This document shows, piece after piece, positions 1-64,000 of a stretch of DNA of 64,000 nucleotides. The DNA is taken from assembly GCA_951812825.1 (NCBI GenBank), contig OX638324.1, forward strand, positions 1,549,141 through 1,613,140, in the 5' to 3' direction. A program made the translations under genes and the position numbers. The first letter of the stretch is position 1; each line of letters starts with the position of its first letter. This stretch comes from an uncultured Dehalococcoidia bacterium. GTDB lineage: Bacteria; Chloroflexota; Dehalococcoidia; Lucifugimonadales; GCA-2712585. The notes under the pieces are model-generated. The model was not told the origin of the DNA. It saw only the letters and a list, made by a program, of their open reading frames with translations, and did not search any database.

Positions 1-216
1 TCTAAGCGCCGGCGGGACTTTGTGGTGGCGCGCCACGCCGCCATGTACATCATGCGCGAGCATCTGAAGCTCAGCGTGAGCGAGATTGGCCGGGTCATGG
101 GCGGGAAGAACCACGCTACAGTCATCCACGGCATCAAGCGGGTCAATGACTACCTGGAGTTGGTGGACGGGTTCAAGGCCAAGGTGGAGGCCGCGACGGA
201 CCAGCTAGCCAGCTAG
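1..216 (+). CDS. dnaA: DnaA, chromosomal replication initiator, C-terminal end only
   Basis: The reading frame is open from base 1, so the gene enters from the left edge and only about 71 codons of domain IV are present. These carry the DnaA DNA-binding signature: a basic SKRRRDFVVARH stretch, the AMYIMRE helix, and GGKNHATVIHG, the loop-helix that reads DnaA boxes. DnaA opens the origin and loads the helicase loader and DnaB. The next 330 bases hold DnaA-box-like sequences, and obgE, gyrB, dnaB, dnaD and a DnaC-like loader follow within 12 kb, as expected near an origin. The true start lies outside the window. The GTG at 22 is internal, not a start. Confidence 0.95.
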   Translation, partial: SKRRRDFVVARHAAMYIMREHLKLSVSEIGRVMGGKNHATVIHGIKRVNDYLELVDGFKAKVEAATDQLAS

Positions 217-1807
<1,591 letters not shown>

Positions 1808-1808
1808 G

Positions 1809-2405
1809 ATGAGGATCGGCGTGTTGGGAGGGACCTTCGACCCCATTCACGTGGGGCATCTGGCCATCGCGGAGGAGGTCAGGGCCCGGTTGGAGTTGGA
1901 GGAGGTGTGCTTTGTGCCGGCGGGCGCGCCGTGGATGAAGGCGGGCCAGGCGCTGTCATCGGCGCAGGACAGGCTTTGCATGGTCCGGAAGGCGGTGGAA
2001 GACAATCCCTTCTTCCGGGTGTCTACGGTGGAACTGGAGAGATCGGGGCCGTCCTACACCGTGGATACGCTTAGGGAACTGCGGGAGGACTATGGCCCGG
2101 ATGCGCGGTTGTTCTTTATCCTGGGAACGGACGCTTTCGACCGGTTTGGAGAGTGGAAGGAGCCGGAGGGGATACTTGCCTTGGCCACGCTGGTGGTGGT
2201 GGATAGACCGGCAAAAATGGCGTCTGCCGAGGGTGTGGGGGAAGGGATGGGCATTGGCGCGAGGGTAGAGCATATTCGGAGCATTCGGCTGGAGATAAGC
2301 GCGGCGGACATCCGGAGTCGGGTGGCGGAGGGGTCAAGCATCCGCTACCTGGTGCCTGAGCCGGTGGAGCGGCACATCTACGCCAGGGGGTTGTATACAG
2401 GTTGA
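1809..2405 (+). CDS. nadD: Nicotinate-nucleotide adenylyltransferase
   Basis: A 198-residue enzyme that joins ATP and nicotinate mononucleotide to deamido-NAD in NAD synthesis. The start at 1809 is chosen because the protein then begins MRIGVLGGTFDPIHVGHL, the nucleotidyltransferase signature with the (H/T)xGH ATP-binding motif; the same frame is open further upstream but overlaps obgE. Later family motifs are SYTVDTLRELR and FFILGTDAF, and the C-terminal ISAADIRSR segment. The length is typical for NadD. It begins one base after the obgE stop, and its own stop overlaps the pyrE start, giving a compact obgE-nadD-pyrE operon. Confidence 0.95.
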   Translation: MRIGVLGGTFDPIHVGHLAIAEEVRARLELEEVCFVPAGAPWMKAGQALSSAQDRLCMVRKAVEDNPFFRVSTVELERSGPSYTVDTLRELREDYGPDARLFFILGTDAFDRFGEWKEPEGILALATLVVVDRPAKMASAEGVGEGMGIGARVEHIRSIRLEISAADIRSRVAEGSSIRYLVPEPVERHIYARGLYTG

Positions 2406-2983
2406 AGCTATCAGAGATTGCGTTGGAAATGCTGGAGCTGGCGAAGGAGCGCGGCGCGCTGACCTTTGGCGACTACGTGCTTTCCTCCGGCCAGCTCAGC
2501 AGTTATTACTTCGACGGGCGGCGGCTAACCCTGGACCCCCGCGGCGCCTATCTCTCCGGCATGGCTTTCCTTCAGATGCTGCGGGGTTGTGACGTAGACG
2601 CTATTGGCGGACCTACACTGGGAGCAGATCCCATAGTGACGGCAGTGGCGTTGACAAGCGGCCTCGAGCAAAGGCCCATCAGAGCCTTCATAGTAAGGAA
2701 AGAGGACAAGGAACACGGCATGGGCCGGCTCATCGAAGGGCCGCTGGAGCCTAACAGCCGAGTGGCCATCGTGGATGACGCCTGCAGCACAGGCGCGTCT
2801 CTGTTTCACGCCGTGGATGCGGCCGAGTCGGACGGCCACGAGGTGGTGGTGGTGCTGGCGATCCTGGACCGCAATCAGGGAGGAAGCGGCGAGCTACGAC
2901 GACGGGGTTATGACTTCCGGTGCCTGCTGGAGGCGACGCCTGATGGGGAGATACGACCCGTCCCGGGGTTGGATGGGGATTAG
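2402..2983 (+). CDS. pyrE: Orotate phosphoribosyltransferase
   Basis: A 193-residue enzyme of pyrimidine synthesis that transfers phosphoribose from PRPP to orotate, giving OMP. The PRPP-binding signature VAIVDDACSTGAS lies near residues 120-132, and the catalytic-loop lysines are in RKEDKEHG. The N-terminal FGDYVLSSGQLSSYYFDGR is the orotate-side motif of the family. The start is a TTG at 2402 that overlaps the nadD stop (TTGA); no better in-frame start is evident. Its stop overlaps by four bases the stop of the convergent DinB-like gene. Confidence 0.93.
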   Translation: MKLSEIALEMLELAKERGALTFGDYVLSSGQLSSYYFDGRRLTLDPRGAYLSGMAFLQMLRGCDVDAIGGPTLGADPIVTAVALTSGLEQRPIRAFIVRKEDKEHGMGRLIEGPLEPNSRVAIVDDACSTGASLFHAVDAAESDGHEVVVVLAILDRNQGGSGELRRRGYDFRCLLEATPDGEIRPVPGLDGD

Positions 2984-3657
2984 TCCGTAGCCTCGCTGCG
3001 ATCCCAGTCGGGCAGAGCCCAGTACCCCTCGTAAGGTATTTCAACGACGGTGGGAAGTCCCTGGGCACGCTTCAGCCGCTGCACGTTGTACAGGTGGGTG
3101 ATGACCTCGAAGTAGAGGTGGCGGAAGGTGGCCTCCAGGGAGACGTAGGTGAACAGCGTCTCCGTCGGATGCCAGCGAACGCCGCGGGGGTGAGCCTTCA
3201 CGAACTGGGGCCAGTGGGGCGGCGTGTTCGGACGGGGGACTTCCTTCACCTTCATGTCGCCGAGGGTCTCCCTGGATAGCACGTAGCGGGCGAGGGCCAA
3301 CGCCTTGTCGAGACGCGCGAGGATGTCGTGCAAATCGTGGTGCTCGGTCTCATCCAGCCAGCGCACGATGCCCTCTGAAGGTTCCGGGACTAGCTCCTGC
3401 AGTTCGCCCAGCTCCTCGAACCCGTCAGGGAATAGCCGCGACCCCCACTGTCGCAGGAGCCAGCCGGGGATGAAGGATGCCATGTGGCTGACCTGCCGGC
3501 GGATGCTCCACTTGGCCCACTCCCACTGCTGGGACTCCCAGTCCAGCTGCTCGTCGTTGAGGCCTTCCACTTCGGGGGCTACCAGGTCATAGAGGGCGCC
3601 GAACTGTGGAAAGGCGTCGTTGCCGGGGGTGGAGTCGGACATGGACTCGGTGGGCAT
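2980..3657 (-). CDS. DinB-like (DinB/YfiT superfamily) protein
   Basis: A 225-residue soluble protein with no signal peptide or membrane segment. The pattern of long helices, the WSIRRQVSHMASF segment and the histidine-containing HHDLHDIL segment resemble the metal-binding four-helix DinB/YfiT superfamily, whose members include thiol-dependent S-transferases and many uncharacterised proteins. Aromatic residues are frequent (WESQQWEWAKW). It is convergent with pyrE (stops overlap by four bases) and lies downstream of gyrB on the same strand, separated by a repeat. The superfamily call is from overall pattern only, and no substrate can be named. Confidence 0.55.
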   Translation of the reverse strand: MPTESMSDSTPGNDAFPQFGALYDLVAPEVEGLNDEQLDWESQQWEWAKWSIRRQVSHMASFIPGWLLRQWGSRLFPDGFEELGELQELVPEPSEGIVRWLDETEHHDLHDILARLDKALALARYVLSRETLGDMKVKEVPRPNTPPHWPQFVKAHPRGVRWHPTETLFTYVSLEATFRHLYFEVITHLYNVQRLKRAQGLPTVVEIPYEGYWALPDWDRSEATD

Positions 3658-3738
3658 GGGAGCCTCCTCTTGTGATTTGACGTGATGAGGGGGTTCGGGA
3701 ACCGAATCAACGGGTGATTATATTGTCGGGGGAGGGGA

Positions 3739-3775
3739 TCACCCCCATCCCAACCTTCCCCCATCAGGGGGGAAG
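3739..3775 (-). repeat. Dispersed palindromic repeat, family A, copy 1
   Basis: Read on the minus strand, this is a run of C's and G's that folds into a hairpin (CTTCCCCC paired with GGGGGAAG), followed by GTTGGGATGGGGGTGA. Nearly the same sequence occurs at 62091-62127 and 63629-63666. This copy lies just beyond the stop of gyrB, where the hairpin could also slow transcription. It looks like a REP/BIME-type element. Confidence 0.7.
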
Positions 3776-3790
3776 AGGTCTGTAGGCGGA

Positions 3791-5728
3791 TTAAACGTCG
3801 AGTTCCTTGACGTTGCGGGCGTTGGCCTGGATCCAGCGCTTTCTGGGGGCCACGTCGGCGCCCATCAGGTCGGAGAAGGTCTTGCGGGCCTCCTCACGGC
3901 TCTGTCCGTCCTCCATAACCACGCTGAGCAGGTTGCGCTTATCCGGGTCCATGGTGGTCTCCCAGAGTTGGTCCGGGTTCATCTCCCCCAGGCCCTTGTA
4001 ACGCTGCAGGTTGACCTTGCGGTTGCCGTTGATGCCGGCGATCACCTCGTCCTTCTCCTCGTCAGAGTAGACGTAGGTCACCTTGCGGCCGACCTGGATG
4101 CGGTAGAGGGGTGGCTGGGCAATGTAGAGGTAGTCGCCCCGGATGAGGTCTTCCATACCGCGGAAGAAGAAGGTAAGCAGCAGAGTGCGGATGTGGGAGC
4201 CGTCCACATCGGCGTCCGTCATGATAATTATCTTGTGGTAGCGGAGCTTCTCGGCGTCGAACTCCTCTCCCTCGTTGGCGCCCAGGGCGGCGATGAGGGC
4301 GCGGATCTCCTCGTGGGCGATGACCCGGTCTCTGGGGGCCTTCTCCACGTTGAGGATCTTGCCCTTGATGGGCAGGATGGCCTGGAAGCGGCGGTCGCGG
4401 CCCATCTTGGCGGAGCCTCCCGCGGACTCACCCTCGACGATGAACAGTTCCGAGAGCTCGGGATTGCGTTCCGAGCAGTCGGCCAGCTTGCCCGGTAGGG
4501 AGCTGCCGTCGAGGGCGTTCTTGCGAAGGACAAGGGCCCTGGCCTTTCGGGCCGCCTCCCGGGCCTTCTGGTTGACGGTGGACTTGGCGATTATCTGCTT
4601 GCCCTCGTTGGGGTGTTCCTCCAAGTACTGGCTGAGGGCCTCCACGAGGGAGGATTCGACAATGCTCTTGACTTCGGCGTTGCCAAGCTTGGTCTTGGTC
4701 TGTCCTTCGAACTGGGGATCCGTAATCTTTACGCTGATGATGGCGGCCAGGCCCTCGCGAACGTCCTCGCCGGAGAAGTTGGGCTGGTCGTCCTTGATGA
4801 GCTTTGACCGGCGGGCGTAGTCGTTGACGGCGCGGGTGAGGCCGGCGCGGAAGCCCGTCAGATGGGTGCCGCCCTCCTCGGTATTGATGCAGTTGGCAAA
4901 GGAGTAGATGTTTTCGTAGGCGCTGTCGTTGTACTGGAGGGCGACTTCTACGAGAGTAGCGTCGACGGTCTTGGTGAAGTAGAAGGGGGCGGGCTGAAGG
5001 GTCTTGCGGCTGCGGTTGAGGTTGCGGACGAAGTCGCTGATGCCGCCGTCGAAGTAGTAGGAGCGCTCCACGTCGCCCTTGCGCTGCTTTGTGTGATACA
5101 GGCTGACGAACTTGATGGCCAAGCCGCGATTGAGGTAGGCGACCTGCTTGAAGTGGTCGGTGATGACGTTGAAATCGTAGTTGAGCTCGGGAAATATCTC
5201 TGAGTCGGGCATGTAGCAGATGCGGGTGCCCGTTTCGCCAAGGTTCATCTCCCGGGTCATTTCGGCCAGTACGTCGCCGCGTCTGAAGGTCTGTCGATAG
5301 AGGGAGTTGCCCCTGCTTACCTCCACCTCCAGGTGGCTGGCGAGGGCGTTGACCACGGAGGCGCCGACGCCGTGGAGGCCGCCGGAGACGGTGTAGGCGC
5401 CGCTGCCGAATTTGCCGCCGGCGTGGAGGGTGGTCATGACGGTTTCGAGGGCGGACTTGCCGGTAGTGGGGTGGGTGTCCACGGGGATGCCGCGACCGTC
5501 GTCGGCGACGGAAACGGAGCCGTCCTCGCGGATGAGGATCTCAACGCTGGTGCAGAAACCGGCCATGGCCTCGTCTACGGCGTTGTCGACGATCTCGTAG
5601 ATGAGGTGGTGGAGGCCCCGCTGGTCTGTACTGCCGATGTACATGCCGGGGCGGCGTCGGACGGCCTCGAGACCTTCCAGGACGGCGATGTCCTTGGCGG
5701 TGTATCTGGCCTGTGTTTTGGTGGTCAT
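3791..5728 (-). CDS. gyrB: DNA gyrase subunit B
   Basis: A 645-residue ATPase subunit of the type II topoisomerase that introduces negative supercoils. In order: the GHKL ATPase domain with EIVDNAVDEAMAG, VADDGRGIPV and GGLHGVGASVVNA; the transducer domain ending near QTKTKLGN; the TOPRIM domain with ELFIVEGESAGGSAKMGRDR and the DADVDGSHI metal site; and the C-terminal RYKGLGEMNP segment. The length is normal for GyrB without a GyrB-specific insert. The ATG at 5728 is preceded by a GAGGACC-like ribosome site. The gene is alone on its strand, and gyrA is not in the window. An extended -10 promoter lies about 75 bases upstream. Confidence 0.96.
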   Translation of the reverse strand: MTTKTQARYTAKDIAVLEGLEAVRRRPGMYIGSTDQRGLHHLIYEIVDNAVDEAMAGFCTSVEILIREDGSVSVADDGRGIPVDTHPTTGKSALETVMTTLHAGGKFGSGAYTVSGGLHGVGASVVNALASHLEVEVSRGNSLYRQTFRRGDVLAEMTREMNLGETGTRICYMPDSEIFPELNYDFNVITDHFKQVAYLNRGLAIKFVSLYHTKQRKGDVERSYYFDGGISDFVRNLNRSRKTLQPAPFYFTKTVDATLVEVALQYNDSAYENIYSFANCINTEEGGTHLTGFRAGLTRAVNDYARRSKLIKDDQPNFSGEDVREGLAAIISVKITDPQFEGQTKTKLGNAEVKSIVESSLVEALSQYLEEHPNEGKQIIAKSTVNQKAREAARKARALVLRKNALDGSSLPGKLADCSERNPELSELFIVEGESAGGSAKMGRDRRFQAILPIKGKILNVEKAPRDRVIAHEEIRALIAALGANEGEEFDAEKLRYHKIIIMTDADVDGSHIRTLLLTFFFRGMEDLIRGDYLYIAQPPLYRIQVGRKVTYVYSDEEKDEVIAGINGNRKVNLQRYKGLGEMNPDQLWETTMDPDKRNLLSVVMEDGQSREEARKTFSDLMGADVAPRKRWIQANARNVKELDV

Positions 5729-5800
5729 AAATGTAGGTCCTCTATTCTTTTTGAGCAGCCTTGACGAGGGGCGCAGAACGCCTCTAATTTACATATTGTC

Positions 5801-5809
5801 ATTATACCA
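5801..5809 (-). promoter_or_regulatory. Extended -10 promoter for gyrB
   Basis: The minus strand reads TGGTATAAT, a perfect -10 hexamer with the TGn extension. No good -35 is seen 17 bases upstream, which an extended -10 can tolerate. It lies about 75 bases before the gyrB ATG. Confidence 0.5.
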
Positions 5810-5818
5810 CGCGTAACC

Positions 5819-5876
5819 GGCTCACGCCTGAGGTTGGCTTGCAAAATATGGCTAGTTTAGGCGTGAGCCCACGCCT
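5819..5876. repeat. Inverted repeats between gyrB and the PanE-like gene
   Basis: GGCTCACGCCT at 5819-5829 pairs perfectly with AGGCGTGAGCC at 5859-5869 (11 bp, 29-base loop). An alternative 7-bp hairpin, AGGCGTG with CACGCCT, lies at 5859-5876. The element is 18 bases beyond the stop of the leftward PanE-like gene and just upstream of the gyrB promoter, so it could end transcription of the first or act as an operator for the second. There is no T-run, so an intrinsic terminator is not clear. Confidence 0.5.
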
Positions 5877-5893
5877 GAGCGACGCCTGGAGGG

Positions 5894-6943
5894 TCAGGCG
5901 GCAGCGCTGGCGGTTTCCAGGGCCTTGGCGATGTTGCCGGGGGATTGTTGCAGTTTGCCGGCGTCCACCTGTTGCATGAGAGCGACGACGCTGTCGTTGT
6001 AGGGGGTGGGGACTCCCGCCTCCGCGCCCCGGCGGCACACGAGCCCGTTCAGGTGGTCAATTTCCGACCTGCGGCCTTTGATGGCGTCCTGGCCCATGGA
6101 AGAATGCCAGTCAACGCGGCCCTTGCCGCGGAGACGGGCGTCCAGGTCCTCCAGCACGTCACCCCGGTCCGTTTGCAGCCACGTCTCGGCGCTTACGCCA
6201 CTGATGCCCTCCACCCGGTGCCCCAGGGCTGTGGCCACCTGCACCACCTCACGGGTAATGTGAATCTTCAGGCGTCGGGCCTCTGCGGAATCGGCCTGGC
6301 CATGGGAACCCAGGCCCGACATCGCGCCCACGGGATTGCCCATGGAGTTGGCGGCGAGCTTGGCCCACCGCTCCCCCGCCAGGTTGGTGGTGGCCTTTGC
6401 CCCGTCGACGCTGCTGACCAGCTCGACGACGCGCATCACGGCTTCGGTGACTGCCCCGTCGATGTGGCCGACGCGGAAAACGTCGTGACCCCGGTCTCGG
6501 CCGAATTCGCCTCCACGGTGGGTCTCGCCGGGCTTCCAGAGGGCGACCTGGATGTTGGACATGACGCAGCCGATGGCGCGGCGGATACCGACGACACCGG
6601 CTATGGTATCGTCGTTGATGCCGTTCTGGGAGGACACCATGTACCCCGTTGGCTCCAGATACCGCTCCATGAAGGTGGCGGCCCAGAGGGTGTCGTAGGA
6701 CTTGACGGCGATGAACGCCAGGTCAAACTCTCTCCCAAAGCGCTGAGCCTCGTGAAGGTGAAAGGCCTTGACGGGCACGTTGAAGGGTCCTTGGGTGCCG
6801 GTGACGTTCATCCCGTTGGCCTTGACCGCCTCGACGTGCTCGGGCCACTGGTCGATGACGGTTACGTCCTCTCCCTGTCGGGTCATGAAGGCCCCAAGGT
6901 AGCTGCCGACGGCGCCGGCTCCGAAGATGGCTATTCGCTTCAT
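5894..6943 (-). CDS. 2-dehydropantoate 2-reductase family protein (PanE/ApbA-like)
   Basis: A 349-residue NADPH-dependent ketopantoate reductase-like protein. The N-terminus is a Rossmann fold, MKRIAIFGAGAVGSYLGA, followed by VKSYDT and SSQNGINDD, which match the family's AVKAxxT and QNG segments. The C-terminal helical domain contains the conserved lysine segment AGERWAKLAANSMGNP and a late SSMGQDAIKGRRSEIDHLNG, which match PanE motifs (KxxxNxxxN and the SSMxxDxxxGRxTEID block). Canonical PanE makes pantoate for CoA, but the family has several paralogues, and 349 residues is longer than the ~300 usual. No pantothenate genes are adjacent, so the substrate is uncertain. Confidence 0.85.
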   Translation of the reverse strand: MKRIAIFGAGAVGSYLGAFMTRQGEDVTVIDQWPEHVEAVKANGMNVTGTQGPFNVPVKAFHLHEAQRFGREFDLAFIAVKSYDTLWAATFMERYLEPTGYMVSSQNGINDDTIAGVVGIRRAIGCVMSNIQVALWKPGETHRGGEFGRDRGHDVFRVGHIDGAVTEAVMRVVELVSSVDGAKATTNLAGERWAKLAANSMGNPVGAMSGLGSHGQADSAEARRLKIHITREVVQVATALGHRVEGISGVSAETWLQTDRGDVLEDLDARLRGKGRVDWHSSMGQDAIKGRRSEIDHLNGLVCRRGAEAGVPTPYNDSVVALMQQVDAGKLQQSPGNIAKALETASAAA

Positions 6944-7068
6944 TCTTTCCTCCCTGGGCTGCGTCTGCTATGGAGTGTGTCTGGGCGTATTCTACCAGAG
7001 TGGGTGGTGGTGGAATGGGACGGGCGGTTCCCGAACCGCCCCCACAGGGACTATGAGGAGAGGACGGG

Positions 7069-7099
7069 TTGGAACGCAGGCCGTTGCGATGAGTATAAT
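7069..7099 (+). promoter_or_regulatory. Likely apt promoter
   Basis: A perfect TATAAT lies at 7094-7099 with TTGGAA at 7069-7074 (19-base spacer). Transcription would begin about a dozen bases before the apt ATG, giving a very short leader. Confidence 0.4.
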
Positions 7100-7118
7100 G
7101 GGCGGCGTGGAGGCGCAA

Positions 7119-7631
7119 ATGAGATTAGAGGACTACATCAGGGACATCCCTGATTTTCCGAAGCCGGGAATCATCTTCAAGGACATTACTCCGCTGCTGG
7201 GAGCGCCGGAGGCCTTCCGGGAGGCGGTGAAGCGCATGGCGGAGCCCCTCCGTGGCCGGAACCTGGATGCGGTGGTGTCGGTGGAGGCGCGGGGCTTTCT
7301 CTTCGGGGCGGCCCTCGCTTACGAGCTTAGCCTTCCCATCGTGCCAGCCCGGAAGCGTGGAAAGCTGCCCTACGACGTTATTTCCGTCACATACACCCTG
7401 GAGTATGGCGAGGACGCCATGGAGATGCATACGGACGGGGTTATGGCGGGCCAGCGGGTGGCGGTTGTTGACGACGTGCTGGCTACCGGTGGTACCCTCG
7501 CTGCGGCCTGCCAGCTGGTGGAGAAGGCAGGAGCGACGGTCGACGTGCTCTCGCTGGTGGTGGAGCTTTCCTTTCTGGAGGGTCGCGACAAGCTGCAGGG
7601 CTACGAGATTTCCAGCGTTATTACATACTAG
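7119..7631 (+). CDS. apt: Adenine phosphoribosyltransferase
   Basis: A 170-residue purine-salvage enzyme making AMP from adenine and PRPP. The protein begins MRLEDYIRDIPDFPKPGI, followed by IFKDITPLL, the classic Apt N-terminus, which fixes the ATG at 7119; a GGAGG ribosome site lies five bases upstream at 7109-7113. Other motifs are VEARGFLFGAALA, ARKRGKLP and the PRPP loop VAVVDDVLATGGT near residues 113-125. The length equals the typical ~170 residues. An upstream extension of the frame to 6927 is unlike the family and is rejected. The next gene starts 12 bases after the stop. Confidence 0.95.
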   Translation: MRLEDYIRDIPDFPKPGIIFKDITPLLGAPEAFREAVKRMAEPLRGRNLDAVVSVEARGFLFGAALAYELSLPIVPARKRGKLPYDVISVTYTLEYGEDAMEMHTDGVMAGQRVAVVDDVLATGGTLAAACQLVEKAGATVDVLSLVVELSFLEGRDKLQGYEISSVITY

Positions 7632-7643
7632 GAGGCACAGGCT

Positions 7644-8489
7644 GTGACCGAAAAGATCAACGTTGGCGGCGTAGAAGTCTGGGCGCTTCTGGACATGATC
7701 CCGCCTCCGTATACCCCTGACGATTTCTTCCCGAGCATTCCGTTGGACTGGTGGGAGCCCTATCGCAAGGAGGTCTTCGACCAAGACGGGAATTTGCAGC
7801 TCTACTACGGATGCTTCGCGATCCGGTCGCAGGGCAAGCTGATTCTGGTGGATACGGGGATGGGGCCGGGGCCGCATCCTGAGCGGGGCAATCGCCGTGG
7901 CGAATTGACCGACCGGATGCGTGAAGAAGGGTTGCCGCCGGAGGAGGTGGACTACGTGGTGCATACTCACCTGCACGGCGACCACGTGGGTTGGAACCTG
8001 GACACCCACGGAAAGCCTACGTTTCCTTCGGCCCGCTACCTGGCTCCAAGGGCCGACTGGGAGTATTTCCGACAGCCGGAGATTGCGCCCACCGCGCCCT
8101 TTGTTGCCGAAAGCGTGGTACCCCTCGAACCATTGGGGGTCATGGACCTGGTGGAGGGGGAGCATTCTGTAACGGACGAGGTGGCCACTTTGCCGACGCC
8201 CGGACATACGCCGGGACATCAGACGGTAATGATTGCGTCGCAGGGGCAGCAGGGGTTGGTGACGGGGGACCTGGTCCAGAGCATGGTGCAGGTGATGAGG
8301 CCCGATTGGGGGTCGAGGGCGGACGTGGACTCGGAGCAAGCGCGGGAAACCCGGCTGGCGATGATGGAGCGGATTCAACAGGAAAACATGCTGGTCGCGG
8401 CGGGCCACTTCCCCACGGGAGCGCACTTTGGCCGAATCGTCACGTCGGAAGGAAGGCGCTACTGGCAGATAGCGAAACCGGGCGGATAG
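7644..8489 (+). CDS. MBL-fold metallo-hydrolase
   Basis: A 281-residue metallo-beta-lactamase-fold hydrolase. The metal site HTHLHGDHVGW fits HxHxDH, followed by PTPGHTPGH (third histidine), TGDLV (bridging aspartate) and AAGHFP (last histidine), all in the usual order. The GTG at 7644 has a GGAGG ribosome site at 7632-7636. It follows apt closely and is probably cotranscribed. The family covers lactonases, thioesterases and others, and no catalytic subtype can be read from the sequence. There is no signal peptide, so it is likely cytoplasmic. Confidence 0.85.
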   Translation: MTEKINVGGVEVWALLDMIPPPYTPDDFFPSIPLDWWEPYRKEVFDQDGNLQLYYGCFAIRSQGKLILVDTGMGPGPHPERGNRRGELTDRMREEGLPPEEVDYVVHTHLHGDHVGWNLDTHGKPTFPSARYLAPRADWEYFRQPEIAPTAPFVAESVVPLEPLGVMDLVEGEHSVTDEVATLPTPGHTPGHQTVMIASQGQQGLVTGDLVQSMVQVMRPDWGSRADVDSEQARETRLAMMERIQQENMLVAAGHFPTGAHFGRIVTSEGRRYWQIAKPGG

Positions 8490-8505
8490 TAGCGCGTGAG
8501 GTGAT

Positions 8506-8606
8506 GAAGATGGGTTCCCGCCTCCGCGGGGACAAGAGGGTGTGGATAGAATTTCGGCGCAAAGGTGACGAGATTCTCCACTTCGCTTCGCTACGTTCAG
8601 AATGAC
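8506..8606. repeat. Composite dispersed repeat (family B plus an HSERSE-type element)
   Basis: Read on the minus strand, 8539-8506 matches 54719-54752 at 31 of 34 positions (family B: a CCTCTTGTCC start, a GC-rich palindrome, then ACCCATCTTC). The adjoining segment 8570-8606 reads on the minus strand GTCATTCTGAACGTAGCG and onward to GAATCTC. This type of element is widely scattered in Dehalococcoidia and other genomes and is often mistranslated as a peptide containing HSERSE. The unit fills the space between the MBL gene and the HIT gene. Confidence 0.65.
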
Positions 8607-8614
8607 ATGTGCAG

Positions 8615-8938
8615 TCAGGCGTAGGGGCCCAGGTGCAGCCCGCCAATCAGGTGAACGTGGCCGTGGGACTGGCTCTGCATGGCGTCGCGGCCAAAGTTTG
8701 AGAGGACGCGGAAGCCACCGGGCGTTTTTTCTTCCCCTAATTCCGACAGCGCTTTGCCTATCTTGGGTAAGACAGGGGACTGCCATAGCTCCTGCTGGGT
8801 GATGTGGGTAGTGGGGATCCCGAGAAGCATCACCGGCACCCACGTCAGCTTATTCTTAATGACGACGAAATCGTCCTCCCGGCGGTAGAAGGTGGCCTGG
8901 GCTTCGCCGGCGATAATCTGGCAGAAGATGCAGTCCAA
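8615..8938 (-). CDS. HIT-family (histidine triad) protein
   Basis: A 107-residue nucleotide hydrolase or transferase of the HIT family. It starts MDCIFCQIIAGE, typical for HINT-type proteins, with a likely zinc-binding CxxC, and ends with the histidine triad SHGHVHLIGG, whose last histidine acts on nucleoside phosphoramidates or dinucleotides. The start is a TTG at 8938. It is the last gene of the leftward replication group, nine bases after the DnaC-like gene. Its cellular substrate is unknown. The segment before the triad (NFGRDAMQSQSHGHVH) matches HINT proteins. Confidence 0.88.
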   Translation of the reverse strand: MDCIFCQIIAGEAQATFYRREDDFVVIKNKLTWVPVMLLGIPTTHITQQELWQSPVLPKIGKALSELGEEKTPGGFRVLSNFGRDAMQSQSHGHVHLIGGLHLGPYA

Positions 8939-8947
8939 AGGAGGCTG

Positions 8948-9787
8948 CTAGGTTCCGCGACGGCGAGAATTGGGGTGGTCACGTCGGTTATCCCGGTAGT
9001 CGGGTATCCCTATTGGCACCCAGTTGACGAAGGTATCCATGAGCCTGGAGGAAAGGCGCGGATGGGCTGCTTCTATCTCGTCTATTTCCAGATAGGTGGT
9101 TATCATCGTGGGCAAACGGGAGTTGTGACGGTGCACGACTAGCTGATAGAGCTTTTCCTTGGCCCATGGCGTGCTGGTTTCCGCCCCCAGGTCGTCCAGA
9201 ATCAATAGCGGCGTCGACTTCACCTGCTCGAAAAGTTGGTCGTACTGCACCTGGCTGTTGGGGCTGAAAGCTGCCCTAAGGTGGTCCAGCAGGTCGGGCA
9301 CGAATGTAAAAAGGGCAGGCAACCCGTTTCTGATGCAATGCTCCACCACGGCCACGGCCAGGTGAGTCTTGCCGGTCCCGTGTTCGCCGGTGATGAGCAG
9401 CCATCCTTCTGGATGTGTGGCGAAGGTTGTTGCTGCTAAATAGGCCCTTTGCAAGTACCCCTGGCCTTCACTGTTAATGTCGTGCCGCCTTACATTGAAG
9501 GTCTCGAAGGTCATGCGGTCGAGCATGCCTTTGGTGAGTCCACTGTAATTTTGAAGACGTTGCATTCGCTCCCGGTCCGCGGCCGATTCCCTGCATCGGC
9601 AGGGAAAAAGCTCGCCGAAATCGGGATGCCCCAAAGGGACCCTGCGCTCAACCCAGCCTAGACCGTCGCAATTCGGGCAGCGGTCTTCCGGTTCCTCAGC
9701 TTCCAGACGGGATCCCCCGTCTCCGTTCATATTCCTCGATGTAGCGTCTTGGGTTACGCGTTTTAGTATGTCTCCCAAACTTTCCAT
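8948..9787 (-). CDS. DnaC/DnaI-like helicase loader ATPase
   Basis: A 279-residue AAA+ ATPase of the DnaC/IstB type. With the start at 9787 (MESLGDILKRV, preceded by a purine-rich AAGAAGG) it has an N-terminal zinc finger at about residues 37-65 (CPNC, then CRC), the Walker A GEHGTGKTHLA near 132-142, the Walker B LLILDDLGAE and the sensor segment LSSRLMD. The frame stays open to 9883, but that extension lies deep within dnaD. Even so it overlaps the dnaD 3' end by 92 bases. Context makes it a primosomal DnaB loader: it follows dnaB and a DnaD-domain gene on the same strand. IstB of transposons is the alternative, but no transposase is nearby. Confidence 0.85.
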   Translation of the reverse strand: MESLGDILKRVTQDATSRNMNGDGGSRLEAEEPEDRCPNCDGLGWVERRVPLGHPDFGELFPCRCRESAADRERMQRLQNYSGLTKGMLDRMTFETFNVRRHDINSEGQGYLQRAYLAATTFATHPEGWLLITGEHGTGKTHLAVAVVEHCIRNGLPALFTFVPDLLDHLRAAFSPNSQVQYDQLFEQVKSTPLLILDDLGAETSTPWAKEKLYQLVVHRHNSRLPTMITTYLEIDEIEAAHPRLSSRLMDTFVNWVPIGIPDYRDNRRDHPNSRRRGT

Positions 9788-10400
9788 CAGACTTGCCTTC
9801 TTTATTCCACCGTCGGAGGATGGCCCGCACGTAGGGCCAGCTTCTCCTGCCGCTGAGGGCCGCTTCTCTGACGGCGGTCTCAATCCATTCCTTCGGATAC
9901 TCGTTCTCCGCCGCCTTCAACTCGTCGGCGACGACGGGTGTAATCATACCTATTTCCTGCTCGTACAGGTCAAAGACGTTGGGGCGTTTTTTTCTCCTTG
10001 GCGGAGCCACTGCTTCTACCTCGTCGACGTGTGGCAGGGCAGTCTCACCGGCCATCGCCCGTCGGAGAGCTGCGCGATGGGTCTCCTGGTTCAGCACGAA
10101 GAGGGCGATTCTTCCACGGGCGGTTGTCACGTTGCCCTTGGCGAAGATGCCTCTCCTCGCGCCGCCGTTCATGGCGTCCTCGATTTCCTCCTGATCCAAC
10201 GCGCCGTGAAGCACCGGATCGTCCCTCAACTCCGCCAGGGTGACGCAGCGGAGGGCGCCCTTCTTCCGGTGGATGTGCCACAGGGCGCGGAGGATGCACT
10301 TCAACTCCGCCAGGTTGTCGATGCCCTTGAGCATGTCGCCGAGTAGGGGGTCCGGCACCGGCGTGAAGGTGGTGGTGGAGGGGAGGGACTTGGGGGTCAT
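9696..10400 (-). CDS. DnaD-domain replication protein
   Basis: A 234-residue protein with a winged-helix-like N-terminal half and a C-terminal DnaD (DnaB_2-type) domain, visible as NVFDLYEQEIGMITP, then ADELKAAENEYPKEWIE and SWPYVRAILRRWNKEG. DnaD-type proteins link DnaA to the helicase loader in Bacillota. Here the gene lies between dnaB (start overlaps the dnaB stop as ATGA) and the DnaC/I-like loader, so the three very probably form one primosome module. The basic tail GRHTKTRNPRRY is typical of DnaD proteins that bind DNA. The ATG at 10400 is supported by the overlap. Confidence 0.85.
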   Translation of the reverse strand: MTPKSLPSTTTFTPVPDPLLGDMLKGIDNLAELKCILRALWHIHRKKGALRCVTLAELRDDPVLHGALDQEEIEDAMNGGARRGIFAKGNVTTARGRIALFVLNQETHRAALRRAMAGETALPHVDEVEAVAPPRRKKRPNVFDLYEQEIGMITPVVADELKAAENEYPKEWIETAVREAALSGRRSWPYVRAILRRWNKEGKSDGKFGRHTKTRNPRRYIEEYERRRGIPSGS

Positions 10401-11785
10401 GGAGTGGCGAACTCCCTATCCAGCGGCGCCGGTTCAAAGCGCACGTGCCTGTTGTGGAACAGCAGCTTTATGTTGCCTATGGGCCCGTGGCGGTGCTTGG
10501 CCACGATAATCTCCGCCACGTTACGGGGGTACTCCGGGCCTTCCGGGAAGCGGTTGAGCCACTCCTCTTCGGTTGTGTACATATCTTCGCGATAGATGAA
10601 CATGACTATGTCCGCGTCCTGCTCGATACTGCCGCTCTCCCTCAGGTCGGAAAGCTGGGGACGGTGGGAGGGCCGCATCTCCACGGCGCGGCTGAGCTGG
10701 GATACGGTGAGGACGGGGATGTTCAGGTCCCGGGCCAGCCCCTTGAGGGAGCGGGAGATTTCGCTGATCTCCTGGACCCGGTTGCCCAGCCGACGTCCGC
10801 CCTCGATGAGTTGCATGTAGTCCACTACCAGCATGTCCAGGTTGCGCTCAAGGTGGAGACGGCGAGCCTTGCTTCGCATCTCCACGATGCCCTGGAGGGG
10901 CGTGTCGTCGATATAGAGGGAGAGTTCCGAAAGGGAACCCACGGCGTCGATGATGCGCTGCTCCTCCGCTGCGGAGAGGTCCAGGCCCGGGTGAAGCCAG
11001 AGGCGGAGGCGGTGGGAGTCTACCCGGGCCTCGCTGGCGAGAATGCGCATGGCTAACTGCTCCCGGCTCATCTCCAGGCTGAAGATGCCGACGCTGGAGC
11101 CGTTCTGGGCGGCGTTGACGGCCACGTTGATGGCCAGGGTGCTCTTGCCCACGCTTGGGCGGGCGGCGAGGATGACCAGGTCTGAGGGCTGAAGGCCACC
11201 GAGCAGGTCGTCCAGGGTGGAGAAGCCGCTCATGATGACGGCGCTGGCGTCGGCCAAAGGCTCCGCAAAGGCGGTGCGGTCTTCCAGGAACTGGTCCAGC
11301 ACCTCCCGGATGGGAACAAACTCGCGGGTGGAGCGTCCGGTGCGCAGGTTGAACAGGAGATTCTCCGCCTGGCTGAGAGCAGCCTCTTCGTCATCGGTAC
11401 CCCTATAGCCAAGGGAGGCGATTTCCGAGGCGGCGCCAATGAGCCGCCGCATGGTGGCGGCGCGCCCAACCAGTTCGGCGAAGTGGACGATGTGGGTGGA
11501 GGTGGGAACGCTGGAGACCAGATGGCTGAGATAGGCGGCGCCGCCTACCATCTCCAGACGCTCCCTCAGGTTGAGTTCGTTGGTGATGGTGACCTGGTTG
11601 ATGGCCTCCCGCCGTTCGAAGAGGGCTACGCACGCTTCGTAGCAGTAGGAGTTCCTGTCCCGGTAGAAGTCCTGGGGTGTCAAGCGACCGGCCACCTTCA
11701 GGATGGCCTCGCTGTCGATTAGCAGGGAGCCGATTACGGCCTCTTCGGCCTCTATGTCGTGGGGCAGGAGCCTCTCTTCATACAC
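10397..11785 (-). CDS. dnaB: Replicative DNA helicase DnaB
   Basis: A 462-residue hexameric helicase that unwinds the fork. The N-terminal DnaB domain begins with the usual LLPHDIEAEEAVIGSLL. The RecA-like domain has the Walker A ARPSVGKSTLA near residues 206-216, GIFSLEMSREQLAMRIL, the Walker B MLVVDYMQLIEGG and the arginine-finger block SQLSRAVEMR, then LSDLRESGSIEQDADIVMFIYR. It ends with the HRHGPIG segment. The length is typical. It follows rplI and precedes dnaD with a four-base overlap. No intein or other insertion is seen. Confidence 0.96.
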   Translation of the reverse strand: MYEERLLPHDIEAEEAVIGSLLIDSEAILKVAGRLTPQDFYRDRNSYCYEACVALFERREAINQVTITNELNLRERLEMVGGAAYLSHLVSSVPTSTHIVHFAELVGRAATMRRLIGAASEIASLGYRGTDDEEAALSQAENLLFNLRTGRSTREFVPIREVLDQFLEDRTAFAEPLADASAVIMSGFSTLDDLLGGLQPSDLVILAARPSVGKSTLAINVAVNAAQNGSSVGIFSLEMSREQLAMRILASEARVDSHRLRLWLHPGLDLSAAEEQRIIDAVGSLSELSLYIDDTPLQGIVEMRSKARRLHLERNLDMLVVDYMQLIEGGRRLGNRVQEISEISRSLKGLARDLNIPVLTVSQLSRAVEMRPSHRPQLSDLRESGSIEQDADIVMFIYREDMYTTEEEWLNRFPEGPEYPRNVAEIIVAKHRHGPIGNIKLLFHNRHVRFEPAPLDREFATP

Positions 11786-11906
11786 AGGACGCTAAACCTC
11801 CTCAAGAAAGAGGGGCAGGTCTTGAGCCTGGCCCCAATGCGGACCTTGTTCGCTTTGCCCCGTTCAGGGCGGGTCTGGGAACAAGGGCGGGGGTGTGCCC
11901 CGGCCC

Positions 11907-12425
11907 CTATTCCTCTTCCGTTTCGTCGGGGCCCTCTTCCGCGCCTTCCAACTCGTCGTCGGCCTCGTAGTCTTCCTGTCCCTCCGCCTTGGCGACGACG
12001 GTAATCTCCGCCGATACGTTCTGGTGGAGACGGAGGTTGATGTTGTAGCTGCCGGGTTCGCGGATGGGCTCGCTCAGCTCTACCACGCGGCGGGCCACCT
12101 GCTGGCCCGTAGCCCCCTCCAACTCCTCCAGTATGCGGGTAACGGAGATGGCGCCGTAGAACCGGCCGGTGGGCCCCACTTTGCCGGGGATTTCGAGGGT
12201 GGTGCCGCCCAGGATGCGGGCCAGGGCCTGCTTGTCGCCCGTCTCACGGACGCGTCGTTCCTCCGCTACCTTCTGGAGCTTGGCGATGCGCTTCATCTGC
12301 TCCGGCGTGGCGATGGTGGCCAGGTTCTTGGGCAGCAGGTAGTTGCGGGCAAAGCCGTTCTTGACTTCCTTGATCTCCCCGGCGTTAGCCACGTTTATAA
12401 CGTCTTCCAGAAACAGTACGCGCAC
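11907..12425 (-). CDS. rplI: 50S ribosomal protein bL9
   Basis: A 172-residue ribosomal protein that binds 23S rRNA. It starts MRVLFLEDVINVANAGE and continues IKEVKNGFARNYLLPKNLA, the bL9 N-terminal signature, then the long connecting helix and the C-terminal domain. The final ~20 residues are a run of acidic residues beyond the usual ~150-residue length. The GTG at 12425 has a GGGGAG ribosome site. The order rplI-dnaB is common in bacteria. A 121-base gap separates it from dnaB. A TATAAT on the minus strand at 12460-12465 is probably its promoter. Confidence 0.95.
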   Translation of the reverse strand: MRVLFLEDVINVANAGEIKEVKNGFARNYLLPKNLATIATPEQMKRIAKLQKVAEERRVRETGDKQALARILGGTTLEIPGKVGPTGRFYGAISVTRILEELEGATGQQVARRVVELSEPIREPGSYNINLRLHQNVSAEITVVAKAEGQEDYEADDELEGAEEGPDETEEE

Positions 12426-12509
12426 GGCAGGACTCCCCTTTGGCGTGGATTAAAGAGGGATTATACCGCAAGTTTGGGGGTGGTAGGAAGGGCCGGAGCC
12501 ATTCCATCC

Positions 12510-12538
12510 TTGACACTGCACGCCCATGGGAATAAGTT
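12510..12538 (+). promoter_or_regulatory. Possible promoter of the amidohydrolase gene
   Basis: A perfect TTGACA at 12510-12515 is followed after 17 bases by TAAGTT at 12533-12538. A GGGAGG ribosome site precedes the gene's ATG at 12566. The -10 is weak. Confidence 0.35.
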
Positions 12539-12565
12539 GGGCCTAGTCTTCCCGGGAGGCGGGTC

Positions 12566-13795
12566 ATGAAGGTTCTCAAGGGCGCAACACTCATCGACGG
12601 CACGGGCGGCGACCCCATCCCCAACGCAACCGTCGTCGTCGACGGCGAGCGCATCGTCGACGTGGGCGCATCCGACGCCGTTAAGTCCCCTCCCGGCGCG
12701 GCGGTGATAGACCTTTCGGGCATGACCCTTTTGCCCGGCCTCATCGACTGTCACGACCACCTGGGACACACCGGCTACGGCCTGATGGACCGGTGGGAAC
12801 TGGACGCCCCCGCCAGCCTGCGGCACCTTCGCACGGCCCAGGTGCTCCAGGACACGCTGGAGATGGGCTATACCTCGGTACGCGACGCCGGGGGTCTCGA
12901 CCACGGCTTCCAGCTGGCGGTGGAGGAGGGGCTGATTCCTGGCCCGCGGCTGACCCTCAGCGTCTCATTGATCTCTCCCACCGGTGGCCTCTCCGACGTT
13001 CGCAGCCCTTCCGGCCACTGCTGCCCGCCTCCGATGAACCTGAACCTGCCCTCGGGGGTTGCCGACGGGCCGGATGCCATCCGCGCCAAGGTTCGTGAGC
13101 TTTGTCGCTTGGGCGCGACTGTTATCAAGTGCGCCTCCACCGGCGGGGCCAGCTCCCGTCCCGGCCACGGCCCTTACGATCGGGAGTTCACCCGCGAGGA
13201 GATGCAAGCTCTGGTGGACGAGTCCCACGACCTGGGTCGACGGGTCATGTGCCATGCCCTTGGAGGCTCTGGCCTCCGGCTCGCCCTGGAGGTGGGGGTC
13301 GACAGCGTTGAGCACGGGACGTATCTGAACGAAGACCCGGACCTGATTCCCATGATGGCCGAGAAGGGCATCTTCTACGTGCCCACCCTGCTGGTATACG
13401 TCTACCACCGGGAGAACGTGCAGGACCATGTGAAAGAGCGGGCGCGGAAGCTCCACGCCGACCATCTGGACAGCATCCGACGGGCGTTGGACGTGGGGGT
13501 CAAGGTGGTGGCGGGGACCGACGCCGGCGGGTGGGGGCACCCGGACAACGCAGGAGAGTTGAAGTGCATGGTGGAGGAGGCGGGGATGACGCCCATGCAG
13601 GCCCTGGTTTCCGCCACGGGCACCGCCGCTGATTGCTTGGGACAGTCGGACGAACTGGGCACCGTTGCCAAGGGCAAACTGGCGGACCTGGTGGCGGTGG
13701 ACGGCGACCCCCTCTCGGACATAACCTGCCTGCTGGAGAAGAAGCGTATCAAGCTGGTGATGAAGGGTGGCCAGGAGTTTGTGAACTCCCTTTAG
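12566..13795 (+). CDS. Amidohydrolase family protein (imidazolonepropionase/prolidase-like)
   Basis: A 409-residue metal-dependent amidohydrolase. The N-terminal beta sandwich carries the family start (LIDGTGGDPIPNATVVVDGERI), then the HxH metal site CHDHLG, a lysine in TVIKCAS where the bridging carbamylated lysine is found, histidines in MCHALGG and SVEHGTY, and the metal aspartate in GTDAGG. It ends with KGKLADLVAVDGDPL, typical of the imidazolonepropionase-like and Xaa-Pro dipeptidase branch. No signal peptide is seen. It is a single gene with its own promoter; the substrate cannot be told. A good GGGAGG ribosome site supports the ATG. Confidence 0.88.
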   Translation: MKVLKGATLIDGTGGDPIPNATVVVDGERIVDVGASDAVKSPPGAAVIDLSGMTLLPGLIDCHDHLGHTGYGLMDRWELDAPASLRHLRTAQVLQDTLEMGYTSVRDAGGLDHGFQLAVEEGLIPGPRLTLSVSLISPTGGLSDVRSPSGHCCPPPMNLNLPSGVADGPDAIRAKVRELCRLGATVIKCASTGGASSRPGHGPYDREFTREEMQALVDESHDLGRRVMCHALGGSGLRLALEVGVDSVEHGTYLNEDPDLIPMMAEKGIFYVPTLLVYVYHRENVQDHVKERARKLHADHLDSIRRALDVGVKVVAGTDAGGWGHPDNAGELKCMVEEAGMTPMQALVSATGTAADCLGQSDELGTVAKGKLADLVAVDGDPLSDITCLLEKKRIKLVMKGGQEFVNSL

Positions 13796-13813
13796 GAGTT
13801 TCCAGGGCGAACT

Positions 13814-14503
13814 TCAGTCGTTAGCGCCGTCCCGGTTGAGGACGGTGCGGAAGGTTAGGGACAGGCGTCGACGTCGATTCCGCCGTCCGCCTTTCGCGGG
13901 TTCGGACTTTCTGGGGGCGATTCCGTGCTGCCAGACGGACCGGGCCTCGCCGGTCAGAAGCACCAACGAACGACGATGAAGAAGGGCGGGCCGCTTCTCG
14001 TCCCAATTCTCGGAAAAATCCATCTCCCAATCGTCGCCCAGCGAAATCGTGCAGACCGTGGGACCAAAACCCCGGTGGTCCGTGTGCATCGCGATGCCCT
14101 GTCCGGGCAGGTACTCGTTGACAATCACCTGCTCAGGCACCCTATCGAATAGACCGGTTTCTTCGTAGAGCCTCTGCGCCAACCGTTCCAGCCAGTCGGG
14201 CAATGCGCCAATGTGCATGTCAGGAGTTATGGCCCTGGCCTTGTAGTCGTAGTGCCAACCGTAATGCTGCACCCGTCGGCTCAAGTCGTTGCGCCATTCG
14301 CCTACCGCCGCGTCGATGCGTTCAATGCAACGAGACTCTTCATCCGGAGTCAAGAAAGCGTCGGAGAAAACCAGACCAGCAACTGCGGCGACGTTCTGCA
14401 GGCCGGCCTTCGCGTTCAGGGAATGGTTCAAGTGGCGGGGAGTAGTGAGGACGTTCCCGGATCTGACGGACTTTGGATCGAAAATGGATAGTTGCGATGC
14501 CAT
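13814..14503 (-). CDS. AlkB-like 2-oxoglutarate/Fe(II) dioxygenase
   Basis: A 229-residue oxygenase of the AlkB superfamily, which repairs alkylated bases or modifies RNA. The fold signature is visible: RRVQHYGWHYDYK (substrate lid), VNEYLPGQGIAMHTDH with the HxD iron ligands, TVCTISLG, SLVLLTGEARSVWQHGI with the distal histidine, and RRRLSLTFR with the arginines that bind 2-oxoglutarate. The RVQHYGWHYDY pattern is closer to ALKBH8/eukaryote-like bacterial AlkBs than to E. coli AlkB. The basic tract SEPAKGGRRNRRRR near the end could contact nucleic acid. It is convergent with the amidohydrolase. Confidence 0.85.
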   Translation of the reverse strand: MASQLSIFDPKSVRSGNVLTTPRHLNHSLNAKAGLQNVAAVAGLVFSDAFLTPDEESRCIERIDAAVGEWRNDLSRRVQHYGWHYDYKARAITPDMHIGALPDWLERLAQRLYEETGLFDRVPEQVIVNEYLPGQGIAMHTDHRGFGPTVCTISLGDDWEMDFSENWDEKRPALLHRRSLVLLTGEARSVWQHGIAPRKSEPAKGGRRNRRRRLSLTFRTVLNRDGAND

Positions 14504-14515
14504 GACTATCTCGTA

Positions 14516-15265
14516 TTAGACGCCAGCAGCGAGAGTAGCAATCTTGATGTGTTGATGAGTCATCACCTGTGTGCACGTAATATTCGAATCTTCCAGGCTC
14601 TTCAAGAGGAGATTCCAGCCTAATTGTAAATCGTTGGACTGTTTCAAAGCGTCTACCGCTACCAAGTAGCACCGACGAGCAGGGTGAGTTGTTTTTCTTA
14701 CAACACTGATAATTTGGGTAAAGTTCTGGATGTCTGCAGGTGATTTAGACTGAACCAGCACGTGTCCCAGAGTTATGATGGAATCTGCGTCAGGGCGGTG
14801 GTCTATTCGAATGGCGGATTGGAAAGATTTAGTGTCGTGGTAGTAGTGCAGAGAAGGATAGTCGGGAATCGAGCCGGCGATCTCATCGCGTACCAAATTC
14901 GCCGCCTGAATCATTGCAGGACATCTATCTAGGCCGAAGAGTTTGACTTGGCGGCGTTCTATGCCCTTCGCTGCTGCCCAATCAAGAAAAGCCCATGAAA
15001 ATGGCCCAGCGCCACAGCCGATATCTATGTGTGACAAGTAATTGTTCTCGCAACCCAGCTTGCAGAGCGCGTCCACGTAGCGACGAAACCTATAGTTAGG
15101 CTCGGTATCCCCTCTATGGCTATACCAGTAAGTATATCGTACAGCTCCTTTAAGCGTTGCCTGCTCGGATATCCGGTAGTTTGGTCGCCATACCGAAAGA
15201 GGCGATATGTTTAGTTTGGATAGGACGCATTCAAGGGCAAGCTGATAGCATTCAATCACACGCAC
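14516..15265 (-). CDS. Probable SAM-dependent methyltransferase-like protein
   Basis: A protein of about 249 residues with a class I methyltransferase motif I, HIDIGCGAGPFSWAF, followed by KLFGLDRCPAMIQAA (motif II-like, with an acidic residue for the ribose). The GTG at 15265 is preferred because an AGGGGG ribosome site lies just upstream; the frame is open to a TTG at 15295. The gene has visibly lower GC than its neighbours and different codon use, suggesting recent acquisition. It sits 12 bases from the AlkB-like gene on the same strand, so both could be one RNA- or base-modifying unit, but no substrate can be inferred. Confidence 0.65.
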   Translation of the reverse strand: MRVIECYQLALECVLSKLNISPLSVWRPNYRISEQATLKGAVRYTYWYSHRGDTEPNYRFRRYVDALCKLGCENNYLSHIDIGCGAGPFSWAFLDWAAAKGIERRQVKLFGLDRCPAMIQAANLVRDEIAGSIPDYPSLHYYHDTKSFQSAIRIDHRPDADSIITLGHVLVQSKSPADIQNFTQIISVVRKTTHPARRCYLVAVDALKQSNDLQLGWNLLLKSLEDSNITCTQVMTHQHIKIATLAAGV

Positions 15266-15280
15266 TGCGCCCCCCCTTAG

Positions 15281-15309
15281 TTCAATACAACTCAATTATA
15301 GCCTATAAT
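15281..15309 (+). promoter_or_regulatory. Possible promoter of the yifB/comM-like gene
   Basis: A perfect TATAAT at 15304-15309 lies 17 bases after a weak TTCAAT at 15281-15286, about 80 bases before the ATG at 15390. Confidence 0.35.
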
Positions 15310-15389
15310 GCGCTGGCCAAGTTAAAGGCAAACTTGCTTGCGAATCAGGATGTGGGCGATGTTTGCCAACGAATTCGAGGACAAATGAA

Positions 15390-16913
15390 ATGCTGACCAA
15401 AGTCAAGAGTTGCGCCATCTTTGGGTTGGAAGGCGCGATTATCGAGGTGGAGGTGGACATCTCTCCCGGCCTGCCTCGCTTCAACATTGTCGGCCTGCCC
15501 GACGCTGCGGTCCAGGAGGCCCGGGAGCGGGTCCGCGCCGCCATCCGCAACTCTGGCTGCGAGTTTCCCATGCGCCGCATCACCGTCAACCTGGCCCCCG
15601 CCGACATGAAGAAGGAAGGCCCCTCCTACGACCTCCCCATTGCCATCGGCATTCTCACCAGCTCGGGCCAGCTGGAGGAGCAGCCCAGCACCGTCCTATT
15701 CCTGGGGGAACTTTCTCTCGACGGCAGCACCCGTCACACCAAGGGCATCCTCCCCATGGTCGCCATGGCCAAGGACGCGGGCTTCAACCACGTTTTCCTC
15801 CCCGCGGAAAACGCGAGGGAAGGTGCGCTGGTGGAGGGCGTCACCGTGATGCCGGTGTCGTCTCTGGGGGAAGTGGTCTCCCACCTTCGGGGCGACTCCG
15901 CCATAGAGCCGTGTCCCGTTGACAACCTGATGCTGGCCAAGGACTCCTTGCCATACGTGGGGCCGGACCTCTCCCACGTTCGCGGCCAGGAGAACGCAAA
16001 GCGTGCCATGGAGGTGGCCGCCGCCGGGATGCACAACCTGATGATGACGGGGCCTCCGGGCAGCGGCAAGACGCTTCTCGCCCGCACCATGCCCTCCGTG
16101 CTGCCAGCCATGGACCCTCAGGAGGCGCTGGAGGCGACGAAGGTCTACAGCATCTCCGGCATGCTCCCCGCGGACCAGCCCCTTATCCGGCAGCGTCCCT
16201 TCCGGTCGCCCCACTACACCACCTCCCACGCAGGCCTGGTGGGCGGCGGTCGCACCCCCCGCCCGGGAGAGATTACCCTCGCCCACCGGGGAGTGCTGTT
16301 CCTCGACGAGCTACCCGAGTTCGGACACAACGTGCTGGAGTCCCTGCGTCAGCCCATGGAAGACCACGTGGTGACCATCAGCCGCGCCCAGTGGATCGTC
16401 ACGTTTCCCTGCAACTTCATGCTGCTCGCCGCCATGAACCCCTGCCCCTGCGGGTTCTACGGCGACGCCAAGAAGGAGTGCCGGTGCAGCCACGGCATGG
16501 TCTCCAAGTACCAGCGCCGCATCAGCGGCCCGCTCATGGACAGGATGGACATGTTCGTCGAGGTCCCGGCGGTGGAGTACGAAAAGCTGATGGACGACGC
16601 TGACGGCGAGACATCGGCGAGCGTGCAGGTCCGGGTGGAGAAGGCCCGCGAGGTGCAGAATCGCCGGTTCGACGAGATGCCGTTCACCACGAATGCGGAA
16701 ATGGGCCCGGCGGAAGTCTGGGACTTCTGCCAGGTGGGACAGGACTGTCAGAAGCTGCTGCAGGCGTCCATGAACCAGCTGAACCTGAGCGCCCGCGCCT
16801 TCCACCGGGTCCTCAAACTCTCCCGCACCATCGCAGACCTCGCCGCCTCCGACTCCATAGAGGTGCAGCACCTGGCCGAGGCGCTGCAGTACCGGCCGCG
16901 GTGGGCGGTGTAG
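15390..16913 (+). CDS. YifB/ComM family Mg-chelatase-like AAA+ ATPase
   Basis: A 507-residue ATPase. It opens with MLTKVKSCAIFGLEGA and VDISPGLPRFNIVGLPDAAV, the ChlI-like N-terminal domain of ComM/YifB, then the AAA+ module with Walker A GPPGSGKTLLA near residue 215, VLFLDELPEF as Walker B, and the NPCPCGFYGDAKKECRCS block with conserved cysteines; the C-terminal Mg-chelatase lid follows. ComM in Vibrio is a branch-migration helicase in natural transformation. The ATG at 15390 matches the family start; the nine extra upstream codons do not. cinA, another competence-associated gene, is at 56.6 kb, not linked. Confidence 0.92.
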   Translation: MLTKVKSCAIFGLEGAIIEVEVDISPGLPRFNIVGLPDAAVQEARERVRAAIRNSGCEFPMRRITVNLAPADMKKEGPSYDLPIAIGILTSSGQLEEQPSTVLFLGELSLDGSTRHTKGILPMVAMAKDAGFNHVFLPAENAREGALVEGVTVMPVSSLGEVVSHLRGDSAIEPCPVDNLMLAKDSLPYVGPDLSHVRGQENAKRAMEVAAAGMHNLMMTGPPGSGKTLLARTMPSVLPAMDPQEALEATKVYSISGMLPADQPLIRQRPFRSPHYTTSHAGLVGGGRTPRPGEITLAHRGVLFLDELPEFGHNVLESLRQPMEDHVVTISRAQWIVTFPCNFMLLAAMNPCPCGFYGDAKKECRCSHGMVSKYQRRISGPLMDRMDMFVEVPAVEYEKLMDDADGETSASVQVRVEKAREVQNRRFDEMPFTTNAEMGPAEVWDFCQVGQDCQKLLQASMNQLNLSARAFHRVLKLSRTIADLAASDSIEVQHLAEALQYRPRWAV

Positions 16914-17008
16914 AGGGGTGCCCTCGCCTCTTTATGCTCACTGTCGTTGTCACACGTCAATACTTAGAATAGAATAGTGCCTGTAATGTCTCACATCCAT
17001 CGAGATTC

Positions 17009-18109
17009 TTGGCTGTTCTCACGGTGAACGGCAGACGCCGCTCAGTTCGCAGCTGCGGAACGTTTATTCCCTCAATCAGTGTGACGGGACTACTAGCAGC
17101 TCTGGCTCTAGTCTTGGCTTTGACGTTGGCGTGCGGTTCGGAATCTCAGCCGACTTCGATATCCACGCCAACACCCGCACCGACGCCCGTTCCCACCCTG
17201 GCGCCAACACCCGCACCGACCCCCGTTCCTACCCCGGCGCCAACCCCAGCGCCGACGCCCGTTCCCACCCCGGCGCCAACACCCACACAGACGCCCGTTC
17301 CCACCCTGGCGCCAACACCCGCACCGACACCCGTTCCTACCCCAGCGCCAACACCGACGCCGACGCCCGTTCCTACCCCAGCGCCGACACCGACACCGAC
17401 GCCCCCGCCTACCCCTTCACCTACGCCTGCTCCGGTGGAGGAATTGTCAGCCTCAGAGGTGTACGATCTCGTCTCCCCCTCAGTGCCGTTCATCGAGACG
17501 CCTGCGTCCACGGGAAGCGGCATCCTGGTTGAAGGAGGCTACGTTGTCACAAATTACCACGTGGTGTGGCCTTACGAATCGGTTTGGGTTGTATTCCCGG
17601 ACGGCACAGAGTTGGAGAACGTTCCAGTAGTGGGATGGGACCCGATGGCGGACATAGCGGTGTTGGGACCGGTTGATGTATCCGCCCAGCCGGTGGTCAT
17701 GCAAGATGGTGAGAGAGCTACGCTCGGCAGCGAGTTGCTCTTGGTAGGTTATCCTGCCGAAGTCGATCTATTTCCCCAGCCTACTATCACCCGCGGTATC
17801 CTGTCTCGCTACAGAGAGTGGGAACGTCTGGGGATGACGTATTTCCAGACCGACGCCGCAATCGCTGGAGGTCAGAGCGGCGGGGCGCTGGTCAATTCCA
17901 GGGGCGAAGTAGTCGGAATTTCCACATTCTCCTTCAGCGAGGCCGGTTTCGCTTTGGCTGCATCGTCGACTGACGTTTTGCCCATAGTAAGAAGGTTGGC
18001 TCGGGGGAATTCACGTCTGGAATGGGAGATCGAAGATTGCCTGCTGGACGAGGGAACTTTCAGGTTGACCTTGATTTGCTCAACTACTGGGATACTCAAG
18101 CATTTGTGA
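17009..18109 (+). CDS. Secreted lipoprotein with trypsin-like (S1C) protease domain; 3' end frameshifted
   Basis: The 366-residue frame starts with a hydrophobic signal and a lipobox-like ALTLAC at about residue 42, so the protein is probably anchored outside the membrane. A Thr-Pro/Ala-Pro linker of some 90 residues follows, then a trypsin-fold domain with histidine in TNYHVV, aspartate in MADIAVL and serine in GGQSGGALV, in the order expected for a DegP/HtrA-type protease. After about residue 333 the sequence loses family character, because the true continuation lies in the -1 frame from about 18004 (next entry). The TTG at 17009 is tentative; a GTG at 17024 is an alternative. Confidence 0.8.
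17166..17436 (+). repeat. Degenerate coding repeat for a Thr-Pro-rich linker
   Basis: Short C-rich units encoding variations on TPAPTPVP follow one another without spacers, giving a low-complexity extracellular linker between lipobox and protease domain. A similar but separate tract is at 25280-25785. Confidence 0.85.
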
Positions 18110-19185
18110 TAGACGCAACCGCAGGTACCATCCTGGAGGTGGAGATAGTGGGTCCCGGTGACGGATGGTTCCATCTGGCAGACTCATTTGGCCCACTATT
18201 GGAAGTGGATGACGGTTATACCGGATCGGAATACGGTTCTGTGGAAGTGATAACGGATGGCGTCTACTTTTTGCAAGTCGAGATGGCATCGGGAGACGCG
18301 TCTGCGTTCGAGGTATCCAGCAACGTTAGACTCAAGACACTCAATGATCCTGATGACGGTCGGACTGTCGTGGTGGGCGAAACCATCGCTGGCAGCCTAG
18401 ACCACTTCGCTGACTGGGACTGGTATTCTATCAATCTCAAGGAGGGAGAAACGATAATGATATCGACAGATTCCCTCAATGTTGACACTTTAATTTACGT
18501 TGACTTCCCCAGATCCCGCGGTAATCAGGTTGTTTCCGACGATGACAGTGGAGGCGGGCTGTCTAGCGTCAATTCCGAACTTGTCTATAGAGCGCCTCAC
18601 GCAGGAGAGTATTTGATTGCTGTTGCCGACGCGGTAGGTGACAGCTCCGGCGGCTACTATCTGACAGTAGAAGGGGCGAGGGAAGGCACGGAAACTGTAC
18701 GTGTACCTCCCAGTCCTCAAATTGTAAATAGCCAATTTGGAACCATGATGGTTTTTGAGGATCCATTGGGCTACTTCTCGATACAGGTTCCAGAAGTCTG
18801 GATTGAAGAAGAACTGGATGAATCTCAAGGGGAGGCATTTAAGGCCTTCTATCCGGAAACGGGTAGCGAGGTCCGGATCATAGCAGAGGATATTCTTGCC
18901 CTTGGTATGGGGGAGCTTACTTTGTCTCAATACGCTGACTTGATTGAAGAGACGGTCCTAATACCAACAGGCGCGGCGGATATCACAAGGGAGACAGTGC
19001 AAACATCTCAAGGTTCCCTTGCGATCCTTTTCGAATTGTCGTTGTCCACGTATCGAGTAATGAGAATGATCAGCCTATTGGATAACAACGTTGCAGTTAG
19101 CATAAGCTATATATTTCCTATTGACCAATTAAGCATGGGCGAGCAGTTAGCTCTCTACTCGTTTGACAGCTTGCAAGTAAACTGA
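18022..19185 (+). CDS. PPC-type C-terminal half of the frameshifted secreted protease
   Basis: The second reading frame lacks a signal and starts inside the previous gene. It holds two bacterial pre-peptidase C-terminal (PPC)-like beta domains: one with [30 protein letters not shown] and GVYFLQVEM, the other with [33 protein letters not shown] and [14 protein letters not shown] final ~130-residue domain starts near [16 protein letters not shown]. In the sequence the frame is open back through G-S-G-E-F-T-S-G to the G5 run at 18003-18007, and a single missing G there would fuse it smoothly to LARG of the protease. So the two frames are very probably one gene of about 720 codons. Confidence 0.7.
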
Positions 19186-19325
19186 CGGTCAGCCCAGCCT
19201 TGCCCTCTCCCAACCTCGCTGCCTGACAGCTGGCCTTGCCAACGCAATTCCCTCTCTCTTTAGCTACGCGCGCTCCTACGCCGTGGAAGTTGCCGATCTG
19301 AGTTTAGGCGTGCATGGATTCCCCC

Positions 19326-20519
19326 CTACTCCTCCACCCCCGCCGCCGCCGCCAGAAAGTCTGCGTTGGTGACGCCGGCAAAGCGGTCCGGCAGGAATTG
19401 GGCCATGTCGGAGACGGCGCGGGTTGAACCACGGCAGACGTAGTCGGATATGATGCGGCCGGTGATCGGCCCCAGATGGATGCCCTTGGTGGCGTGGCCG
19501 GTGGCCAACAGCGCCCCTTCCAGTCCCGGCGCAGGACCGATGATGGGCTTGGCGTCCGGGCTTAACGGCCGGGAGCCGGCAAGCTGCTGGACAAGTTCGG
19601 CCCGCTCCAGGTCCGGAAACACGTCGATGGCGCGCTGCAGTAGCTCCAGCCGGGCGGATTCCGTTGGCTGCCGGTCGAACTCCTCGCCCAAAAAAAGCTC
19701 CCTCCGGTCGTAGTCGCGGCCGCCGGTACTGCCGACGCTGAGAAAGCCGTCCGTCCGGCTGATCATGTGACCGCGCTTGGGAGAGCTTATCAGCACTCCG
19801 AGGGGTTCGCGGGGATAGTTCAGCAGCAGCCGTTCACCCTTCATCGGTCGAACGGGGACGGGAAATCCCAGCCAGGGGGCGAAAGCGTGGCTCCACGAGC
19901 CCGCGGCCACGACCACCGTGCCGCAGTGAATCTCTTCGGCGGCGGTCTTGACGCCGACTATGCGCCCACCGCTGTTGAGGAGGCCCGTTACTTCGCGGTA
20001 CAGGATTTCGGAGTCCCTGAGTTCGGCGGCGCGGGCCAGCGCCAGGTTGAAGCGGTAGCTGTCCAGCTGGGCCGACTCGTCCTCATACACCGCGCCGACG
20101 ATAGAAGGGGACAGACGCGGTTCGATGGAGCGAACTTCGGCAGCGTCTATCCAGCGCATCTTAACGTGGGACTGCTGCCACACCATCATGCCCCTGATAA
20201 GGCCCGCTTCGTCGTCGTCCAGGGCCAGCCGGAGCGACGGTCGACGCTGGTAGAGCAGGTCCATGCCGGTGACGGCTTCCAGTTCCGGCACAAGCCATTT
20301 GAATTCGGCGTAAGAGGCCCGGGCCATCTCAAAGGAAGGCCCCGGGTTGAACTCGGCCCCCAGCAGGCTCAGGGAGCCGGTGGCGTGAGCGGATGCCCCG
20401 CTGCCGATGGCTTCCCTCTCAAGAAGGACAACGTCCACGCCTTCCCGGGCCAGATAGTAGGCGACGGAGCAGCCGACTACGCCAGCGCCAATCACGACTA
20501 CTTCGGCAGTTTTGGGCAT
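19326..20519 (-). CDS. FAD-dependent oxidoreductase, DAO family (glycine/sarcosine oxidase-like)
   Basis: A 397-residue flavoenzyme. The N-terminal VVVIGAGVVGCSVAYYLA is the FAD dinucleotide-binding motif, then LLEREAIGSGASAHATG, GTVVVAAGSWSHAF and a C-terminal block GSRPLSPDAKPIIGPAPG with LATGHATKGIHLGPITGRIISD, typical of DAO-family amine oxidases such as ThiO, sarcosine oxidase and DadA. The product of its reaction cannot be fixed from the sequence. No thi or sox genes are near. It is a single leftward gene. Confidence 0.87.
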   Translation of the reverse strand: MPKTAEVVVIGAGVVGCSVAYYLAREGVDVVLLEREAIGSGASAHATGSLSLLGAEFNPGPSFEMARASYAEFKWLVPELEAVTGMDLLYQRRPSLRLALDDDEAGLIRGMMVWQQSHVKMRWIDAAEVRSIEPRLSPSIVGAVYEDESAQLDSYRFNLALARAAELRDSEILYREVTGLLNSGGRIVGVKTAAEEIHCGTVVVAAGSWSHAFAPWLGFPVPVRPMKGERLLLNYPREPLGVLISSPKRGHMISRTDGFLSVGSTGGRDYDRRELFLGEEFDRQPTESARLELLQRAIDVFPDLERAELVQQLAGSRPLSPDAKPIIGPAPGLEGALLATGHATKGIHLGPITGRIISDYVCRGSTRAVSDMAQFLPDRFAGVTNADFLAAAAGVEE

Positions 20520-20632
20520 GTCTCCGCTCCGAAGGAAGAGTTGTTGGGATTATCACCACCCGACGAAGGGACGTCAATTGGTGAGGATTGCAGGAAGCGC
20601 ACTCGCACCATCCCTTAACCCCCTTCAGTCAC

Positions 20633-20668
20633 GCCTTGTCGCCCTTCCCCCTTTCAGGTAGTGTAATC
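20633..20668 (+). repeat. Dispersed repeat, family C, copy 1
   Basis: A 36-base C-rich segment with CCTTCCCCCTTT at its core and GTAAT at its end. It matches 22576-22611 at 30 of 36 positions and precedes the Yip1-like gene. Confidence 0.55.
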
Positions 20669-20759
20669 ACACTGCCGGGGTTCATCTGATTGATCTTAGA
20701 CAAGATTCTTCGCGACTACCCGTCGGTGCTCCACAAACCCAGGGAGGTTCATTCATCCG

Positions 20760-21302
20760 ATGCTGTTAAGAATGATTGGCGCCCTCCGTCTCAGGTCCGC
20801 GACCTACGAGGACATAGAGCGCGACAAGAGCGCAATCTGGCAGGCTGTAATCATCGTGGTACTGGTCTCCTTGGCCACCGTAGGCGGCGAACTGCTTTCG
20901 GGGCAGGAAACGGGACTGTGGTGGGCCCTGATCCGGGGCGTAATTCGAGGAGTGGCGAGCTGGGCCGCCTGGGCGCTATGCACCTGGGCCGTTGGGGAAA
21001 TGACTTTCGACGCTGTGGACACAGATGCCGACTGGGGACAGCTGGCAAGGACCACCGGGTACGCGCAGACACCCGGAATCCTCAACGTCCTCATCTTCAT
21101 AGAGCCGGTTGGCAGAATTATCTATTTCGCTTTGTTGGTCTGGACTTTCGTGTGCATGGTAGTCGCAGTTCGGCAGAGTCTGGACTACACGTCTACCTTA
21201 AGAGCCGCTTTCGTGATTCTGCTGGCATTCGTCCCCGTGTTCATACTGAACTTCATTGTTCTGGGGCTAACAGGAGGTCTCGACCTCTTCCCTCCTGAAT
21301 AG
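20760..21302 (+). CDS. Yip1-domain-like membrane protein
   Basis: A 180-residue integral membrane protein. About four to five hydrophobic segments are visible: AVIIVVLVSLATVGG, ALIRGVIRGVASWAAWAL, ILNVLIFIEPVG with IIYFALLVWTFVCMVVAV, and AAFVILLAFVPVFILNFIVL. The order, a charged N-terminus with RSATYEDIERD and the segment TGYAQTPGIL, matches Yip1-like proteins of Chloroflexota. No function is established. The ATG at 20760 is preceded by a distant GGGAGG; the ATG 12 bases further on is possible. Confidence 0.65.
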   Translation: MLLRMIGALRLRSATYEDIERDKSAIWQAVIIVVLVSLATVGGELLSGQETGLWWALIRGVIRGVASWAAWALCTWAVGEMTFDAVDTDADWGQLARTTGYAQTPGILNVLIFIEPVGRIIYFALLVWTFVCMVVAVRQSLDYTSTLRAAFVILLAFVPVFILNFIVLGLTGGLDLFPPE

Positions 21303-21533
21303 CCGCAGCCTGAATCTTAAGAATGCCAATGATGCCACAGATTCAAGCAGCTGCAATAGAATCGATTCATCCGAGGCTTGCAGACTCCTGCCTTGAAACA
21401 TTCGAGGGGGTACGGGTAACATAAAATCTGATTCCGAAAACAGTATCAGGCGCCATTGGAATAATTTGACGAAGCTGCGCTTTCGGTGAGGACTGCACCA
21501 TGACAGTCAATTCCCACAGGGATGAAGAGCAGT

Positions 21534-21788
21534 ATGTTTAGGGATCCCAGGTTCAACTCAGGATCATATGTCGAGCAGCGTGAGGCTATGCGATCGCTGC
21601 GAGATATGAAGAATTAGGGAAGAGCTTGAGCGCCAAGAGATGCATCGCCGGGCGATGGAAGAGAGATGGAACACCCGGAGGAGGCTGAAGATTATCGAGT
21701 AGCGCAAGAGGAACAAATGCCCGTGGCGGAATTTCCAGAGGCCAAGAAGAAGCGCAGGCGCTGGTGGAAGTTCTTCATAGGGGAGTAA
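21534..21788 (+). pseudogene. Broken copy 1 of a small charged-protein gene
   Basis: The frame from the ATG at 21534 gives MFRDPRFNSGSYVEQREAMR and stops after MKN at about 21615. A different frame then reads IREELERQEMHRRAMEE, and the original frame resumes from the ATG at 21666 with EEAEDYRVAQEEQMPV, then FPEAKKKRRRWWKFFIG before the TAA at 21786. The last part is closely similar to the C-terminus of the intact gene at 21872-22105, and the first part to the start of the locus at 22187. So this is a paralogue broken by two frame changes. The C-terminal 40 codons (21666-21788) could still be made as a short peptide. Confidence 0.65.
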
Positions 21789-21830
21789 CCCGTCATGCAA
21801 CTACCAACTGAAAAAATATCTTTAGTTTGC

Positions 21831-21839
21831 TGGTATACT
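21831..21839 (+). promoter_or_regulatory. Extended -10 promoter before the small charged-protein gene
   Basis: TGGTATACT (TG extension at 21831-21832, hexamer TATACT at 21834-21839) lies about 33 bases before the ATG. No clear -35. A strong AGGAGGAGG ribosome site follows at 21856-21864. Confidence 0.4.
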
Positions 21840-21871
21840 ACATTCTGTTGTGAATAGGAGGAGGCGTAGCT

Positions 21872-22105
21872 ATGAGTCTTACTGGACGTGGCCCGGCAGA
21901 TCAATACAAAAGCCGTCGTGCAGCCAATCACGAGAGACAGCAGCGGGAGGAAATGCTGCGGCACATTCAGGCGATGGAGGAGTCGCATTACCCGGAGGAG
22001 GAGGAGGAAGACTATCCAGTAGCGTACGAGGAACAGGTGCCTGTGGAGAAATTTCCAGAGCCCAAGAAGAAGCGCGGGCGGTGGTGGCGGTTCTTCATAG
22101 GGTAA
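21872..22105 (+). CDS. Small charged protein with Trp/Phe-rich C-terminus (family intact copy)
   Basis: A 77-residue protein of unrecognised family. It has a basic N-terminal half (DQYKSRRAANHERQQREE), an acidic middle (PEEEEEDYPVAYEEQ) and a lysine-arginine patch directly before an aromatic end, KKKRGRWWRFFIG. No signal or membrane segment is evident; the basic plus WWRFF end could bind a membrane surface or RNA, but this is speculation. The ATG has an AGGAGGAGG site seven bases upstream. Both neighbours, at 21534-21788 and 22187-22444, are decayed relatives, so this is the only intact member of a three-unit tandem group. Confidence 0.65.
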   Translation: MSLTGRGPADQYKSRRAANHERQQREEMLRHIQAMEESHYPEEEEEDYPVAYEEQVPVEKFPEPKKKRGRWWRFFIG

Positions 22106-22186
22106 TAGGCCAGCCTGCAATTGCCTATCTTGAGTCTGACAATCCAGCGCGCTCTGAATTCTGTGCAGCGCAAGGATGGGTAGCAC

Positions 22187-22444
22187 ATGCAAAGAATCCC
22201 GGACCCCAGGAAGCTCTCGAAATCTTACATTGACCAGCGAGAGGCTAAGTGAACAGGGCGTAAGCCGGATCGCATGGCAGAGGTCGAGAAGCAGTTCCGA
22301 TCAAGTTTCGAGCGCGACATCCGGGCAGAGATAGAACGGCACGACCGTGCCTTGGACCAACAGAAGCAGAAGGGCAGATTCTCAATATCCAGGAAGGACC
22401 ACAGCTGGCGGCAGTTCTGGAAGCGTGGGAACCCTCCCACGTAA
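22187..22444 (+). pseudogene. Copy 3 of the small charged-protein gene, interrupted by an in-frame TGA
   Basis: From the ATG at 22187 the frame gives MQRIPDPRKLSKSYIDQREA and K, then a TGA at 22250, and continues in the same frame from the ATG at 22274 with a 56-residue stretch (MAEVEKQFRSSFERDIRAEI to SWRQFWKRGNPPT) before the TAA at 22442. The first segment resembles copy 1 (SY, QREA) and the C-terminal tryptophan-rich basic end resembles copies 1 and 2. The 56-codon part may still be translated on its own. Confidence 0.55.
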
Positions 22445-22575
22445 GGCTGGTCCTAGTTCTCCCTTCATCCCAACCCCTCGCCAATCCCAACTCTCACAGC
22501 CAATGCCCCCTCTGAAATGGGGGCTTTCCATTTACGGCGTGCCCCAATCGGCAGCAGACAAGACAACGCCCCTAA

Positions 22576-22611
22576 GCCTTGCCGTCCTTCCCCCTTTGAA
22601 GTAGGGTAATG
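22576..22611 (+). repeat. Dispersed repeat, family C, copy 2
   Basis: Matches 20633-20668 at 30 of 36 positions. It lies in the 271-base gap between small-protein copy 3 and the LLM gene, which otherwise holds only a short GTCTCG/CGAGAC hairpin at 22670-22687. Confidence 0.5.
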
Positions 22612-22715
22612 CCAGCGAGGGTTCTCCCACATTCGTACCTGTACGGCCCTTCGCGACCACTCCCGCGAGGTCTCGCTTTTCCGAGACGTTCAGACAGGAT
22701 GAAGGGGGCAGAAAA

Positions 22716-23717
22716 ATGGCGTCATTGGGTGTTCGGCTGGATCCCATCCCATACATCAACTTCGAAGATTCCATCGGGCTTGCACAGCTGGCCGAGTCTC
22801 TCGGCTACGACATGATCTGGGTGCCCGAAGGCGGCGGCTCCGATTCCATCACCCGGCTGGCCGCCTTTGCCGGCGCCACCAGCACCGTGCGGCTGGGCAC
22901 CGGCATTCTCCCCGTCTTCGCCCGCACCCCGGGCCTCACCGCAATGACGGCCCTCGGCATGGACATCGTTTCAGGCAGCCGCTTCACCCTCGGCCTGGGC
23001 GTGGGGCATCGCGGCTCCGCCGAGGGCACCCACGGCGTCGCCTTCCGTCGGCCCATGACCCGCATCCGGGAGACGGTGGAGGTTGTGAGAAAGCTGCTGC
23101 AGGGAGAGCGTGTCAACTATGAGGGTAAGATGTTCAACGTGAAGGACGGCAGCCTTGGCTTCGGCGGCGAGTGCGACGTTCCAATCTACATCGCCGCCCT
23201 TGGCCCGCAGATGCTCGAGCTGGCGGGAGAGCTGGCCGACGGAGTGCTGCTGAACTGGGCGGCGCCTGCCTACCTGGAGCGCGCTCTGGAGCACCTGGAC
23301 ATCGGCGCGGCGCGGGCCGGTCGAGACCTCGACGAAATCCACGTTGCCTGCTACATCCGCGTCGCCGTTACGCCGGACAAGAACCTGGTGCGCACCCCCC
23401 TGGTGCAGCAGATTCTCCGCTACTGCGGCATGGAGTATTATCGGAACTTCTTCGCCGACACCGGCTTCCCGGACGAAGCTGAGGCCATCGGACGTTACCT
23501 GGCGGAGGGCAACCGGGCGGCGGCGGCCAGGTCCGTCACCGACGAGATGCAGGGCACGTTGGCCGTGGTCGGCGGCATGGAGCACTGTCGGCGGGAGATT
23601 CAGCGTCGACGCGACCTGGGCATCCAGATGCCCGTCATCGCGCCCTTCTCCGCCGGCGGGGCGCTCAACTCCTACCGCGCCGCCATAGAAGCCCTCGCCC
23701 CAAGGGACGAGGAATGA
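22716..23717 (+). CDS. LLM class flavin-dependent oxidoreductase
   Basis: A 333-residue TIM-barrel protein of the luciferase-like monooxygenase superfamily, using FMN or F420. Family features are YDMIWVPEGGGSDSI near the N-terminus, VRLGTGILPVFARTP, SGSRFTLGLGVGHRGSAEG (cofactor phosphate loop) and the later PIYIAALGPQMLELAGELADGV. The closest look is to F420-dependent methylene-H4MPT reductase-like and alkane/terpene monooxygenase-like members, abundant in SAR202-type Chloroflexota. The ATG follows a GAAGGGGG ribosome site. Its stop overlaps the next gene's start by four bases, so the two are translationally coupled. Confidence 0.88.
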   Translation: MASLGVRLDPIPYINFEDSIGLAQLAESLGYDMIWVPEGGGSDSITRLAAFAGATSTVRLGTGILPVFARTPGLTAMTALGMDIVSGSRFTLGLGVGHRGSAEGTHGVAFRRPMTRIRETVEVVRKLLQGERVNYEGKMFNVKDGSLGFGGECDVPIYIAALGPQMLELAGELADGVLLNWAAPAYLERALEHLDIGAARAGRDLDEIHVACYIRVAVTPDKNLVRTPLVQQILRYCGMEYYRNFFADTGFPDEAEAIGRYLAEGNRAAAARSVTDEMQGTLAVVGGMEHCRREIQRRRDLGIQMPVIAPFSAGGALNSYRAAIEALAPRDEE

Positions 23718-24112
23718 CCGCTGGAGGGGGAGCGCTCCCCAACCCGGCGCAACCGGAGGGCCGGTGGGTGCTGCTGGAGCCTTACGGCGGACCCTGGTCG
23801 GAGGACGACAGGAACGCCAACTTCAAGCAGCAGGTGGCCATCTACAGCAAGGCCGACCCCATGACTACCCTGGACAGGATGAGCCGCAGCCAGGACATCC
23901 CCGTGGGAGCCCTCGCCCGCTACGTGCTGGCCAAGTGGGCCGCATCCGGCAGCGACGGCCTGTTGGAGATTGGCCCCAGGGTTGTACGCCAGATGCAGGA
24001 TGCCGTAGAAAAAGCCGAAGCCCAGGACACGCCGGAAGCGCGGTTGGAGGCCTACGAATCGCTGCGTCAGATTATCTCGTGGCTGGCCGTGCCGTTGGGA
24101 CGGGCTGAGTAG
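23714..24112 (+). CDS. Conserved-looking hypothetical protein coupled to the LLM gene
   Basis: A 132-residue soluble protein with no recognised family. It contains WVLLEPYGGPWSEDD near residue 20 and a predominantly helical C-terminal half rich in Ala, Glu and Arg. It has no signal, metal motif or nucleotide-binding loop. The start ATG overlaps the LLM stop as ATGA, and coding quality (codon use, no internal gaps) is as good as its neighbours. The coupling suggests a partner or regulator of the flavin-dependent enzyme, which is inference only. Confidence 0.7.
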   Translation: MTAGGGALPNPAQPEGRWVLLEPYGGPWSEDDRNANFKQQVAIYSKADPMTTLDRMSRSQDIPVGALARYVLAKWAASGSDGLLEIGPRVVRQMQDAVEKAEAQDTPEARLEAYESLRQIISWLAVPLGRAE

Positions 24113-24125
24113 GCTCTCAGTGAGC

Positions 24126-24153
24126 TTGCCAAATAGCATCGTTCGCGTAAAAT
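24126..24153 (+). promoter_or_regulatory. Possible promoter of the Fpg/Nei gene
   Basis: TTGCCA at 24126-24131, 16-base spacer, TAAAAT at 24148-24153, 18 bases before the ATG at 24172. Confidence 0.4.
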
Positions 24154-24171
24154 CCGGTTGAGGGAAAGAAA

Positions 24172-24990
24172 ATGCCGGAAGCGCCGGATCTGGAGATTGT
24201 AAAGGACTATCTCAACGACGCCGCGCTGGGTCGCGAGGTCGTCTCTGCGCGTGTGCTCAAGCCCACCGTAGTACGTTCCCTGCACGGCGATTTCGCCGAA
24301 GACCTGCAAGGTCGAAGGCTGGAGCGCGTCGAGCGGCAGGGCAAGTTCCTGCTTGCGGCCTTCGGCGATACCTCGCTGGTGGTCAACCCCATGCTCACCG
24401 GCGCCTTTCAGCACTGCCCCACGTCGGACAAACTGTTCAAGCGTGCCTGCTTCGTAATATCTCTCGATGACGGCTGGGACTTGCGATACCTGGACCAGCG
24501 GCAGATGGGGCGGGTTTACTATGTGGGCGACGAGTCCCTGGACCAGGTGCCTAACCTGGCGGAGCAGGGCCCCGACGTTCTGGATGACGTCACCTTGGAG
24601 GAGTTCGAAGAGCGGCTCCGTCCCTTCTATGGTGAGATAAAGGGCATCCTCACCCGGGGACGGGTGCTCTCCGGCATCGGCAATGCCTACGTCGACGAGA
24701 TTCTATTTGAGGCCGGGATATACCCTTTTCGGAAGAAGCGCGATCTGTCGTCGGACGAGAGACGGCGTCTGCTGGCGGCCGCCCCCACGGTGGTGCAATG
24801 GGCAATGGAGGAGTTGCGCCCAAGGGTGGGTTCCAACATCCACCGGAAGATCAGGGACTTCCTGAAGGTGCACAACAAGGGCGGTGAGCCGTGCCCCAGG
24901 TGCGGCACTGCCATCACCCAGATAGGCAGCAACCAGCGCATCACCAGCTATTGTCGTCGTTGTCAACCGGGACTGCTTTTGAGGAACTGA
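24172..24990 (+). CDS. Formamidopyrimidine-DNA glycosylase / endonuclease VIII family
   Basis: A 272-residue base-excision repair enzyme that removes oxidised bases and nicks the strand. Catalysis uses the N-terminal proline after Met removal: the start MPEAPDLE has the required Pro2 and Glu3, though canonical Fpg reads MPELPEVE. The conserved lysine lies in RQGKFLLA near residue 59, the helix-two-turn-helix in GIGNAYVDEILFEAGI, and the C-terminal zinc finger has cysteines in CPRCG and CRRC. Length is typical. The N-terminal variant leaves open whether it prefers 8-oxoG (Fpg) or oxidised pyrimidines (Nei). Confidence 0.9.
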   Translation: MPEAPDLEIVKDYLNDAALGREVVSARVLKPTVVRSLHGDFAEDLQGRRLERVERQGKFLLAAFGDTSLVVNPMLTGAFQHCPTSDKLFKRACFVISLDDGWDLRYLDQRQMGRVYYVGDESLDQVPNLAEQGPDVLDDVTLEEFEERLRPFYGEIKGILTRGRVLSGIGNAYVDEILFEAGIYPFRKKRDLSSDERRRLLAAAPTVVQWAMEELRPRVGSNIHRKIRDFLKVHNKGGEPCPRCGTAITQIGSNQRITSYCRRCQPGLLLRN

Positions 24991-25132
24991 GTCGACAGAA
25001 TTTCAGAGAACTGCTACGAGTTTTGTGGGGTAATGGAACGATCTTTGGCCTTTTGTCGTATTATCTTGTGAAAGCATACGGGGCCAATGTCGCGCCAATC
25101 AGCAAAAAATCTGTAGAAATGGCCCAAAGCCG

Positions 25133-25159
25133 GTAGGTATACTTGTATACATAACCTAC
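25133..25159. promoter_or_regulatory. AT-rich dyad upstream of the excalibur lipoprotein
   Basis: GTAGGT at 25133-25138 and ACCTAC at 25154-25159 flank an AT-rich core with GTATAC. The dyad is 45 bases before the start and may be an operator or promoter overlap. The rest of the 214-base gap holds nothing clear. Confidence 0.3.
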
Positions 25160-25204
25160 AGCGTTGGCCCAACGCGCCCTTCGCTGCCTATAGGAGTCAA
25201 GGAA

Positions 25205-26146
25205 TTGAGAATATTAATTGTGTTGGCCCTTACGGCCATGGCCCTTTTGGTAATTGCCTGCGGAGGAGGCGACGAGGAAACACCTACGCCTACTCCTGCC
25301 GCGGTGGCCACACCCGCCCCGACACCCGAACCCATGCCTGCGCCAACTCCCACCCCCGCGCCGACGCCAGCTCCCACCCTGCCGCCGACGCCAGCTCCCA
25401 CTCTCCCACCAACGCCTGCTCCCACGCCTGCGCCAACTCCCACCCCCGCGCCGACGCCGGAATTCAAGTATCAGACTTGCTTTGAAGCTGAAGAAGCCGG
25501 AGAGACGCGTTTAAGGGGTAACGTGGGCACGGGCATTGGCTTCCCCGCCGCATTGGTCAACGTTGCCGACAGCGACAACGACGGTGTGGTCTGCGAGGTT
25601 GCGCCACCCACGCCCACCCCCGCATCTACACCGGTACCCACACCCACACCCACACCTACGCCTGAACCCACGCCCACACCTACGCCTGAACCCACGCCCA
25701 CACCTACGCCTGAACCCACACCCACACCTACGCCTGAACCCACGCCCACACCTACGCCTGAACCCACACCCGTGGCAACGGGCAGGCCAGTTCCTACTCC
25801 GCTGCCCCCCGGCCCCGCTGTAAGCCCGCCTCCCTTCCCCAATACCTTCCAGGGGTCCGTAACCATCGATGGTCAGCCCGCCGCGGACGGAATCGAAATC
25901 TATGCGGAGATCGTCGAGGGTACAGTGATCTATGCAACCCAATCAGTATTCGTCTCTGACGGAAGGTACAGCCTGTTGCAAGTTGGCCCACCCTCCACAC
26001 AGTTCCACAACGATACCATCACCTTCTACGTCTGGATCAATGGCGCCGGAGTGGCGGCAGCGGAGACTGCTGCCTTCAATGCCAACGTAAGTCTTCTGGA
26101 TACTCTCATGGTGCAAGACCTGACTTTCACGACTTCAGGGTCCTAG
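25205..26146 (+). CDS. Lipoprotein with Thr-Pro linkers and an excalibur-like calcium-binding domain
   Basis: A 313-residue surface lipoprotein. The TTG at 25205 is supported by TAGGAG at 25191-25196, eight bases upstream. The signal ends in LLVIACGGG, a lipobox with cysteine near residue 19. A first Pro-Thr linker follows, then an excalibur-type segment near residues 88-135 with two cysteines ([22 protein letters not shown]), a second Pro-Thr linker coded by a perfect-looking 24-base repeat, and a C-terminal ~100-residue beta-rich domain of unknown type ([18 protein letters not shown]). The latter looks like a carboxypeptidase-regulatory or SdrD-like fold, but this is weak. Confidence 0.8.
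25655..25774 (+). repeat. Five tandem 24-base coding repeats
   Basis: Five consecutive 24-base units, differing only by G/A changes, encode PTPEPTPT five times in the second linker of the lipoprotein. Such units are prone to copy-number change. No spacers are present, so this is not a CRISPR array. Confidence 0.9.
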
Positions 26147-26173
26147 ACGCAGCTTTCGCGAGAGCACAAATTG

Positions 26174-26219
26174 CGCCGCCTCCCTCCTGATAATTTGGGG
26201 AAGGCGGCGTTGCTTTTCT
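26174..26219 (+). terminator. Intrinsic terminator after the excalibur lipoprotein
   Basis: CGCCGCCT at 26174-26181 pairs with AGGCGGCG at 26202-26209, extended by a few more pairs inward, followed by TTGCTTTTCTA. It lies 27 bases after the lipoprotein stop and also overlaps the 3' end of the convergent glycerate kinase gene. Confidence 0.65.
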
Positions 26220-27360
26220 ATAGACCCGCAGGCGAAATGGTCAGCAGGCGCATGGCCCGTTCCGCAGCCGAAGCCAGCATCTCGGAGGTCCTGGCCACGC
26301 TAACACGCATGGACAAGGGTCTATCGACAATGCACATGGCGGCGCTGATGCCGTGGTCGTAGACCGCCTCGAAGCCCCTGCCAAGGCTGCCGGCAAGAGC
26401 GATGACGGGTATGCCCAGGGGCGCGGCGCGTCGGGCAACTCCCACCGGAGCCTTGTTATAGACGGTGGAGGCATCCAACCGGCCCTCGCCGGTGATGACC
26501 AGGTCTGCGCCCCTCAGGCGGGCGTCGAAGTCCAGAACTTCGCAGACAATGTCGATGCCGGACTGCACCTCGCCTCCGCAGAAGGCCATGAGTCCGGCGC
26601 CAAGGCCACCGGCTGCGCCCGCTCCGGGACGGTCGGCCACGTCTATTCCCAGGGACTTCCTGATGAGGTCGGCGTAGCGTTGCAGGGCTTTGTCGAGGGA
26701 TCGCACCGTTCGGGCGCCGGCGCCCTTCTGAGGGCCATAGACGGCAGAGGCGCCTTCGGGGCCGCACAGGGGATTCTCCACGTCGGAGGCGGCGATGATT
26801 TCCGTACGCTTCAGGGCGGGATGCAGACCCTCAACGTCGATGGTTGCCAGGCGTGAAAGAGCGGTCCCACCCGGGGGAAGGGAGCGCCCCTTGGCGTCGT
26901 AGAATCTTGCGCCCAGGGCCCACGCCATACCCACGCCGCCGTCGTTGGTGGCGCTGCCTCCCATGCCGACTATGATGCGGCGGTATCCCCTGTCGAGGGC
27001 GCGCTTGATCAGCTGGCCGGTGCCGTAGGTAGTCGTGTGGCGTGGGTTGCGGTCCTTGTAAGCCAGCAGGGCCAGCCCCGACGCCTGGGCCATCTCTATG
27101 ACGGCGGTCTTCCCGTCGCCCATGACGCCCCATCGGGCCCTGACGGGCTGCCGCAGGGGGCCGGAGACCTGGCTGGAGAATGTCTGGCCTGAGGTGGCCT
27201 CAACCAGGGCGTCCAGGGTGCCGTCGCCTCCGTCGGCCACGGGCACCAGGTCGGTCTCCGCCTCGGGAAAGACGCGAAGCACCCCCTCCTGAATAGCCCG
27301 TGCGGCCTCCGGGCCGGAGACGCTCCCCTTGAAGGACTGTGGCGCAATTACTACTCGCAT
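26218..27360 (-). CDS. Glycerate 2-kinase (GarK/GlxK type)
   Basis: A 380-residue type I glycerate kinase that phosphorylates D-glycerate to 2-phosphoglycerate, linking photorespiratory or serine-type carbon to glycolysis (enolase is at 47 kb). Diagnostic motifs are MRVVIAPQSFKGSVS at the start, PVADGGDGTLDAL, YGTGQLIKRALDRG with GMGGSATNDGGVGMAWALGA, and GAGAAGGLGAGLMAF, plus GEGRLDASTVYNKAPVGVA. All are in the expected order and length is typical. Divergent from the M20 gene, with a -10 very close to its ATG. Confidence 0.93.
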   Translation of the reverse strand: MRVVIAPQSFKGSVSGPEAARAIQEGVLRVFPEAETDLVPVADGGDGTLDALVEATSGQTFSSQVSGPLRQPVRARWGVMGDGKTAVIEMAQASGLALLAYKDRNPRHTTTYGTGQLIKRALDRGYRRIIVGMGGSATNDGGVGMAWALGARFYDAKGRSLPPGGTALSRLATIDVEGLHPALKRTEIIAASDVENPLCGPEGASAVYGPQKGAGARTVRSLDKALQRYADLIRKSLGIDVADRPGAGAAGGLGAGLMAFCGGEVQSGIDIVCEVLDFDARLRGADLVITGEGRLDASTVYNKAPVGVARRAAPLGIPVIALAGSLGRGFEAVYDHGISAAMCIVDRPLSMRVSVARTSEMLASAAERAMRLLTISPAGL

Positions 27361-27368
27361 GACGCCAA

Positions 27369-27414
27369 ATTATACAACGCGGCTGTTTATCGAAGCCCTG
27401 CCCTTTGCTAGAAT
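27369..27414. promoter_or_regulatory. Divergent promoters: glycerate kinase (-) and M20 peptidase (+)
   Basis: On the minus strand TATAAT (27374-27369) ends eight bases before the glycerate kinase ATG, so that mRNA may be leaderless. On the plus strand TGCTAGAAT (27406-27414) is an extended -10 about 48 bases before the M20 ATG. Neither has a good -35. Confidence 0.4.
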
Positions 27415-27461
27415 CCAATCATTCGCGGCGGAATTTCAGGCGGCATAAAGGGAGGAGCGGC

Positions 27462-28805
27462 ATGACTTCAAGACAAGACATCAAGGCTCGAGTACGGCGG
27501 GCCATCGACGAAAAGGCGGACGAGATAGTCAGAGCGGCCAAGACCATCCTCGAAAACCCGGAGGCGGGCTTTCGAGAGGTGAAGACCGCAAAGCTGGTGG
27601 CGGACGTCTTCAGCGAGTGGGGCATCGACCACCAAACGGGGTTGGCCCTTACCGGCGTCAAGGGCATGGTGGATAGCGGCAACACAGGGCCGACCGTTGG
27701 AGTAATCGGCGAGCTCGACTCCCTGATTGTTTCGGAGCACCCCCACGCCGACTCGGAAACGGCTGCGGCCCACGCCTGCGGCCACCACGCCCAGATAGGC
27801 ATGATGCTGGGCGTGGCCGGCGGGCTACTGTCCTCCGGCGTGATGGCCCAACTGGGAGGCAGGGTGGCCCTCTTCGCCGTCCCTGCTGAGGAGTACATCG
27901 AAATCGAGTACCGGGACGAGCTTCGTCGGGACGGCAAGCTGGAGTTCCTTGGCGGGAAGCCGGAGCTTATCCGGTTGGGAGAGATGGACGACGTGGACAT
28001 GGCGCTGATGTGCCACACCACCAGCATCGCGTCGGAGAAGCAGCTGTGCATCAGCGGCACCAACAACGGGACGCTGGCCAAGAAGATCCGGTTCCTCGGC
28101 AGGGCGTCCCACGCCGGTGGCGCGCCCCACCTGGGCGTGAACGCGCTGAACGCCGCCTCCCTCGCGCTCATGGCTATCCACGCCAGCCGCGAGACCTTCC
28201 TGGACGGGGACACCATCCGGGTGCATCCCATCATCACCAAGGGCGGCGAGGCGGTGAGCGCCGTCCCAGCCGACGTCCGCATGGAGACCTTCGTCCGCGG
28301 CGCTACAGTCGACGCCATCATCGACGCCAACCGCAAGGTGGACCGGGCTCTGAGGGCGGGTGCGATGGCAGTCGGTGGGCAGGTGGAGATTACCACCATC
28401 CCCGGTTATCTGCCCCTGGCCCAGGACGGCATGATGAACGAGATGTACCGGGCCAACGCGGTGTCCCTGGTGGGGGAGGCAAGTATGGGCGTCAGGAGTC
28501 ACGGCACAGGGTCCACGGATATGGGGGACGTGAGCCAGCTGATGCCCGCCATTCATCCCTACGTGGGCGGCGCCACGGGCTTGGGTCACGGGAATAACTA
28601 CGTGGTGCAGGACTACGGCCTGGCGGTGGTAACCGCGGCCAAGGCTCTGGCGGATACCGTCGTCGACCTGCTGGCGGACGGCGCGGAAGGGGCCGGGCAG
28701 GTGCTGGCCAACCACAAGCCCGCCATGACCAAAGACGAGTACCTTAAGCTGATGCGCGGCTTGGCCAAAGAGGAGCTCTACACCGCTCCCGACGGTGACG
28801 TTTAG
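27462..28805 (+). CDS. M20-family amidohydrolase/peptidase
   Basis: A 447-residue metal-dependent hydrolase of the M20D group (aminoacylase, AbgB-type). The ATG at 27462 has a GGGAGGAG ribosome site; an open extension to 27405 is rejected. Motifs are the ENPEAGFREVKTA segment typical of N-acyl amidohydrolases, GELDSLIVSEHPHAD, AHACGHHAQIGMMLG (metal site HACGHH), the glutamate pair in VPAEEY, GRASHAGGAPHLGVNA (dimerisation domain) and GHGNNYVVQD (final ligand region). AbgB-like enzymes cleave p-aminobenzoyl-glutamate or indole/acyl amino acids; the substrate here is not known. Confidence 0.87.
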   Translation: MTSRQDIKARVRRAIDEKADEIVRAAKTILENPEAGFREVKTAKLVADVFSEWGIDHQTGLALTGVKGMVDSGNTGPTVGVIGELDSLIVSEHPHADSETAAAHACGHHAQIGMMLGVAGGLLSSGVMAQLGGRVALFAVPAEEYIEIEYRDELRRDGKLEFLGGKPELIRLGEMDDVDMALMCHTTSIASEKQLCISGTNNGTLAKKIRFLGRASHAGGAPHLGVNALNAASLALMAIHASRETFLDGDTIRVHPIITKGGEAVSAVPADVRMETFVRGATVDAIIDANRKVDRALRAGAMAVGGQVEITTIPGYLPLAQDGMMNEMYRANAVSLVGEASMGVRSHGTGSTDMGDVSQLMPAIHPYVGGATGLGHGNNYVVQDYGLAVVTAAKALADTVVDLLADGAEGAGQVLANHKPAMTKDEYLKLMRGLAKEELYTAPDGDV

Positions 28806-28830
28806 CTCTCTACTGCCTGGTGTGAACGCA

Positions 28831-28968
28831 ATGAGGCTTGGGGTAATGTCCGCCATGAAGCGTAGAGAACCGCCGCGATGCGACCTGTGCGGCGCGGCGA
28901 TGGACGACGTTCAGTGCAAGCTGCGATGCCGCAACTGCGGCTACACCCGCGACTGCTCGGACCCGTAG
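28831..28968 (+). CDS. Small zinc-ribbon protein, 45 residues
   Basis: A short frame from ATG 28831 to TAG 28966 encodes MRLGVMSAMKRREPPRCDLC and onward, with two CxxC knuckles (CDLC; CRNC) and the ending CGYTRDCSDP. The CKLxC...CGYxxDCSDP pattern recurs in small zinc-ribbon proteins of several phyla, which argues that this is a real gene despite its length. Internal ATGs at 28846 or 28855 are possible starts. It lies 25 bases after the M20 gene and may be cotranscribed. A role in nucleic-acid or protein binding is likely for the fold, but nothing specific is known. Confidence 0.7.
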   Translation: MRLGVMSAMKRREPPRCDLCGAAMDDVQCKLRCRNCGYTRDCSDP

Positions 28969-28969
28969 G

Positions 28970-29434
28970 CTAAATGGCGCGGTCTGACCTGTCCCTGGCA
29001 GTTGCGTAAGTCGGGCCGGGTTCGGCGACGGCGTCCACGTGCAAACGCTTTCCAATAGCTCTCAGGGCAGCGTCCATCATGTCCATACGTGATCGGTGTT
29101 GAACGTCCAACACCCTGTCCACCTGCGGCAAGTGCCAACCCAGTCGACGCGCCAACTCCGCCTTGCCGATGCCATTCTGTCGCATCCCCCGATAGAGCAT
29201 CACCTTCACTGAGGTTAGGGTCGGCAGGATTGCGCGAGTCTCTCCCCCGGACGGCGCGGGGATGTCCCTACGGTCGTGAATGCGGGCGGCTATAGCCTCT
29301 TCCAGGGCGTCAACGGCGCGGGCAATGGCCTCTTCGCGATCATCACCGAAGGTGGTCAACTCCGGGAAATCCGGCGAGGTCGCCATGACGGATCCGTCGT
29401 CATCTTCCAGCGTTATGGGATAGACAAGCATCAA
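28970..29434 (-). CDS. hicB: HicB-family antitoxin
   Basis: A 154-residue antitoxin. The N-terminal half is the partial RNase-H-like HicB fold (YPITLEDDDGSVMATSPDFP, then ELTTFGDDREEAIARAVDALEE), and the C-terminal part is a helix-turn-helix (QNGIGKAELARRLGWHLPQ with a recognition helix near VDRVLDV). HicB neutralises HicA and represses its own operon. The gene starts inside the hicA stop with a four-base overlap, in the usual toxin-first order. Its stop is one base from the convergent zinc-ribbon gene. Confidence 0.9.
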   Translation of the reverse strand: MMLVYPITLEDDDGSVMATSPDFPELTTFGDDREEAIARAVDALEEAIAARIHDRRDIPAPSGGETRAILPTLTSVKVMLYRGMRQNGIGKAELARRLGWHLPQVDRVLDVQHRSRMDMMDAALRAIGKRLHVDAVAEPGPTYATARDRSDRAI

Positions 29435-29619
29435 TTCAACCCCAAGTCTTTCTTGATTTTCGCTACGAGCCCACGCCCCAGCTCTCTGCCCCTACCATGC
29501 ATGGGTAGCTGGCTGGTGCGGCTGCCCCGCCTGACGGTCAGATGCCCGCTGCCGCCCTTGTGCGCATGGAAGGTGCATCCCCGTTTTCGCAGCCAGCGGC
29601 GAAGCTCTCTTGCATTCAT
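29431..29619 (-). CDS. hicA: HicA-family mRNA interferase toxin
   Basis: A 62-residue protein with the dsRBD-like HicA fold: LRRWLRKRGCTFHAHKGGSG, the catalytic histidine in GSGHLTVRR, then QLPMHGRGRELGRGLVAKI. HicA cleaves mRNA independently of ribosomes. The ATG at 29619 is followed by the hicB start overlapping the stop. A perfect -35 and dyad lie 10-50 bases upstream. Confidence 0.92.
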   Translation of the reverse strand: MNARELRRWLRKRGCTFHAHKGGSGHLTVRRGSRTSQLPMHGRGRELGRGLVAKIKKDLGLN

Positions 29620-29627
29620 TCGTTTAT

Positions 29628-29670
29628 AGAGTACACAACACTTGTATTGATGTCAACACAAGTGTTGTGT
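29628..29670 (-). promoter_or_regulatory. hicAB promoter with a 13-bp perfect dyad operator
   Basis: On the minus strand TTGACA (29656-29651) and TACTCT (29633-29628) are 17 bases apart, giving a near-consensus promoter 9 bases before the hicA ATG. The sequence ACACAACACTTGT at 29633-29645 and its exact complement at 29658-29670 flank the -35 with a 12-base gap. Binding of a HicA-HicB complex to both arms would cover the promoter, which fits autorepression. Confidence 0.75.
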
Positions 29671-29715
29671 TGGCTTCGTCCGTCATGTAAATGAAGTGAG
29701 TTGAACTGACTGCGG

Positions 29716-31131
29716 TCAGGAAAACGGCCACCAGGCCGGGAAATCCCGCAGCGCCAGGTGCCGGAACAGCCACGGGTGCGCCTCCACCGCCGGCTTCAGC
29801 GCCGCCTCCGACACCTGCTGTATGGTGAAGTGGGCCTGACGCTGGATCCGAAGCTTGAACAGGTGGAAGCACTCGCGGGCGTTCAGCTTCACCAGCGCCC
29901 GACGCCTGTGCGCGTGGGTGACCACGTAGGGAGCCACTTCAGGCATGGACTGTTGCAGCCGCAGGAACGCTGCTTCCGACGCTTCCACCGCCTCGTTGAA
30001 GCGGCCCGCCAGCCCCGCCTCCCCGATGAGCGGCGGCATTACAGCCCCGTGGGCAACCGTCAACGGCTGGGGGAAATAACTCTGCATCCGGTGCCGCTTG
30101 TACTCCCGGTAGGCCCCATAGTCCATGATAAGCTCGAAGACGTAGTCCACAAGCTCAAACTCGCGCGGCAGCGGGTCATGAGGCCCCAGATTCTCGAGGC
30201 TGCGAGCGATGATCTCATGCCGCTGTTCGGATGAAAGCCCACGCGTGTGCTCAACCACAGAATCATGCGGACCGTCGGCGAAGCGGTAGGCCAGCGCCGC
30301 CGCCAGCGTCACGTCCGCCTCCCGGTCGAAGGACACCAGCCGCGCGTTTATTTCCCCTTCTGAGGAAGGTGCTTCCTGCGTCGATGATAGCTCCTCCTGC
30401 CACTCCCTCGTGCCCGCGAGATACGGGTTGAAATCGGCGTACTTGACCAGCGTCGGCGTTATCTCCCTGCCCTTCTCCTTCAACTCCTGGCCCAACTCCC
30501 GCTCCTCGGCAGTGGGCGACGACAGCAGCTTGGATACGGCGTGCTCCATGCTGCGGGCGTTCATGGTCACGCCCACGTTGGTAAGCGTCGCCGCCGGCAG
30601 GATGAAGCGGCAGCTATCGATGGCCACACGCCGGATGCGCAGGTTGAAGGCTCCGACACGCTCCTTCTCTCGCCTCGGTTGCGCCTCCCGCAGATGCGCC
30701 CGAAGGCCTTCCAGCAACTCCTCATAGGCCGTGAATAGCCCTCGGCACGTCTCTACGTACACCGACCGCAGTTCCGGTTCCTCGTCTAGCTCCCGGGGCA
30801 CGTGAAAGTAGTCCGACGGCATTATCTGAAACCGCGAGGACTTCTCCGTGTACGAAGCCAGCCGGTTGTCCTCCAGCGTGTCGCAGGCCAGCCTGGACAC
30901 GTTCTCCACGGCCAGGTGCAGGACGGCGTGCTCCGCCACCGATGCGTGGCCGTAACCGAGCACCCACCGCTCGTGGAACCCGGCGGCCCGCTCCTCGCTC
31001 ACCTGCTGCGCGATTTCGTCGAAGGGTTCGGGCCGCCGGGAAGTCATGGCGAACACCACCGCCAACTGTTCCTCCGACAGGTCTCGGGGACTCAGGGGGT
31101 AGACGCGGCGCGGATGGTCGGGAGGGTTCAT
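29716..31131 (-). CDS. Tandem-domain FAD-dependent thymidylate synthase (ThyX)-like protein
   Basis: A 471-residue protein, about twice the length of a normal ThyX. The first half has WVLGYGHASVAEHAVLHLA and ENVSRLACDTLEDNRLASYT with the ExS..R dUMP-binding pattern SSRFQ near residue 100. The second half has SVVEHTRGL and YREYKRHRMQSYFPQPL, the RHR region of ThyX, then NARECFHLFKLRIQRQAH. Neither half has the complete RHRxxSxNxxSxRY motif, so activity may need both. ThyX makes dTMP from dUMP using methylene-folate and FAD. No thyA is seen in the window. The start has a purine run (CTTAGCATGACG) but no clear ribosome site. Confidence 0.85.
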   Translation of the reverse strand: MNPPDHPRRVYPLSPRDLSEEQLAVVFAMTSRRPEPFDEIAQQVSEERAAGFHERWVLGYGHASVAEHAVLHLAVENVSRLACDTLEDNRLASYTEKSSRFQIMPSDYFHVPRELDEEPELRSVYVETCRGLFTAYEELLEGLRAHLREAQPRREKERVGAFNLRIRRVAIDSCRFILPAATLTNVGVTMNARSMEHAVSKLLSSPTAEERELGQELKEKGREITPTLVKYADFNPYLAGTREWQEELSSTQEAPSSEGEINARLVSFDREADVTLAAALAYRFADGPHDSVVEHTRGLSSEQRHEIIARSLENLGPHDPLPREFELVDYVFELIMDYGAYREYKRHRMQSYFPQPLTVAHGAVMPPLIGEAGLAGRFNEAVEASEAAFLRLQQSMPEVAPYVVTHAHRRRALVKLNARECFHLFKLRIQRQAHFTIQQVSEAALKPAVEAHPWLFRHLALRDFPAWWPFS

Positions 31132-31504
31132 GGGGAATCTGTCGTCATGCTAAGGGACCGGAATGGGGAGGAGTGTCGCCTGTTGTAATGATATTAGATA
31201 TCGGGAAGGAGTAGGAAAACGAGTGACTCGTTTCAGAGAAGACAGGCGTGCGGAGGACTCGTTTTGGAAAACGAGTAACGAGGCATTTGATGAGTTGCAG
31301 GCGTGAAATTGGATGATTTTGGACTTATTACTGGTTTTTGCGAATTTTGGCGGGAAAGTGCGCTCAGGAATGAGAAAGAGTATCGACTTAGGCAGATGCA
31401 TTAGCCTCAGGCAATGGGAAATGGACGCGACTATCCTGTTCATGGGCAGATGGTAGCAGGGGAATGGGATATGCGGCAATGGGGGAAATGGCAATAGTAA
31501 GGGG
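31132..31504. other. 373-base gap between thyX and the E2 gene
   Basis: Beyond the paired palindromes at 31216-31276, this gap holds only AT-richer sequence with several CAATGGGRAATGG-like repeats near 31414-31495. A minus-strand frame of 114 codons (31150-31494) is rejected because its composition does not look coding. Confidence 0.5.
31216..31276. repeat. Two perfect palindromes built from the half-site AAAACGAGT
   Basis: AAACGAGT-G-ACTCGTTT at 31217-31233 and ACTCGTTTT-GG-AAAACGAGT at 31257-31276 use the same 9-base half-site in opposite arrangement, 23 bases apart. Such short-spaced perfect dyads suit a dimeric regulator rather than an RNA hairpin. They lie 85-145 bases upstream of thyX. 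GGAAAACGAG recurs at 34028-34037, about 110 bases upstream of lpd. Confidence 0.6.
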
Positions 31505-32485
31505 TCAGTCCTTCAGGGTGTTGGGGTGTTCCAGCAGACGCTTCACGTCGTGCAGGAACCGCGCCCCGCCGGCCCCGTCCACCACACGATGATCGATGGA
31601 TATCGTCGCCTTCATCATACGCGCAATAGTAATTTCGTGGTTCTTCACCACCGGCTTCTCCTTGACGGATCCGATGGCCAGAACCGCCGCGTTGGGGGGG
31701 TAGATAATCGCGGTGAACATGTCAACGTCGTACATCCCCATGTTGCTTATGGCGAAAGTACCTCCGGCGTACTCGCTGGGAGTAAGCGCGCCGCCGTGGG
31801 CCCGCTGTATCAGGTCCCGGCTCGCTTTGCTGATGTTCACCAGGTCCCGGTTCTGGCAGTCGGATATGACGGGAATTATCAGCCCTTCGTCCAGCGCGAC
31901 AGCGATGCCGATGTTCACGTGGGGGCTGCTGACGAGGCGGTTGTCCTGGTAGTGGGAGTTGAAGGCGGGGTGCTTTTCGATGGCCAGGGCGCAGGCCTTG
32001 ATTATCAGGTCGTTGAAGCTGACGCGGACCCCCTGGGGCAGCTCCCTGTTGAGTTCGCGCCGGAACTCGGTGGCGCGGGTCATGTCAATCTCTGTGGTCA
32101 CGTAGAAGTGGGGGGCCTCCCGCATGCTGCGGGACGTTCGGGCCGCGATGAGGCGGCGCATGGGGCTGAGGGCTATGGAGTGCTCGTCGTCTACGGCGGC
32201 TGATAAAGCCGCCCCGTCGGAAGGTTCATCCGGCGCCAATTCGTCCGCATAGATGACGCCCAGGGTCGCGCCCACGGAGGCCGACCTTCCGGCCGGGATG
32301 TGGATGCTTCGCAGGGCGCCGCTGACCGGCGATTCCAGGTCGACGATGGCCTTGTCCGTCTCGATCTCGACGACGACCTCGCCCCGGGTGATGGTGTCGC
32401 CCGCGGCCTTCAGCCATCGGACGACCATGCCCTCTTCCATCTCCTCGTCCAGTTGGGGCATTTGAAGATTTACGGCTGCGGGCAA
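31505..32485 (-). CDS. Dihydrolipoyllysine acyltransferase (E2) of a 2-oxoacid dehydrogenase complex
   Basis: A 326-residue E2. The lipoyl domain has the swinging-arm lysine in EIETDKAIVD near residue 45. The catalytic domain ends with the active site ISIDHRVVDGAGGARFL (HxxxDG). The TTG at 32485 is chosen because GGAGG lies six bases upstream; the ATG 24 bases later is the alternative. Between the two domains only about 35 residues are left, without a recognisable peripheral subunit-binding domain, so it is shorter than usual (400+). lpd is just upstream on the same strand. The E1 genes are not in the window, so the substrate (pyruvate, branched-chain or acetoin) is unknown. Confidence 0.88.
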   Translation of the reverse strand: MPAAVNLQMPQLDEEMEEGMVVRWLKAAGDTITRGEVVVEIETDKAIVDLESPVSGALRSIHIPAGRSASVGATLGVIYADELAPDEPSDGAALSAAVDDEHSIALSPMRRLIAARTSRSMREAPHFYVTTEIDMTRATEFRRELNRELPQGVRVSFNDLIIKACALAIEKHPAFNSHYQDNRLVSSPHVNIGIAVALDEGLIIPVISDCQNRDLVNISKASRDLIQRAHGGALTPSEYAGGTFAISNMGMYDVDMFTAIIYPPNAAVLAIGSVKEKPVVKNHEITIARMMKATISIDHRVVDGAGGARFLHDVKRLLEHPNTLKD

Positions 32486-32522
32486 ATTTTCCTCCAGGGT
32501 CGGGCAAGGCGTTGGTTATGCA

Positions 32523-33917
32523 TCAGGTGTGCAGCGAAGCTCCCGCAGCGTCCAGGGAAGCCTCCTTGAGCGCTTCCGAAAGGGTCGGATGGGCGTGGAC
32601 CATCCAGCCCAGCTCCGTGATGCCGCCCTCCAGCATTCGAGTCATGGAAACCTCCGCCAGCAGCTCCGTAGCGTCGGCGCCAATCATGTGGGCGCCCAGA
32701 ATCTCGCCGTAGGCGGCGTCGGCCACCAGCTTCACCATCCCCTCCGATTCGCCCATGGCGGCGGCCTTCCCGCTGGCCATGTAGGGGAATCGTCCCACCT
32801 TCACCTCGTAGCCCTCGGCCCGCGCCTGCTCCTCCGTCAGCCCCATGCTGGCCACCTGGGGGCTGCAATAGGTTGCCTTGGGCATGTCGAGGTAGTTGAG
32901 CGAAGGGGGATTGCGTCCGGCCAGCCGCTCCACCACGTAGACACCCTGGGCAGAAGCGGCGTGGGCCAGCAGCAGTTTGCCGTTCACGTCGCCGATGGCG
33001 TAGACGCCGGGGGCCGAAGTGGCGAGGTCGTCGTTCACGGGGATGAAGCCCCGGTCGGGCGTGACGCCGATGGCCTCCAGCCGGAGGTTTTCCACGTTGC
33101 CCTGAACGCCGACGGCCACAAGCACGCGGCCGCAGCGAATATCGACTTTCCCGTCGTTCGTCTCCACCCGCAGCACGCCGGAGTCCCCGTTCCGGTCGAA
33201 GGCGAAGGCCCTTGTGCCCGTCATGATGTTTATGCCCTTCCGCCTCAGGGACCGCTCCAGCAGTTGGCTTATCTCCGCGTCCTCGTTGGGCAGCAGGCGG
33301 GGCATCATCTCCACGATGGTGACGTTGACGCCGTAGGAGTTGTAGACGGACGCGAATTCGACGCCGATGGCCCCGCCGCCGAGGACCACGGCGTTGGAGG
33401 GCAGGTCCGCCTGCTCCAACGCCTGACGGCTGGTGATGACCACCTTTTCGTCGACGGGCAGGATGGGGATGGTGCGGGGCCTCGCGCCTGTAGCGATGAT
33501 GACGTTCTCGGCGGAGATGACGCTGTCGTCCGGCGAGACGTGGAGGGTGTGGGCGTCGACGAAGCGGGCCTCCCCCGCCACGTGCTCCACGCCGTTCTTG
33601 CGCAGCAGATGGGCGATGCCGCGCACCATCCGGTTGACGACGCGTCGGCTGCGGGAGATGGCCCTGGAGTAGTCGACGGTGAAGTTGTCGAAGGAGACGC
33701 CGAACTCCTGCGCCCGGTGGAACAGGCTGACGACCTCTGCGTTGCGCAGGATCGCCTTGGAGGGGATGCAGCCCCAGTTGAGGCAGACGCCGCCCAGCGC
33801 CTCCCGCTCGACTACGATGGTGGAGAGGCCAAGCTGCGCGGCGCGAATGGCGGCAACGTACCCGCCCGGCCCCGCGCCGATGATGGCCAACTGGTATTGC
33901 TTAGAAGGAACCGTCAA
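32523..33917 (-). CDS. lpd: Dihydrolipoyl dehydrogenase (E3)
   Basis: A 464-residue flavoenzyme that reoxidises the lipoyl arm. FAD site LAIIGAGPGGYVAAIRAA; redox disulfide in GGVCLNWGCIPSKA near residues 42-55; NAD site VVLGGGAIGVEFASVY; second FAD contact APGVYAIGDVNG; and the interface HAHPTLSEAL with the catalytic histidine. The TTG at 33917 has a GAGGAGG site upstream. It precedes the E2 gene by 37 bases, so the two form one leftward operon. Confidence 0.95.
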   Translation of the reverse strand: MTVPSKQYQLAIIGAGPGGYVAAIRAAQLGLSTIVVEREALGGVCLNWGCIPSKAILRNAEVVSLFHRAQEFGVSFDNFTVDYSRAISRSRRVVNRMVRGIAHLLRKNGVEHVAGEARFVDAHTLHVSPDDSVISAENVIIATGARPRTIPILPVDEKVVITSRQALEQADLPSNAVVLGGGAIGVEFASVYNSYGVNVTIVEMMPRLLPNEDAEISQLLERSLRRKGINIMTGTRAFAFDRNGDSGVLRVETNDGKVDIRCGRVLVAVGVQGNVENLRLEAIGVTPDRGFIPVNDDLATSAPGVYAIGDVNGKLLLAHAASAQGVYVVERLAGRNPPSLNYLDMPKATYCSPQVASMGLTEEQARAEGYEVKVGRFPYMASGKAAAMGESEGMVKLVADAAYGEILGAHMIGADATELLAEVSMTRMLEGGITELGWMVHAHPTLSEALKEASLDAAGASLHT

Positions 33918-34150
33918 CCCCTAACCTCCTCCCGAATTAACCCGACGACAAGAAAATCAAGTGCGCCTGATTATACCGAGGGAGGGGCTGGTGGGGGAAG
34001 AGGGGGGTTTCTAAATATTGAGGGCTAGGAAAACGAGCATTGTTGCCTTGGGAGTCGTAAGTCAAGAGTCAAGGGAATCGATATGCCTAACTGGCACATC
34101 TAGAATTTGGTAGACAGTCGTCGCTACGCGTCAAGGTGTCTGTTCCATTC

Positions 34151-34645
34151 TCAATTGTGTGCCAGGCGGAATTGCTGGGGGCGTATTGGCAATGGAGGGT
34201 TGCCAATCTTCCCGTCATAGAATAGTAAGTCTGGCCTTCTGCGCCTTCCATGTTCATGACGACCATCCAAAGTCAATAGGGAATCTACTCCTTCGGAGAT
34301 CGCCGTAGCAACATGAACAGTGTCAGCGGGAGCAAGCCGTGGGTTTTCCGAACCAATGGAGCTAGCCAAGTCTGCAATTCTCGGAGTAAGGGTGACTACT
34401 CGCACGTAAGGACGATTTGTATGGAAGATGTCGCGAACGATGTCGTAACGGGATTCGTCGTGACTTGGATGCCTACGAAGTTCAGCCAGTACCAGCGTAG
34501 AAACAACTATGAGCCGCTCCCTGGTCGGCAGTTGGGCACTCCTTATCAAAGCATCCACCGCTTCTGCGGCTGCCTGTTCATGTTCGTCGGGACTGTTCTT
34601 GAGATAGGCGATAAACAGGCAAGTATCCCAATACTCTCTAATCAT
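34151..34645 (-). CDS. PIN-domain protein (VapC-like nuclease)
   Basis: A 164-residue PIN-fold protein. The acidic residues for metal binding are in place: aspartate in YWDTCLFIAYL (residue 7), glutamate in VLAELRR, aspartate in LAPADTVHVAT, and aspartate in LLTLDGRHEHG. VapC-type PIN proteins are usually ~130 residues and cut tRNA or rRNA. It starts inside the 3' end of a 261-residue gene (8-base overlap), so the two are coupled. The partner is not a typical small antitoxin. The locus has lower GC than its surroundings. Confidence 0.8.
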   Translation of the reverse strand: MIREYWDTCLFIAYLKNSPDEHEQAAAEAVDALIRSAQLPTRERLIVVSTLVLAELRRHPSHDESRYDIVRDIFHTNRPYVRVVTLTPRIADLASSIGSENPRLAPADTVHVATAISEGVDSLLTLDGRHEHGRRRRPDLLFYDGKIGNPPLPIRPQQFRLAHN

Positions 34646-35423
34646 CTTCTCCGGATTCTCTCATCTGACGAACATACTCGTATGCGGATAAGCCATTTGC
34701 GAATTCAGGTATCGCGCCTCTGTATTTCGTAATGTCCTCTACGTCAGGGTCCGGGACCCGCTCAAGACAACTCGGGTCGGTTAGAGAGATAGGTACGCCA
34801 TCATGCCTGTAGCGTATAAGTCCCTCCGCAACCACCCTGCATCCAAGGATATCTTTGACCTTGGGCAGGAAGTCGTCGGGAAACGAGCACCGCACCCTGT
34901 GTTCAGTTGCGTGTTCGAATATAACAAAATACGGCTGGCGCCTAACGGAAATGACATCAAGCTTTCCATCGATCGAAGACCAAGCAGTATACTGGACTTG
35001 AGTAGACTTTCCGCTCTTTTGCACCTGTGGCTCAATACGCAAGGGCTCGTGTCCACCTGCTTCTAGTGAGGCTGGGGAAGTTCGCTTAATCCTGTTGACG
35101 AGACGCTGCATAGTCCGTCGGGCGTCTGGGGAGATCGTGGCAGGCCATTCACCTTGGTGTCCTTCACCGGCCCTAAAACCGCGGTAGGTGTCGGCAATGA
35201 TGTCTTGCAATTCATCCGGCCCGACACCATTGACCGATGCGGTGATCTGAATGTCATCAGTGTCAACCCTCCACGCTACGAGAGGGGGTTGACCGCTTCG
35301 GGATTCCTCGATACTTCTAAGTATGGCTCGAATGTCTTTGGTGGTGTTGGTAAAGAACTCTAATGGCAACCCAGAGCGTTCCATTTGCAGTCTCAAGGTA
35401 AACTTGTCCCGTTCCGTAGCCAT
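34638..35423 (-). CDS. Unrecognised 261-residue partner of the PIN-domain gene
   Basis: A soluble protein with no signal peptide. The middle portion (YTAWSSIDGKLDVISVRRQP, then YFVIFEHATEHRVRCSFPD and VVAEGLIRYRHDGVPISL) looks like a beta-rich domain with a short helix, resembling small OB-like domains but unassigned. The C-terminal ~35 residues (ITKYRGAIPEFANGLSAY) could be the toxin-binding tail, as in VapB-type antitoxins. The ATG at 35423 has an AGGAGGAAAT ribosome site and directly follows the stop of a 34-codon frame. As the first large gene of a PIN operon it is a candidate antitoxin or regulator, which is inference. Confidence 0.65.
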   Translation of the reverse strand: MATERDKFTLRLQMERSGLPLEFFTNTTKDIRAILRSIEESRSGQPPLVAWRVDTDDIQITASVNGVGPDELQDIIADTYRGFRAGEGHQGEWPATISPDARRTMQRLVNRIKRTSPASLEAGGHEPLRIEPQVQKSGKSTQVQYTAWSSIDGKLDVISVRRQPYFVIFEHATEHRVRCSFPDDFLPKVKDILGCRVVAEGLIRYRHDGVPISLTDPSCLERVPDPDVEDITKYRGAIPEFANGLSAYEYVRQMRESGEDD

Positions 35424-35528
35424 CTATTTCCTCCTTTCCGCCGCCAACAAATAGACCACGTATGTCACCAAATCGTCGTAGCTAATCGTTTCGTATGATG
35501 CCCTAACGGGCGACTCGGTTTGTACCAT
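35424..35528 (-). CDS. Possible 34-residue leader protein of the PIN locus
   Basis: A minus-strand frame from ATG 35528 to TAG at 35426-35424 encodes MVQTESPVRASYETISYDDL and ends YVVYLLAAERRK. The stop is immediately followed by the ATG of the 261-residue gene, and the ribosome site of that gene (AGGAGG) lies within its last codons, the arrangement of a coupled small gene. It may be a real subunit or just a leader. GGTACAA occurs twice around its start (TTGTACCATGTTGTACC on the plus strand), a possible operator. Confidence 0.4.
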   Translation of the reverse strand: MVQTESPVRASYETISYDDLVTYVVYLLAAERRK

Positions 35529-35638
35529 GTTGTACCTTCAAGCAATCAAGTGTCAGCAACTATGGCTTCGGTCTTGACTACACAGTACCAGTATAAAGCG
35601 AAGCAAACCGACATTCCACCAGTCCAGTTCTTACTCCA

Positions 35639-35923
35639 TCACCAACTAAAGTGCAGTGCCACATGCCCGTCCCGCCACGGCAGTTGGCGTATCCAACCGT
35701 CTACCTCGGCCTTGTCAGTTTCGCTCAGGCCGGCTGATGCGGCGTAGCTGTTGGCGAAACTTAGCAGAGATTCAAGGGTGTATTCTGCGATTATGTTTTC
35801 GCCCTCTGCCAGGCCCCAATCGGCATCATCGTAGTTGTGTGCCAGGTGCCAGGCAAACTTCACACATGCGCCCTTCGGGGAATTTGAGTAATCGAATCGC
35901 ACTGTGCCAACGTCCAGTCCCAT
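35639..35923 (-). CDS. Hypothetical 94-residue acidic protein
   Basis: The start at 35923 has a good GAGGGAGGG ribosome site, giving MGLDVGTVRFDYSNSPKG. A longer frame to 36223 would overlap nuoA in antisense and is rejected. The protein has KFAWHLAHNYDDADWGL, ESLLSFANSYAAS and an end with WIRQLPWRDGHVALHF. No family is recognised. It is convergent to none and divergent from nuoA; the nuoA promoter is upstream on the other strand. Acidic residues dominate. Confidence 0.55.
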   Translation of the reverse strand: MGLDVGTVRFDYSNSPKGACVKFAWHLAHNYDDADWGLAEGENIIAEYTLESLLSFANSYAASAGLSETDKAEVDGWIRQLPWRDGHVALHFSW

Positions 35924-36021
35924 CGTGCATCCCTCCCTCAAGAAATAGTGTTCGGTGCATATTCTATCGGACCCGCTGGCAATTGTGAGGTCCCAACCTT
36001 TGGAGGAGGTGACGGAATTCG

Positions 36022-36051
36022 TTGACGCTGCCGAAAGCGCGGTGCTATAGT
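36022..36051 (+). promoter_or_regulatory. Promoter of the nuo operon
   Basis: TTGACG at 36022-36027, 18-base spacer, TATAGT at 36046-36051 with a TGC extension at 36043-36045. It is 48 bases before the nuoA ATG. Confidence 0.65.
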
Positions 36052-36098
36052 TAATCCCGTCGGCTTCATCCACCCACTGGTTCCTCAAGGGAGAAAAA

Positions 36099-36467
36099 AT
36101 GCCGGAAGCCTTGGCGGAAAACTGGCTGGCCCTGCTCTTTGCGGGCATCATCGCCTTTGTGGCCATGGCCATCATGTTCGCCGCTTCCTTCCTCATATCG
36201 TCCAAGCGGAAGTCCGACATCAAGCAGACCGCCTACGAATGCGGTATCCCCGCCGCTCCCTACGCCTTCTCCCAGATAAACATCCGCTACTACATATTTG
36301 CGATCCTCTTCCTTATATTCGACGTGGAGGCGGTGTTCCTCTTTCCCTGGGCGGTGGTATTCATCGGAAGCAACATCGCCTTCTACGCCATGATGATATT
36401 CCTGGCGGTGCTGTTCTTTGCCATCCTCTACGGGTGGAAGAAAGGAGTCCTGGAATGGCGGAGATAA
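36099..36467 (+). CDS. nuoA: NADH-quinone oxidoreductase subunit A
   Basis: A 122-residue membrane subunit of respiratory complex I. Three transmembrane segments ([55 protein letters not shown]) flank the conserved [20 protein letters not shown] loop. NuoA carries the switch loop near the quinone site. It is the first gene of an operon of twelve, and nuoB starts before its stop. Length and motifs are typical. Confidence 0.95.
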
Positions 36468-36979
36468 AACCAAACCCCGGCAACCTGCCGGGCCCCAATT
36501 TGCTGAATAAGGGCATGCCGGGCGTCATTACGGCCCAGTCCGAGCAGCTTTTCGCCATGGCCCGAAAGTCGTCCCTCTGGGCAATGACCTTCGGCCTGGC
36601 CTGCTGCGCCATCGAAATGATGTCCACCTACATGGCCCATCACGACTTCGACCGGTTCGGCGTCGTCACCTGGCCCTCTCCCCGTCAGTCCGACGTGATG
36701 ATCGTCGCCGGCACCGTGGTCAAGAAGATGGCCGACCCGATCCGCCTGCTGTATGAGCAGATGCCGGAACCCAAGTGGGTGATTGCCATGGGCAGCTGCG
36801 CCACCAACGGCGGCCCCTACTACCGCTCCTACTCCGTGGTCATGGGCGTGGACCACATTGTGCCCGTGGACGTTTACGTCCCCGGCTGCCCGCCCCGTCC
36901 GGAGGCGCTGATGCAGGGTATCCTGAAGCTACAGGAAAAGATAGTGCAGGACGCGAAGGGTGAACCGGCGCGCAGCTAG
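36455..36979 (+). CDS. nuoB: NADH-quinone oxidoreductase subunit B
   Basis: A 174-residue peripheral subunit with the terminal 4Fe-4S cluster N2. Cysteines are in [25 protein letters not shown] and [12 protein letters not shown], as in NuoB (PSST). The ATG at 36455 lies within the nuoA 3' end with a GGAG site just upstream. An open frame back to 36239 is not coding. Its stop lies within nuoC. It passes electrons to the quinone bound between NuoB and NuoD. Confidence 0.95.
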
Positions 36980-37484
36980 AGGCAGGGCCGAGCCCGAACC
37001 CGTCGATGAGATGGCGGCCCTTTCGCCGGAGGGTCGTCGTATTCTGGATGTGGTGGCTGAGGCCGTCGGCGACCGGAAGGTGGAGACCGGCGCCGTCCTA
37101 GACAGGCCCCGCATCTCCGTGGACGCCGAGGACATCGCCGACGTTTGCAGCGCCCTCAAGACCAATCCCGACACGGCCTTCAAGACCCTCCTCTGCATAG
37201 CCGCCGTCGACTACAAGGAGTATATCCAGATTGTGTACCTGCTCCACTCCAGCAAGGAGGAGCAGACCCTGGCCATCAAGACCGACCTGCCCTACGAAAA
37301 CCCGAGCCTGCCGACGATAACGAACGTCTGGCGCGCCGCCGATTGGTACGAACGGGAGGCCCACGACCTGTTCGGCGTCGAGTTCGAAGGCCACCCGGAT
37401 CTTGCGCCCCTGCTTCTCTACGAGGGCTTCGAGGGACATCCCGGACTGAAAGAGTTCCCCTTCCACGAATATGAAGAGTACTAG
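36960..37484 (+). CDS. nuoC: NADH-quinone oxidoreductase subunit C (30 kDa)
   Basis: A 174-residue hydrophilic subunit that binds NuoB and NuoD. It has the 30-kDa family motif [18 protein letters not shown] near residues 129-145. The start is a GTG at 36960 that overlaps the 3' end of nuoB by 20 bases. The N-terminal ~20 residues ([16 protein letters not shown]) are a charged extension not usual in NuoC, so a later start is possible. It is a separate gene, not fused to nuoD. Confidence 0.92.
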
Positions 37485-37505
37485 TTCAATGCCGGAGGCG
37501 CTGTC

Positions 37506-37787
37506 ATGAAGGCCGAGCCTAAGCCGCTGGTGCTCCGCGGCGCCGTCATCAGCCAGGGAGAGGCCTTCCTGGCCACGGTTGACCGCCTGCCCCTCGTGTC
37601 CTACGGCGACACGGCGGAGGAGGCGGAAAGCCGGCTGGTGCGGGACTTTCGGAACTGGGCGGAGTCTCGCGAAGAGAAGGGGATACTGGAAAAGGAGCTT
37701 ATCGACGCGGGCTACGAGAACGTGGACGAGTACACCGAGATATACTTGATTTTTTCCGATCTTGACGACGAAGAGCAACAGCCATGA
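37506..37787 (+). CDS. HicB-like small protein inside the nuo operon
   Basis: A 93-residue protein between nuoC and nuoD, in step with both (22-base gap, then ATGA overlap with nuoD). The N-terminal half (GAVISQGEAFLATVDRLPL, then SYGDTAEEAESRLVRDF) fits the HicB-type partial RNase-H fold. The C-terminal half is acidic (DEYTEIYLIFSDLDDEEQQ). It lacks the HTH of the HicB above and there is no HicA partner. It could be an assembly or regulatory protein for the complex, or an inserted gene that has been kept; neither can be decided from the sequence. Confidence 0.75.
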   Translation: MKAEPKPLVLRGAVISQGEAFLATVDRLPLVSYGDTAEEAESRLVRDFRNWAESREEKGILEKELIDAGYENVDEYTEIYLIFSDLDDEEQQP

Positions 37788-38896
37788 CCATGCTGAATGA
37801 AGGCCAGCAAGTAGACCTGCTGATGAACATGGGGCCTCAGCACCCCAGCACCCACGGTGTCTTCCGGATGCTTCTGCGGGTGGACGGCGAGGTCATCGTC
37901 GACGCCGAGCCCCACATCGGCTACCTGCACAGGGGGTCGGAGAAGCTGGCCGAAGGGGAGCAGTACCACCAGGTGGTCACCCTCTTCGACCGCATGGACT
38001 ACATCAGCAATTTCAACAACGAGTGGGTCTTCTGCCGCGCCGTCGAAAAGCTCATGGGCGCGGAGGTGCCGGAGCGCGCCGAGTACATCCGCGTTATCCT
38101 CGGGGAACTTAACCGCATAGCCAGTCACCTGCTGTTCCTGGGCACCTTCGGTCTGGACGCGGGAGCCATGACGCCGGTCATGTTCGCCTTCCGGGGTCGC
38201 GAGCGGATTCAGGCCCTGTTCGAAGGCGTCAGCGGCGCCCGCATGATGCACAACTACGTGCACGTGGGCGGCGTCAAGGAAGACGTGCCCCCGAACTTCA
38301 AGGAGATGATGGCGGAGTTGCTCGCTGACCTGCGCGAGGACGTGGAGGAATGCGACCGGCTGTTGAGCTTCAACGAGGTCTTCGTCGCGCGGTCCAAGGA
38401 CATTGGCGCCATCGACTTGGACACGGCCATCGACTACGGCTGGACGGGCCCCTGCCTCCGCGCCTGCGGCATGGAGTACGACGTTCGCAGGGCCGAGCCC
38501 TACTCCATCTACGACCGGTTTGAATTCAACGTGCCCGTGGGCCGCGACGGCGACTGCTGGGACCGCTACTTCGTACGCGTGTTGGAGATGTACGAGTCCC
38601 TCCGAATCATCGATCAGGCCCTGGAGGGTATGCCCGAGGGCGAGGTCAACTCCGTTGGCGGCCGCCTCGTCCGCCCGCCCAAGGGCGACGTTTACGTCCG
38701 GGCCGAAAACCCCCGCGGCGAAATCGGCGTCTACCTGGTCAGCGACGGTACGGATAAGCCCTACCGCGTGAAAGTCCGACCCCCCTCCTTCTGCAACCTG
38801 AGCGCCCTGCGCCTCCTGGTGAAGGACTCCTATATCGCCGACGCCGTGGTCATTCTCGGTTCTCTGGACATCGTTCTCGGTGAGGTGGACCGGTGA
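37784..38896 (+). CDS. nuoD: NADH-quinone oxidoreductase subunit D (49 kDa)
   Basis: A 370-residue quinone-site subunit. Landmarks are MNMGPQHPSTHGVFRMLLRV, the HRGSEKLAEG helix, FNNEWVFCRAVEKLMG, RIASHLLFLGTFGLDAG, and the C-terminal RPPSFCNLSALRLLVKDSY. The quinone-binding tyrosine and histidine regions (HPSTHG) are present. Length is slightly shorter than the usual 380-400. The start overlaps the preceding small gene as ATGA. Confidence 0.95.
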   Translation: MTMLNEGQQVDLLMNMGPQHPSTHGVFRMLLRVDGEVIVDAEPHIGYLHRGSEKLAEGEQYHQVVTLFDRMDYISNFNNEWVFCRAVEKLMGAEVPERAEYIRVILGELNRIASHLLFLGTFGLDAGAMTPVMFAFRGRERIQALFEGVSGARMMHNYVHVGGVKEDVPPNFKEMMAELLADLREDVEECDRLLSFNEVFVARSKDIGAIDLDTAIDYGWTGPCLRACGMEYDVRRAEPYSIYDRFEFNVPVGRDGDCWDRYFVRVLEMYESLRIIDQALEGMPEGEVNSVGGRLVRPPKGDVYVRAENPRGEIGVYLVSDGTDKPYRVKVRPPSFCNLSALRLLVKDSYIADAVVILGSLDIVLGEVDR

Positions 38897-40056
38897 ACCT
38901 TCTGGACATCCTGCTTCTGATTATCGCCCTGCTGATACTGTTCACGGCTCTCTCCATTGTGGTCATCTCCATGATCTGGATTGAGCGTAAGTTCCTGGGC
39001 CGCTTGCAGCGCCGGCTCGGCCCAACCCGCACCGGCCCTTTCGGCCTCCTCCAGCCCGTCGCCGACGCGGTGAAGCTCGTGTTGAAGGAAGACCTTATAC
39101 CTTCCACGGCGGACAAGGCCATATTCTGGGTGGCCCCCCTGTTGGTGCTCATCCCCTCCTTTATGATCTGGGTGACCATCCCCGCCACCAAGGACCTGGT
39201 GCTGCGAAACCTGGACCTGGGACTCTTCGTCATAGTCGCCCTGCTGGTGGTGTCCATTCTGGGGCTGCTGCTGGCGGGTTGGGGTTCCGCCAACAAGTAC
39301 GGCGCCCTCGGCGGTCTGCGTTCCGCCGCCCAGCTGGTGAGCTACGAGGTGCCGCTGGTGATGGTGGTGGTATCCGTGGCAATTCTGGCGGAATCCCTGG
39401 ACCTGCGGGTCATCGCCGCCAGCCAGGTGCCCATAGGCGTTGCCGAGGGTGTGCTGAACGAGGTGAAGGAAGCGGGCGGCAGCTTCAACCACATCGGCGT
39501 GCCCCTGATTCTTATTTTCCCGCTGGGCATGGTGCTCTTCCTCATCGCGGGCCTGGCGGAGGTGGGACGCATTCCCTTCGACATATATTTTGCAGAATCT
39601 GAAATCGTGGGTGGACCGTTTGTGGAATACAGCGGCGCCCACTTCTCCGTGTTCTTCCTGGCCGAGTACATCAACACCTTCCTGGTCGGGGCCTTGGCCG
39701 CTCTCTTCTTCCTCGGCGGCTGGTACGGTCCCTTCCTGCCGGAGTGGATATGGTTCCTGGTGAAGACCTACGCTGTAGTCGTCGTCATCTTCTGGATTCG
39801 GGGAACCTTCCCCCGCCTGCGGGTAGACCAGCTTATGGCCTTCGGCTGGAAGGCGATGATCCCCCTCTCCTTCGTGGGGGTGGTCATCTGCGCCGTGTAC
39901 CGGTTCTACGACTGGCCGGCCTGGACGATGACCGTCATGTCTCTGGCTGTTTTGGGTGTGGTAGGATATTGGCTGTACCGAAGGTTCACCCAGCCGGTGC
40001 AGCGGTTGGCGAAGCTCTATGGAAGACGTCCCGGGAGGGTTGGAAATGTTAGCTAG
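38893..40056 (+). CDS. nuoH: NADH-quinone oxidoreductase subunit H
   Basis: A 387-residue membrane subunit that joins the quinone chamber to the proton-pumping arm. About eight to nine transmembrane segments, with the loop IERKFLGRLQRRLGP and TRTGPFGLLQPVADAVKL near the N-terminus and AEVGRIPFDIYFAESEIVGG with EYSGAHFSVFFLAEY in the middle. In E. coli and most others the loop reads ETNRAPFDLPEAESEL; here the first four and DLPE are replaced by EVGR and DIYF. The GTG at 38893 overlaps the nuoD stop. Confidence 0.94.
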   Translation: MNLLDILLLIIALLILFTALSIVVISMIWIERKFLGRLQRRLGPTRTGPFGLLQPVADAVKLVLKEDLIPSTADKAIFWVAPLLVLIPSFMIWVTIPATKDLVLRNLDLGLFVIVALLVVSILGLLLAGWGSANKYGALGGLRSAAQLVSYEVPLVMVVVSVAILAESLDLRVIAASQVPIGVAEGVLNEVKEAGGSFNHIGVPLILIFPLGMVLFLIAGLAEVGRIPFDIYFAESEIVGGPFVEYSGAHFSVFFLAEYINTFLVGALAALFFLGGWYGPFLPEWIWFLVKTYAVVVVIFWIRGTFPRLRVDQLMAFGWKAMIPLSFVGVVICAVYRFYDWPAWTMTVMSLAVLGVVGYWLYRRFTQPVQRLAKLYGRRPGRVGNVS

Positions 40057-40606
40057 CATGAAGGGGATGGTGTTGACCATCGTCTCCGCGTTCAAAAAGC
40101 CCGTCACGGACCAGTATCCCACCAAACCGCGCAAGCTCCAGGACCGTTACATGGGGTTCCCCGCTCTCACGTGGGACTTCGAGGTGGAGGAGCCATACTG
40201 CACCTCCTGCATGGTCTGCATTCGCCAGTGCCCCACCCAGTGCATGAGCGCCACCATGAAGGACAACCCCCTGCAGAAGGAAGGCAAGAGCAAGCGCCGT
40301 AAGATTGTCGACACTTTTGAGATCAACCTGAACCGGTGCATCTTGTGCGGCATCTGCGTAACCGTGTGCAACTTCGACGCCATCGTCATGAGCCACGAGC
40401 ACGAGATGAGCGTGTACGAGCGCAACGGCGACCGCGTAGACTTGATTGAGCTTCTGGAGATGGGCAAGCGGTACCAGGAGGAGCAGGACTGGGTACCTCC
40501 CTCGACCCTTAAGAAGAAAGCGGCTCCCCGCCGAAGACCGGCGGCCCGCAGGCCCCGACCAACCAAAAAAGCATCTCAGGAGGAGAAGGCCCAACCCAAG
40601 GCCTAA
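40046..40606 (+). CDS. nuoI: NADH-quinone oxidoreductase subunit I
   Basis: A 186-residue subunit with two 4Fe-4S ferredoxin motifs: CTSCMVCIRQCPTQC and CILCGICVTVCNFDA. They carry electrons (N6a, N6b) to N2. The start at 40046 has a GGGAGGG ribosome site six bases upstream and overlaps the nuoH end; an open extension to 40019 is unlikely. The C-terminal ~35 residues are very basic (KKKAAPRRRPAARRPRPTKK), unlike typical NuoI, and might bind nucleic acid or the membrane face. Confidence 0.94.
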   Translation: MLASMKGMVLTIVSAFKKPVTDQYPTKPRKLQDRYMGFPALTWDFEVEEPYCTSCMVCIRQCPTQCMSATMKDNPLQKEGKSKRRKIVDTFEINLNRCILCGICVTVCNFDAIVMSHEHEMSVYERNGDRVDLIELLEMGKRYQEEQDWVPPSTLKKKAAPRRRPAARRPRPTKKASQEEKAQPKA

Positions 40607-40613
40607 TTCTGAA

Positions 40614-41102
40614 ATGACCTGGTTCTTCTTCTTCCTCATCTCCGCCATGGCTTTGGGTGGTGGGTTGGGCGTTGTGGCTGCCCGCAACGTGGTCCATTCC
40701 GCCCTGTTCCTGCTTCTATCTCTCCTCGCCGTCGCGGGCCTATACGTGCTGCTGCTGACGGAGTTTCTGGCCCTGGTGCAGATCTTCATTTACGGCGGGG
40801 CGATAATCATCGTGCTTCTATTTGCCATCATGCTCACCCGCTCGCGGGAGTTCCCCCGGATAACGGACAATGCCCAGTGGCCCCTGGCGGCGGTAGCGGC
40901 GCTGCTCTTCTTCGGCCTGCTGACCTTTGCTTTTCTGGTCAACCGGCCGGAGGCGGACGAACGAAGCCGCGTTGCCTTCACCGACCTGGGCCGCTCCCTT
41001 TTCACTGACTGGGCGCTGCCCTTCGAGATTGCTTCCATCGTGCTGCTCATTGCCCTGGTGGGGGCCATCGTTATTGCCCGGGACGACGGGAGGCGCGGTT
41101 GA
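40614..41102 (+). CDS. nuoJ: NADH-quinone oxidoreductase subunit J
   Basis: A 162-residue membrane subunit with five hydrophobic segments: the N-terminal WFFFFLISAMALGGG, VVHSALFLLLSLLAVAGLYV, LALVQIFIYGGAIIIVLLFA, WPLAAVAALLFFGLLTFAFL and EIASIVLLIALVGAIVIA. The pi-bulge helix (YGGAIIIV) is conserved. The ATG at 40614 starts seven bases after nuoI; a longer frame to 40446 overlaps nuoI and is rejected. The stop overlaps the nuoK start. Confidence 0.93.
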   Translation: MTWFFFFLISAMALGGGLGVVAARNVVHSALFLLLSLLAVAGLYVLLLTEFLALVQIFIYGGAIIIVLLFAIMLTRSREFPRITDNAQWPLAAVAALLFFGLLTFAFLVNRPEADERSRVAFTDLGRSLFTDWALPFEIASIVLLIALVGAIVIARDDGRRG

Positions 41103-41407
41103 TAGACCTGGCCTTCTTCCAGATTGTCAGCGGCGCCCTCTTCGCCATTGGGCTGTACGGTGTGCTGGCCCGCCGCAGCGCCGTGCTGGTGCTCATGTCC
41201 ATCGAGTTAATGCTCAATGCGGTGAACCTGAACCTGATAGCGTCGGCGGCCTTCCTTGACCCGTCCCGCTTTACCGGACTGATAATCGCCATCTTCGTCA
41301 TCACCGTGGCTGCGGCGGAGGTGGGGCTGGCCCTCGCCATCGTCTTGCGGATCTTCCGCAACCGGGCCACGGTCAACCTGGACGAAATAGATCTGATGAA
41401 AGGGTAG
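41099..41407 (+). CDS. nuoK: NADH-quinone oxidoreductase subunit K
   Basis: A 102-residue three-helix antiporter-like subunit. It has FFQIVSGALFAIGLYGVL, the conserved glutamate-containing helix VLMSIELMLNAVNLNLIA, and IIAIFVITVAAAEVGLALAI. The TTG at 41099 overlaps the nuoJ stop (TTGA). Length is normal (about 100). The next gene follows after 50 bases. Confidence 0.93.
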   Translation: MIDLAFFQIVSGALFAIGLYGVLARRSAVLVLMSIELMLNAVNLNLIASAAFLDPSRFTGLIIAIFVITVAAAEVGLALAIVLRIFRNRATVNLDEIDLMKG

Positions 41408-41457
41408 CTGAGTTGCGTTTCCGCAAGACTTTGGACAAAGGGGAGAAGGACTAGACC

Positions 41458-43353
41458 ATGCCGACTATGGAATGGGCCTGGCTCATCCCGGCGCTGTGCT
41501 TTATCGCCTTTCCGATTATCGCTATCTTCGGGCGATATCTACCCGGCAAGGGTTCCTTCCTTGCCATCCTGGCCATTGCCGCCGGCTTCGTCCTGTTCCT
41601 ATTCGTCGCTTACGACAGGATAGACCAGGGCGCGACGGGGCTGGACGTCTTTACCCGGGAATGGTTCCAGGCGGGCAGCGCAACCCTGACCTGGGGCATC
41701 ATAGTCGATCCCTTGACGGTGGTAATGCTGGGTCTCGTTACCTTCGTGGCGATGATGATTCAGATCTACTCCATCGGCTACATGAAGGGCGACCCCCGCT
41801 ACGGCTGGTACTTCGCCCTCCACTCGCTGTTCGCCGCCTCCATGCTTGCGCTGGTGCTGGCCGACAACTTCCTGCTGCTGTACGTGGCGTGGGAGCTCGT
41901 CGGCGTCTGCTCCTACCTGCTCATCGGCTTCTGGTACGAGAAACAGTCCGCGGCTGAAGCCGCCAAGAAGGCCTTCGTCACCACCCGGCTAGCCGACGTT
42001 GCCCTCCTGGTGGGCATCCTGCTTCTCTTCCGGGAAGTGGGCACCTTCAGCATGATGGAGACCTTCCACCAGGCGGAGCTGCTGATGGCCGGCGAGGACA
42101 GCCTGCTTTCCAGCGGCACGGCGTTGACTTCTGCTCTGCTGCTGTTCGTGGGAGCCATGGGCAAGTCGGCCCAGATCCCCTTCCACGTGTGGCTTCCCGA
42201 CGCCATGGAAGGCCCCACCCCGGTCAGCGCCCTCATCCACGCAGCTACTATGGTTGTGGCGGGAGTGTTCCTGGTTGCCCGCACCTTCCCTCTCTTCGAG
42301 GCGGCCCCCGACGCCCTGCTGGTGGTGGCAATAGTCGGCCTGGCGACCACCCTGCTGACGGCGACCATGGCCCTGGCCGCCACGGACCTGAAACGGATTC
42401 TGGCCTACTCCACCGTGAGCCACTTGGGACTGATGATGCTCTCCCTTGGGGCCTTCGGCTATACCGCCGCCATATTCCATCTGATGGCCCACGGCTTCTC
42501 TAAGGCCCTGCTCTTCCTCGGCGCGGGCAGCGTGATGCACGGGGCCGACCAGACGGACATCCGGAAGATGGGCGGCCTCGCCAAGGTTATGCCCCTGACA
42601 TCCTTCACCTTCGCCATAGGCGCATTGTCGCTGGCTGGCATACCTATCTTCGCCGGTTTCTGGAGCAAGGACGAAATCCTGCTGGCCGTGCTTGAACACC
42701 GGCACTGGCTGTTCCTGGCCTTCACCCTGCTTGCCGTCTTCCTCAGCGCCCTCTACATGGCGCGGGCCTACTTCATCGCCTTCCGAGGCGAACTCAAGGA
42801 GGAAAACCGTACCGCCCACGAAGCCCCCACGTCCATGGCGCTGCCGATGGTGCTGCTGGCCGTGCTGGCGGCGGGTTTCGGATTCATCGCCCTCGAGTGG
42901 GGCGGCGGATTCGAAGGCATCGGCTCATTCCTCTTCTTCGACAAGGCCCACGGCTTCGAATTCAACGTTGCCCTCGCCGTCGGCTCCCTCGTCCTGGCCC
43001 TGCTGGCCGTATTCCTGGCTTGGTCCTCCTACCTGAAGGGGAAGCCCTATCTCTCAACCCTCAAGTCGTTGACGACCCCCTTCCCCGCCCTCGCCGAGCG
43101 CGGCTACTTCTTCGACCACGTCTACCAGTGGACCATCGACCGGGTGATCCTCGTCTTCTCCGGCTTCCTCGGCTTCTTTGACCGCGTCGTTGTCAACGAT
43201 ACCGGCGTCGACGGCCCGGCTAACTCCGTGAAGCGCTCCTCCTTCAACCTTCGCCGCCACGTGACTGGCCGCGTCTACAACTACGCCCTCGTCATGGTGC
43301 TGGGCGCGTTGGGCCTCGGCGTTGCATGGTGGGCAATGGTGGCGGTCGGCTAA
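41458..43353 (+). CDS. nuoL: NADH-quinone oxidoreductase subunit L
   Basis: A 631-residue antiporter-like subunit with about 15 membrane segments and the long lateral helix expected at the C-terminus. Motifs are FVAMMIQIYSIGYMKGDPRY, VAWELVGVCSYLLIGFWYE, IPFHVWLPDAMEGPTPVSAL (TM7/8 loop), LIHAATMVVAGVFLVAR and LMAHGFSKALLFLGAG. The glutamate and lysine residues of the proton path are in the usual places (WELVG; FSKA). Its length is typical (about 610-640). A GAGAAGGA ribosome site precedes the ATG. Confidence 0.95.
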   Translation: MPTMEWAWLIPALCFIAFPIIAIFGRYLPGKGSFLAILAIAAGFVLFLFVAYDRIDQGATGLDVFTREWFQAGSATLTWGIIVDPLTVVMLGLVTFVAMMIQIYSIGYMKGDPRYGWYFALHSLFAASMLALVLADNFLLLYVAWELVGVCSYLLIGFWYEKQSAAEAAKKAFVTTRLADVALLVGILLLFREVGTFSMMETFHQAELLMAGEDSLLSSGTALTSALLLFVGAMGKSAQIPFHVWLPDAMEGPTPVSALIHAATMVVAGVFLVARTFPLFEAAPDALLVVAIVGLATTLLTATMALAATDLKRILAYSTVSHLGLMMLSLGAFGYTAAIFHLMAHGFSKALLFLGAGSVMHGADQTDIRKMGGLAKVMPLTSFTFAIGALSLAGIPIFAGFWSKDEILLAVLEHRHWLFLAFTLLAVFLSALYMARAYFIAFRGELKEENRTAHEAPTSMALPMVLLAVLAAGFGFIALEWGGGFEGIGSFLFFDKAHGFEFNVALAVGSLVLALLAVFLAWSSYLKGKPYLSTLKSLTTPFPALAERGYFFDHVYQWTIDRVILVFSGFLGFFDRVVVNDTGVDGPANSVKRSSFNLRRHVTGRVYNYALVMVLGALGLGVAWWAMVAVG

Positions 43354-43358
43354 GCGTC

Positions 43359-44900
43359 ATGGCAGATTTCAAGAGCATAGCCCTTCTGCTGACCATCCTG
43401 CTGCCCGCCGGAGCGGGTACGCTGCTGGTGTTCATGCCCCGCGGCCAGACCATGGCCATCAAGAGCCTCGCGGCCCTCGCCGGCGCGCTGACCCTCGCCC
43501 TGACCATCGTCATCTTCGCCATGTACGACTACGGCGAAGGGGGCTACCAGTTCGTCAACGCCTGGCGCTGGTTGGACGACCCGATGAACATCGACTTCAG
43601 CCTGGGTATCGACGGCATCTCCGCGCCCATGGTGCTGCTAACGGGCATCGTCATGTTCGCCGGTGTTCTCGTGTCCTGGAACGTAGCCCCGCGCTCCAAG
43701 GACTTCTTCGTCCTGTTCATGTTCCTTGTGGCGGGAGTCTTCGGCGTCTTCGTCGTCCGGGACCTCTTCTTCCTGTTCTTCTTCTACGAACTGGCAGTGC
43801 TGCCTATGTTCCCCCTCATAGGCATCTGGGGAAGCAGCACCGACTTCGGCAACTTCCTCCGCACCAAGGAATACGGGGCCATGAAGCTGACCCTGTATCT
43901 GGTGGCGGGCAGTGTGCTGGTGTGGATTGGCATTATTGCCCTGTATGTGGCCGCCAGCGATTTTCTTGGCGATGGCGCGACGGCACAGGCAGGCTTCTCC
44001 CTTGAACTTCTGGAGACCCTTGGACAAGAGGGGGCCTTCAGCCGGAACTTCCAGCTGCTCTTCTTCCCCTTCTTCATGGTTGGCTTCGGCGTCCTTGCCG
44101 GCCTCTGGCCCTTCCACACCTGGTCACCCGACGGCCACGTAGCCGCCCCCACTGCGGTGAGCATGGTCCACGCCGGCGTGCTGATGAAGCTGGGCGCTTA
44201 TGGTATCATCCGCGTTGGCATGACCCTGCTGCCGGAAGGCGCGGAGGCCTGGATGCCGGTGCTTATCGGACTTGGGACGGTGAACGTCATCTACGGCGCG
44301 ATATCCGCCCTCTCCCAGAAGGACTTGAAATACGTCGTCGGCTACTCCAGCGTCAGCCACATGGGGCTGGTGCTCATGGGCATCGCCACCCTGCACCCAC
44401 TAGGCCTGGGCGGCGCTGTGCTTCAGATGTTCTCCCACGGAATCATGACGGCCCTTTTCTTCGCCGTCGTCGGCATCATTTATGAGAAGACCCACACCCG
44501 GGACATCACCGTTCTCGGCGGCTTGTCCAAGCGGATGGGTTTGACTGTGACCTTCTTCGCCGTCGCGGGCCTCACCTCCCTCGGACTGCCCGGACTGAGC
44601 GGATTCGTTGCCGAGGTGCTCATCTTCATGGGCGCCTTCCAGGAATACTGGTATCTGGCCGTTCTCGGCGTTGTCGGCGCGGCAATAACCGCTGTCTACA
44701 TCCTCCGTTTGCTGGCGCGGGCCTTCTTCGGCCCGATGGACCCGCGCTGGGAGCACCTCAGCGACGGTGGTCGAATAGAGATGGGCGCGGCGGCAATGCT
44801 CGTGTTCATCCTGATTTTCGTCGGCGTCTGGCCGCTCCCCCTCATGGATGTCATCAACAGCGGCGTCGCTGAACTCTTGAGCAGGTTCCCAGGCGTATGA
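43359..44900 (+). CDS. nuoM: NADH-quinone oxidoreductase subunit M
   Basis: A 513-residue antiporter-like subunit with about 14 membrane segments. The start at 43359 (MADFKSIALLLTILLP) lies five bases after nuoL; an extension to 43326 overlaps it. Motifs are FFLFFFYELAVLPMFPLIGI, WPFHTWSPDGHVAAPTAVSM, VHAGVLMKLGAYGIIRVG and YSSVSHMGLVLMGIA, with the conserved glutamate in YELAV and lysine in LMKLGA. Length is normal. The nuoN start overlaps its stop. Confidence 0.95.
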   Translation: MADFKSIALLLTILLPAGAGTLLVFMPRGQTMAIKSLAALAGALTLALTIVIFAMYDYGEGGYQFVNAWRWLDDPMNIDFSLGIDGISAPMVLLTGIVMFAGVLVSWNVAPRSKDFFVLFMFLVAGVFGVFVVRDLFFLFFFYELAVLPMFPLIGIWGSSTDFGNFLRTKEYGAMKLTLYLVAGSVLVWIGIIALYVAASDFLGDGATAQAGFSLELLETLGQEGAFSRNFQLLFFPFFMVGFGVLAGLWPFHTWSPDGHVAAPTAVSMVHAGVLMKLGAYGIIRVGMTLLPEGAEAWMPVLIGLGTVNVIYGAISALSQKDLKYVVGYSSVSHMGLVLMGIATLHPLGLGGAVLQMFSHGIMTALFFAVVGIIYEKTHTRDITVLGGLSKRMGLTVTFFAVAGLTSLGLPGLSGFVAEVLIFMGAFQEYWYLAVLGVVGAAITAVYILRLLARAFFGPMDPRWEHLSDGGRIEMGAAAMLVFILIFVGVWPLPLMDVINSGVAELLSRFPGV

Positions 44901-46399
44901 CCGATAATCTACATCTGCTGCTGCCGGAATTCCTGCTGGCGTCCCTCGCCATTCTGGTGCTGGGCGTGGACCTGTTCCTTCCCGCCGGCCGGAAGCACCT
45001 CCTCGCGTGGCTCAGCGTCGCGGGCCTGGTGGGACTGCTGGTCCTGTCCCTCCTCATGCTCTGGGGGAAGGACATCTCCCTCTACGGCGGTCTGATTAAG
45101 ACGGACTCCTACTCGCTGCTCTTCAAGGTCTTCTTCTACGTCCTCGGCGGCGTGGTAATCCTCTCCGCCGTCGACTTCGTCAAGAAGCATCTCCGAAGCC
45201 CCGGCGAGTTCTACGCCATTGTGCTGTTTGCCGTACTTGGCATGTCCGTCATGGCCGCGTCGGTGGAGCTGCTAACGGCCTACATCGCCCTGGAGTTGAT
45301 GAGCTTCAGCTTCTACATCATGGTCGCCTACGGACGGAACAACCCCAAGTCCAACGAGGCCGGCGTAAAGTACATTCTCATCGGCGCCTTCTCCTCCGCC
45401 ATTCTGCTCTACGGTGTGAGCCTCCTCTACGGCGCTGTGGGGGTCACCCGCTACGACGAAATCGCCGCCGCCCTGACGACCGCGATGGCCAACGCCGACG
45501 CTGTCTCCCCCACCCTCTGGGTAGGACTGGCGCTGGTCCTGGTAGGCCTGGGCTTCAAGGTTGCCGCCGTGCCCTTCCATATGTGGGCGCCCGACACCTA
45601 TGAGGGCGCGCCCCTGCCCGTGACGGCGTTCCTCTCCGTGGGTTCCAAAGTTGCTGCCTTCGCCCTGCTGCTCCGGCTCTTCGGCGAAGCGTTCATGCCC
45701 ACCATCGACCAGTGGCAACTGCTGGTGGCGGTGCTTGCGGCCATAACCATGATACTCGGCAACGTGGTTGCCATCGCCCAGCGAAACATGAAGCGGCTGC
45801 TGGCATACTCCAGCGTCGGCCACGTGGGGTTCATGCTTCTCGGCATCGCCGCCCTCTCCCACGTGGGCGCAGAGTCGTTGATTCTGTACATGATCGGCTA
45901 CGCCGTAACCAGCATGGCCGTCTTCACCGCGCTTATTGCCTTCTTCAACGTGACGGGCCGCGACGACATTGCCGATATGGGCGGCCTGGCCGACAGCCAT
46001 CCCTTCCTAGCCGCGGCGATGGCGATAGGGCTGTTCTCCCTCGGCGGGCTGCCCTTCTTCGCGGGCTTCACCATCAAGTTTTACCTGTTCACCGCCGCCG
46101 CCACTCAGGGCCTACTGTGGCTCTCCGGCGTAGCCATGTTCAGCAGCCTCATCTCCCTCTACTACTACCTGATGGTGGTGCGGCAGATGTACATCGAGCC
46201 GGCGCCAGCCTGGGCGATGGAAGAGGCGGAAGAAGAGGAATCCGTCTACGACGAACAGGCGACAACCGGCAAGCCCTCTAAGCTGATTGTAACGGTGCTC
46301 GCAGCGCTGACCCTGGGCGTCATATTCGTTGGCGTGTACCCCTTCCCGCTGCTGGAGGCAATCAAGTCGGCAGCGGGTGCGCTCCTGGGCGCAAGCTAG
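44897..46399 (+). CDS. nuoN: NADH-quinone oxidoreductase subunit N
   Basis: A 500-residue antiporter-like subunit with about 14 membrane segments. It shows TAYIALELMSFSFYIMVAYG, KYILIGAFSSAILLYGVSL, VPFHMWAPDTYEGAPLPV, AFLSVGSKVAAFALLLRLF and AYSSVGHVGFMLLGIAA, all NuoN landmarks. A loop near residue 440 is strongly acidic (MEEAEEEESVYDEQ). It is the last gene of the operon; a 271-base gap follows. Length is normal. Confidence 0.95.
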   Translation: MTDNLHLLLPEFLLASLAILVLGVDLFLPAGRKHLLAWLSVAGLVGLLVLSLLMLWGKDISLYGGLIKTDSYSLLFKVFFYVLGGVVILSAVDFVKKHLRSPGEFYAIVLFAVLGMSVMAASVELLTAYIALELMSFSFYIMVAYGRNNPKSNEAGVKYILIGAFSSAILLYGVSLLYGAVGVTRYDEIAAALTTAMANADAVSPTLWVGLALVLVGLGFKVAAVPFHMWAPDTYEGAPLPVTAFLSVGSKVAAFALLLRLFGEAFMPTIDQWQLLVAVLAAITMILGNVVAIAQRNMKRLLAYSSVGHVGFMLLGIAALSHVGAESLILYMIGYAVTSMAVFTALIAFFNVTGRDDIADMGGLADSHPFLAAAMAIGLFSLGGLPFFAGFTIKFYLFTAAATQGLLWLSGVAMFSSLISLYYYLMVVRQMYIEPAPAWAMEEAEEEESVYDEQATTGKPSKLIVTVLAALTLGVIFVGVYPFPLLEAIKSAAGALLGAS

Positions 46400-46630
46400 C
46401 TTTCCCTTTCTACGCTGAGGACGGACAATAAGCCATCCTGCAAGAAGTGTCCTTTACTTGGAAGGGAATTTGCACGGGAATCGAAGACTGGCTGGACGAA
46501 GACTTGGATATAGACAGTCTATAGTAGACCGGGTTCGAAAAGTCTCTTGTGTGGGAGCAAAGGGCTTTAGCGCTACCCAAAGTTAAGACTAGTCGTTTTG
46601 GATCCCCTACCCATCCCCCAACTCCGCATT

Positions 46631-46639
46631 TGCTATAAT
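46631..46639 (+). promoter_or_regulatory. Extended -10 promoter of the TIGR00725/eno operon
   Basis: TGCTATAAT at 46631-46639, a perfect hexamer with TG extension, 32 bases before the ATG at 46671. No clear -35. The rest of the 271-base gap after nuoN shows no gene I can support. Confidence 0.55.
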
Positions 46640-46670
46640 ACGCCTAACCTGAACCGCGAGGCCTAACCGC

Positions 46671-47201
46671 ATGGATACCGCCCAAAGACCCCTCATCATC
46701 TCCGTCATTGGTGGCCGCTACCCATCCCCGCAAGCCCGCGACTACGCAGAGGAAGTAGGCCGGGAACTGGCCCGAAACGGCGCGGCGGTAGCCTGCGGCG
46801 GCCTCATCGGAGTTATGGAGGCCGTCTGCAAGGGCGCAAAGTCTGAGGGCGGGCTGACCATTGGCATCCTTCCCGGCGATGACCCGGCAGCCGCCAACCC
46901 CTACGTGGACCTGCCTATCTGCACCGGCATCATGTACGCTCGCAACATGGTGGTGGTCAAGACAGGACGAGCCGTCATAGCCATCGACGGCTCCTTCGGT
47001 ACCATGTCGGAGATCGGCCACGCCCTTGCCGAGGACATCCCGGTAATTGGGCTGGACACGTGGAGTTTCTCAAACGAGACTGAAGATGACGCAGAAGACC
47101 CCATCATCCGCGCCACAAACCCGACGGACGCCGTCGCGAAGGCCATAGCTGCCGCTAAGGCGCGGAATACGCAGTCCTTCAATCCCCAAAGACGAACTTG
47201 A
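46671..47201 (+). CDS. TIGR00725 family (LOG-like nucleotide-binding) protein
   Basis: A 176-residue Rossmann-like protein. Features are [60 protein letters not shown] and [19 protein letters not shown]; the G-GT-SEI motif matches the LOG phosphoribohydrolase-like group, although the exact PGGxGTxxE of active LOG enzymes is replaced by [13 protein letters not shown]00725 proteins are uncharacterised. The stop overlaps the enolase start (TTGA), so it is cotranscribed with eno and has an extended -10 promoter. Confidence 0.85.
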
Positions 47202-48490
47202 CCCTCATAGCCAACATCCGGGCGCGGGAGATTCTGGACTCCCGCGGCAGTCCCACGGTGGAGGCTGAAGCGCGCCTGACGGACGGTTCCGTGGGCGTTG
47301 CCGCCGTGCCCTCGGGGGCCAGCGTTGGCACCCATGAAGCCCTGGAGATGCGAGACAAGGACCCCCATCGATTCGGTGGACGGGGCGTCCTCAAGGCCGT
47401 TGACAACATTCATAATCGAATAGCCCCGGCGTTGCGGGGTCGTTCGCCCTTCAGCCAGTCCAACGTTGACGGCCTGTTGCTGGAGCTGGACGGCACACCC
47501 AACAAGGCCAACCTGGGAGCCAACGCCATGCTCGCTGCCTCCATGGCCGTGGCCCACGCCGCCTCCTCCTCCAAGGGTATGCCTCTCTATCGATATCTGG
47601 TGTTGAGCGAGAAGGTCACGCTGCCCGTGCCCATGTTCAACATACTGAACGGCGGGGCTCACGCCTCCGACTCCATAGACGTGCAGGAAATCATGGTGGC
47701 GCCTGCCGGCGTTCCCAGCTTCCGGGAAGCCCTGAGAGCCGGGGCCGAAATCTACCAGGCCTTGAAGACCATCATCCTTGGCAGGGGTCTCAGCGCCCAG
47801 GTGGGCGACGAAGGCGGCTTCGCCCCCCAACTTCCGTCCAACCGGTCGGCGCTGGAACTGGTGGCCCTGGCCGTTGAACGAGCCGGATATGTGCTGGGTG
47901 AAGACTGCTTTTTGGCCCTGGACCCCGCCGCCACCGAGTTCATGGAAGACGGCAGATACCATCTCCGACGGGACAACATCATCCTGAACGCCGAGGCGCT
48001 GACGGACTTCTACCGGGGCTGGAGCCGCGAGTTTCACATCATCAGCATCGAGGACGGTCTGGGAGAGGACGACTGGCTGGGGTGGCAGGGACTCTGCGAT
48101 ACTTTGGGCCACAGGGTGCAGCTGGTGGGCGACGATCTCTATACTACCAACCGCGATCGTATTCGCAGGGGCATACAGTTGAATGCCAGCAACGCCGTGC
48201 TTCTCAAGCTGAACCAGGCGGGCACAGTAACCGAGACTATTCAGGCCTTCGAAGAAACGCGTAAGGCGGGATGGGGCGCTGTGGTAAGCCACCGTTCGGG
48301 CGAGACGGAAGACACAACCATAGCCGACCTCGCCGTGGCCTTGGGCGCGGGGCAAATAAAGGCGGGCGCGCCCTGTCGCTCCGAGCGGCTGGCGAAGTAT
48401 AATCGCCTTCTCCGCATTGAGGAGGAGTTGGGCGAAGACGCCGAGTTCGCCGGCATGTCCGCCTACGCCCACCTGGAGTTGGGGCAGTAA
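47198..48490 (+). CDS. eno: Enolase
   Basis: A 430-residue glycolytic enzyme converting 2-phosphoglycerate to phosphoenolpyruvate. Conserved elements are [51 protein letters not shown] (catalytic glutamate), [34 protein letters not shown] (lysine), [18 protein letters not shown] and [20 protein letters not shown]. The mobile loop reads [14 protein letters not shown], where most enolases have GASTGxxEAxELRD. The start is a TTG overlapping the previous stop. Glycerate kinase at 27 kb makes its substrate. Confidence 0.95.
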
Positions 48491-49314
48491 TGACACAAGC
48501 TACACGGCCCGTCACCATTTCGCAGATTAGAAAAGCATTGGAGCCGGCTCTCAAAAAAGCCGGCGTCCTCAAAGCCGTTGTGTTTGGCTCCTATGCGAGG
48601 GGCGACGCCGATATCCAAAGTGACTTGGACCTGATGGTTATCGTCAAGACGAACCTCCCCTTCCTTGAGCGGTTTGACATGATCCCCGGTCTGCGAAGCG
48701 AATGTCCTGTTGAATCGATGGACCTGCTTGCCTACACCCCGGAAGAAGTCCACCGCATGATGGAGAGGGGGAGCGTTCTGCTGCCTGTTGTCCTTGAGGA
48801 GGGAGTTACCATATATGAAAGCGACCCTGTATTTGGAAATTGGTGGGAGCAGCAGGCCGCCTTGGTTGAGAAAGGGGAAGATGTGATGAAGCAAAACCCG
48901 GAAATTGCAGCTCGAAGTTGGCTCGGTCAGGCCAGAAGAGAACTTGGATCCTCTCTTGGTTTGCTTGAGGGCGGATACTTTGAGCAGGTCTGTTTCCATG
49001 CCCAGCAGGCCGCGGAGAAGGCCCTTAAGGGGTTGGCGTACCTGGGCGGCGCTAGACAGGTCCTGGGCCATTCATGCCTTCACCTCGTCAAGCAGCTTGA
49101 GGAGAAACACCCGTCCCTGGCCCCTCATAGGGACTCAGCCTGTCTACTTGACCAGGTCTATATCAGTAGTCGCTACCCCATCGATGACATGCAGGTCGCC
49201 CCCTACGAACTTTTTCCCCGCAGCCAGGCGGAAGACCTCATGGCCAGGGCGAAGGCAATTGTCGAGGAAGCGGGCCACATCATCGACCGGGCCTCCCGAT
49301 CCCCTTTACCTTGA
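48490..49314 (+). CDS. Fused MNT nucleotidyltransferase and HEPN-domain protein
   Basis: A 274-residue protein with two domains. Residues ~25-110 are an MNT (DNA polymerase beta-like) nucleotidyltransferase, VVFGSYARGDADIQSDLDLM, with the GS and DxD metal ligands. Residues ~140-265 are a HEPN domain, WLGQARRELGSSLGLLEGGY, CFHAQQAAEKALKGLAYLGG and a late SSRYPID. In two-gene HEPN-MNT toxin-antitoxin pairs the MNT enzyme AMPylates the HEPN RNase on a tyrosine near its active site; here both parts are one polypeptide. It starts with TAATG over the eno stop, so it is transcribed with enolase. Confidence 0.82.
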   Translation: MTQATRPVTISQIRKALEPALKKAGVLKAVVFGSYARGDADIQSDLDLMVIVKTNLPFLERFDMIPGLRSECPVESMDLLAYTPEEVHRMMERGSVLLPVVLEEGVTIYESDPVFGNWWEQQAALVEKGEDVMKQNPEIAARSWLGQARRELGSSLGLLEGGYFEQVCFHAQQAAEKALKGLAYLGGARQVLGHSCLHLVKQLEEKHPSLAPHRDSACLLDQVYISSRYPIDDMQVAPYELFPRSQAEDLMARAKAIVEEAGHIIDRASRSPLP

Positions 49315-49339
49315 CCCCTTTCTGGGCTGTTGCTAGAAT
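49311..49339 (+). promoter_or_regulatory. coaE promoter
   Basis: TTGACC at 49311-49316, 17-base spacer, TAGAAT at 49334-49339 with TG at 49331-49332. It ends 27 bases before the coaE ATG and lies at the very end of the MNT-HEPN gene. Confidence 0.6.
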
Positions 49340-49366
49340 ACCGTGGGTTTCTGTTTGTGTCGAAAC

Positions 49367-49972
49367 ATGCGGGTAATTGGACTCACCGGAGGTATCGGCA
49401 CAGGCAAAAGCCGGGTGGCCCGCATTCTGGAAGAACTGGGCGCTGTGGTAGTCAACGCCGATCTCCTGGGACATCAGGCTTATAAGCCAAATACGGAAAC
49501 CTGGCAGCAGATTGTAGATGCCTTTGGCCCGGAGGTCGTGGGTCCCGAAGGAGAGATAGACAGGAAGCGTCTGGGTCGGATAGTCTTCTCCAGTCCCGGC
49601 GCCAAGATCAGGCTGGACGCCATCGTATGGCCGCAGATTGCCATACTGGCCCAAAGGCAGATAGAGAACCTTCTCAAGCAAGAAACTGATAGAATAGTGC
49701 TCGAAGCCGCCGTTCTGGTGGAGGCCGGATGGGATTTCCTGGTGGACGAGGTCTGGGTTACCCATGCCCCCAGGGATTTAGTCCGCCAGCGGCTGAAACT
49801 CAGGGACGGTCTGACCACGGAGGAGATAGATCGCAGAATAGATGCCCAGATTCCCTTTGAGGAACGGCTCAAGGAAGGATATATACCGATAGAGAACGCC
49901 TCCACCCCGGAGGATCTGCGTGACAGGGTACAAACTCTGTGGCGACGCCTAATTAAGGAAAGCGCCGAATAG
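49367..49972 (+). CDS. coaE: Dephospho-CoA kinase
   Basis: A 201-residue kinase performing the last step of CoA synthesis. P-loop [14 protein letters not shown] at residues 4-17; [10 protein letters not shown] holds the acceptor-site aspartate; [20 protein letters not shown] and the lid [13 protein letters not shown] are present. The ATG at 49367 gives the canonical start [11 protein letters not shown]; eight extra codons upstream are rejected. Length is typical. The next gene begins two bases after the stop. Confidence 0.93.
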
Positions 49973-49974
49973 AA

Positions 49975-50862
49975 ATGGCCAACATCTCGAATTCCCTTTA
50001 CAACCAGTTCACCATCGAGGAATACGTGGTGGAGCAGGAGCCCTTCTACCTCCCCGTCAGGGACGAGGTGGAGCTCTTCGAAGCTGCCTACGCCGCCAAC
50101 GTTCCCATCCTTCTCAAGGGCCCCACCGGCACCGGCAAGACCCGCTTTGTGGAATATATGGCCTGGAAGCTCAGCAGGCCCGTGGTGAAGGTCAGCGCCG
50201 GCTCCGCCAACGGGGATAATGGGCGCGTCATCCCCCTCATAACCATCGCCTGTCACGAAGACCTCACCGCCAGCGACCTGGTCGGACGCTATCTGCTGGA
50301 CGCCGAAGGCACCCGCTGGATAGACGGTCCCCTCACCCGCGCCGTCAAGTCCGGCGCCATCTGCTACCTCGACGAAATCGTCGAGGCCCGCAAGGACACC
50401 ACGGTGCTCATTCACCCTCTGGCGGACCACCGGCGAGTGCTGCCCGTGGAGAAGCAGGGACTGGTGCTGGAGGCCAAGAAGGGCTTCCAGCTGGTCATCT
50501 CCTACAACCCGGGCTACCAGAGCGCCCTGAAGGACCTCAAGGAGAGCACCCGCCAGCGCTTCATCGCCATCGAATTCAGCCCTCCTCCGGCGGAGGAAGA
50601 GGCAAAGATAATCAAGAAGGAGTCGGACTGCACGGAAGAGCAGGCCCTTGCCCTGGCAAAGCTGGGAGAGAAGATCCGCAACCTCCACGACCACGGGCTC
50701 AAGGAAGGCGCAAGCACCCGCGTCCTCATCTATGCCGGCAAGCTCATGTCCCACGGCATCACGGCCCGCCGCGCCTGCCACGTTGCCGTAGTATGGGGCA
50801 TCACCGACGACCACGAACTGCAAAGGAGCATTCAAGAGGTGGTCTCATCCATCTTTGAATAG
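49975..50862 (+). CDS. MoxR-type AAA+ ATPase, CbbQ/NorQ-like
   Basis: A 295-residue AAA+ ATPase. It has [20 protein letters not shown] near the N-terminus (CbbQ/NirQ/NorQ signature region), Walker [13 protein letters not shown] at about residues 49-60, [20 protein letters not shown], Walker [15 protein letters not shown] near residue 127-140, sensor [12 protein letters not shown] and the [11 protein letters not shown] arginine block. Partners of CbbQ are VWA proteins, one of which (51460-54711) lies downstream. In other organisms CbbQO removes inhibitors from Rubisco and NorQD matures nitric-oxide reductase. Neither target is in this window. Confidence 0.88.
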
Positions 50863-50870
50863 AGACCCCT

Positions 50871-51458
50871 GTGAATGACAACCTGCTAACTGAACTGGAA
50901 TCGGTCCTCGCCGAGAGGACGCCCATGTCCATGAACGGCTCCGACGCTCGACCCGCCGCCGTGCTTCTCCTCGTTTTTCCCAGGAACGGCCAGTACTACG
51001 TCCACGTCCAGAAACGCTCCCGCCATCTGAAGAGTCACGCCGGCGAGGCCTGCTTCCCCGGTGGGAAACCCAAGCCCCAGGACGAGAATCTGCTGGCTAC
51101 GGCCCTGCGGGAAGCCCACGAAGAGGAGAACATCAACCCAGACGACGTCACCGTTCTGGGGCGGCTGAACGACACGCCCACCCGCACTGGCTACGCCATG
51201 AAGGTGTTCGTGGGAACAATCCCCCAGCCCTACGCTTACAGGCCCAACCCCCAGGAGGTGGACGAAGTCGTCGACGTGCCTCTGAAAGTCCTCCAGGACC
51301 CCGCCAACTGGCGGGAAGAGGCGCGATGGGAGAACGACGCGCTCACCACCGCCCACTCCTACGCCTACGGCCCTCACATAATCTACGGCGCCACCGCAAA
51401 GGTCATCCGGGAATTCCTGGACGTGGTGGACCAGGCCAATCTCAACGGGAGGGCCTGA
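50871..51458 (+). CDS. Nudix hydrolase (CoA pyrophosphatase-like)
   Basis: A 195-residue hydrolase. The Nudix box is GGKPKPQDENLLATALREA followed by HEEENI, near residues 64-89, with the second part matching REAxEE, and the CoA-hydrolase pattern LLVFPRNGQYYVHVQKRSRH earlier. Family members cleave CoA, acyl-CoA or other nucleoside diphosphates. It is inserted between the AAA+ gene and its VWA partner and is 8 bases after the former. A coaE gene is two genes upstream, so CoA turnover is plausible. The GTG at 50871 is the only nearby start. Confidence 0.82.
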   Translation: MNDNLLTELESVLAERTPMSMNGSDARPAAVLLLVFPRNGQYYVHVQKRSRHLKSHAGEACFPGGKPKPQDENLLATALREAHEEENINPDDVTVLGRLNDTPTRTGYAMKVFVGTIPQPYAYRPNPQEVDEVVDVPLKVLQDPANWREEARWENDALTTAHSYAYGPHIIYGATAKVIREFLDVVDQANLNGRA

Positions 51459-51459
51459 G

Positions 51460-54400
51460 ATGGAACACGGAGCCGCGTTTGCCGCCCATCAGGAGGAGTT
51501 GGAGAAGTTGCCCCTCTCCTTCCAGGAAGAGTTCCGCAAGACTGAGGAGACCCTCGGCTTCATCTTCAAGGAAGACGAGATGGCCTCCTGGGCAAGGGAA
51601 GCCCTGGCCATCTCCACCCGCACGCCCCGGTCATGGGAAGCGGGCATCGAGTATCTGAAAGCCTGCGGAGAGGTGGCCAAGTACCTCTCCTTTGCCTCCT
51701 TCACCCAGTGGACCCGCTGCGGCGCCTACCTCTCCCAGGACTCTCCTACTCTGGCCGTGTCCTACTTCCGCGCCTCTCCGGCCATCGTCGCCGACCTGAG
51801 ACCCCAGCACATCGCCCGCTGGGCCGGCCTCGGCCGCAGCCTGTACAAGGGCACCTGGAAGTCCAGCACCCTTGCGGCCAAGTTCTTCGAGACCAGCCCT
51901 ACTCTGGTCAAGAACCTCTCTTTCTGGGACGTGGAGGTCTGCGCTAACCTCATAGAGGCCCTCTCCTCCAAGTCCTACGACGTGGCGACGGAGTGTCTCG
52001 TAATGGGCAGTGAGGTCCTGCCTCGCATGTCGCGGGAACGGGAACCCTTCCTCGCCCTCTGCCGCACCCTCACCGACAGCGGCTGGCGCGAGGTGAAGGC
52101 CTGCTTTCAGGTGGTTGGCCGCGCGCTCCCTCAGGTCGAGGAGAGCCAGCGTAGCCGCTTTCTCCGGCTGGCGGACCACCTGGCCAGGGAAGGATCCCGA
52201 GAGATATCCCTGTTCATCGTCAGCGGCTCCGCTGCCCTGGGCAGGATTCGCCCCCAGGCCCAACAGCACGTGCTGGACCTGTGCGACACCCTCATGGTCG
52301 TCTCTCCCCCCGCCGTCCACGCCCTGCTTAACAGCTTGGAGTCCGTCCTGTCGCGCATCACCCTGCCCCAGCTCGACTCCTGGTTCGACCACGGCCTCCG
52401 CCTCATCCACGAGAACCCGGACGGCGGCCTTGCCTTCTTCAAGGTGGAGTCCTCCACCTCCGAGGCCGTCATCGAAAGTCTCTCCTCCAGCCTGGAACTG
52501 GAGCGGGTCAAGGGCATCCTGATGCTCTATTGCCGCGCCCTCTCCGGCTTCGACATAGAGGTCACCGAAAGCGACCAGCTCGTCGGCAAGGGCATCGGCT
52601 GGGTCTCTGAGGGTCACGCCACCACGGAAGGCACCAAGGTGTTCCTGCCCCTCATCATCGACCGCTATTCCAGCAAGGACGAAAACTTCGGCTGGTTCAA
52701 GGTCGTCTCCACCCACCAGGTGGCCCACCTGGAATTCGGCAGTTTCCTGTTCGAGTTCGAGCGCCCCTCCGCGCTCTTCGACGACACCCGCCTCGCCCGG
52801 GAAGAGGCGCTAATCTCTCAGGTCAAGGAAGATGAGGAGATGAAGGCCTACGCCCGCGGCGCCGAGACGGGCTGGGTTACGGACATCACTCGCTGCTTCT
52901 CCCTTCTGGCCGATAGGAAGCTGGCCCTCGACCTGTTCACTATCCTTGAAGACGGACGCCTCGATTACCGTGTGAAGGTCGAATACCCCGGCATGAGGCG
53001 CTTCTACAACCGGGTGCAGCAGGACGCCCTCGACGGCCGTCCCGCCCTGATGGAACTGCCCCTGCGTCAGGCCTTGGTGGAGATGCTGGTCCGTTTCAGT
53101 CTGGAGCAGTACCGCGGCCTGCCCACTCCCAAGCGCTACGCCAAGGCCGTAGGCGTGCTGGCCAAAATCCAGCGTCGCCTCCGCAACGCGGAAGCCACCG
53201 TTGAGGATACCTCCGAGGCCACACTGCGCACCTACGACATCCTCTCCCGCATTCCCAACCAGCAGGAAGAGGAGGAGTGGGAGAACCAGGACTTCGACGC
53301 CGACGAGGAATTCTCCGAAGAAGAGTTGGCCGAAGTTCTGAAGGAGATGGGCCCGCCCACCGAGGCTGAGGGGTCCGACGACCAGGAGCCTTACGAATCC
53401 CCCGAGGACGTGGACTTCCGCGGCGACTTCAAGCCGGAACTGGTGCAGACTCTCAACCGCATGCGCTCCGGCGACATGCCCAAGGACGCCGAAGGGTCCG
53501 GCGACCTCACCCAGGATATGCTGGAGCAGATGCTGCGTGAGAGCGCAGAGTACGGCGACGAACAGGGAGAAGGCGAAGAGGCCATGGCCGAATTTGCCCA
53601 GAACCTGATGAAGGAAGCCGGCGCCACCTCGCCCATGCCCACCGCCGGCCAGGGCTACGGCCCCATGGTCCACGTGGACGAACAGGGCGGCGAACTGGAG
53701 GCCCGCGAACCCAAGACCTTCGTCTACGACGAATGGGACTTCCGCGCCGCCGACTACAAGCCCAAGTGGTGCGTCGTTCGCGAAAAGACCGTCGACCAGG
53801 GCGACCTGCAGTTCTTCGGCGACACCATGCGCAACTACGCAGGACTGGTCAGCGACGTTCGCCGCCAATTCGAGCTCGTCATCCCCGAAAGCTTCCGCAA
53901 GGTGCGCCGTCAGCCCGACGGCGACGAGTTCGACCTGGACGCCTCCATCGAGGCCATGATCGACCGTCGCTCCGGCATCACCCCCTCCGAGAAGGTCTAC
54001 TGGTTCCGCAACAAGCAGGAGCGGGACGTGGCCGTGGTCTTCCTGCTGGACATGAGCGCCTCCACCGCCGAGGCCATTGATGAAGGCCGTCCCTCCCTGG
54101 GCGACCAGAACGCGCCGGAAGACCCGGTGGAGTACATGATGTGGCTCCGTTCCCGCAGGGAAGGGCTGGTGCGCCGCCACTACAAGCGCATCATAGACCT
54201 GGAAAAGGAAGGCGTGGCCCTGCTTCTTCAGGCCCTCGAGTCCATTGGCGACATCTACGGCATCTACGGCTTCTCAGGCTATGGCCGCGAGAACGTCGAG
54301 TTCTACGTCATCAAGGACGTGGAGGAGCACCTCTCCGACGTGGTCAAGCGGCGCATCGACAAGATTAGCCCTCTCCACGCCACCCGCATGGGGCCCGCCA

Positions 54401-54711
54401 TACGCCACGCCACCGCCAAGCTGGATAAGCAGGACGCCAAGACCAAGATCCTCTTCCTCATCAGCGACGGTCGGCCCCAGGACAGGGGCTATAGCCGTGA
54501 GGGCGTGGAAAAGGAATACGCCGTCCACGACACTCACATGGCCCTTGTCGAAGCCAAGCGGCTGGACATTACCCCCTTCTGCCTGACTGTGGACAAGTCC
54601 GGCCACGACTACCTGAAGGCCATGTGCGGCGACATGAGCTACGAGGTGCTGGAGGACATCTGGACCCTCCCCCAGCGATTGCCACAGCTATACCGCAAGC
54701 TCACCATCTAA
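51460..54711 (+). CDS. Giant VWA-domain protein (CbbO/NorD-like), 1083 residues
   Basis: The N-terminal ~600 residues are helix-rich with many Leu/Ala/Phe repeats (e.g. SFASFTQWTRCGAYLSQDSP), without a recognised family. Residues ~605-720 are an acidic, low-complexity linker (QQEEEEWENQDFDADEEFSE). The C-terminal ~225 residues form a von Willebrand A domain with MIDAS DMSAST at about 864-869, followed by a threonine-containing region and LFLISDGRPQDRGY. It is one base after the Nudix gene. CbbO and NorD are 600-800 residues, so this is unusually long. It should act with the upstream AAA+ protein to remodel a metalloenzyme, but the target is unknown. Confidence 0.85.
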   Translation: MEHGAAFAAHQEELEKLPLSFQEEFRKTEETLGFIFKEDEMASWAREALAISTRTPRSWEAGIEYLKACGEVAKYLSFASFTQWTRCGAYLSQDSPTLAVSYFRASPAIVADLRPQHIARWAGLGRSLYKGTWKSSTLAAKFFETSPTLVKNLSFWDVEVCANLIEALSSKSYDVATECLVMGSEVLPRMSREREPFLALCRTLTDSGWREVKACFQVVGRALPQVEESQRSRFLRLADHLAREGSREISLFIVSGSAALGRIRPQAQQHVLDLCDTLMVVSPPAVHALLNSLESVLSRITLPQLDSWFDHGLRLIHENPDGGLAFFKVESSTSEAVIESLSSSLELERVKGILMLYCRALSGFDIEVTESDQLVGKGIGWVSEGHATTEGTKVFLPLIIDRYSSKDENFGWFKVVSTHQVAHLEFGSFLFEFERPSALFDDTRLAREEALISQVKEDEEMKAYARGAETGWVTDITRCFSLLADRKLALDLFTILEDGRLDYRVKVEYPGMRRFYNRVQQDALDGRPALMELPLRQALVEMLVRFSLEQYRGLPTPKRYAKAVGVLAKIQRRLRNAEATVEDTSEATLRTYDILSRIPNQQEEEEWENQDFDADEEFSEEELAEVLKEMGPPTEAEGSDDQEPYESPEDVDFRGDFKPELVQTLNRMRSGDMPKDAEGSGDLTQDMLEQMLRESAEYGDEQGEGEEAMAEFAQNLMKEAGATSPMPTAGQGYGPMVHVDEQGGELEAREPKTFVYDEWDFRAADYKPKWCVVREKTVDQGDLQFFGDTMRNYAGLVSDVRRQFELVIPESFRKVRRQPDGDEFDLDASIEAMIDRRSGITPSEKVYWFRNKQERDVAVVFLLDMSASTAEAIDEGRPSLGDQNAPEDPVEYMMWLRSRREGLVRRHYKRIIDLEKEGVALLLQALESIGDIYGIYGFSGYGRENVEFYVIKDVEEHLSDVVKRRIDKISPLHATRMGPAIRHATAKLDKQDAKTKILFLISDGRPQDRGYSREGVEKEYAVHDTHMALVEAKRLDITPFCLTVDKSGHDYLKAMCGDMSYEVLEDIWTLPQRLPQLYRKLTI

Positions 54712-54877
54712 TTTCCTGCCTCTTGTCCTCGCGCAGGCGGGGACCCATCTTCCCTCACCTTCCGTAGATGCGGTTCGCCAAGCCGCCCAGGTCCCACCCT
54801 TCCTGCACCCTCGTTATTCCCGTGCAGACGGGAATCCACCCCTCTCTCCGTCATATTTCTTTCTAGGGAGGACCCGT
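54712..54877. repeat. Repeat-rich gap with family B and dRS3-like elements
   Basis: Two repeat units are visible: 54719-54753, a GC-rich palindromic unit matching 8506-8539 on the opposite strand (31 of 34), and 54813-54843, containing ATTCCCGTGCAGACGGGAAT, similar to 63729-63759. They fill the gap after the VWA gene. Elements with ATTCCC-N8-GGGAAT are known in Neisseria (dRS3) and occur in many genomes; whether these are related is not known. Confidence 0.6.
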
Positions 54878-54912
54878 GTGGTCTCTTGTTCTCCCCCACC
54901 AAACCCCTTCGC

Positions 54913-54942
54913 CTTGACGCAAACAAAATCCCCAACCTATAA
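54913..54942 (+). promoter_or_regulatory. Promoter of the cytidylate-kinase-like gene
   Basis: TTGACG at 54913-54918, 18-base spacer, perfect TATAAT at 54937-54942. It is 55 bases before the ATG. Confidence 0.65.
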
Positions 54943-54967
54943 TCCGGCTATAGCACTGAAGAAAAGG

Positions 54968-54983
54968 CGTCGGCATGCCGACG
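54968..54983. promoter_or_regulatory. Perfect 16-bp palindrome in the leader of the cytidylate-kinase-like gene
   Basis: CGTCGGCATGCCGACG is a perfect dyad between the promoter and the ribosome site (GGGAGGGAGGG), about 15-30 bases before the ATG. It could be an operator or an RNA element that affects initiation. Confidence 0.4.
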
Positions 54984-54997
54984 GGAGGGAGGGTCTC

Positions 54998-55723
54998 ATG
55001 GCCATCGTAACCATCGACGGATATAGAGGCAGTGGAAGCAGCGAAGTGGGCATTCGTGTCGCAGAGGCCCTTAACGCCAACTACATCGACCGGCTGCTGC
55101 TCAGGAAGGCGGCGGAGAAGGCCCAGGCGCCCATCGGTGAATTCGTGGGCCGGGCCGGTCGCGAACACTACCCCTCCATCGGCGTCAAGCAAAAGCTGCA
55201 GCGGTTCTTCGAGCGTTGGGTGGACGCCTATTCCAGGAACTCCGTCTACGTGAACCCCTGGGAGGGCTTCGCCTTCCTCGGCCACTCCAAGGAGATTGAC
55301 GATGAGTTGGCAAGGATCGCCCGCATTCCTCCCAAGTTCGTGGACGACCAGCGGTTCATCCGCGCCATAGGCGACGCACTGGAGGAGATGGCTCTGTCCG
55401 ACAACCTGGTGCTCGTGGGTCGTGGCGGCTGCTCCATCCTGAAGCACTTTCCCAACGCCCTGCACATCGGCTTGGCGGCGCCCTACGGCACCCGCGTCAT
55501 CCGCAACATGCGCAAGCACAACTTCACCGCCGTGGAGGCCGCCAGGTTCACCCGTGAGACGGACGCCGCGCGACAGCGCTTCTACCGCAAGTTCTTCGAT
55601 ACCAACCCGGACAATCCTTCGCTGTACAGTCTGTCGCTCAACACCCAGTCCCTCCAGCCGGATCTGGCGACGGAGCTGATCGTCAACAGGGCGGGAATGC
55701 TCGCCAACGGCCGCCTGAACTAG
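54998..55723 (+). CDS. Cytidylate kinase-like family protein
   Basis: A 241-residue P-loop-type protein of the cytidylate-kinase-like family (Pfam Cytidylate_kin2 type). It has VTIDGYRGSGSSEVGIRVAE (P-loop variant with GSGSSE), NYIDRLLLRKAA, LVLVGRGGCSILK and ATRFTRETDAARQRFYRKFF-like lid (REARFTRETDAARQR region). The ATG at 54998 has GGGAGGG in front; an open frame to 54878 runs through the promoter. True substrates of this family are mostly unknown. The next gap of 136 bases holds TTGACA at 55776-55781 but no clear -10. Confidence 0.78.
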   Translation: MAIVTIDGYRGSGSSEVGIRVAEALNANYIDRLLLRKAAEKAQAPIGEFVGRAGREHYPSIGVKQKLQRFFERWVDAYSRNSVYVNPWEGFAFLGHSKEIDDELARIARIPPKFVDDQRFIRAIGDALEEMALSDNLVLVGRGGCSILKHFPNALHIGLAAPYGTRVIRNMRKHNFTAVEAARFTRETDAARQRFYRKFFDTNPDNPSLYSLSLNTQSLQPDLATELIVNRAGMLANGRLN

Positions 55724-55859
55724 CGCTCCGCCTGTTGTCCGAGGTGAGATTCCACGTAGAGCGGCTTTCCACTAATTGACATCAACTCTTAGGATATGTC
55801 AGCTTAGGTTGCAATTCGCAGATAGGCTGGAATGAGCCGTAGGAAATAGAGGAGAGAAC

Positions 55860-56135
55860 ATGGGCGGTATCAACGTTCATGAACTCATAGGTGATCCCCG
55901 TAAGGTTGCAGAGGATTTGCAGACTTTCCGGGAGACCGCAATGCGCCTTTCGTCTCGTCATCCGCGTATGGTGGAACGTTACCCGGACCAGTGGATTGCG
56001 TTGCATTCCGGTGAGGTTAAGGCATATGGTGATTCCCTCGATGCCGTTCTCCGGGAGATTGATGCCATGGGTTTGTCTCGTGACCAAACTATAGTACGGT
56101 TCATTGATAAGGAACCTCGAACCATGATCCTCTGA
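55860..56135 (+). CDS. Small protein, DUF5678-like
   Basis: A 91-residue protein. The C-terminal half (ERYPDQWIALHSGEVKAYGD, then SLDAVLREIDAMG and KEPRTMIL) matches the YxGxWVAlxxGxVvaxGxtxxev pattern of DUF5678-like proteins. These are often found next to retropepsin-like proteases, as here: the next frame starts four bases after the stop. No function is established. An AGGAGAG-like ribosome site precedes the ATG. Confidence 0.7.
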   Translation: MGGINVHELIGDPRKVAEDLQTFRETAMRLSSRHPRMVERYPDQWIALHSGEVKAYGDSLDAVLREIDAMGLSRDQTIVRFIDKEPRTMIL

Positions 56136-56139
56136 AGTT

Positions 56140-56576
56140 ATGCTGCAAGGCAGATTCGGCGATATCAGTGGGCGCCCCTATCTTGAGGGGCGTTTCTACA
56201 TTCCCCGATTGGGTGTTCAGGGGAATATATCCTTTTTTGTGGATACTGGAGCAGACAGCACCACCCTGCTTCCCGCAGACGCCAACAAACTTAATATCGA
56301 CCATTCTGAACTTGGAAAGTCAATAAAACAGTAGGCCTTGGCGGATCAGCCCACGTCAACACAGACCGGGCGTTGATTGGCTTTATCGAGGGCATGAAGA
56401 TACTTTACATCTACGAGATTAGGCTGGGGATCGTTCCACCTTGTGAAGCCATGATGGGCATTCCCTCCCTCCTCGGTCGCGACATTCTACATCGGTGGCG
56501 GATGGACTATCATCCTTCAACAGGTGAGTTGCTATTCGACGTTGAGAGTTACGATTATATGGTTCCGGTCGACTAA
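56140..56576 (+). pseudogene. Retropepsin-like aspartyl protease, split by a -1 frameshift
   Basis: From the ATG at 56140, 64 codons encode LEGRFYIPRLGVQGNISF and the active-site loop FVDTGADSTTLLPAD (D-T-G). The frame stops at 56332, but the -1 frame continues without stop: VGLGGSAHVNTDRALIGF, then GIPSLLGRDILHRWRMDYHP and a final FDVESYDYMVPVD to the stop at 56574. The two halves match the order of a retropepsin-like protein (flap VGLGG; ILG-like LLGRDIL). The shift lies at the A4 run 56325-56328: one missing A would restore the frame. It is followed by convergent cinA (stops overlap). Confidence 0.7.
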
Positions 56577-57820
56577 CCGGACGTAAGCCCCCGCACCAGC
56601 CGCGTCAGCTCCACCAGCGCCGTTGTCACCGAGCGGTACTTGACCACCGTCCGACGCGGCGGCAGACGCAGCGCCACCGGCTTCACGATTCCCTCGGTGG
56701 TCAGCGCGATGAAGACGGTGCCGACGGCCTTGCCCTCCTGCTCCGATGGGCCGGCCACGCCGGTCACGCCGATGCCAATGTCGGCTGCCAGACGGTGGCG
56801 GGCCGCCTTGGCCATAGCCTCCGCTGTTTGGGAGCTGATGGCTCCGTGGTCGTGAATCGTTTCGGCGGGCACCCCGTTGGCAATCTTCGCCTCGTTGCTG
56901 TAGGAGACGATCCCGCCTCGGAAATAGGCGGAGCTTCCCGGCACGTCCGTAATCGTACTCGCCATCAGCCCGCCCGTGCACGACTCCATGGTCGCCACCG
57001 TCAGCCCCGACTCTGTCAGCACCTGGGCCAGCGCCCCCTCCGGCGAATCGTCGTCGAACCCCCAAACGTGAGGCCCCATAATCTCCAGAATCCCCGACTC
57101 CACCGGCTCCATCAGCGCCCGTGCTTCCTCCTCCGTCGAGCCCCGTCCGATTATCCGCAGGTGTATCCCGTCGTGCTTGGCGTAGATGCCGAGGTACGGA
57201 TTCTCCGACTCCGCGAATTGGGCGATGCGCTCCGCTACGTCGGCCTCCGCCAGGTCCGTGGTCTTGATGTTGCGCGTAATTATCACCTGGCCGCGCACCC
57301 TGCCCTTGAGTTTGGGCGCAACCTGGTTCTGCCACATGTTGTACATCTCTCCCGGCGGGCCCGGCATCGCAACCACTATCTTCCCCTGTCGCTCCACCCA
57401 CCAGCCGGGGGCCGTGCCCTGGTTGTTGGGTATGGTTGTGGCGGAGGGTATCAGCGTCGCCTGCTTCGTGTTGCGGGGCGGCATGTCCGCGCCCCGGTAT
57501 CGAAACCAAGCCTTCAGGTCCTCCAGCAGGTCTGGGTCGACCTGCATCTCCTCGCCCAGGGCCGACGAAATCGCCTCCCGGGTCAGGTCGTCCTGCGTCG
57601 GCCCCAATCCGCCCGTGGAGAACACAACGTCGGCGCGTTCCAGCGCGGCGGCGAAGGCCCCCGCCAGCAGTTGAAGGTCGTCCCCCACCTGGGACATGCG
57701 CTGGATGGCGATGCCGAGGGACGGCGCGCGGGCGGCGATGTACGCGGAGTTGGTGTCCGTAAGCTCCCCCATAAGGAGCTCCGTGCCGATGGAGAGAATT
57801 TCCCCTTTGACCGTTTCCAT
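56573..57820 (-). CDS. cinA: CinA-like protein (competence/damage-inducible; NMN amidase family)
   Basis: A 415-residue two-domain protein. The N-terminal MoCF-like domain has EILSIGTELLMGELTDTNSA, STGGLGPTQDDLTREAIS and GKIVVAMPGPPGEMYNMW. The C-terminal PncC-like domain has TVATMESCTGGLMASTITDV, with the conserved SCTGG, GGIVSYSNEAK and GVTGVAGPSEQEGKAVGTV. CinA deamidates NMN to NaMN in pyridine-nucleotide recycling and is linked to competence; nadD is at 1.8 kb. It is the last gene of the Gld-type ABC operon (47-base gap). Confidence 0.92.
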   Translation of the reverse strand: METVKGEILSIGTELLMGELTDTNSAYIAARAPSLGIAIQRMSQVGDDLQLLAGAFAAALERADVVFSTGGLGPTQDDLTREAISSALGEEMQVDPDLLEDLKAWFRYRGADMPPRNTKQATLIPSATTIPNNQGTAPGWWVERQGKIVVAMPGPPGEMYNMWQNQVAPKLKGRVRGQVIITRNIKTTDLAEADVAERIAQFAESENPYLGIYAKHDGIHLRIIGRGSTEEEARALMEPVESGILEIMGPHVWGFDDDSPEGALAQVLTESGLTVATMESCTGGLMASTITDVPGSSAYFRGGIVSYSNEAKIANGVPAETIHDHGAISSQTAEAMAKAARHRLAADIGIGVTGVAGPSEQEGKAVGTVFIALTTEGIVKPVALRLPPRRTVVKYRSVTTALVELTRLVRGLTSG

Positions 57821-57867
57821 GCTCCGGGCCAGGTCCCTAGCGTCGAATCAACGCTTCCGCCACCCGA

Positions 57868-58425
57868 CTAGCCGTCCTCAACCGGATAGGGAGGCTCCGC
57901 TAGCAGCCGCTCGAGCACGTCCACCCAGGAGTTGTGGACGATGTAAAGGTTGTCCCTGGGGTCCTCCACGGAAATGTAGTATCCGTCTTGGGAGGGCGTC
58001 AGGTCGCCGATGTTGATTACCACAATCTGTCCGTTCTCGGAGGTGGTGGTAATTGCGGTTCGGACCGGGTCCAGGCCGTAGGAGGACCTGTCTCCCAGCA
58101 GCGCCCTCTCCTCTTCCGTCTCCATCAGGTCTTCGACAACGGCCGGGCCGCTCAATAGCGAGGGAATGCCGCCCCAGCGACCTATGTCCACCTCCTGGTC
58201 ATCATCACCCCCCTCACCCACAATGTACCAGGTGCCCTCTCGCTTATCGAAGGTTATCTTCTCTTCGCCCTGGGTAATAACCACGTTGGTGACGTCCTGA
58301 ATCCGGTACAGCCTCGGCGGACGCGTGTCCGTCGAATCTTCCACACGGAGTATCTGGGTAACGGCCACCAACCCTCCAATCAGGATTAGAAGGACCACCA
58401 GCACGATGGTAAATCTTGCACTCAT
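57868..58425 (-). CDS. DUF4340-family protein
   Basis: A 185-residue protein with an N-terminal membrane anchor (ARFTIVLVVLLILIGGLVAV) and an extracytoplasmic beta-rich domain: NVVITQGEEKITFDKREGTW, DRSSYGLDPVRTAITTTSEN and a final segment with YYISVEDPRDNLYIVHNSWV. DUF4340 proteins go with GldG/ABC exporters, which occur upstream on the same strand. Its role in the exporter is not known. Start ATG at 58425, 111 bases after the gldG-like stop. The ATG lies close to a possible purine-rich site (GGAGACAG). Confidence 0.82.
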   Translation of the reverse strand: MSARFTIVLVVLLILIGGLVAVTQILRVEDSTDTRPPRLYRIQDVTNVVITQGEEKITFDKREGTWYIVGEGGDDDQEVDIGRWGGIPSLLSGPAVVEDLMETEEERALLGDRSSYGLDPVRTAITTTSENGQIVVINIGDLTPSQDGYYISVEDPRDNLYIVHNSWVDVLERLLAEPPYPVEDG

Positions 58426-58535
58426 TGACTTACTGTCTCCTGGAGATAACCGCCGCTTTCAGCGTTAACCTCTGCACGTGGCCAAGTCTTGGTTTCATGG
58501 GAAAGAAAACTCCACGGATATCGACTCCGTTCCGG

Positions 58536-60389
58536 CTACCGGCGCACCCACCATACCAGAATTCCCCCAAACGCCATGAGGATGGGCAGCAGGAACCAGC
58601 TGGTGTAGCGTATCACGTTAAACTCGTTGGGCGTTGCAATCAACTCCCGCTGCGGCACGAGCTTGGGCCGTATGTTGATGAGCGAAACGTCCCCCACCAG
58701 ATAGTTGGCGGAGTTCAGGAACAGGCCTGCGTTGTCGGCGCTGTTGAAATGCTCGTTGGTGGCGAAGTCAGAGTCTCCCACCACTACGAAGGAACCCCTG
58801 TCGGGAACGTCTTCCGTTTCGACAAACTCCTCCCCAATGGGCCCGTAGGTGTTCACGTAGGCCAGGGGTACAAAGGGTCCTGCCCTGTCCTCGTCTTCGT
58901 CGGGTTCCGTCCGGGTCGAGTCGTCGATGACCCAGCTGCCGTTCGACGTTATGGCCAACGCCTCCGGGGATACCAGAGGGAACGGCTGCTCTCTCCACGT
59001 AAACGTGGGTACGTCATAGCAGAGCAGCATCCCCTGGATCCCGCCTATGGCCCACTGGCCGATGCAGTCCTGGTCGCTGGGTGGGTCGGTCTCCCCGTAC
59101 GCCTCCGTAGGCAGCCGTTCGAAGGAAGGCTCCAGGGAGGCGACGCCGGGGAAGAAAGTCCGCCCCAGCACCTGGGTGAAGGGGTAGTTGGGGTTGTGCT
59201 GGCTGATGAACGGCGTTCTGTGCTCACCGATGTAATCTTGCTGGTCGATGATGTTGCCCTGGCCCAGGGTAAGGCCCCACCGTTGCAGGAACTCCCGGAA
59301 GCTCGCCGGCGTTTCCGGGTCAAGCAGCAGCAGCATCCTTCCCCCGTCCTTCAGGTATTGGCTCAGGGCCTCCTCCTCGTCCGGCAGCAGGTTCTTCTGC
59401 GGCCCCGCCACCACAATCAGGGTTGGCGAAACGGCGTTTTCGTCAACCGACTCATCCTCGTCCTCGCCCGTCTGTCGGGGCGCGATGCTCTGGGTCTGCA
59501 AGTCCAATGCGCGGATGTCATAGCCTTCAGCCCTGAGCGCCTCCGCCGCCACAAGATAGCCGTCTTCCGTCTGCGTTGAGGGGTTTCGCTCTCCGTGGCC
59601 GACCAGGAAGTAGACGCTCCTGTCCTCCTCGCCTGTCACCAGCAGCAGGGGAGTCACAAAGTTCTGTTCCAGCAGGGGATTGGCGATGTACTGGTCCGGT
59701 TCGTCGGCGATTGGGTTTCCTGCAATGAACAGGGAGCCGAGGACTACCTCAACCGCTCCCGATTCCACCCCTTCGAACGCCACCTGTCCGTGCTGGTTGA
59801 CCCCGTAGTCCCGCGCCCGGGTGGGTTCCACGTCCAGGTTGACTATCTCATAGGAGAACCGGTCTGAGCGCACGTCGAACTCGTGGAGCATGTTCTCCAC
59901 GACTTCCAGGCTCTCCTCCTGGTCCAGGTTATTCCTGTCGAAGAAGGCCACGGCCCGCACTTCTTCCTCCAGGTTGTTCAGTATCTCCACCGTGCGGGGG
60001 GCCAGCGTGAACTGCTTTGTGCTGGTAACGTCCCATCGTCCCGGATTATCGAAGGCCACGAAATTCAGAATTGCCACGATGGCTACGAAAGCCAGAATCA
60101 TCAATATGGTGTTTGCGCCGTAGCGCCCCTGCCGGCCCGAGACCGACTCGGCCAGCCGGCGCCGGGAGACGATCAGCGACGTGATGAGCAGCACCAGTCC
60201 CAATCCCAGCAGAATGTAGCTGAAGACACGGGATCCCGGCACAAGCACAAGCAGCACCAGGCTGAGGACTACGCTCAGAATTCCGAGAAAGACGGAAACG
60301 GAGCTAAAGGCTCCAATGTCCCTGCCTACGCTTCGAATGGCGTCCAGCACAGTGCCGGACGTTTGCTCGTCATACGGTCGGCGGTTCAA
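58536..60389 (-). CDS. GldG-like ABC-transport-associated protein
   Basis: A 617-residue membrane-anchored protein. Two N-terminal hydrophobic segments (VFLGILSVVLSLVLLVLVPG, SYILLGLGLVLLITSLIV) and another (ILMILAFVAIVAILNFVAF) precede the GldG ABC-linked domain with FTLAPRTVEILNNLEEEVR, DYGVNQHGQVAFEG and YFLVGHGERNPS, and DGGRMLLLLDPE. A C-terminal membrane segment (SWFLLPILMAFGGILVWWV) closes it. GldG works with GldF permease and GldA ATPase; the latter two are the next genes upstream. In Bacteroidota the set supports gliding; outside that phylum its role is unknown. Confidence 0.87.
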   Translation of the reverse strand: MNRRPYDEQTSGTVLDAIRSVGRDIGAFSSVSVFLGILSVVLSLVLLVLVPGSRVFSYILLGLGLVLLITSLIVSRRRLAESVSGRQGRYGANTILMILAFVAIVAILNFVAFDNPGRWDVTSTKQFTLAPRTVEILNNLEEEVRAVAFFDRNNLDQEESLEVVENMLHEFDVRSDRFSYEIVNLDVEPTRARDYGVNQHGQVAFEGVESGAVEVVLGSLFIAGNPIADEPDQYIANPLLEQNFVTPLLLVTGEEDRSVYFLVGHGERNPSTQTEDGYLVAAEALRAEGYDIRALDLQTQSIAPRQTGEDEDESVDENAVSPTLIVVAGPQKNLLPDEEEALSQYLKDGGRMLLLLDPETPASFREFLQRWGLTLGQGNIIDQQDYIGEHRTPFISQHNPNYPFTQVLGRTFFPGVASLEPSFERLPTEAYGETDPPSDQDCIGQWAIGGIQGMLLCYDVPTFTWREQPFPLVSPEALAITSNGSWVIDDSTRTEPDEDEDRAGPFVPLAYVNTYGPIGEEFVETEDVPDRGSFVVVGDSDFATNEHFNSADNAGLFLNSANYLVGDVSLINIRPKLVPQRELIATPNEFNVIRYTSWFLLPILMAFGGILVWWVRR

Positions 60390-60390
60390 G

Positions 60391-61122
60391 CTATCTCCAA
60401 CGTCGGGTCTCCAGGGACCGGACGGTCAGGAACAGGAATACCGCCGTCAGGCTGATGTAGTAGACGATGTTGCCCGTGTCAATCACGCCGCGAATAAAGT
60501 CGTCGAAGTGGGTCGTCATGCCCATCTGCCCAACGATGGTCGCGGTCACTCCCGTCACCTGGTCCGCCGCCACCTCCAGGAAGGTCAGCAGCACCAGTAT
60601 GCCCAGCGACATGACGGCCGCCACTATCTGGTTGCTGGTAAAAGACGACGCCAGCAGGCCCACGGCTACGGCGGTCCCGCCGTACAGGATTATCCCCAGA
60701 TAGCCGCTGAGCAGCGGGCCCATGTCCGGGTTGCCCCGCCATTCCAGCATGAGCACGTACCAGAAGGTAAGCGCCAGAGTGGCTATGAAGAAGCTCATGG
60801 CCGCTATGAATTTGCCCAGCACCACTTCCCAGTCCCGCACCGGCGAGGTCAGCAGCAACTCGATGGTCCCTATCTTCTGCTCCTCTGCCAGCAGCCTCAT
60901 GGTCAGCACCGGCGCAAGCCACGGCAGGATGAATATGGAAATCTGCGTCAATGTCTCCCGCATGCTGGCTTCGGGGAAGTTGGCCCCGGTCAGGATGGAG
61001 TCCACGCTGCGCACGAAGAAATAGCCCGCAAGGGCCACGAAAATCAGGGCTACCACGTAGGCAACGGGGCTGGTGAAATAGGCCCGTATCTCCTTCCACG
61101 CGATGGCCATGGTGTTTCTCAT
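60391..61122 (-). CDS. GldF-like ABC-2 permease
   Basis: A 243-residue membrane protein with six helices: PVAYVVALIFVALAGYFFVR, LTQISIFILPWLAPVLTMRL, FIAAMSFFIATLALTFWYVL, LSGYLGIILYGGTAVAVGLL, AAVMSLGILVLLTFLEVA and IVYYISLTAVFLFLTVRSLE. The EEQKIGTIELLLTSPVRDWE segment is the ABC-2 signature of the coupling helix region. The start ATG overlaps the ATPase stop by four bases, and a one-base gap separates it from the GldG-like gene. Confidence 0.9.
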   Translation of the reverse strand: MRNTMAIAWKEIRAYFTSPVAYVVALIFVALAGYFFVRSVDSILTGANFPEASMRETLTQISIFILPWLAPVLTMRLLAEEQKIGTIELLLTSPVRDWEVVLGKFIAAMSFFIATLALTFWYVLMLEWRGNPDMGPLLSGYLGIILYGGTAVAVGLLASSFTSNQIVAAVMSLGILVLLTFLEVAADQVTGVTATIVGQMGMTTHFDDFIRGVIDTGNIVYYISLTAVFLFLTVRSLETRRWR

Positions 61123-62072
61123 GCGTCCACGTCTTCCTCGGTGGTTAGCTTCAAAAAGATCTCCTCCAGGCTCATGCTCACCAGCTGAAGGTTCAACAGC
61201 GACCAGCCGTTGTTGACGACTATCCTGGAAACGGTGGGCCGTAGGTCCAGCCCGCGCCGCGCCTGGATCTTGAAGATGTTATGGTTCGGGTTGTCGGTGG
61301 CTATGTCCACTTCCCGCACTCCCCGGATCTTCCCCAGCGCCTCCGCCACCTCCGCGGGAGGTCCCTGCACCTCCGCCTCCAGCCGCTCCACGCCCTGCAG
61401 CTTGTTGGCCAGGTCCCGCGGCGTGTCCTCCGCCACTATCGACCCCTCGTGGATGATCAGCACCCGGTTGCACAGCATGCTGACCTCCGGCAGGATGTGG
61501 GTGCTCAGAATCACCGTGTGGCTGCCGGAAAGGTCCTTGATGAGCTGTCGCGTCTCCACCACCTGAATGGGATCGATGCCTATGGTCGGCTCGTCCAGAA
61601 TCAGCACGTCCGGCTCGTGAAGCACCGCCTGGGCGATGCCCACCCTCTGACGGAAGCCCTTGGAGAGCTTGCCGATGTGGCTGCGGCGGTAGTCTCCCAG
61701 CCGGCAGGCGTCAATCACCTCTCCTGTGCGGACCTTGATCCGCTTGGAGTCCATCCCGCGGATGGTTCCCATGAATCCCAGGTAGCTTTCCACGGTCATA
61801 TCCGTGTAGAGGGGCACGGTCTCCGGCAGATAGCCGATGTGGGCCCGCGCCTCCCGCGACTTGTCCACCAGGTCGTAGCCGGCAACGGAAGCCGTGCCGG
61901 ATGTGGGGGGCAGGAAGCCGGTGATTATCCTCATGGTCGTCGTCTTCCCGGCCCCGTTGGGCCCCAGGAACCCGACGATTTCGCCCCGCTTCACCTCGAA
62001 GCTCACGTCTTCGATGGCGGGGAACTTCCCGTAGTACTTGGTGAGGTTGGTTACCTCAACCATGCCGGCCAT
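61119..62072 (-). CDS. ABC-2 type transporter ATPase (GldA-like)
   Basis: A 317-residue nucleotide-binding subunit. Walker A is GPNGAGKTTTMRI near residue 39, the Q-loop GYLPETVPLYTDMTV, the signature LSKGFRQRVGIAQAVLHEP, Walker B VLILDEPTIGIDPIQ and the H-loop STHILPEVS. A ~100-residue C-terminal extension (DUF4162-type) follows. It is the first gene of a leftward operon ATPase-permease-GldG-DUF4340-cinA. Start ATG at 62072; the ATG three codons on is possible. Confidence 0.93.
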   Translation of the reverse strand: MAGMVEVTNLTKYYGKFPAIEDVSFEVKRGEIVGFLGPNGAGKTTTMRIITGFLPPTSGTASVAGYDLVDKSREARAHIGYLPETVPLYTDMTVESYLGFMGTIRGMDSKRIKVRTGEVIDACRLGDYRRSHIGKLSKGFRQRVGIAQAVLHEPDVLILDEPTIGIDPIQVVETRQLIKDLSGSHTVILSTHILPEVSMLCNRVLIIHEGSIVAEDTPRDLANKLQGVERLEAEVQGPPAEVAEALGKIRGVREVDIATDNPNHNIFKIQARRGLDLRPTVSRIVVNNGWSLLNLQLVSMSLEEIFLKLTTEEDVDA

Positions 62073-62090
62073 AGACCTTTACTCCTTCTT

Positions 62091-62127
62091 CCTTCCCCTC
62101 GACGGGGGAAGGTTAGGATGGGGGTGA
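62091..62127 (+). repeat. Dispersed palindromic repeat, family A, copy 2
   Basis: CCTTCCCC and GGGGGAAGG form a hairpin, followed by TTAGGATGGGGGTGA. It lies in the 181-base gap upstream of the ABC operon, between it and speD. Matches 63629-63666 almost exactly. Confidence 0.75.
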
Positions 62128-62253
62128 ATGCCTACCCCCGCTTCTTCTCTCTCCGTTGTCGGAACGCGGTGCAAATGATATTCTATAACACTCAACTCTG
62201 ACAAACACTAAGAGCGGCTTACATATATACCAGTTTTTTGATGGTGATGCCAG

Positions 62254-62667
62254 TTGCACCTGCTCATTGACGGTTACGGCGCCGACCCGGAACGGCTTTG
62301 GGACCAGTCCTTCCTCCGAAATTTCTTGGACGAATACCCCGTCCGGCTGGGTATGACCAAGATAACCGGGCCCAAGGTGCTGTGCTACAACGCGCCCGTT
62401 GAGGCCGACTCCGGCATTACCGGATTCGTGGTCATTGCCGAAAGCCACATCAGCGTCCACACCTTCCCCCATCGTCGGTACGTGAACATCGACATCTTCT
62501 CATGCAAGAGCTTCGACAACCGGAAGGCTCTGGAGGAGGTTCAACAGATTTTTGGCCTGCAGCGGGTGAAGTCGTGGCTGGTGGACCGGGGTCTTGAGCA
62601 CTACGATCCCCAGATGTGCATACCCGGCTTGGCCGCTTCTGGCGCCGCCCGTACCTACAATGTCTGA
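62254..62667 (+). CDS. speD: S-adenosylmethionine decarboxylase proenzyme
   Basis: A 137-residue proenzyme of spermidine synthesis. The pyruvoyl-forming serine is in ESHISVHTFPHRRYVNIDIF (self-cleavage before the S), and the conserved LLIDGYGADPERL and FSCKSF are in place. The TTG at 62254 gives MHLLIDGYG; no earlier start is seen. It supplies decarboxylated SAM. The next gene is agmatinase after nine bases, so both belong to one polyamine operon. Length is typical of bacterial class B-type SpeD. CTGACA-type -35 at 62198 is only weakly supported. Confidence 0.9.
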   Translation: MHLLIDGYGADPERLWDQSFLRNFLDEYPVRLGMTKITGPKVLCYNAPVEADSGITGFVVIAESHISVHTFPHRRYVNIDIFSCKSFDNRKALEEVQQIFGLQRVKSWLVDRGLEHYDPQMCIPGLAASGAARTYNV

Positions 62668-62676
62668 GTCGACGCC

Positions 62677-63666
62677 ATGACCGTCGACGAAGGGGCCTTC
62701 TGGGTCCCCAACAACTTCCTGGCCCTGACTCCTGAGCAGAGCGATCTCGAAACCGCCGCCGCCGTCCTCATCCCCGTCCCCTACGACAGCACCACCTCCT
62801 ACCGTACGGGCGCGCGATACGGCCCCGCCGCCATCATCTCCGCTTCCTACAATCTGGAGGACTACGACCACGAGTTGGACGTCGATCTCTCCCAGGCGGG
62901 CATCCACACCACCGCCGCTCTGGAACCCCACATGGCAGGCCCCGACGCCATGGTTCGGCGTGTCGCCCAAGCCGTCGAAAGCTACGACGACGGGGGCCGA
63001 CTGGTGGGCCTCCTCGGGGGCGAACACACCATCGCCGTCGGCGCAGTACGGGCCATGAAGCAGCGCCGTCCAGACCTCTCCGTGCTGTACCTGGACGCCC
63101 ACGGCGACCTGCGCGACATCTACATGGACACGCCCTACAGCCACGCCTGCGTGGCCCGCCGCCTCATGGAAATCTGTCCTGTGGTCCAAGTGGGCGTTCG
63201 CAGTGTCAGCCGGGAGGAGTTCGTCCTCACCCAGAACCCTCCGCCGAACCTGCAAACCTTCTTGTGGAACGCGGAAGCGTCCCGGCTGCCCAACCTTCAG
63301 GACGTTCTCGACCGCCTCACTCAGGATGTCTACGTTAGCATAGACCTCGACGCGCTGGATCCATCGTTGATGCCCGCAGTCGGCACGCCGGAACCCGGCG
63401 GCATGGACTGGGCGCACCTTATGCGGCTTATCGACTCCGTCGCTCGCCACCGCCGCATCGTTGGCTTCGACGTTGTGGAGCTCAGTCCCAACGAAGGCCC
63501 TCACGCCTGCGCCTACACCGCCGCCAGGCTGGTGTACAAGCTCATCGGCAGCGCCCTTGCCCATAACCGCGCTCCCCTGCGCCAGCATACAGGGGCGGTT
63601 CAAGAACCACCCACGACCCCAAGTAGTCCCTTCCCCCTCGACGGGGGAAGGTTAGGATGGGGGTGA
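62677..63666 (+). CDS. speB: Agmatinase (ureohydrolase family)
   Basis: A 329-residue manganese enzyme making putrescine and urea from agmatine. Metal ligands are visible in GLLGGEHTIAVGA, LYLDAHGDLRDIY and VSIDLDALDPSLM. The last ~12 residues (SPFPLDGGRLGWG) are encoded by a family A repeat, so the original C-terminus is probably shorter. Substrate assignment to agmatine rather than arginine or guanidinobutyrate rests on context with speD. The ATG starts nine bases after speD. Confidence 0.88.
   Translation: MTVDEGAFWVPNNFLALTPEQSDLETAAAVLIPVPYDSTTSYRTGARYGPAAIISASYNLEDYDHELDVDLSQAGIHTTAALEPHMAGPDAMVRRVAQAVESYDDGGRLVGLLGGEHTIAVGAVRAMKQRRPDLSVLYLDAHGDLRDIYMDTPYSHACVARRLMEICPVVQVGVRSVSREEFVLTQNPPPNLQTFLWNAEASRLPNLQDVLDRLTQDVYVSIDLDALDPSLMPAVGTPEPGGMDWAHLMRLIDSVARHRRIVGFDVVELSPNEGPHACAYTAARLVYKLIGSALAHNRAPLRQHTGAVQEPPTTPSSPFPLDGGRLGWG
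63629..63666 (+). repeat. Dispersed palindromic repeat, family A, copy 3 (in speB)
   Basis: The same hairpin-plus-tail as the copies at 3739-3775 and 62091-62127. It ends exactly with the speB stop TGA and encodes the residues PFPLDGGRLGWG. Confidence 0.8.
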
Positions 63667-63728
63667 CGACCAGTGTCCGATAACATTTTCCCCAGGTGGG
63701 CCGTCCAAAACTCCCCCGCCACCCATCC

Positions 63729-63759
63729 GTCATTCCCGCGAAGGCGGGAATGCACTCCT
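63729..63759 (+). repeat. dRS3-like repeat, copy 2
   Basis: GTCATTCCCGCGAAGGCGGG continues to AATGCACTCCT. It is similar to 54813-54843 and lies in the gap between speB and the M50 protease gene. Confidence 0.55.
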
Positions 63760-63791
63760 CCCACTGAAACCACCTTGGTCGACCACTAGAA

Positions 63792-64000
63792 ATGTTTGGC
63801 GGCAACATATCCCTCGGCCGAATCCTCGGCATCCCGCTAACCATCAGCTATAGCTGGTTCATCATCCTGGCCCTGGTCACCTTTCTGCTGGCCAACCGGA
63901 TGGGTGATCGGTACCCCTTCTGGTCTACGGCGGAGCAGTGGTTGGTAGGCGCCGCCGCGACTATCCTCTTCTTTGTTTCCGTCCTGATCCACGAACTCTC
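63792..64000 (+). CDS. Site-2 protease (M50) family, 5' end only
   Basis: The frame starts MFGGNISLGRILGIPLTISY at 63792 and runs off the right edge with SWFIILALVTFLLANRMGD, a transmembrane helix, and AAAATILFFVSVLIHEL, where HEL is the start of the HExxH zinc motif. Such proteins cleave membrane-bound regulators within the bilayer. The start lacks a clear ribosome site but fits the family. Only 69 codons are visible. Confidence 0.85.
   Translation, partial: MFGGNISLGRILGIPLTISYSWFIILALVTFLLANRMGDRYPFWSTAEQWLVGAAATILFFVSVLIHEL

Follow-up and report, generated by a model that had tools for sequence, protein, structure and literature searches.

A tandem array of three small open reading frames, lying within the 64,000-nucleotide stretch of DNA analysed here (the window), is best read, with a probability that we put at roughly two in three, as a species-restricted orphan small-protein gene that has been duplicated in tandem and is decaying in a non-conserved block. 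According to this reading, an orphan gene would have been duplicated about every 320 bp, copy 1 would have become a pseudogene via two compensating indels and copy 3 via a nonsense codon; the array would now be in the course of being lost, with copy 2 probably the sole copy still made. Re-reading of the letters returned exactly the coordinates, starts and stops of the preliminary description of this locus (Table 1). Scans of the window with Rfam and for tRNAs found nothing.

Table 1. The array and its surroundings (positions in the window).
Feature	Position	Strand	Description
Copy 1	21534..21788	+	Frame-disrupted: N-terminal block DPRFNSGSYVEQREA (frame A), middle EELERQEMHRRAMEER (frame B), C-terminal 40 codons (frame A); ATG 21534, TAA 21786-21788
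Copy 2	21872..22105	+	Intact, 77 codons, ATG 21872; helix predicted at 8-39, then an acidic linker and a basic/aromatic tail
Copy 3	22187..22444	+	N-terminus related to copy 1; ATG 22187, TAA 22442-22444; single in-frame TGA 22250-22252 in an otherwise open frame
Direct repeat unit 1	21677..21805	+	Codes for the C-terminal part and runs a few bases beyond the stop; 81% identity to 21997-22125
Direct repeat unit 2	21997..22125	+	Pairs with 21677..21805
Copy 2 leader	21850..21871	+	AGGAGG, a strong Shine-Dalgarno sequence, ~7 bases 5' of the ATG (read directly)
Terminator-like hairpin	22505..22530	+	3' of copy 3
Block of 5.8 kb separating YifB from LLM monooxygenase	16914..22715	.	These two genes lie about 0.1 kb apart in G001 (same genus)
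Yip1-domain membrane protein	20760..21302	+	Upstream of the array; two other paralogues in the genome

The relatedness of the copies was assessed by alignment against shuffled sequences. Copies 1 and 2 share a 129-nt direct repeat with a spacing of 320, which spans the acidic linker and the KKKRxRWWxFFIG tail, and their DNA reaches a local score of 82 where shuffled sequences have a mean of 10.9 (sd 1.6); judged by this alignment they are certainly related. Copies 1 and 3 have in common a 15-residue N-terminal block, DPRxxSxSYxxQREA, whose score is reached by none of 5000 protein shuffles (1/5000 for the whole reading) and, at the DNA level, by 1/1000 dinucleotide shuffles. In contrast, no convincing direct similarity was found by protein shuffling between copies 2 and 3, either over the whole proteins (197/5000 shuffles reach the score) or over the C-terminal parts alone (1537/5000). 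Since copy 1 resembles each of the other two, and those two show no clear likeness to one another, it is, on these comparisons, the bridge that links them. It had been proposed that all three share an SY..QR block, a charged middle and a KK..R-WW/F end, and that shuffling could refute their similarity: the linker and tail hold for copies 1 and 2 and the N-terminus for copies 1 and 3, both pairs standing out from shuffled sequence, whereas copy 2 has no DPRxxSxSYxxQREA-type block, the end of copy 3 is within chance and the pair 2/3 does not stand out convincingly. Copy 1 carries the N-terminus of copy 3 together with the C-terminus of copy 2, and a small-protein family of de novo or very fast-evolving nature, exchanging N- and C-terminal modules and kept as a variable array, can also be envisaged; we regard it as very unlikely.

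Codon usage was scored with 21-24 long genes of the window as a reference. In copy 1, frame A opens with MFRDPRFNSGSYVEQREA and runs into a TAG, while the related middle EELERQEMHRRAMEER continues in frame B; the best sense-strand coding frame likewise goes from A (~21524-21620) to B (~21572-21716) and back to A (~21668-21788), the switches falling roughly where the peptide similarity switches. This signal fits two compensating indels. In copy 3 the coding signal keeps the sense frame on either side of the TGA. The sense frame scores top in copy 2 and in the C-terminal parts of copies 1 and 3; in the short pieces from the N-terminus it comes top or ties. A coding signal that tracks the frame in this way argues for decayed genes over random frames. 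Similarity to the intact copy 2 across such breaks was found directly for copy 1, and for copy 3 by way of copy 1 only.

The opposite proposal, that these are chance open frames in repeated non-coding sequence and not genes, draws on an antisense open frame of 166 codons that is also present at the array, on how weakly copy 2 scores for codon usage and on the substitutions between the copies. The score of copy 2 is low indeed, only 2% of same-length coding windows being as low and 17% of off-frame windows being as high, so that translation is not proven by it. Besides, the 16 differences that separate copies 1 and 2 give a Ka/Ks of ~0.47 in the coding frame, which is not below that of some other frames, and they have no codon-position pattern and no clear selection either way. 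However, the sense frame is best or tied in every piece, the switched frame of copy 1 included, a strong ribosome-binding site precedes copy 2, and the peptide block of copies 1 and 3 stands out in both protein and DNA shuffles. We thus consider chance frames quite improbable and, returning to a decaying gene array, take copy 2 as likely to be translated.

The product of copy 2 would be small and soluble, its charged helix being followed by an acidic linker and then by a short basic tail rich in tryptophan. Prediction from the single sequence gives one helix (8-39) followed by an unstructured tail, and the net charge goes from +2 (residues 1-36) to -10 (37-63) and +6 in the 14-residue tail (64-77). 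The tail, KKKRGRWWRFF, might dock the protein on a membrane surface, which is our best, if tentative, guess and has less than even odds; contact with nucleic acid is a less likely role for it. As to a membrane-spanning surface peptide, copy 2 has no hydrophobic or transmembrane span, the best 19-residue mean hydropathy being -1.06.

Other roles under conflict fare no better. A conflict gene with rapid turnover, whether for an antitoxin, an anti-phage protein or a surface peptide, would be in keeping with the tandem copies, their decay, their orphan status, the charged helix and the basic tail. Yet no toxin-like partner adjoins the array, and neither a toxin gene nor an antitoxin domain was seen in the array and its neighbours; PADLOC and PHROGs gave no match, and no anti-phage defence gene was recognised by PADLOC among the three copies or by Pfam among the neighbours, which are of metabolic or housekeeping type (Yip1, FAD oxidoreductase, LLM monooxygenase, DUF6027 and Fpg). 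Together with the lack of a hydrophobic segment, this leaves the conflict roles unsupported, and we consider them very improbable. Repeated duplication and decay had been called typical of such genes: duplication and decay are both borne out, while three copies in one genome do not distinguish conflict from neutral decay.

That no family could be recognised has held up in wide searches of genomes and family databases. No relative of the array was found in the genomes of the same genus (n=2), of the same family (n=4) or in others of the order. Among 393 genomes of the class, no profile match reached E 0.001 outside the own genome; two chance-level matches were returned, the better of which (G332, E 0.0015, positions 18-67) was treated as such. 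The 400 genomes of the phylum gave no profile match at E 0.001 beyond the own genome, in which the profile picks up only the three array loci. A peptide pattern scan of 84,980 prokaryote species found no relative, nor did searches of viral contigs, phages and plasmids; for the array proteins Pfam, NCBIfam, PHROGs and PADLOC hold no family over cut-off, and the best match among solved structures in the PDB has an E value of 0.18. Weak matches to the C-terminal part in a genome of the same family (G004) were traced to reading frames that derive from repeats and do not resemble the array, and other weak matches, once inspected, were composition matches within unrelated genes. Dispersed repeats in G004 (L010, L016, L018, L019) give rise, in several contigs, to frames like PFGLEGEGGVRRRPEPGRRRGLWYFFF. 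The Pfam family PF14812 (PBP1_TM) stays below threshold, with 15.6 bits for a cut-off of 27.8; the resemblance, an acidic stretch followed by a basic/aromatic one, is of composition only, and the array protein differs in having neither a transmembrane segment nor a transglycosylase. Thus, in the genomes searched, the gene is an orphan, taxonomically restricted and with no relative outside its species. Compared with bacterial orphan genes (e.g. PMC1824705, PMC4888513), it resembles them in being short, in having no detectable relatives and in lying in a non-conserved block, and differs from them in that three tandem copies are present, two of them broken.

On its upstream side the array has YifB, a trypsin-like protease and a PPC-domain frame, then an FAD oxidoreductase and the Yip1 protein; LLM monooxygenase, DUF6027 and Fpg follow downstream. 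The gene content gives a Chloroflexota-like impression. The order in G001 is YifB - LLM - DUF6027 - Fpg; since YifB and LLM adjoin there, the stretch between them (Table 1) is a block absent from that genome, where the site is empty. In G002 and G004 a different sequence stands upstream of LLM. Parts of the block have a G+C content of ~0.50-0.58, compared with ~0.60-0.69 in neighbouring genes; no integrase or transposase was seen within it, and neither of the two Yip1 paralogues elsewhere in the genome has an array relative behind it. A 50-base direct repeat (CCTTCCCCCTTT..GTAG.GTAAT core) is found upstream of both the Yip1 and the LLM genes (20633-20683 and 22575-22623) and nowhere else in the genome at ≤3 mismatches. 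A similar sequence, CTTGCC..GTAGGGTA, occurs upstream of LLM in G002, and the repeat may therefore be a duplicated promoter.

At 17009-19185 the trypsin-like protease (with a PTPAPTPTP-rich linker) and PPC frames overlap in different frames at ~18022-18109, with a break near 18060-18110. Two relatives in G001, one of them with its own TGA, carry both parts in a single frame, so this gene too looks frame-broken from the comparison. Such a nearby break could also suit assembly or sequencing indels, in which case all three genes would be intact in the organism, as an array of small proteins, and the breaks would be errors of a long-read single contig; the genome is in fact one contig of 2.47 Mb, possibly a long-read assembly. 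Against this, the long flanking genes of the window keep long open frames, the break in copy 3 is a stop codon within the frame and not a frame change, and every break noticed falls inside the non-conserved block; we judge such errors an unlikely source of the breaks. Duplication followed by decay, as first described, is in agreement with the real similarity of the copies, the coding signal that tracks their frames and this third broken gene in the block.

The array looks ordinary in kind, the outcome of a species-specific gene arising and decaying rather than a new system, and it leaves general understanding unchanged. Altogether, it illustrates cleanly and on a small scale how an orphan gene is locally duplicated and lost within one genus, in which a sister species has the empty site, and it is usable for studying the gain and loss of orphan genes in an environmental lineage.
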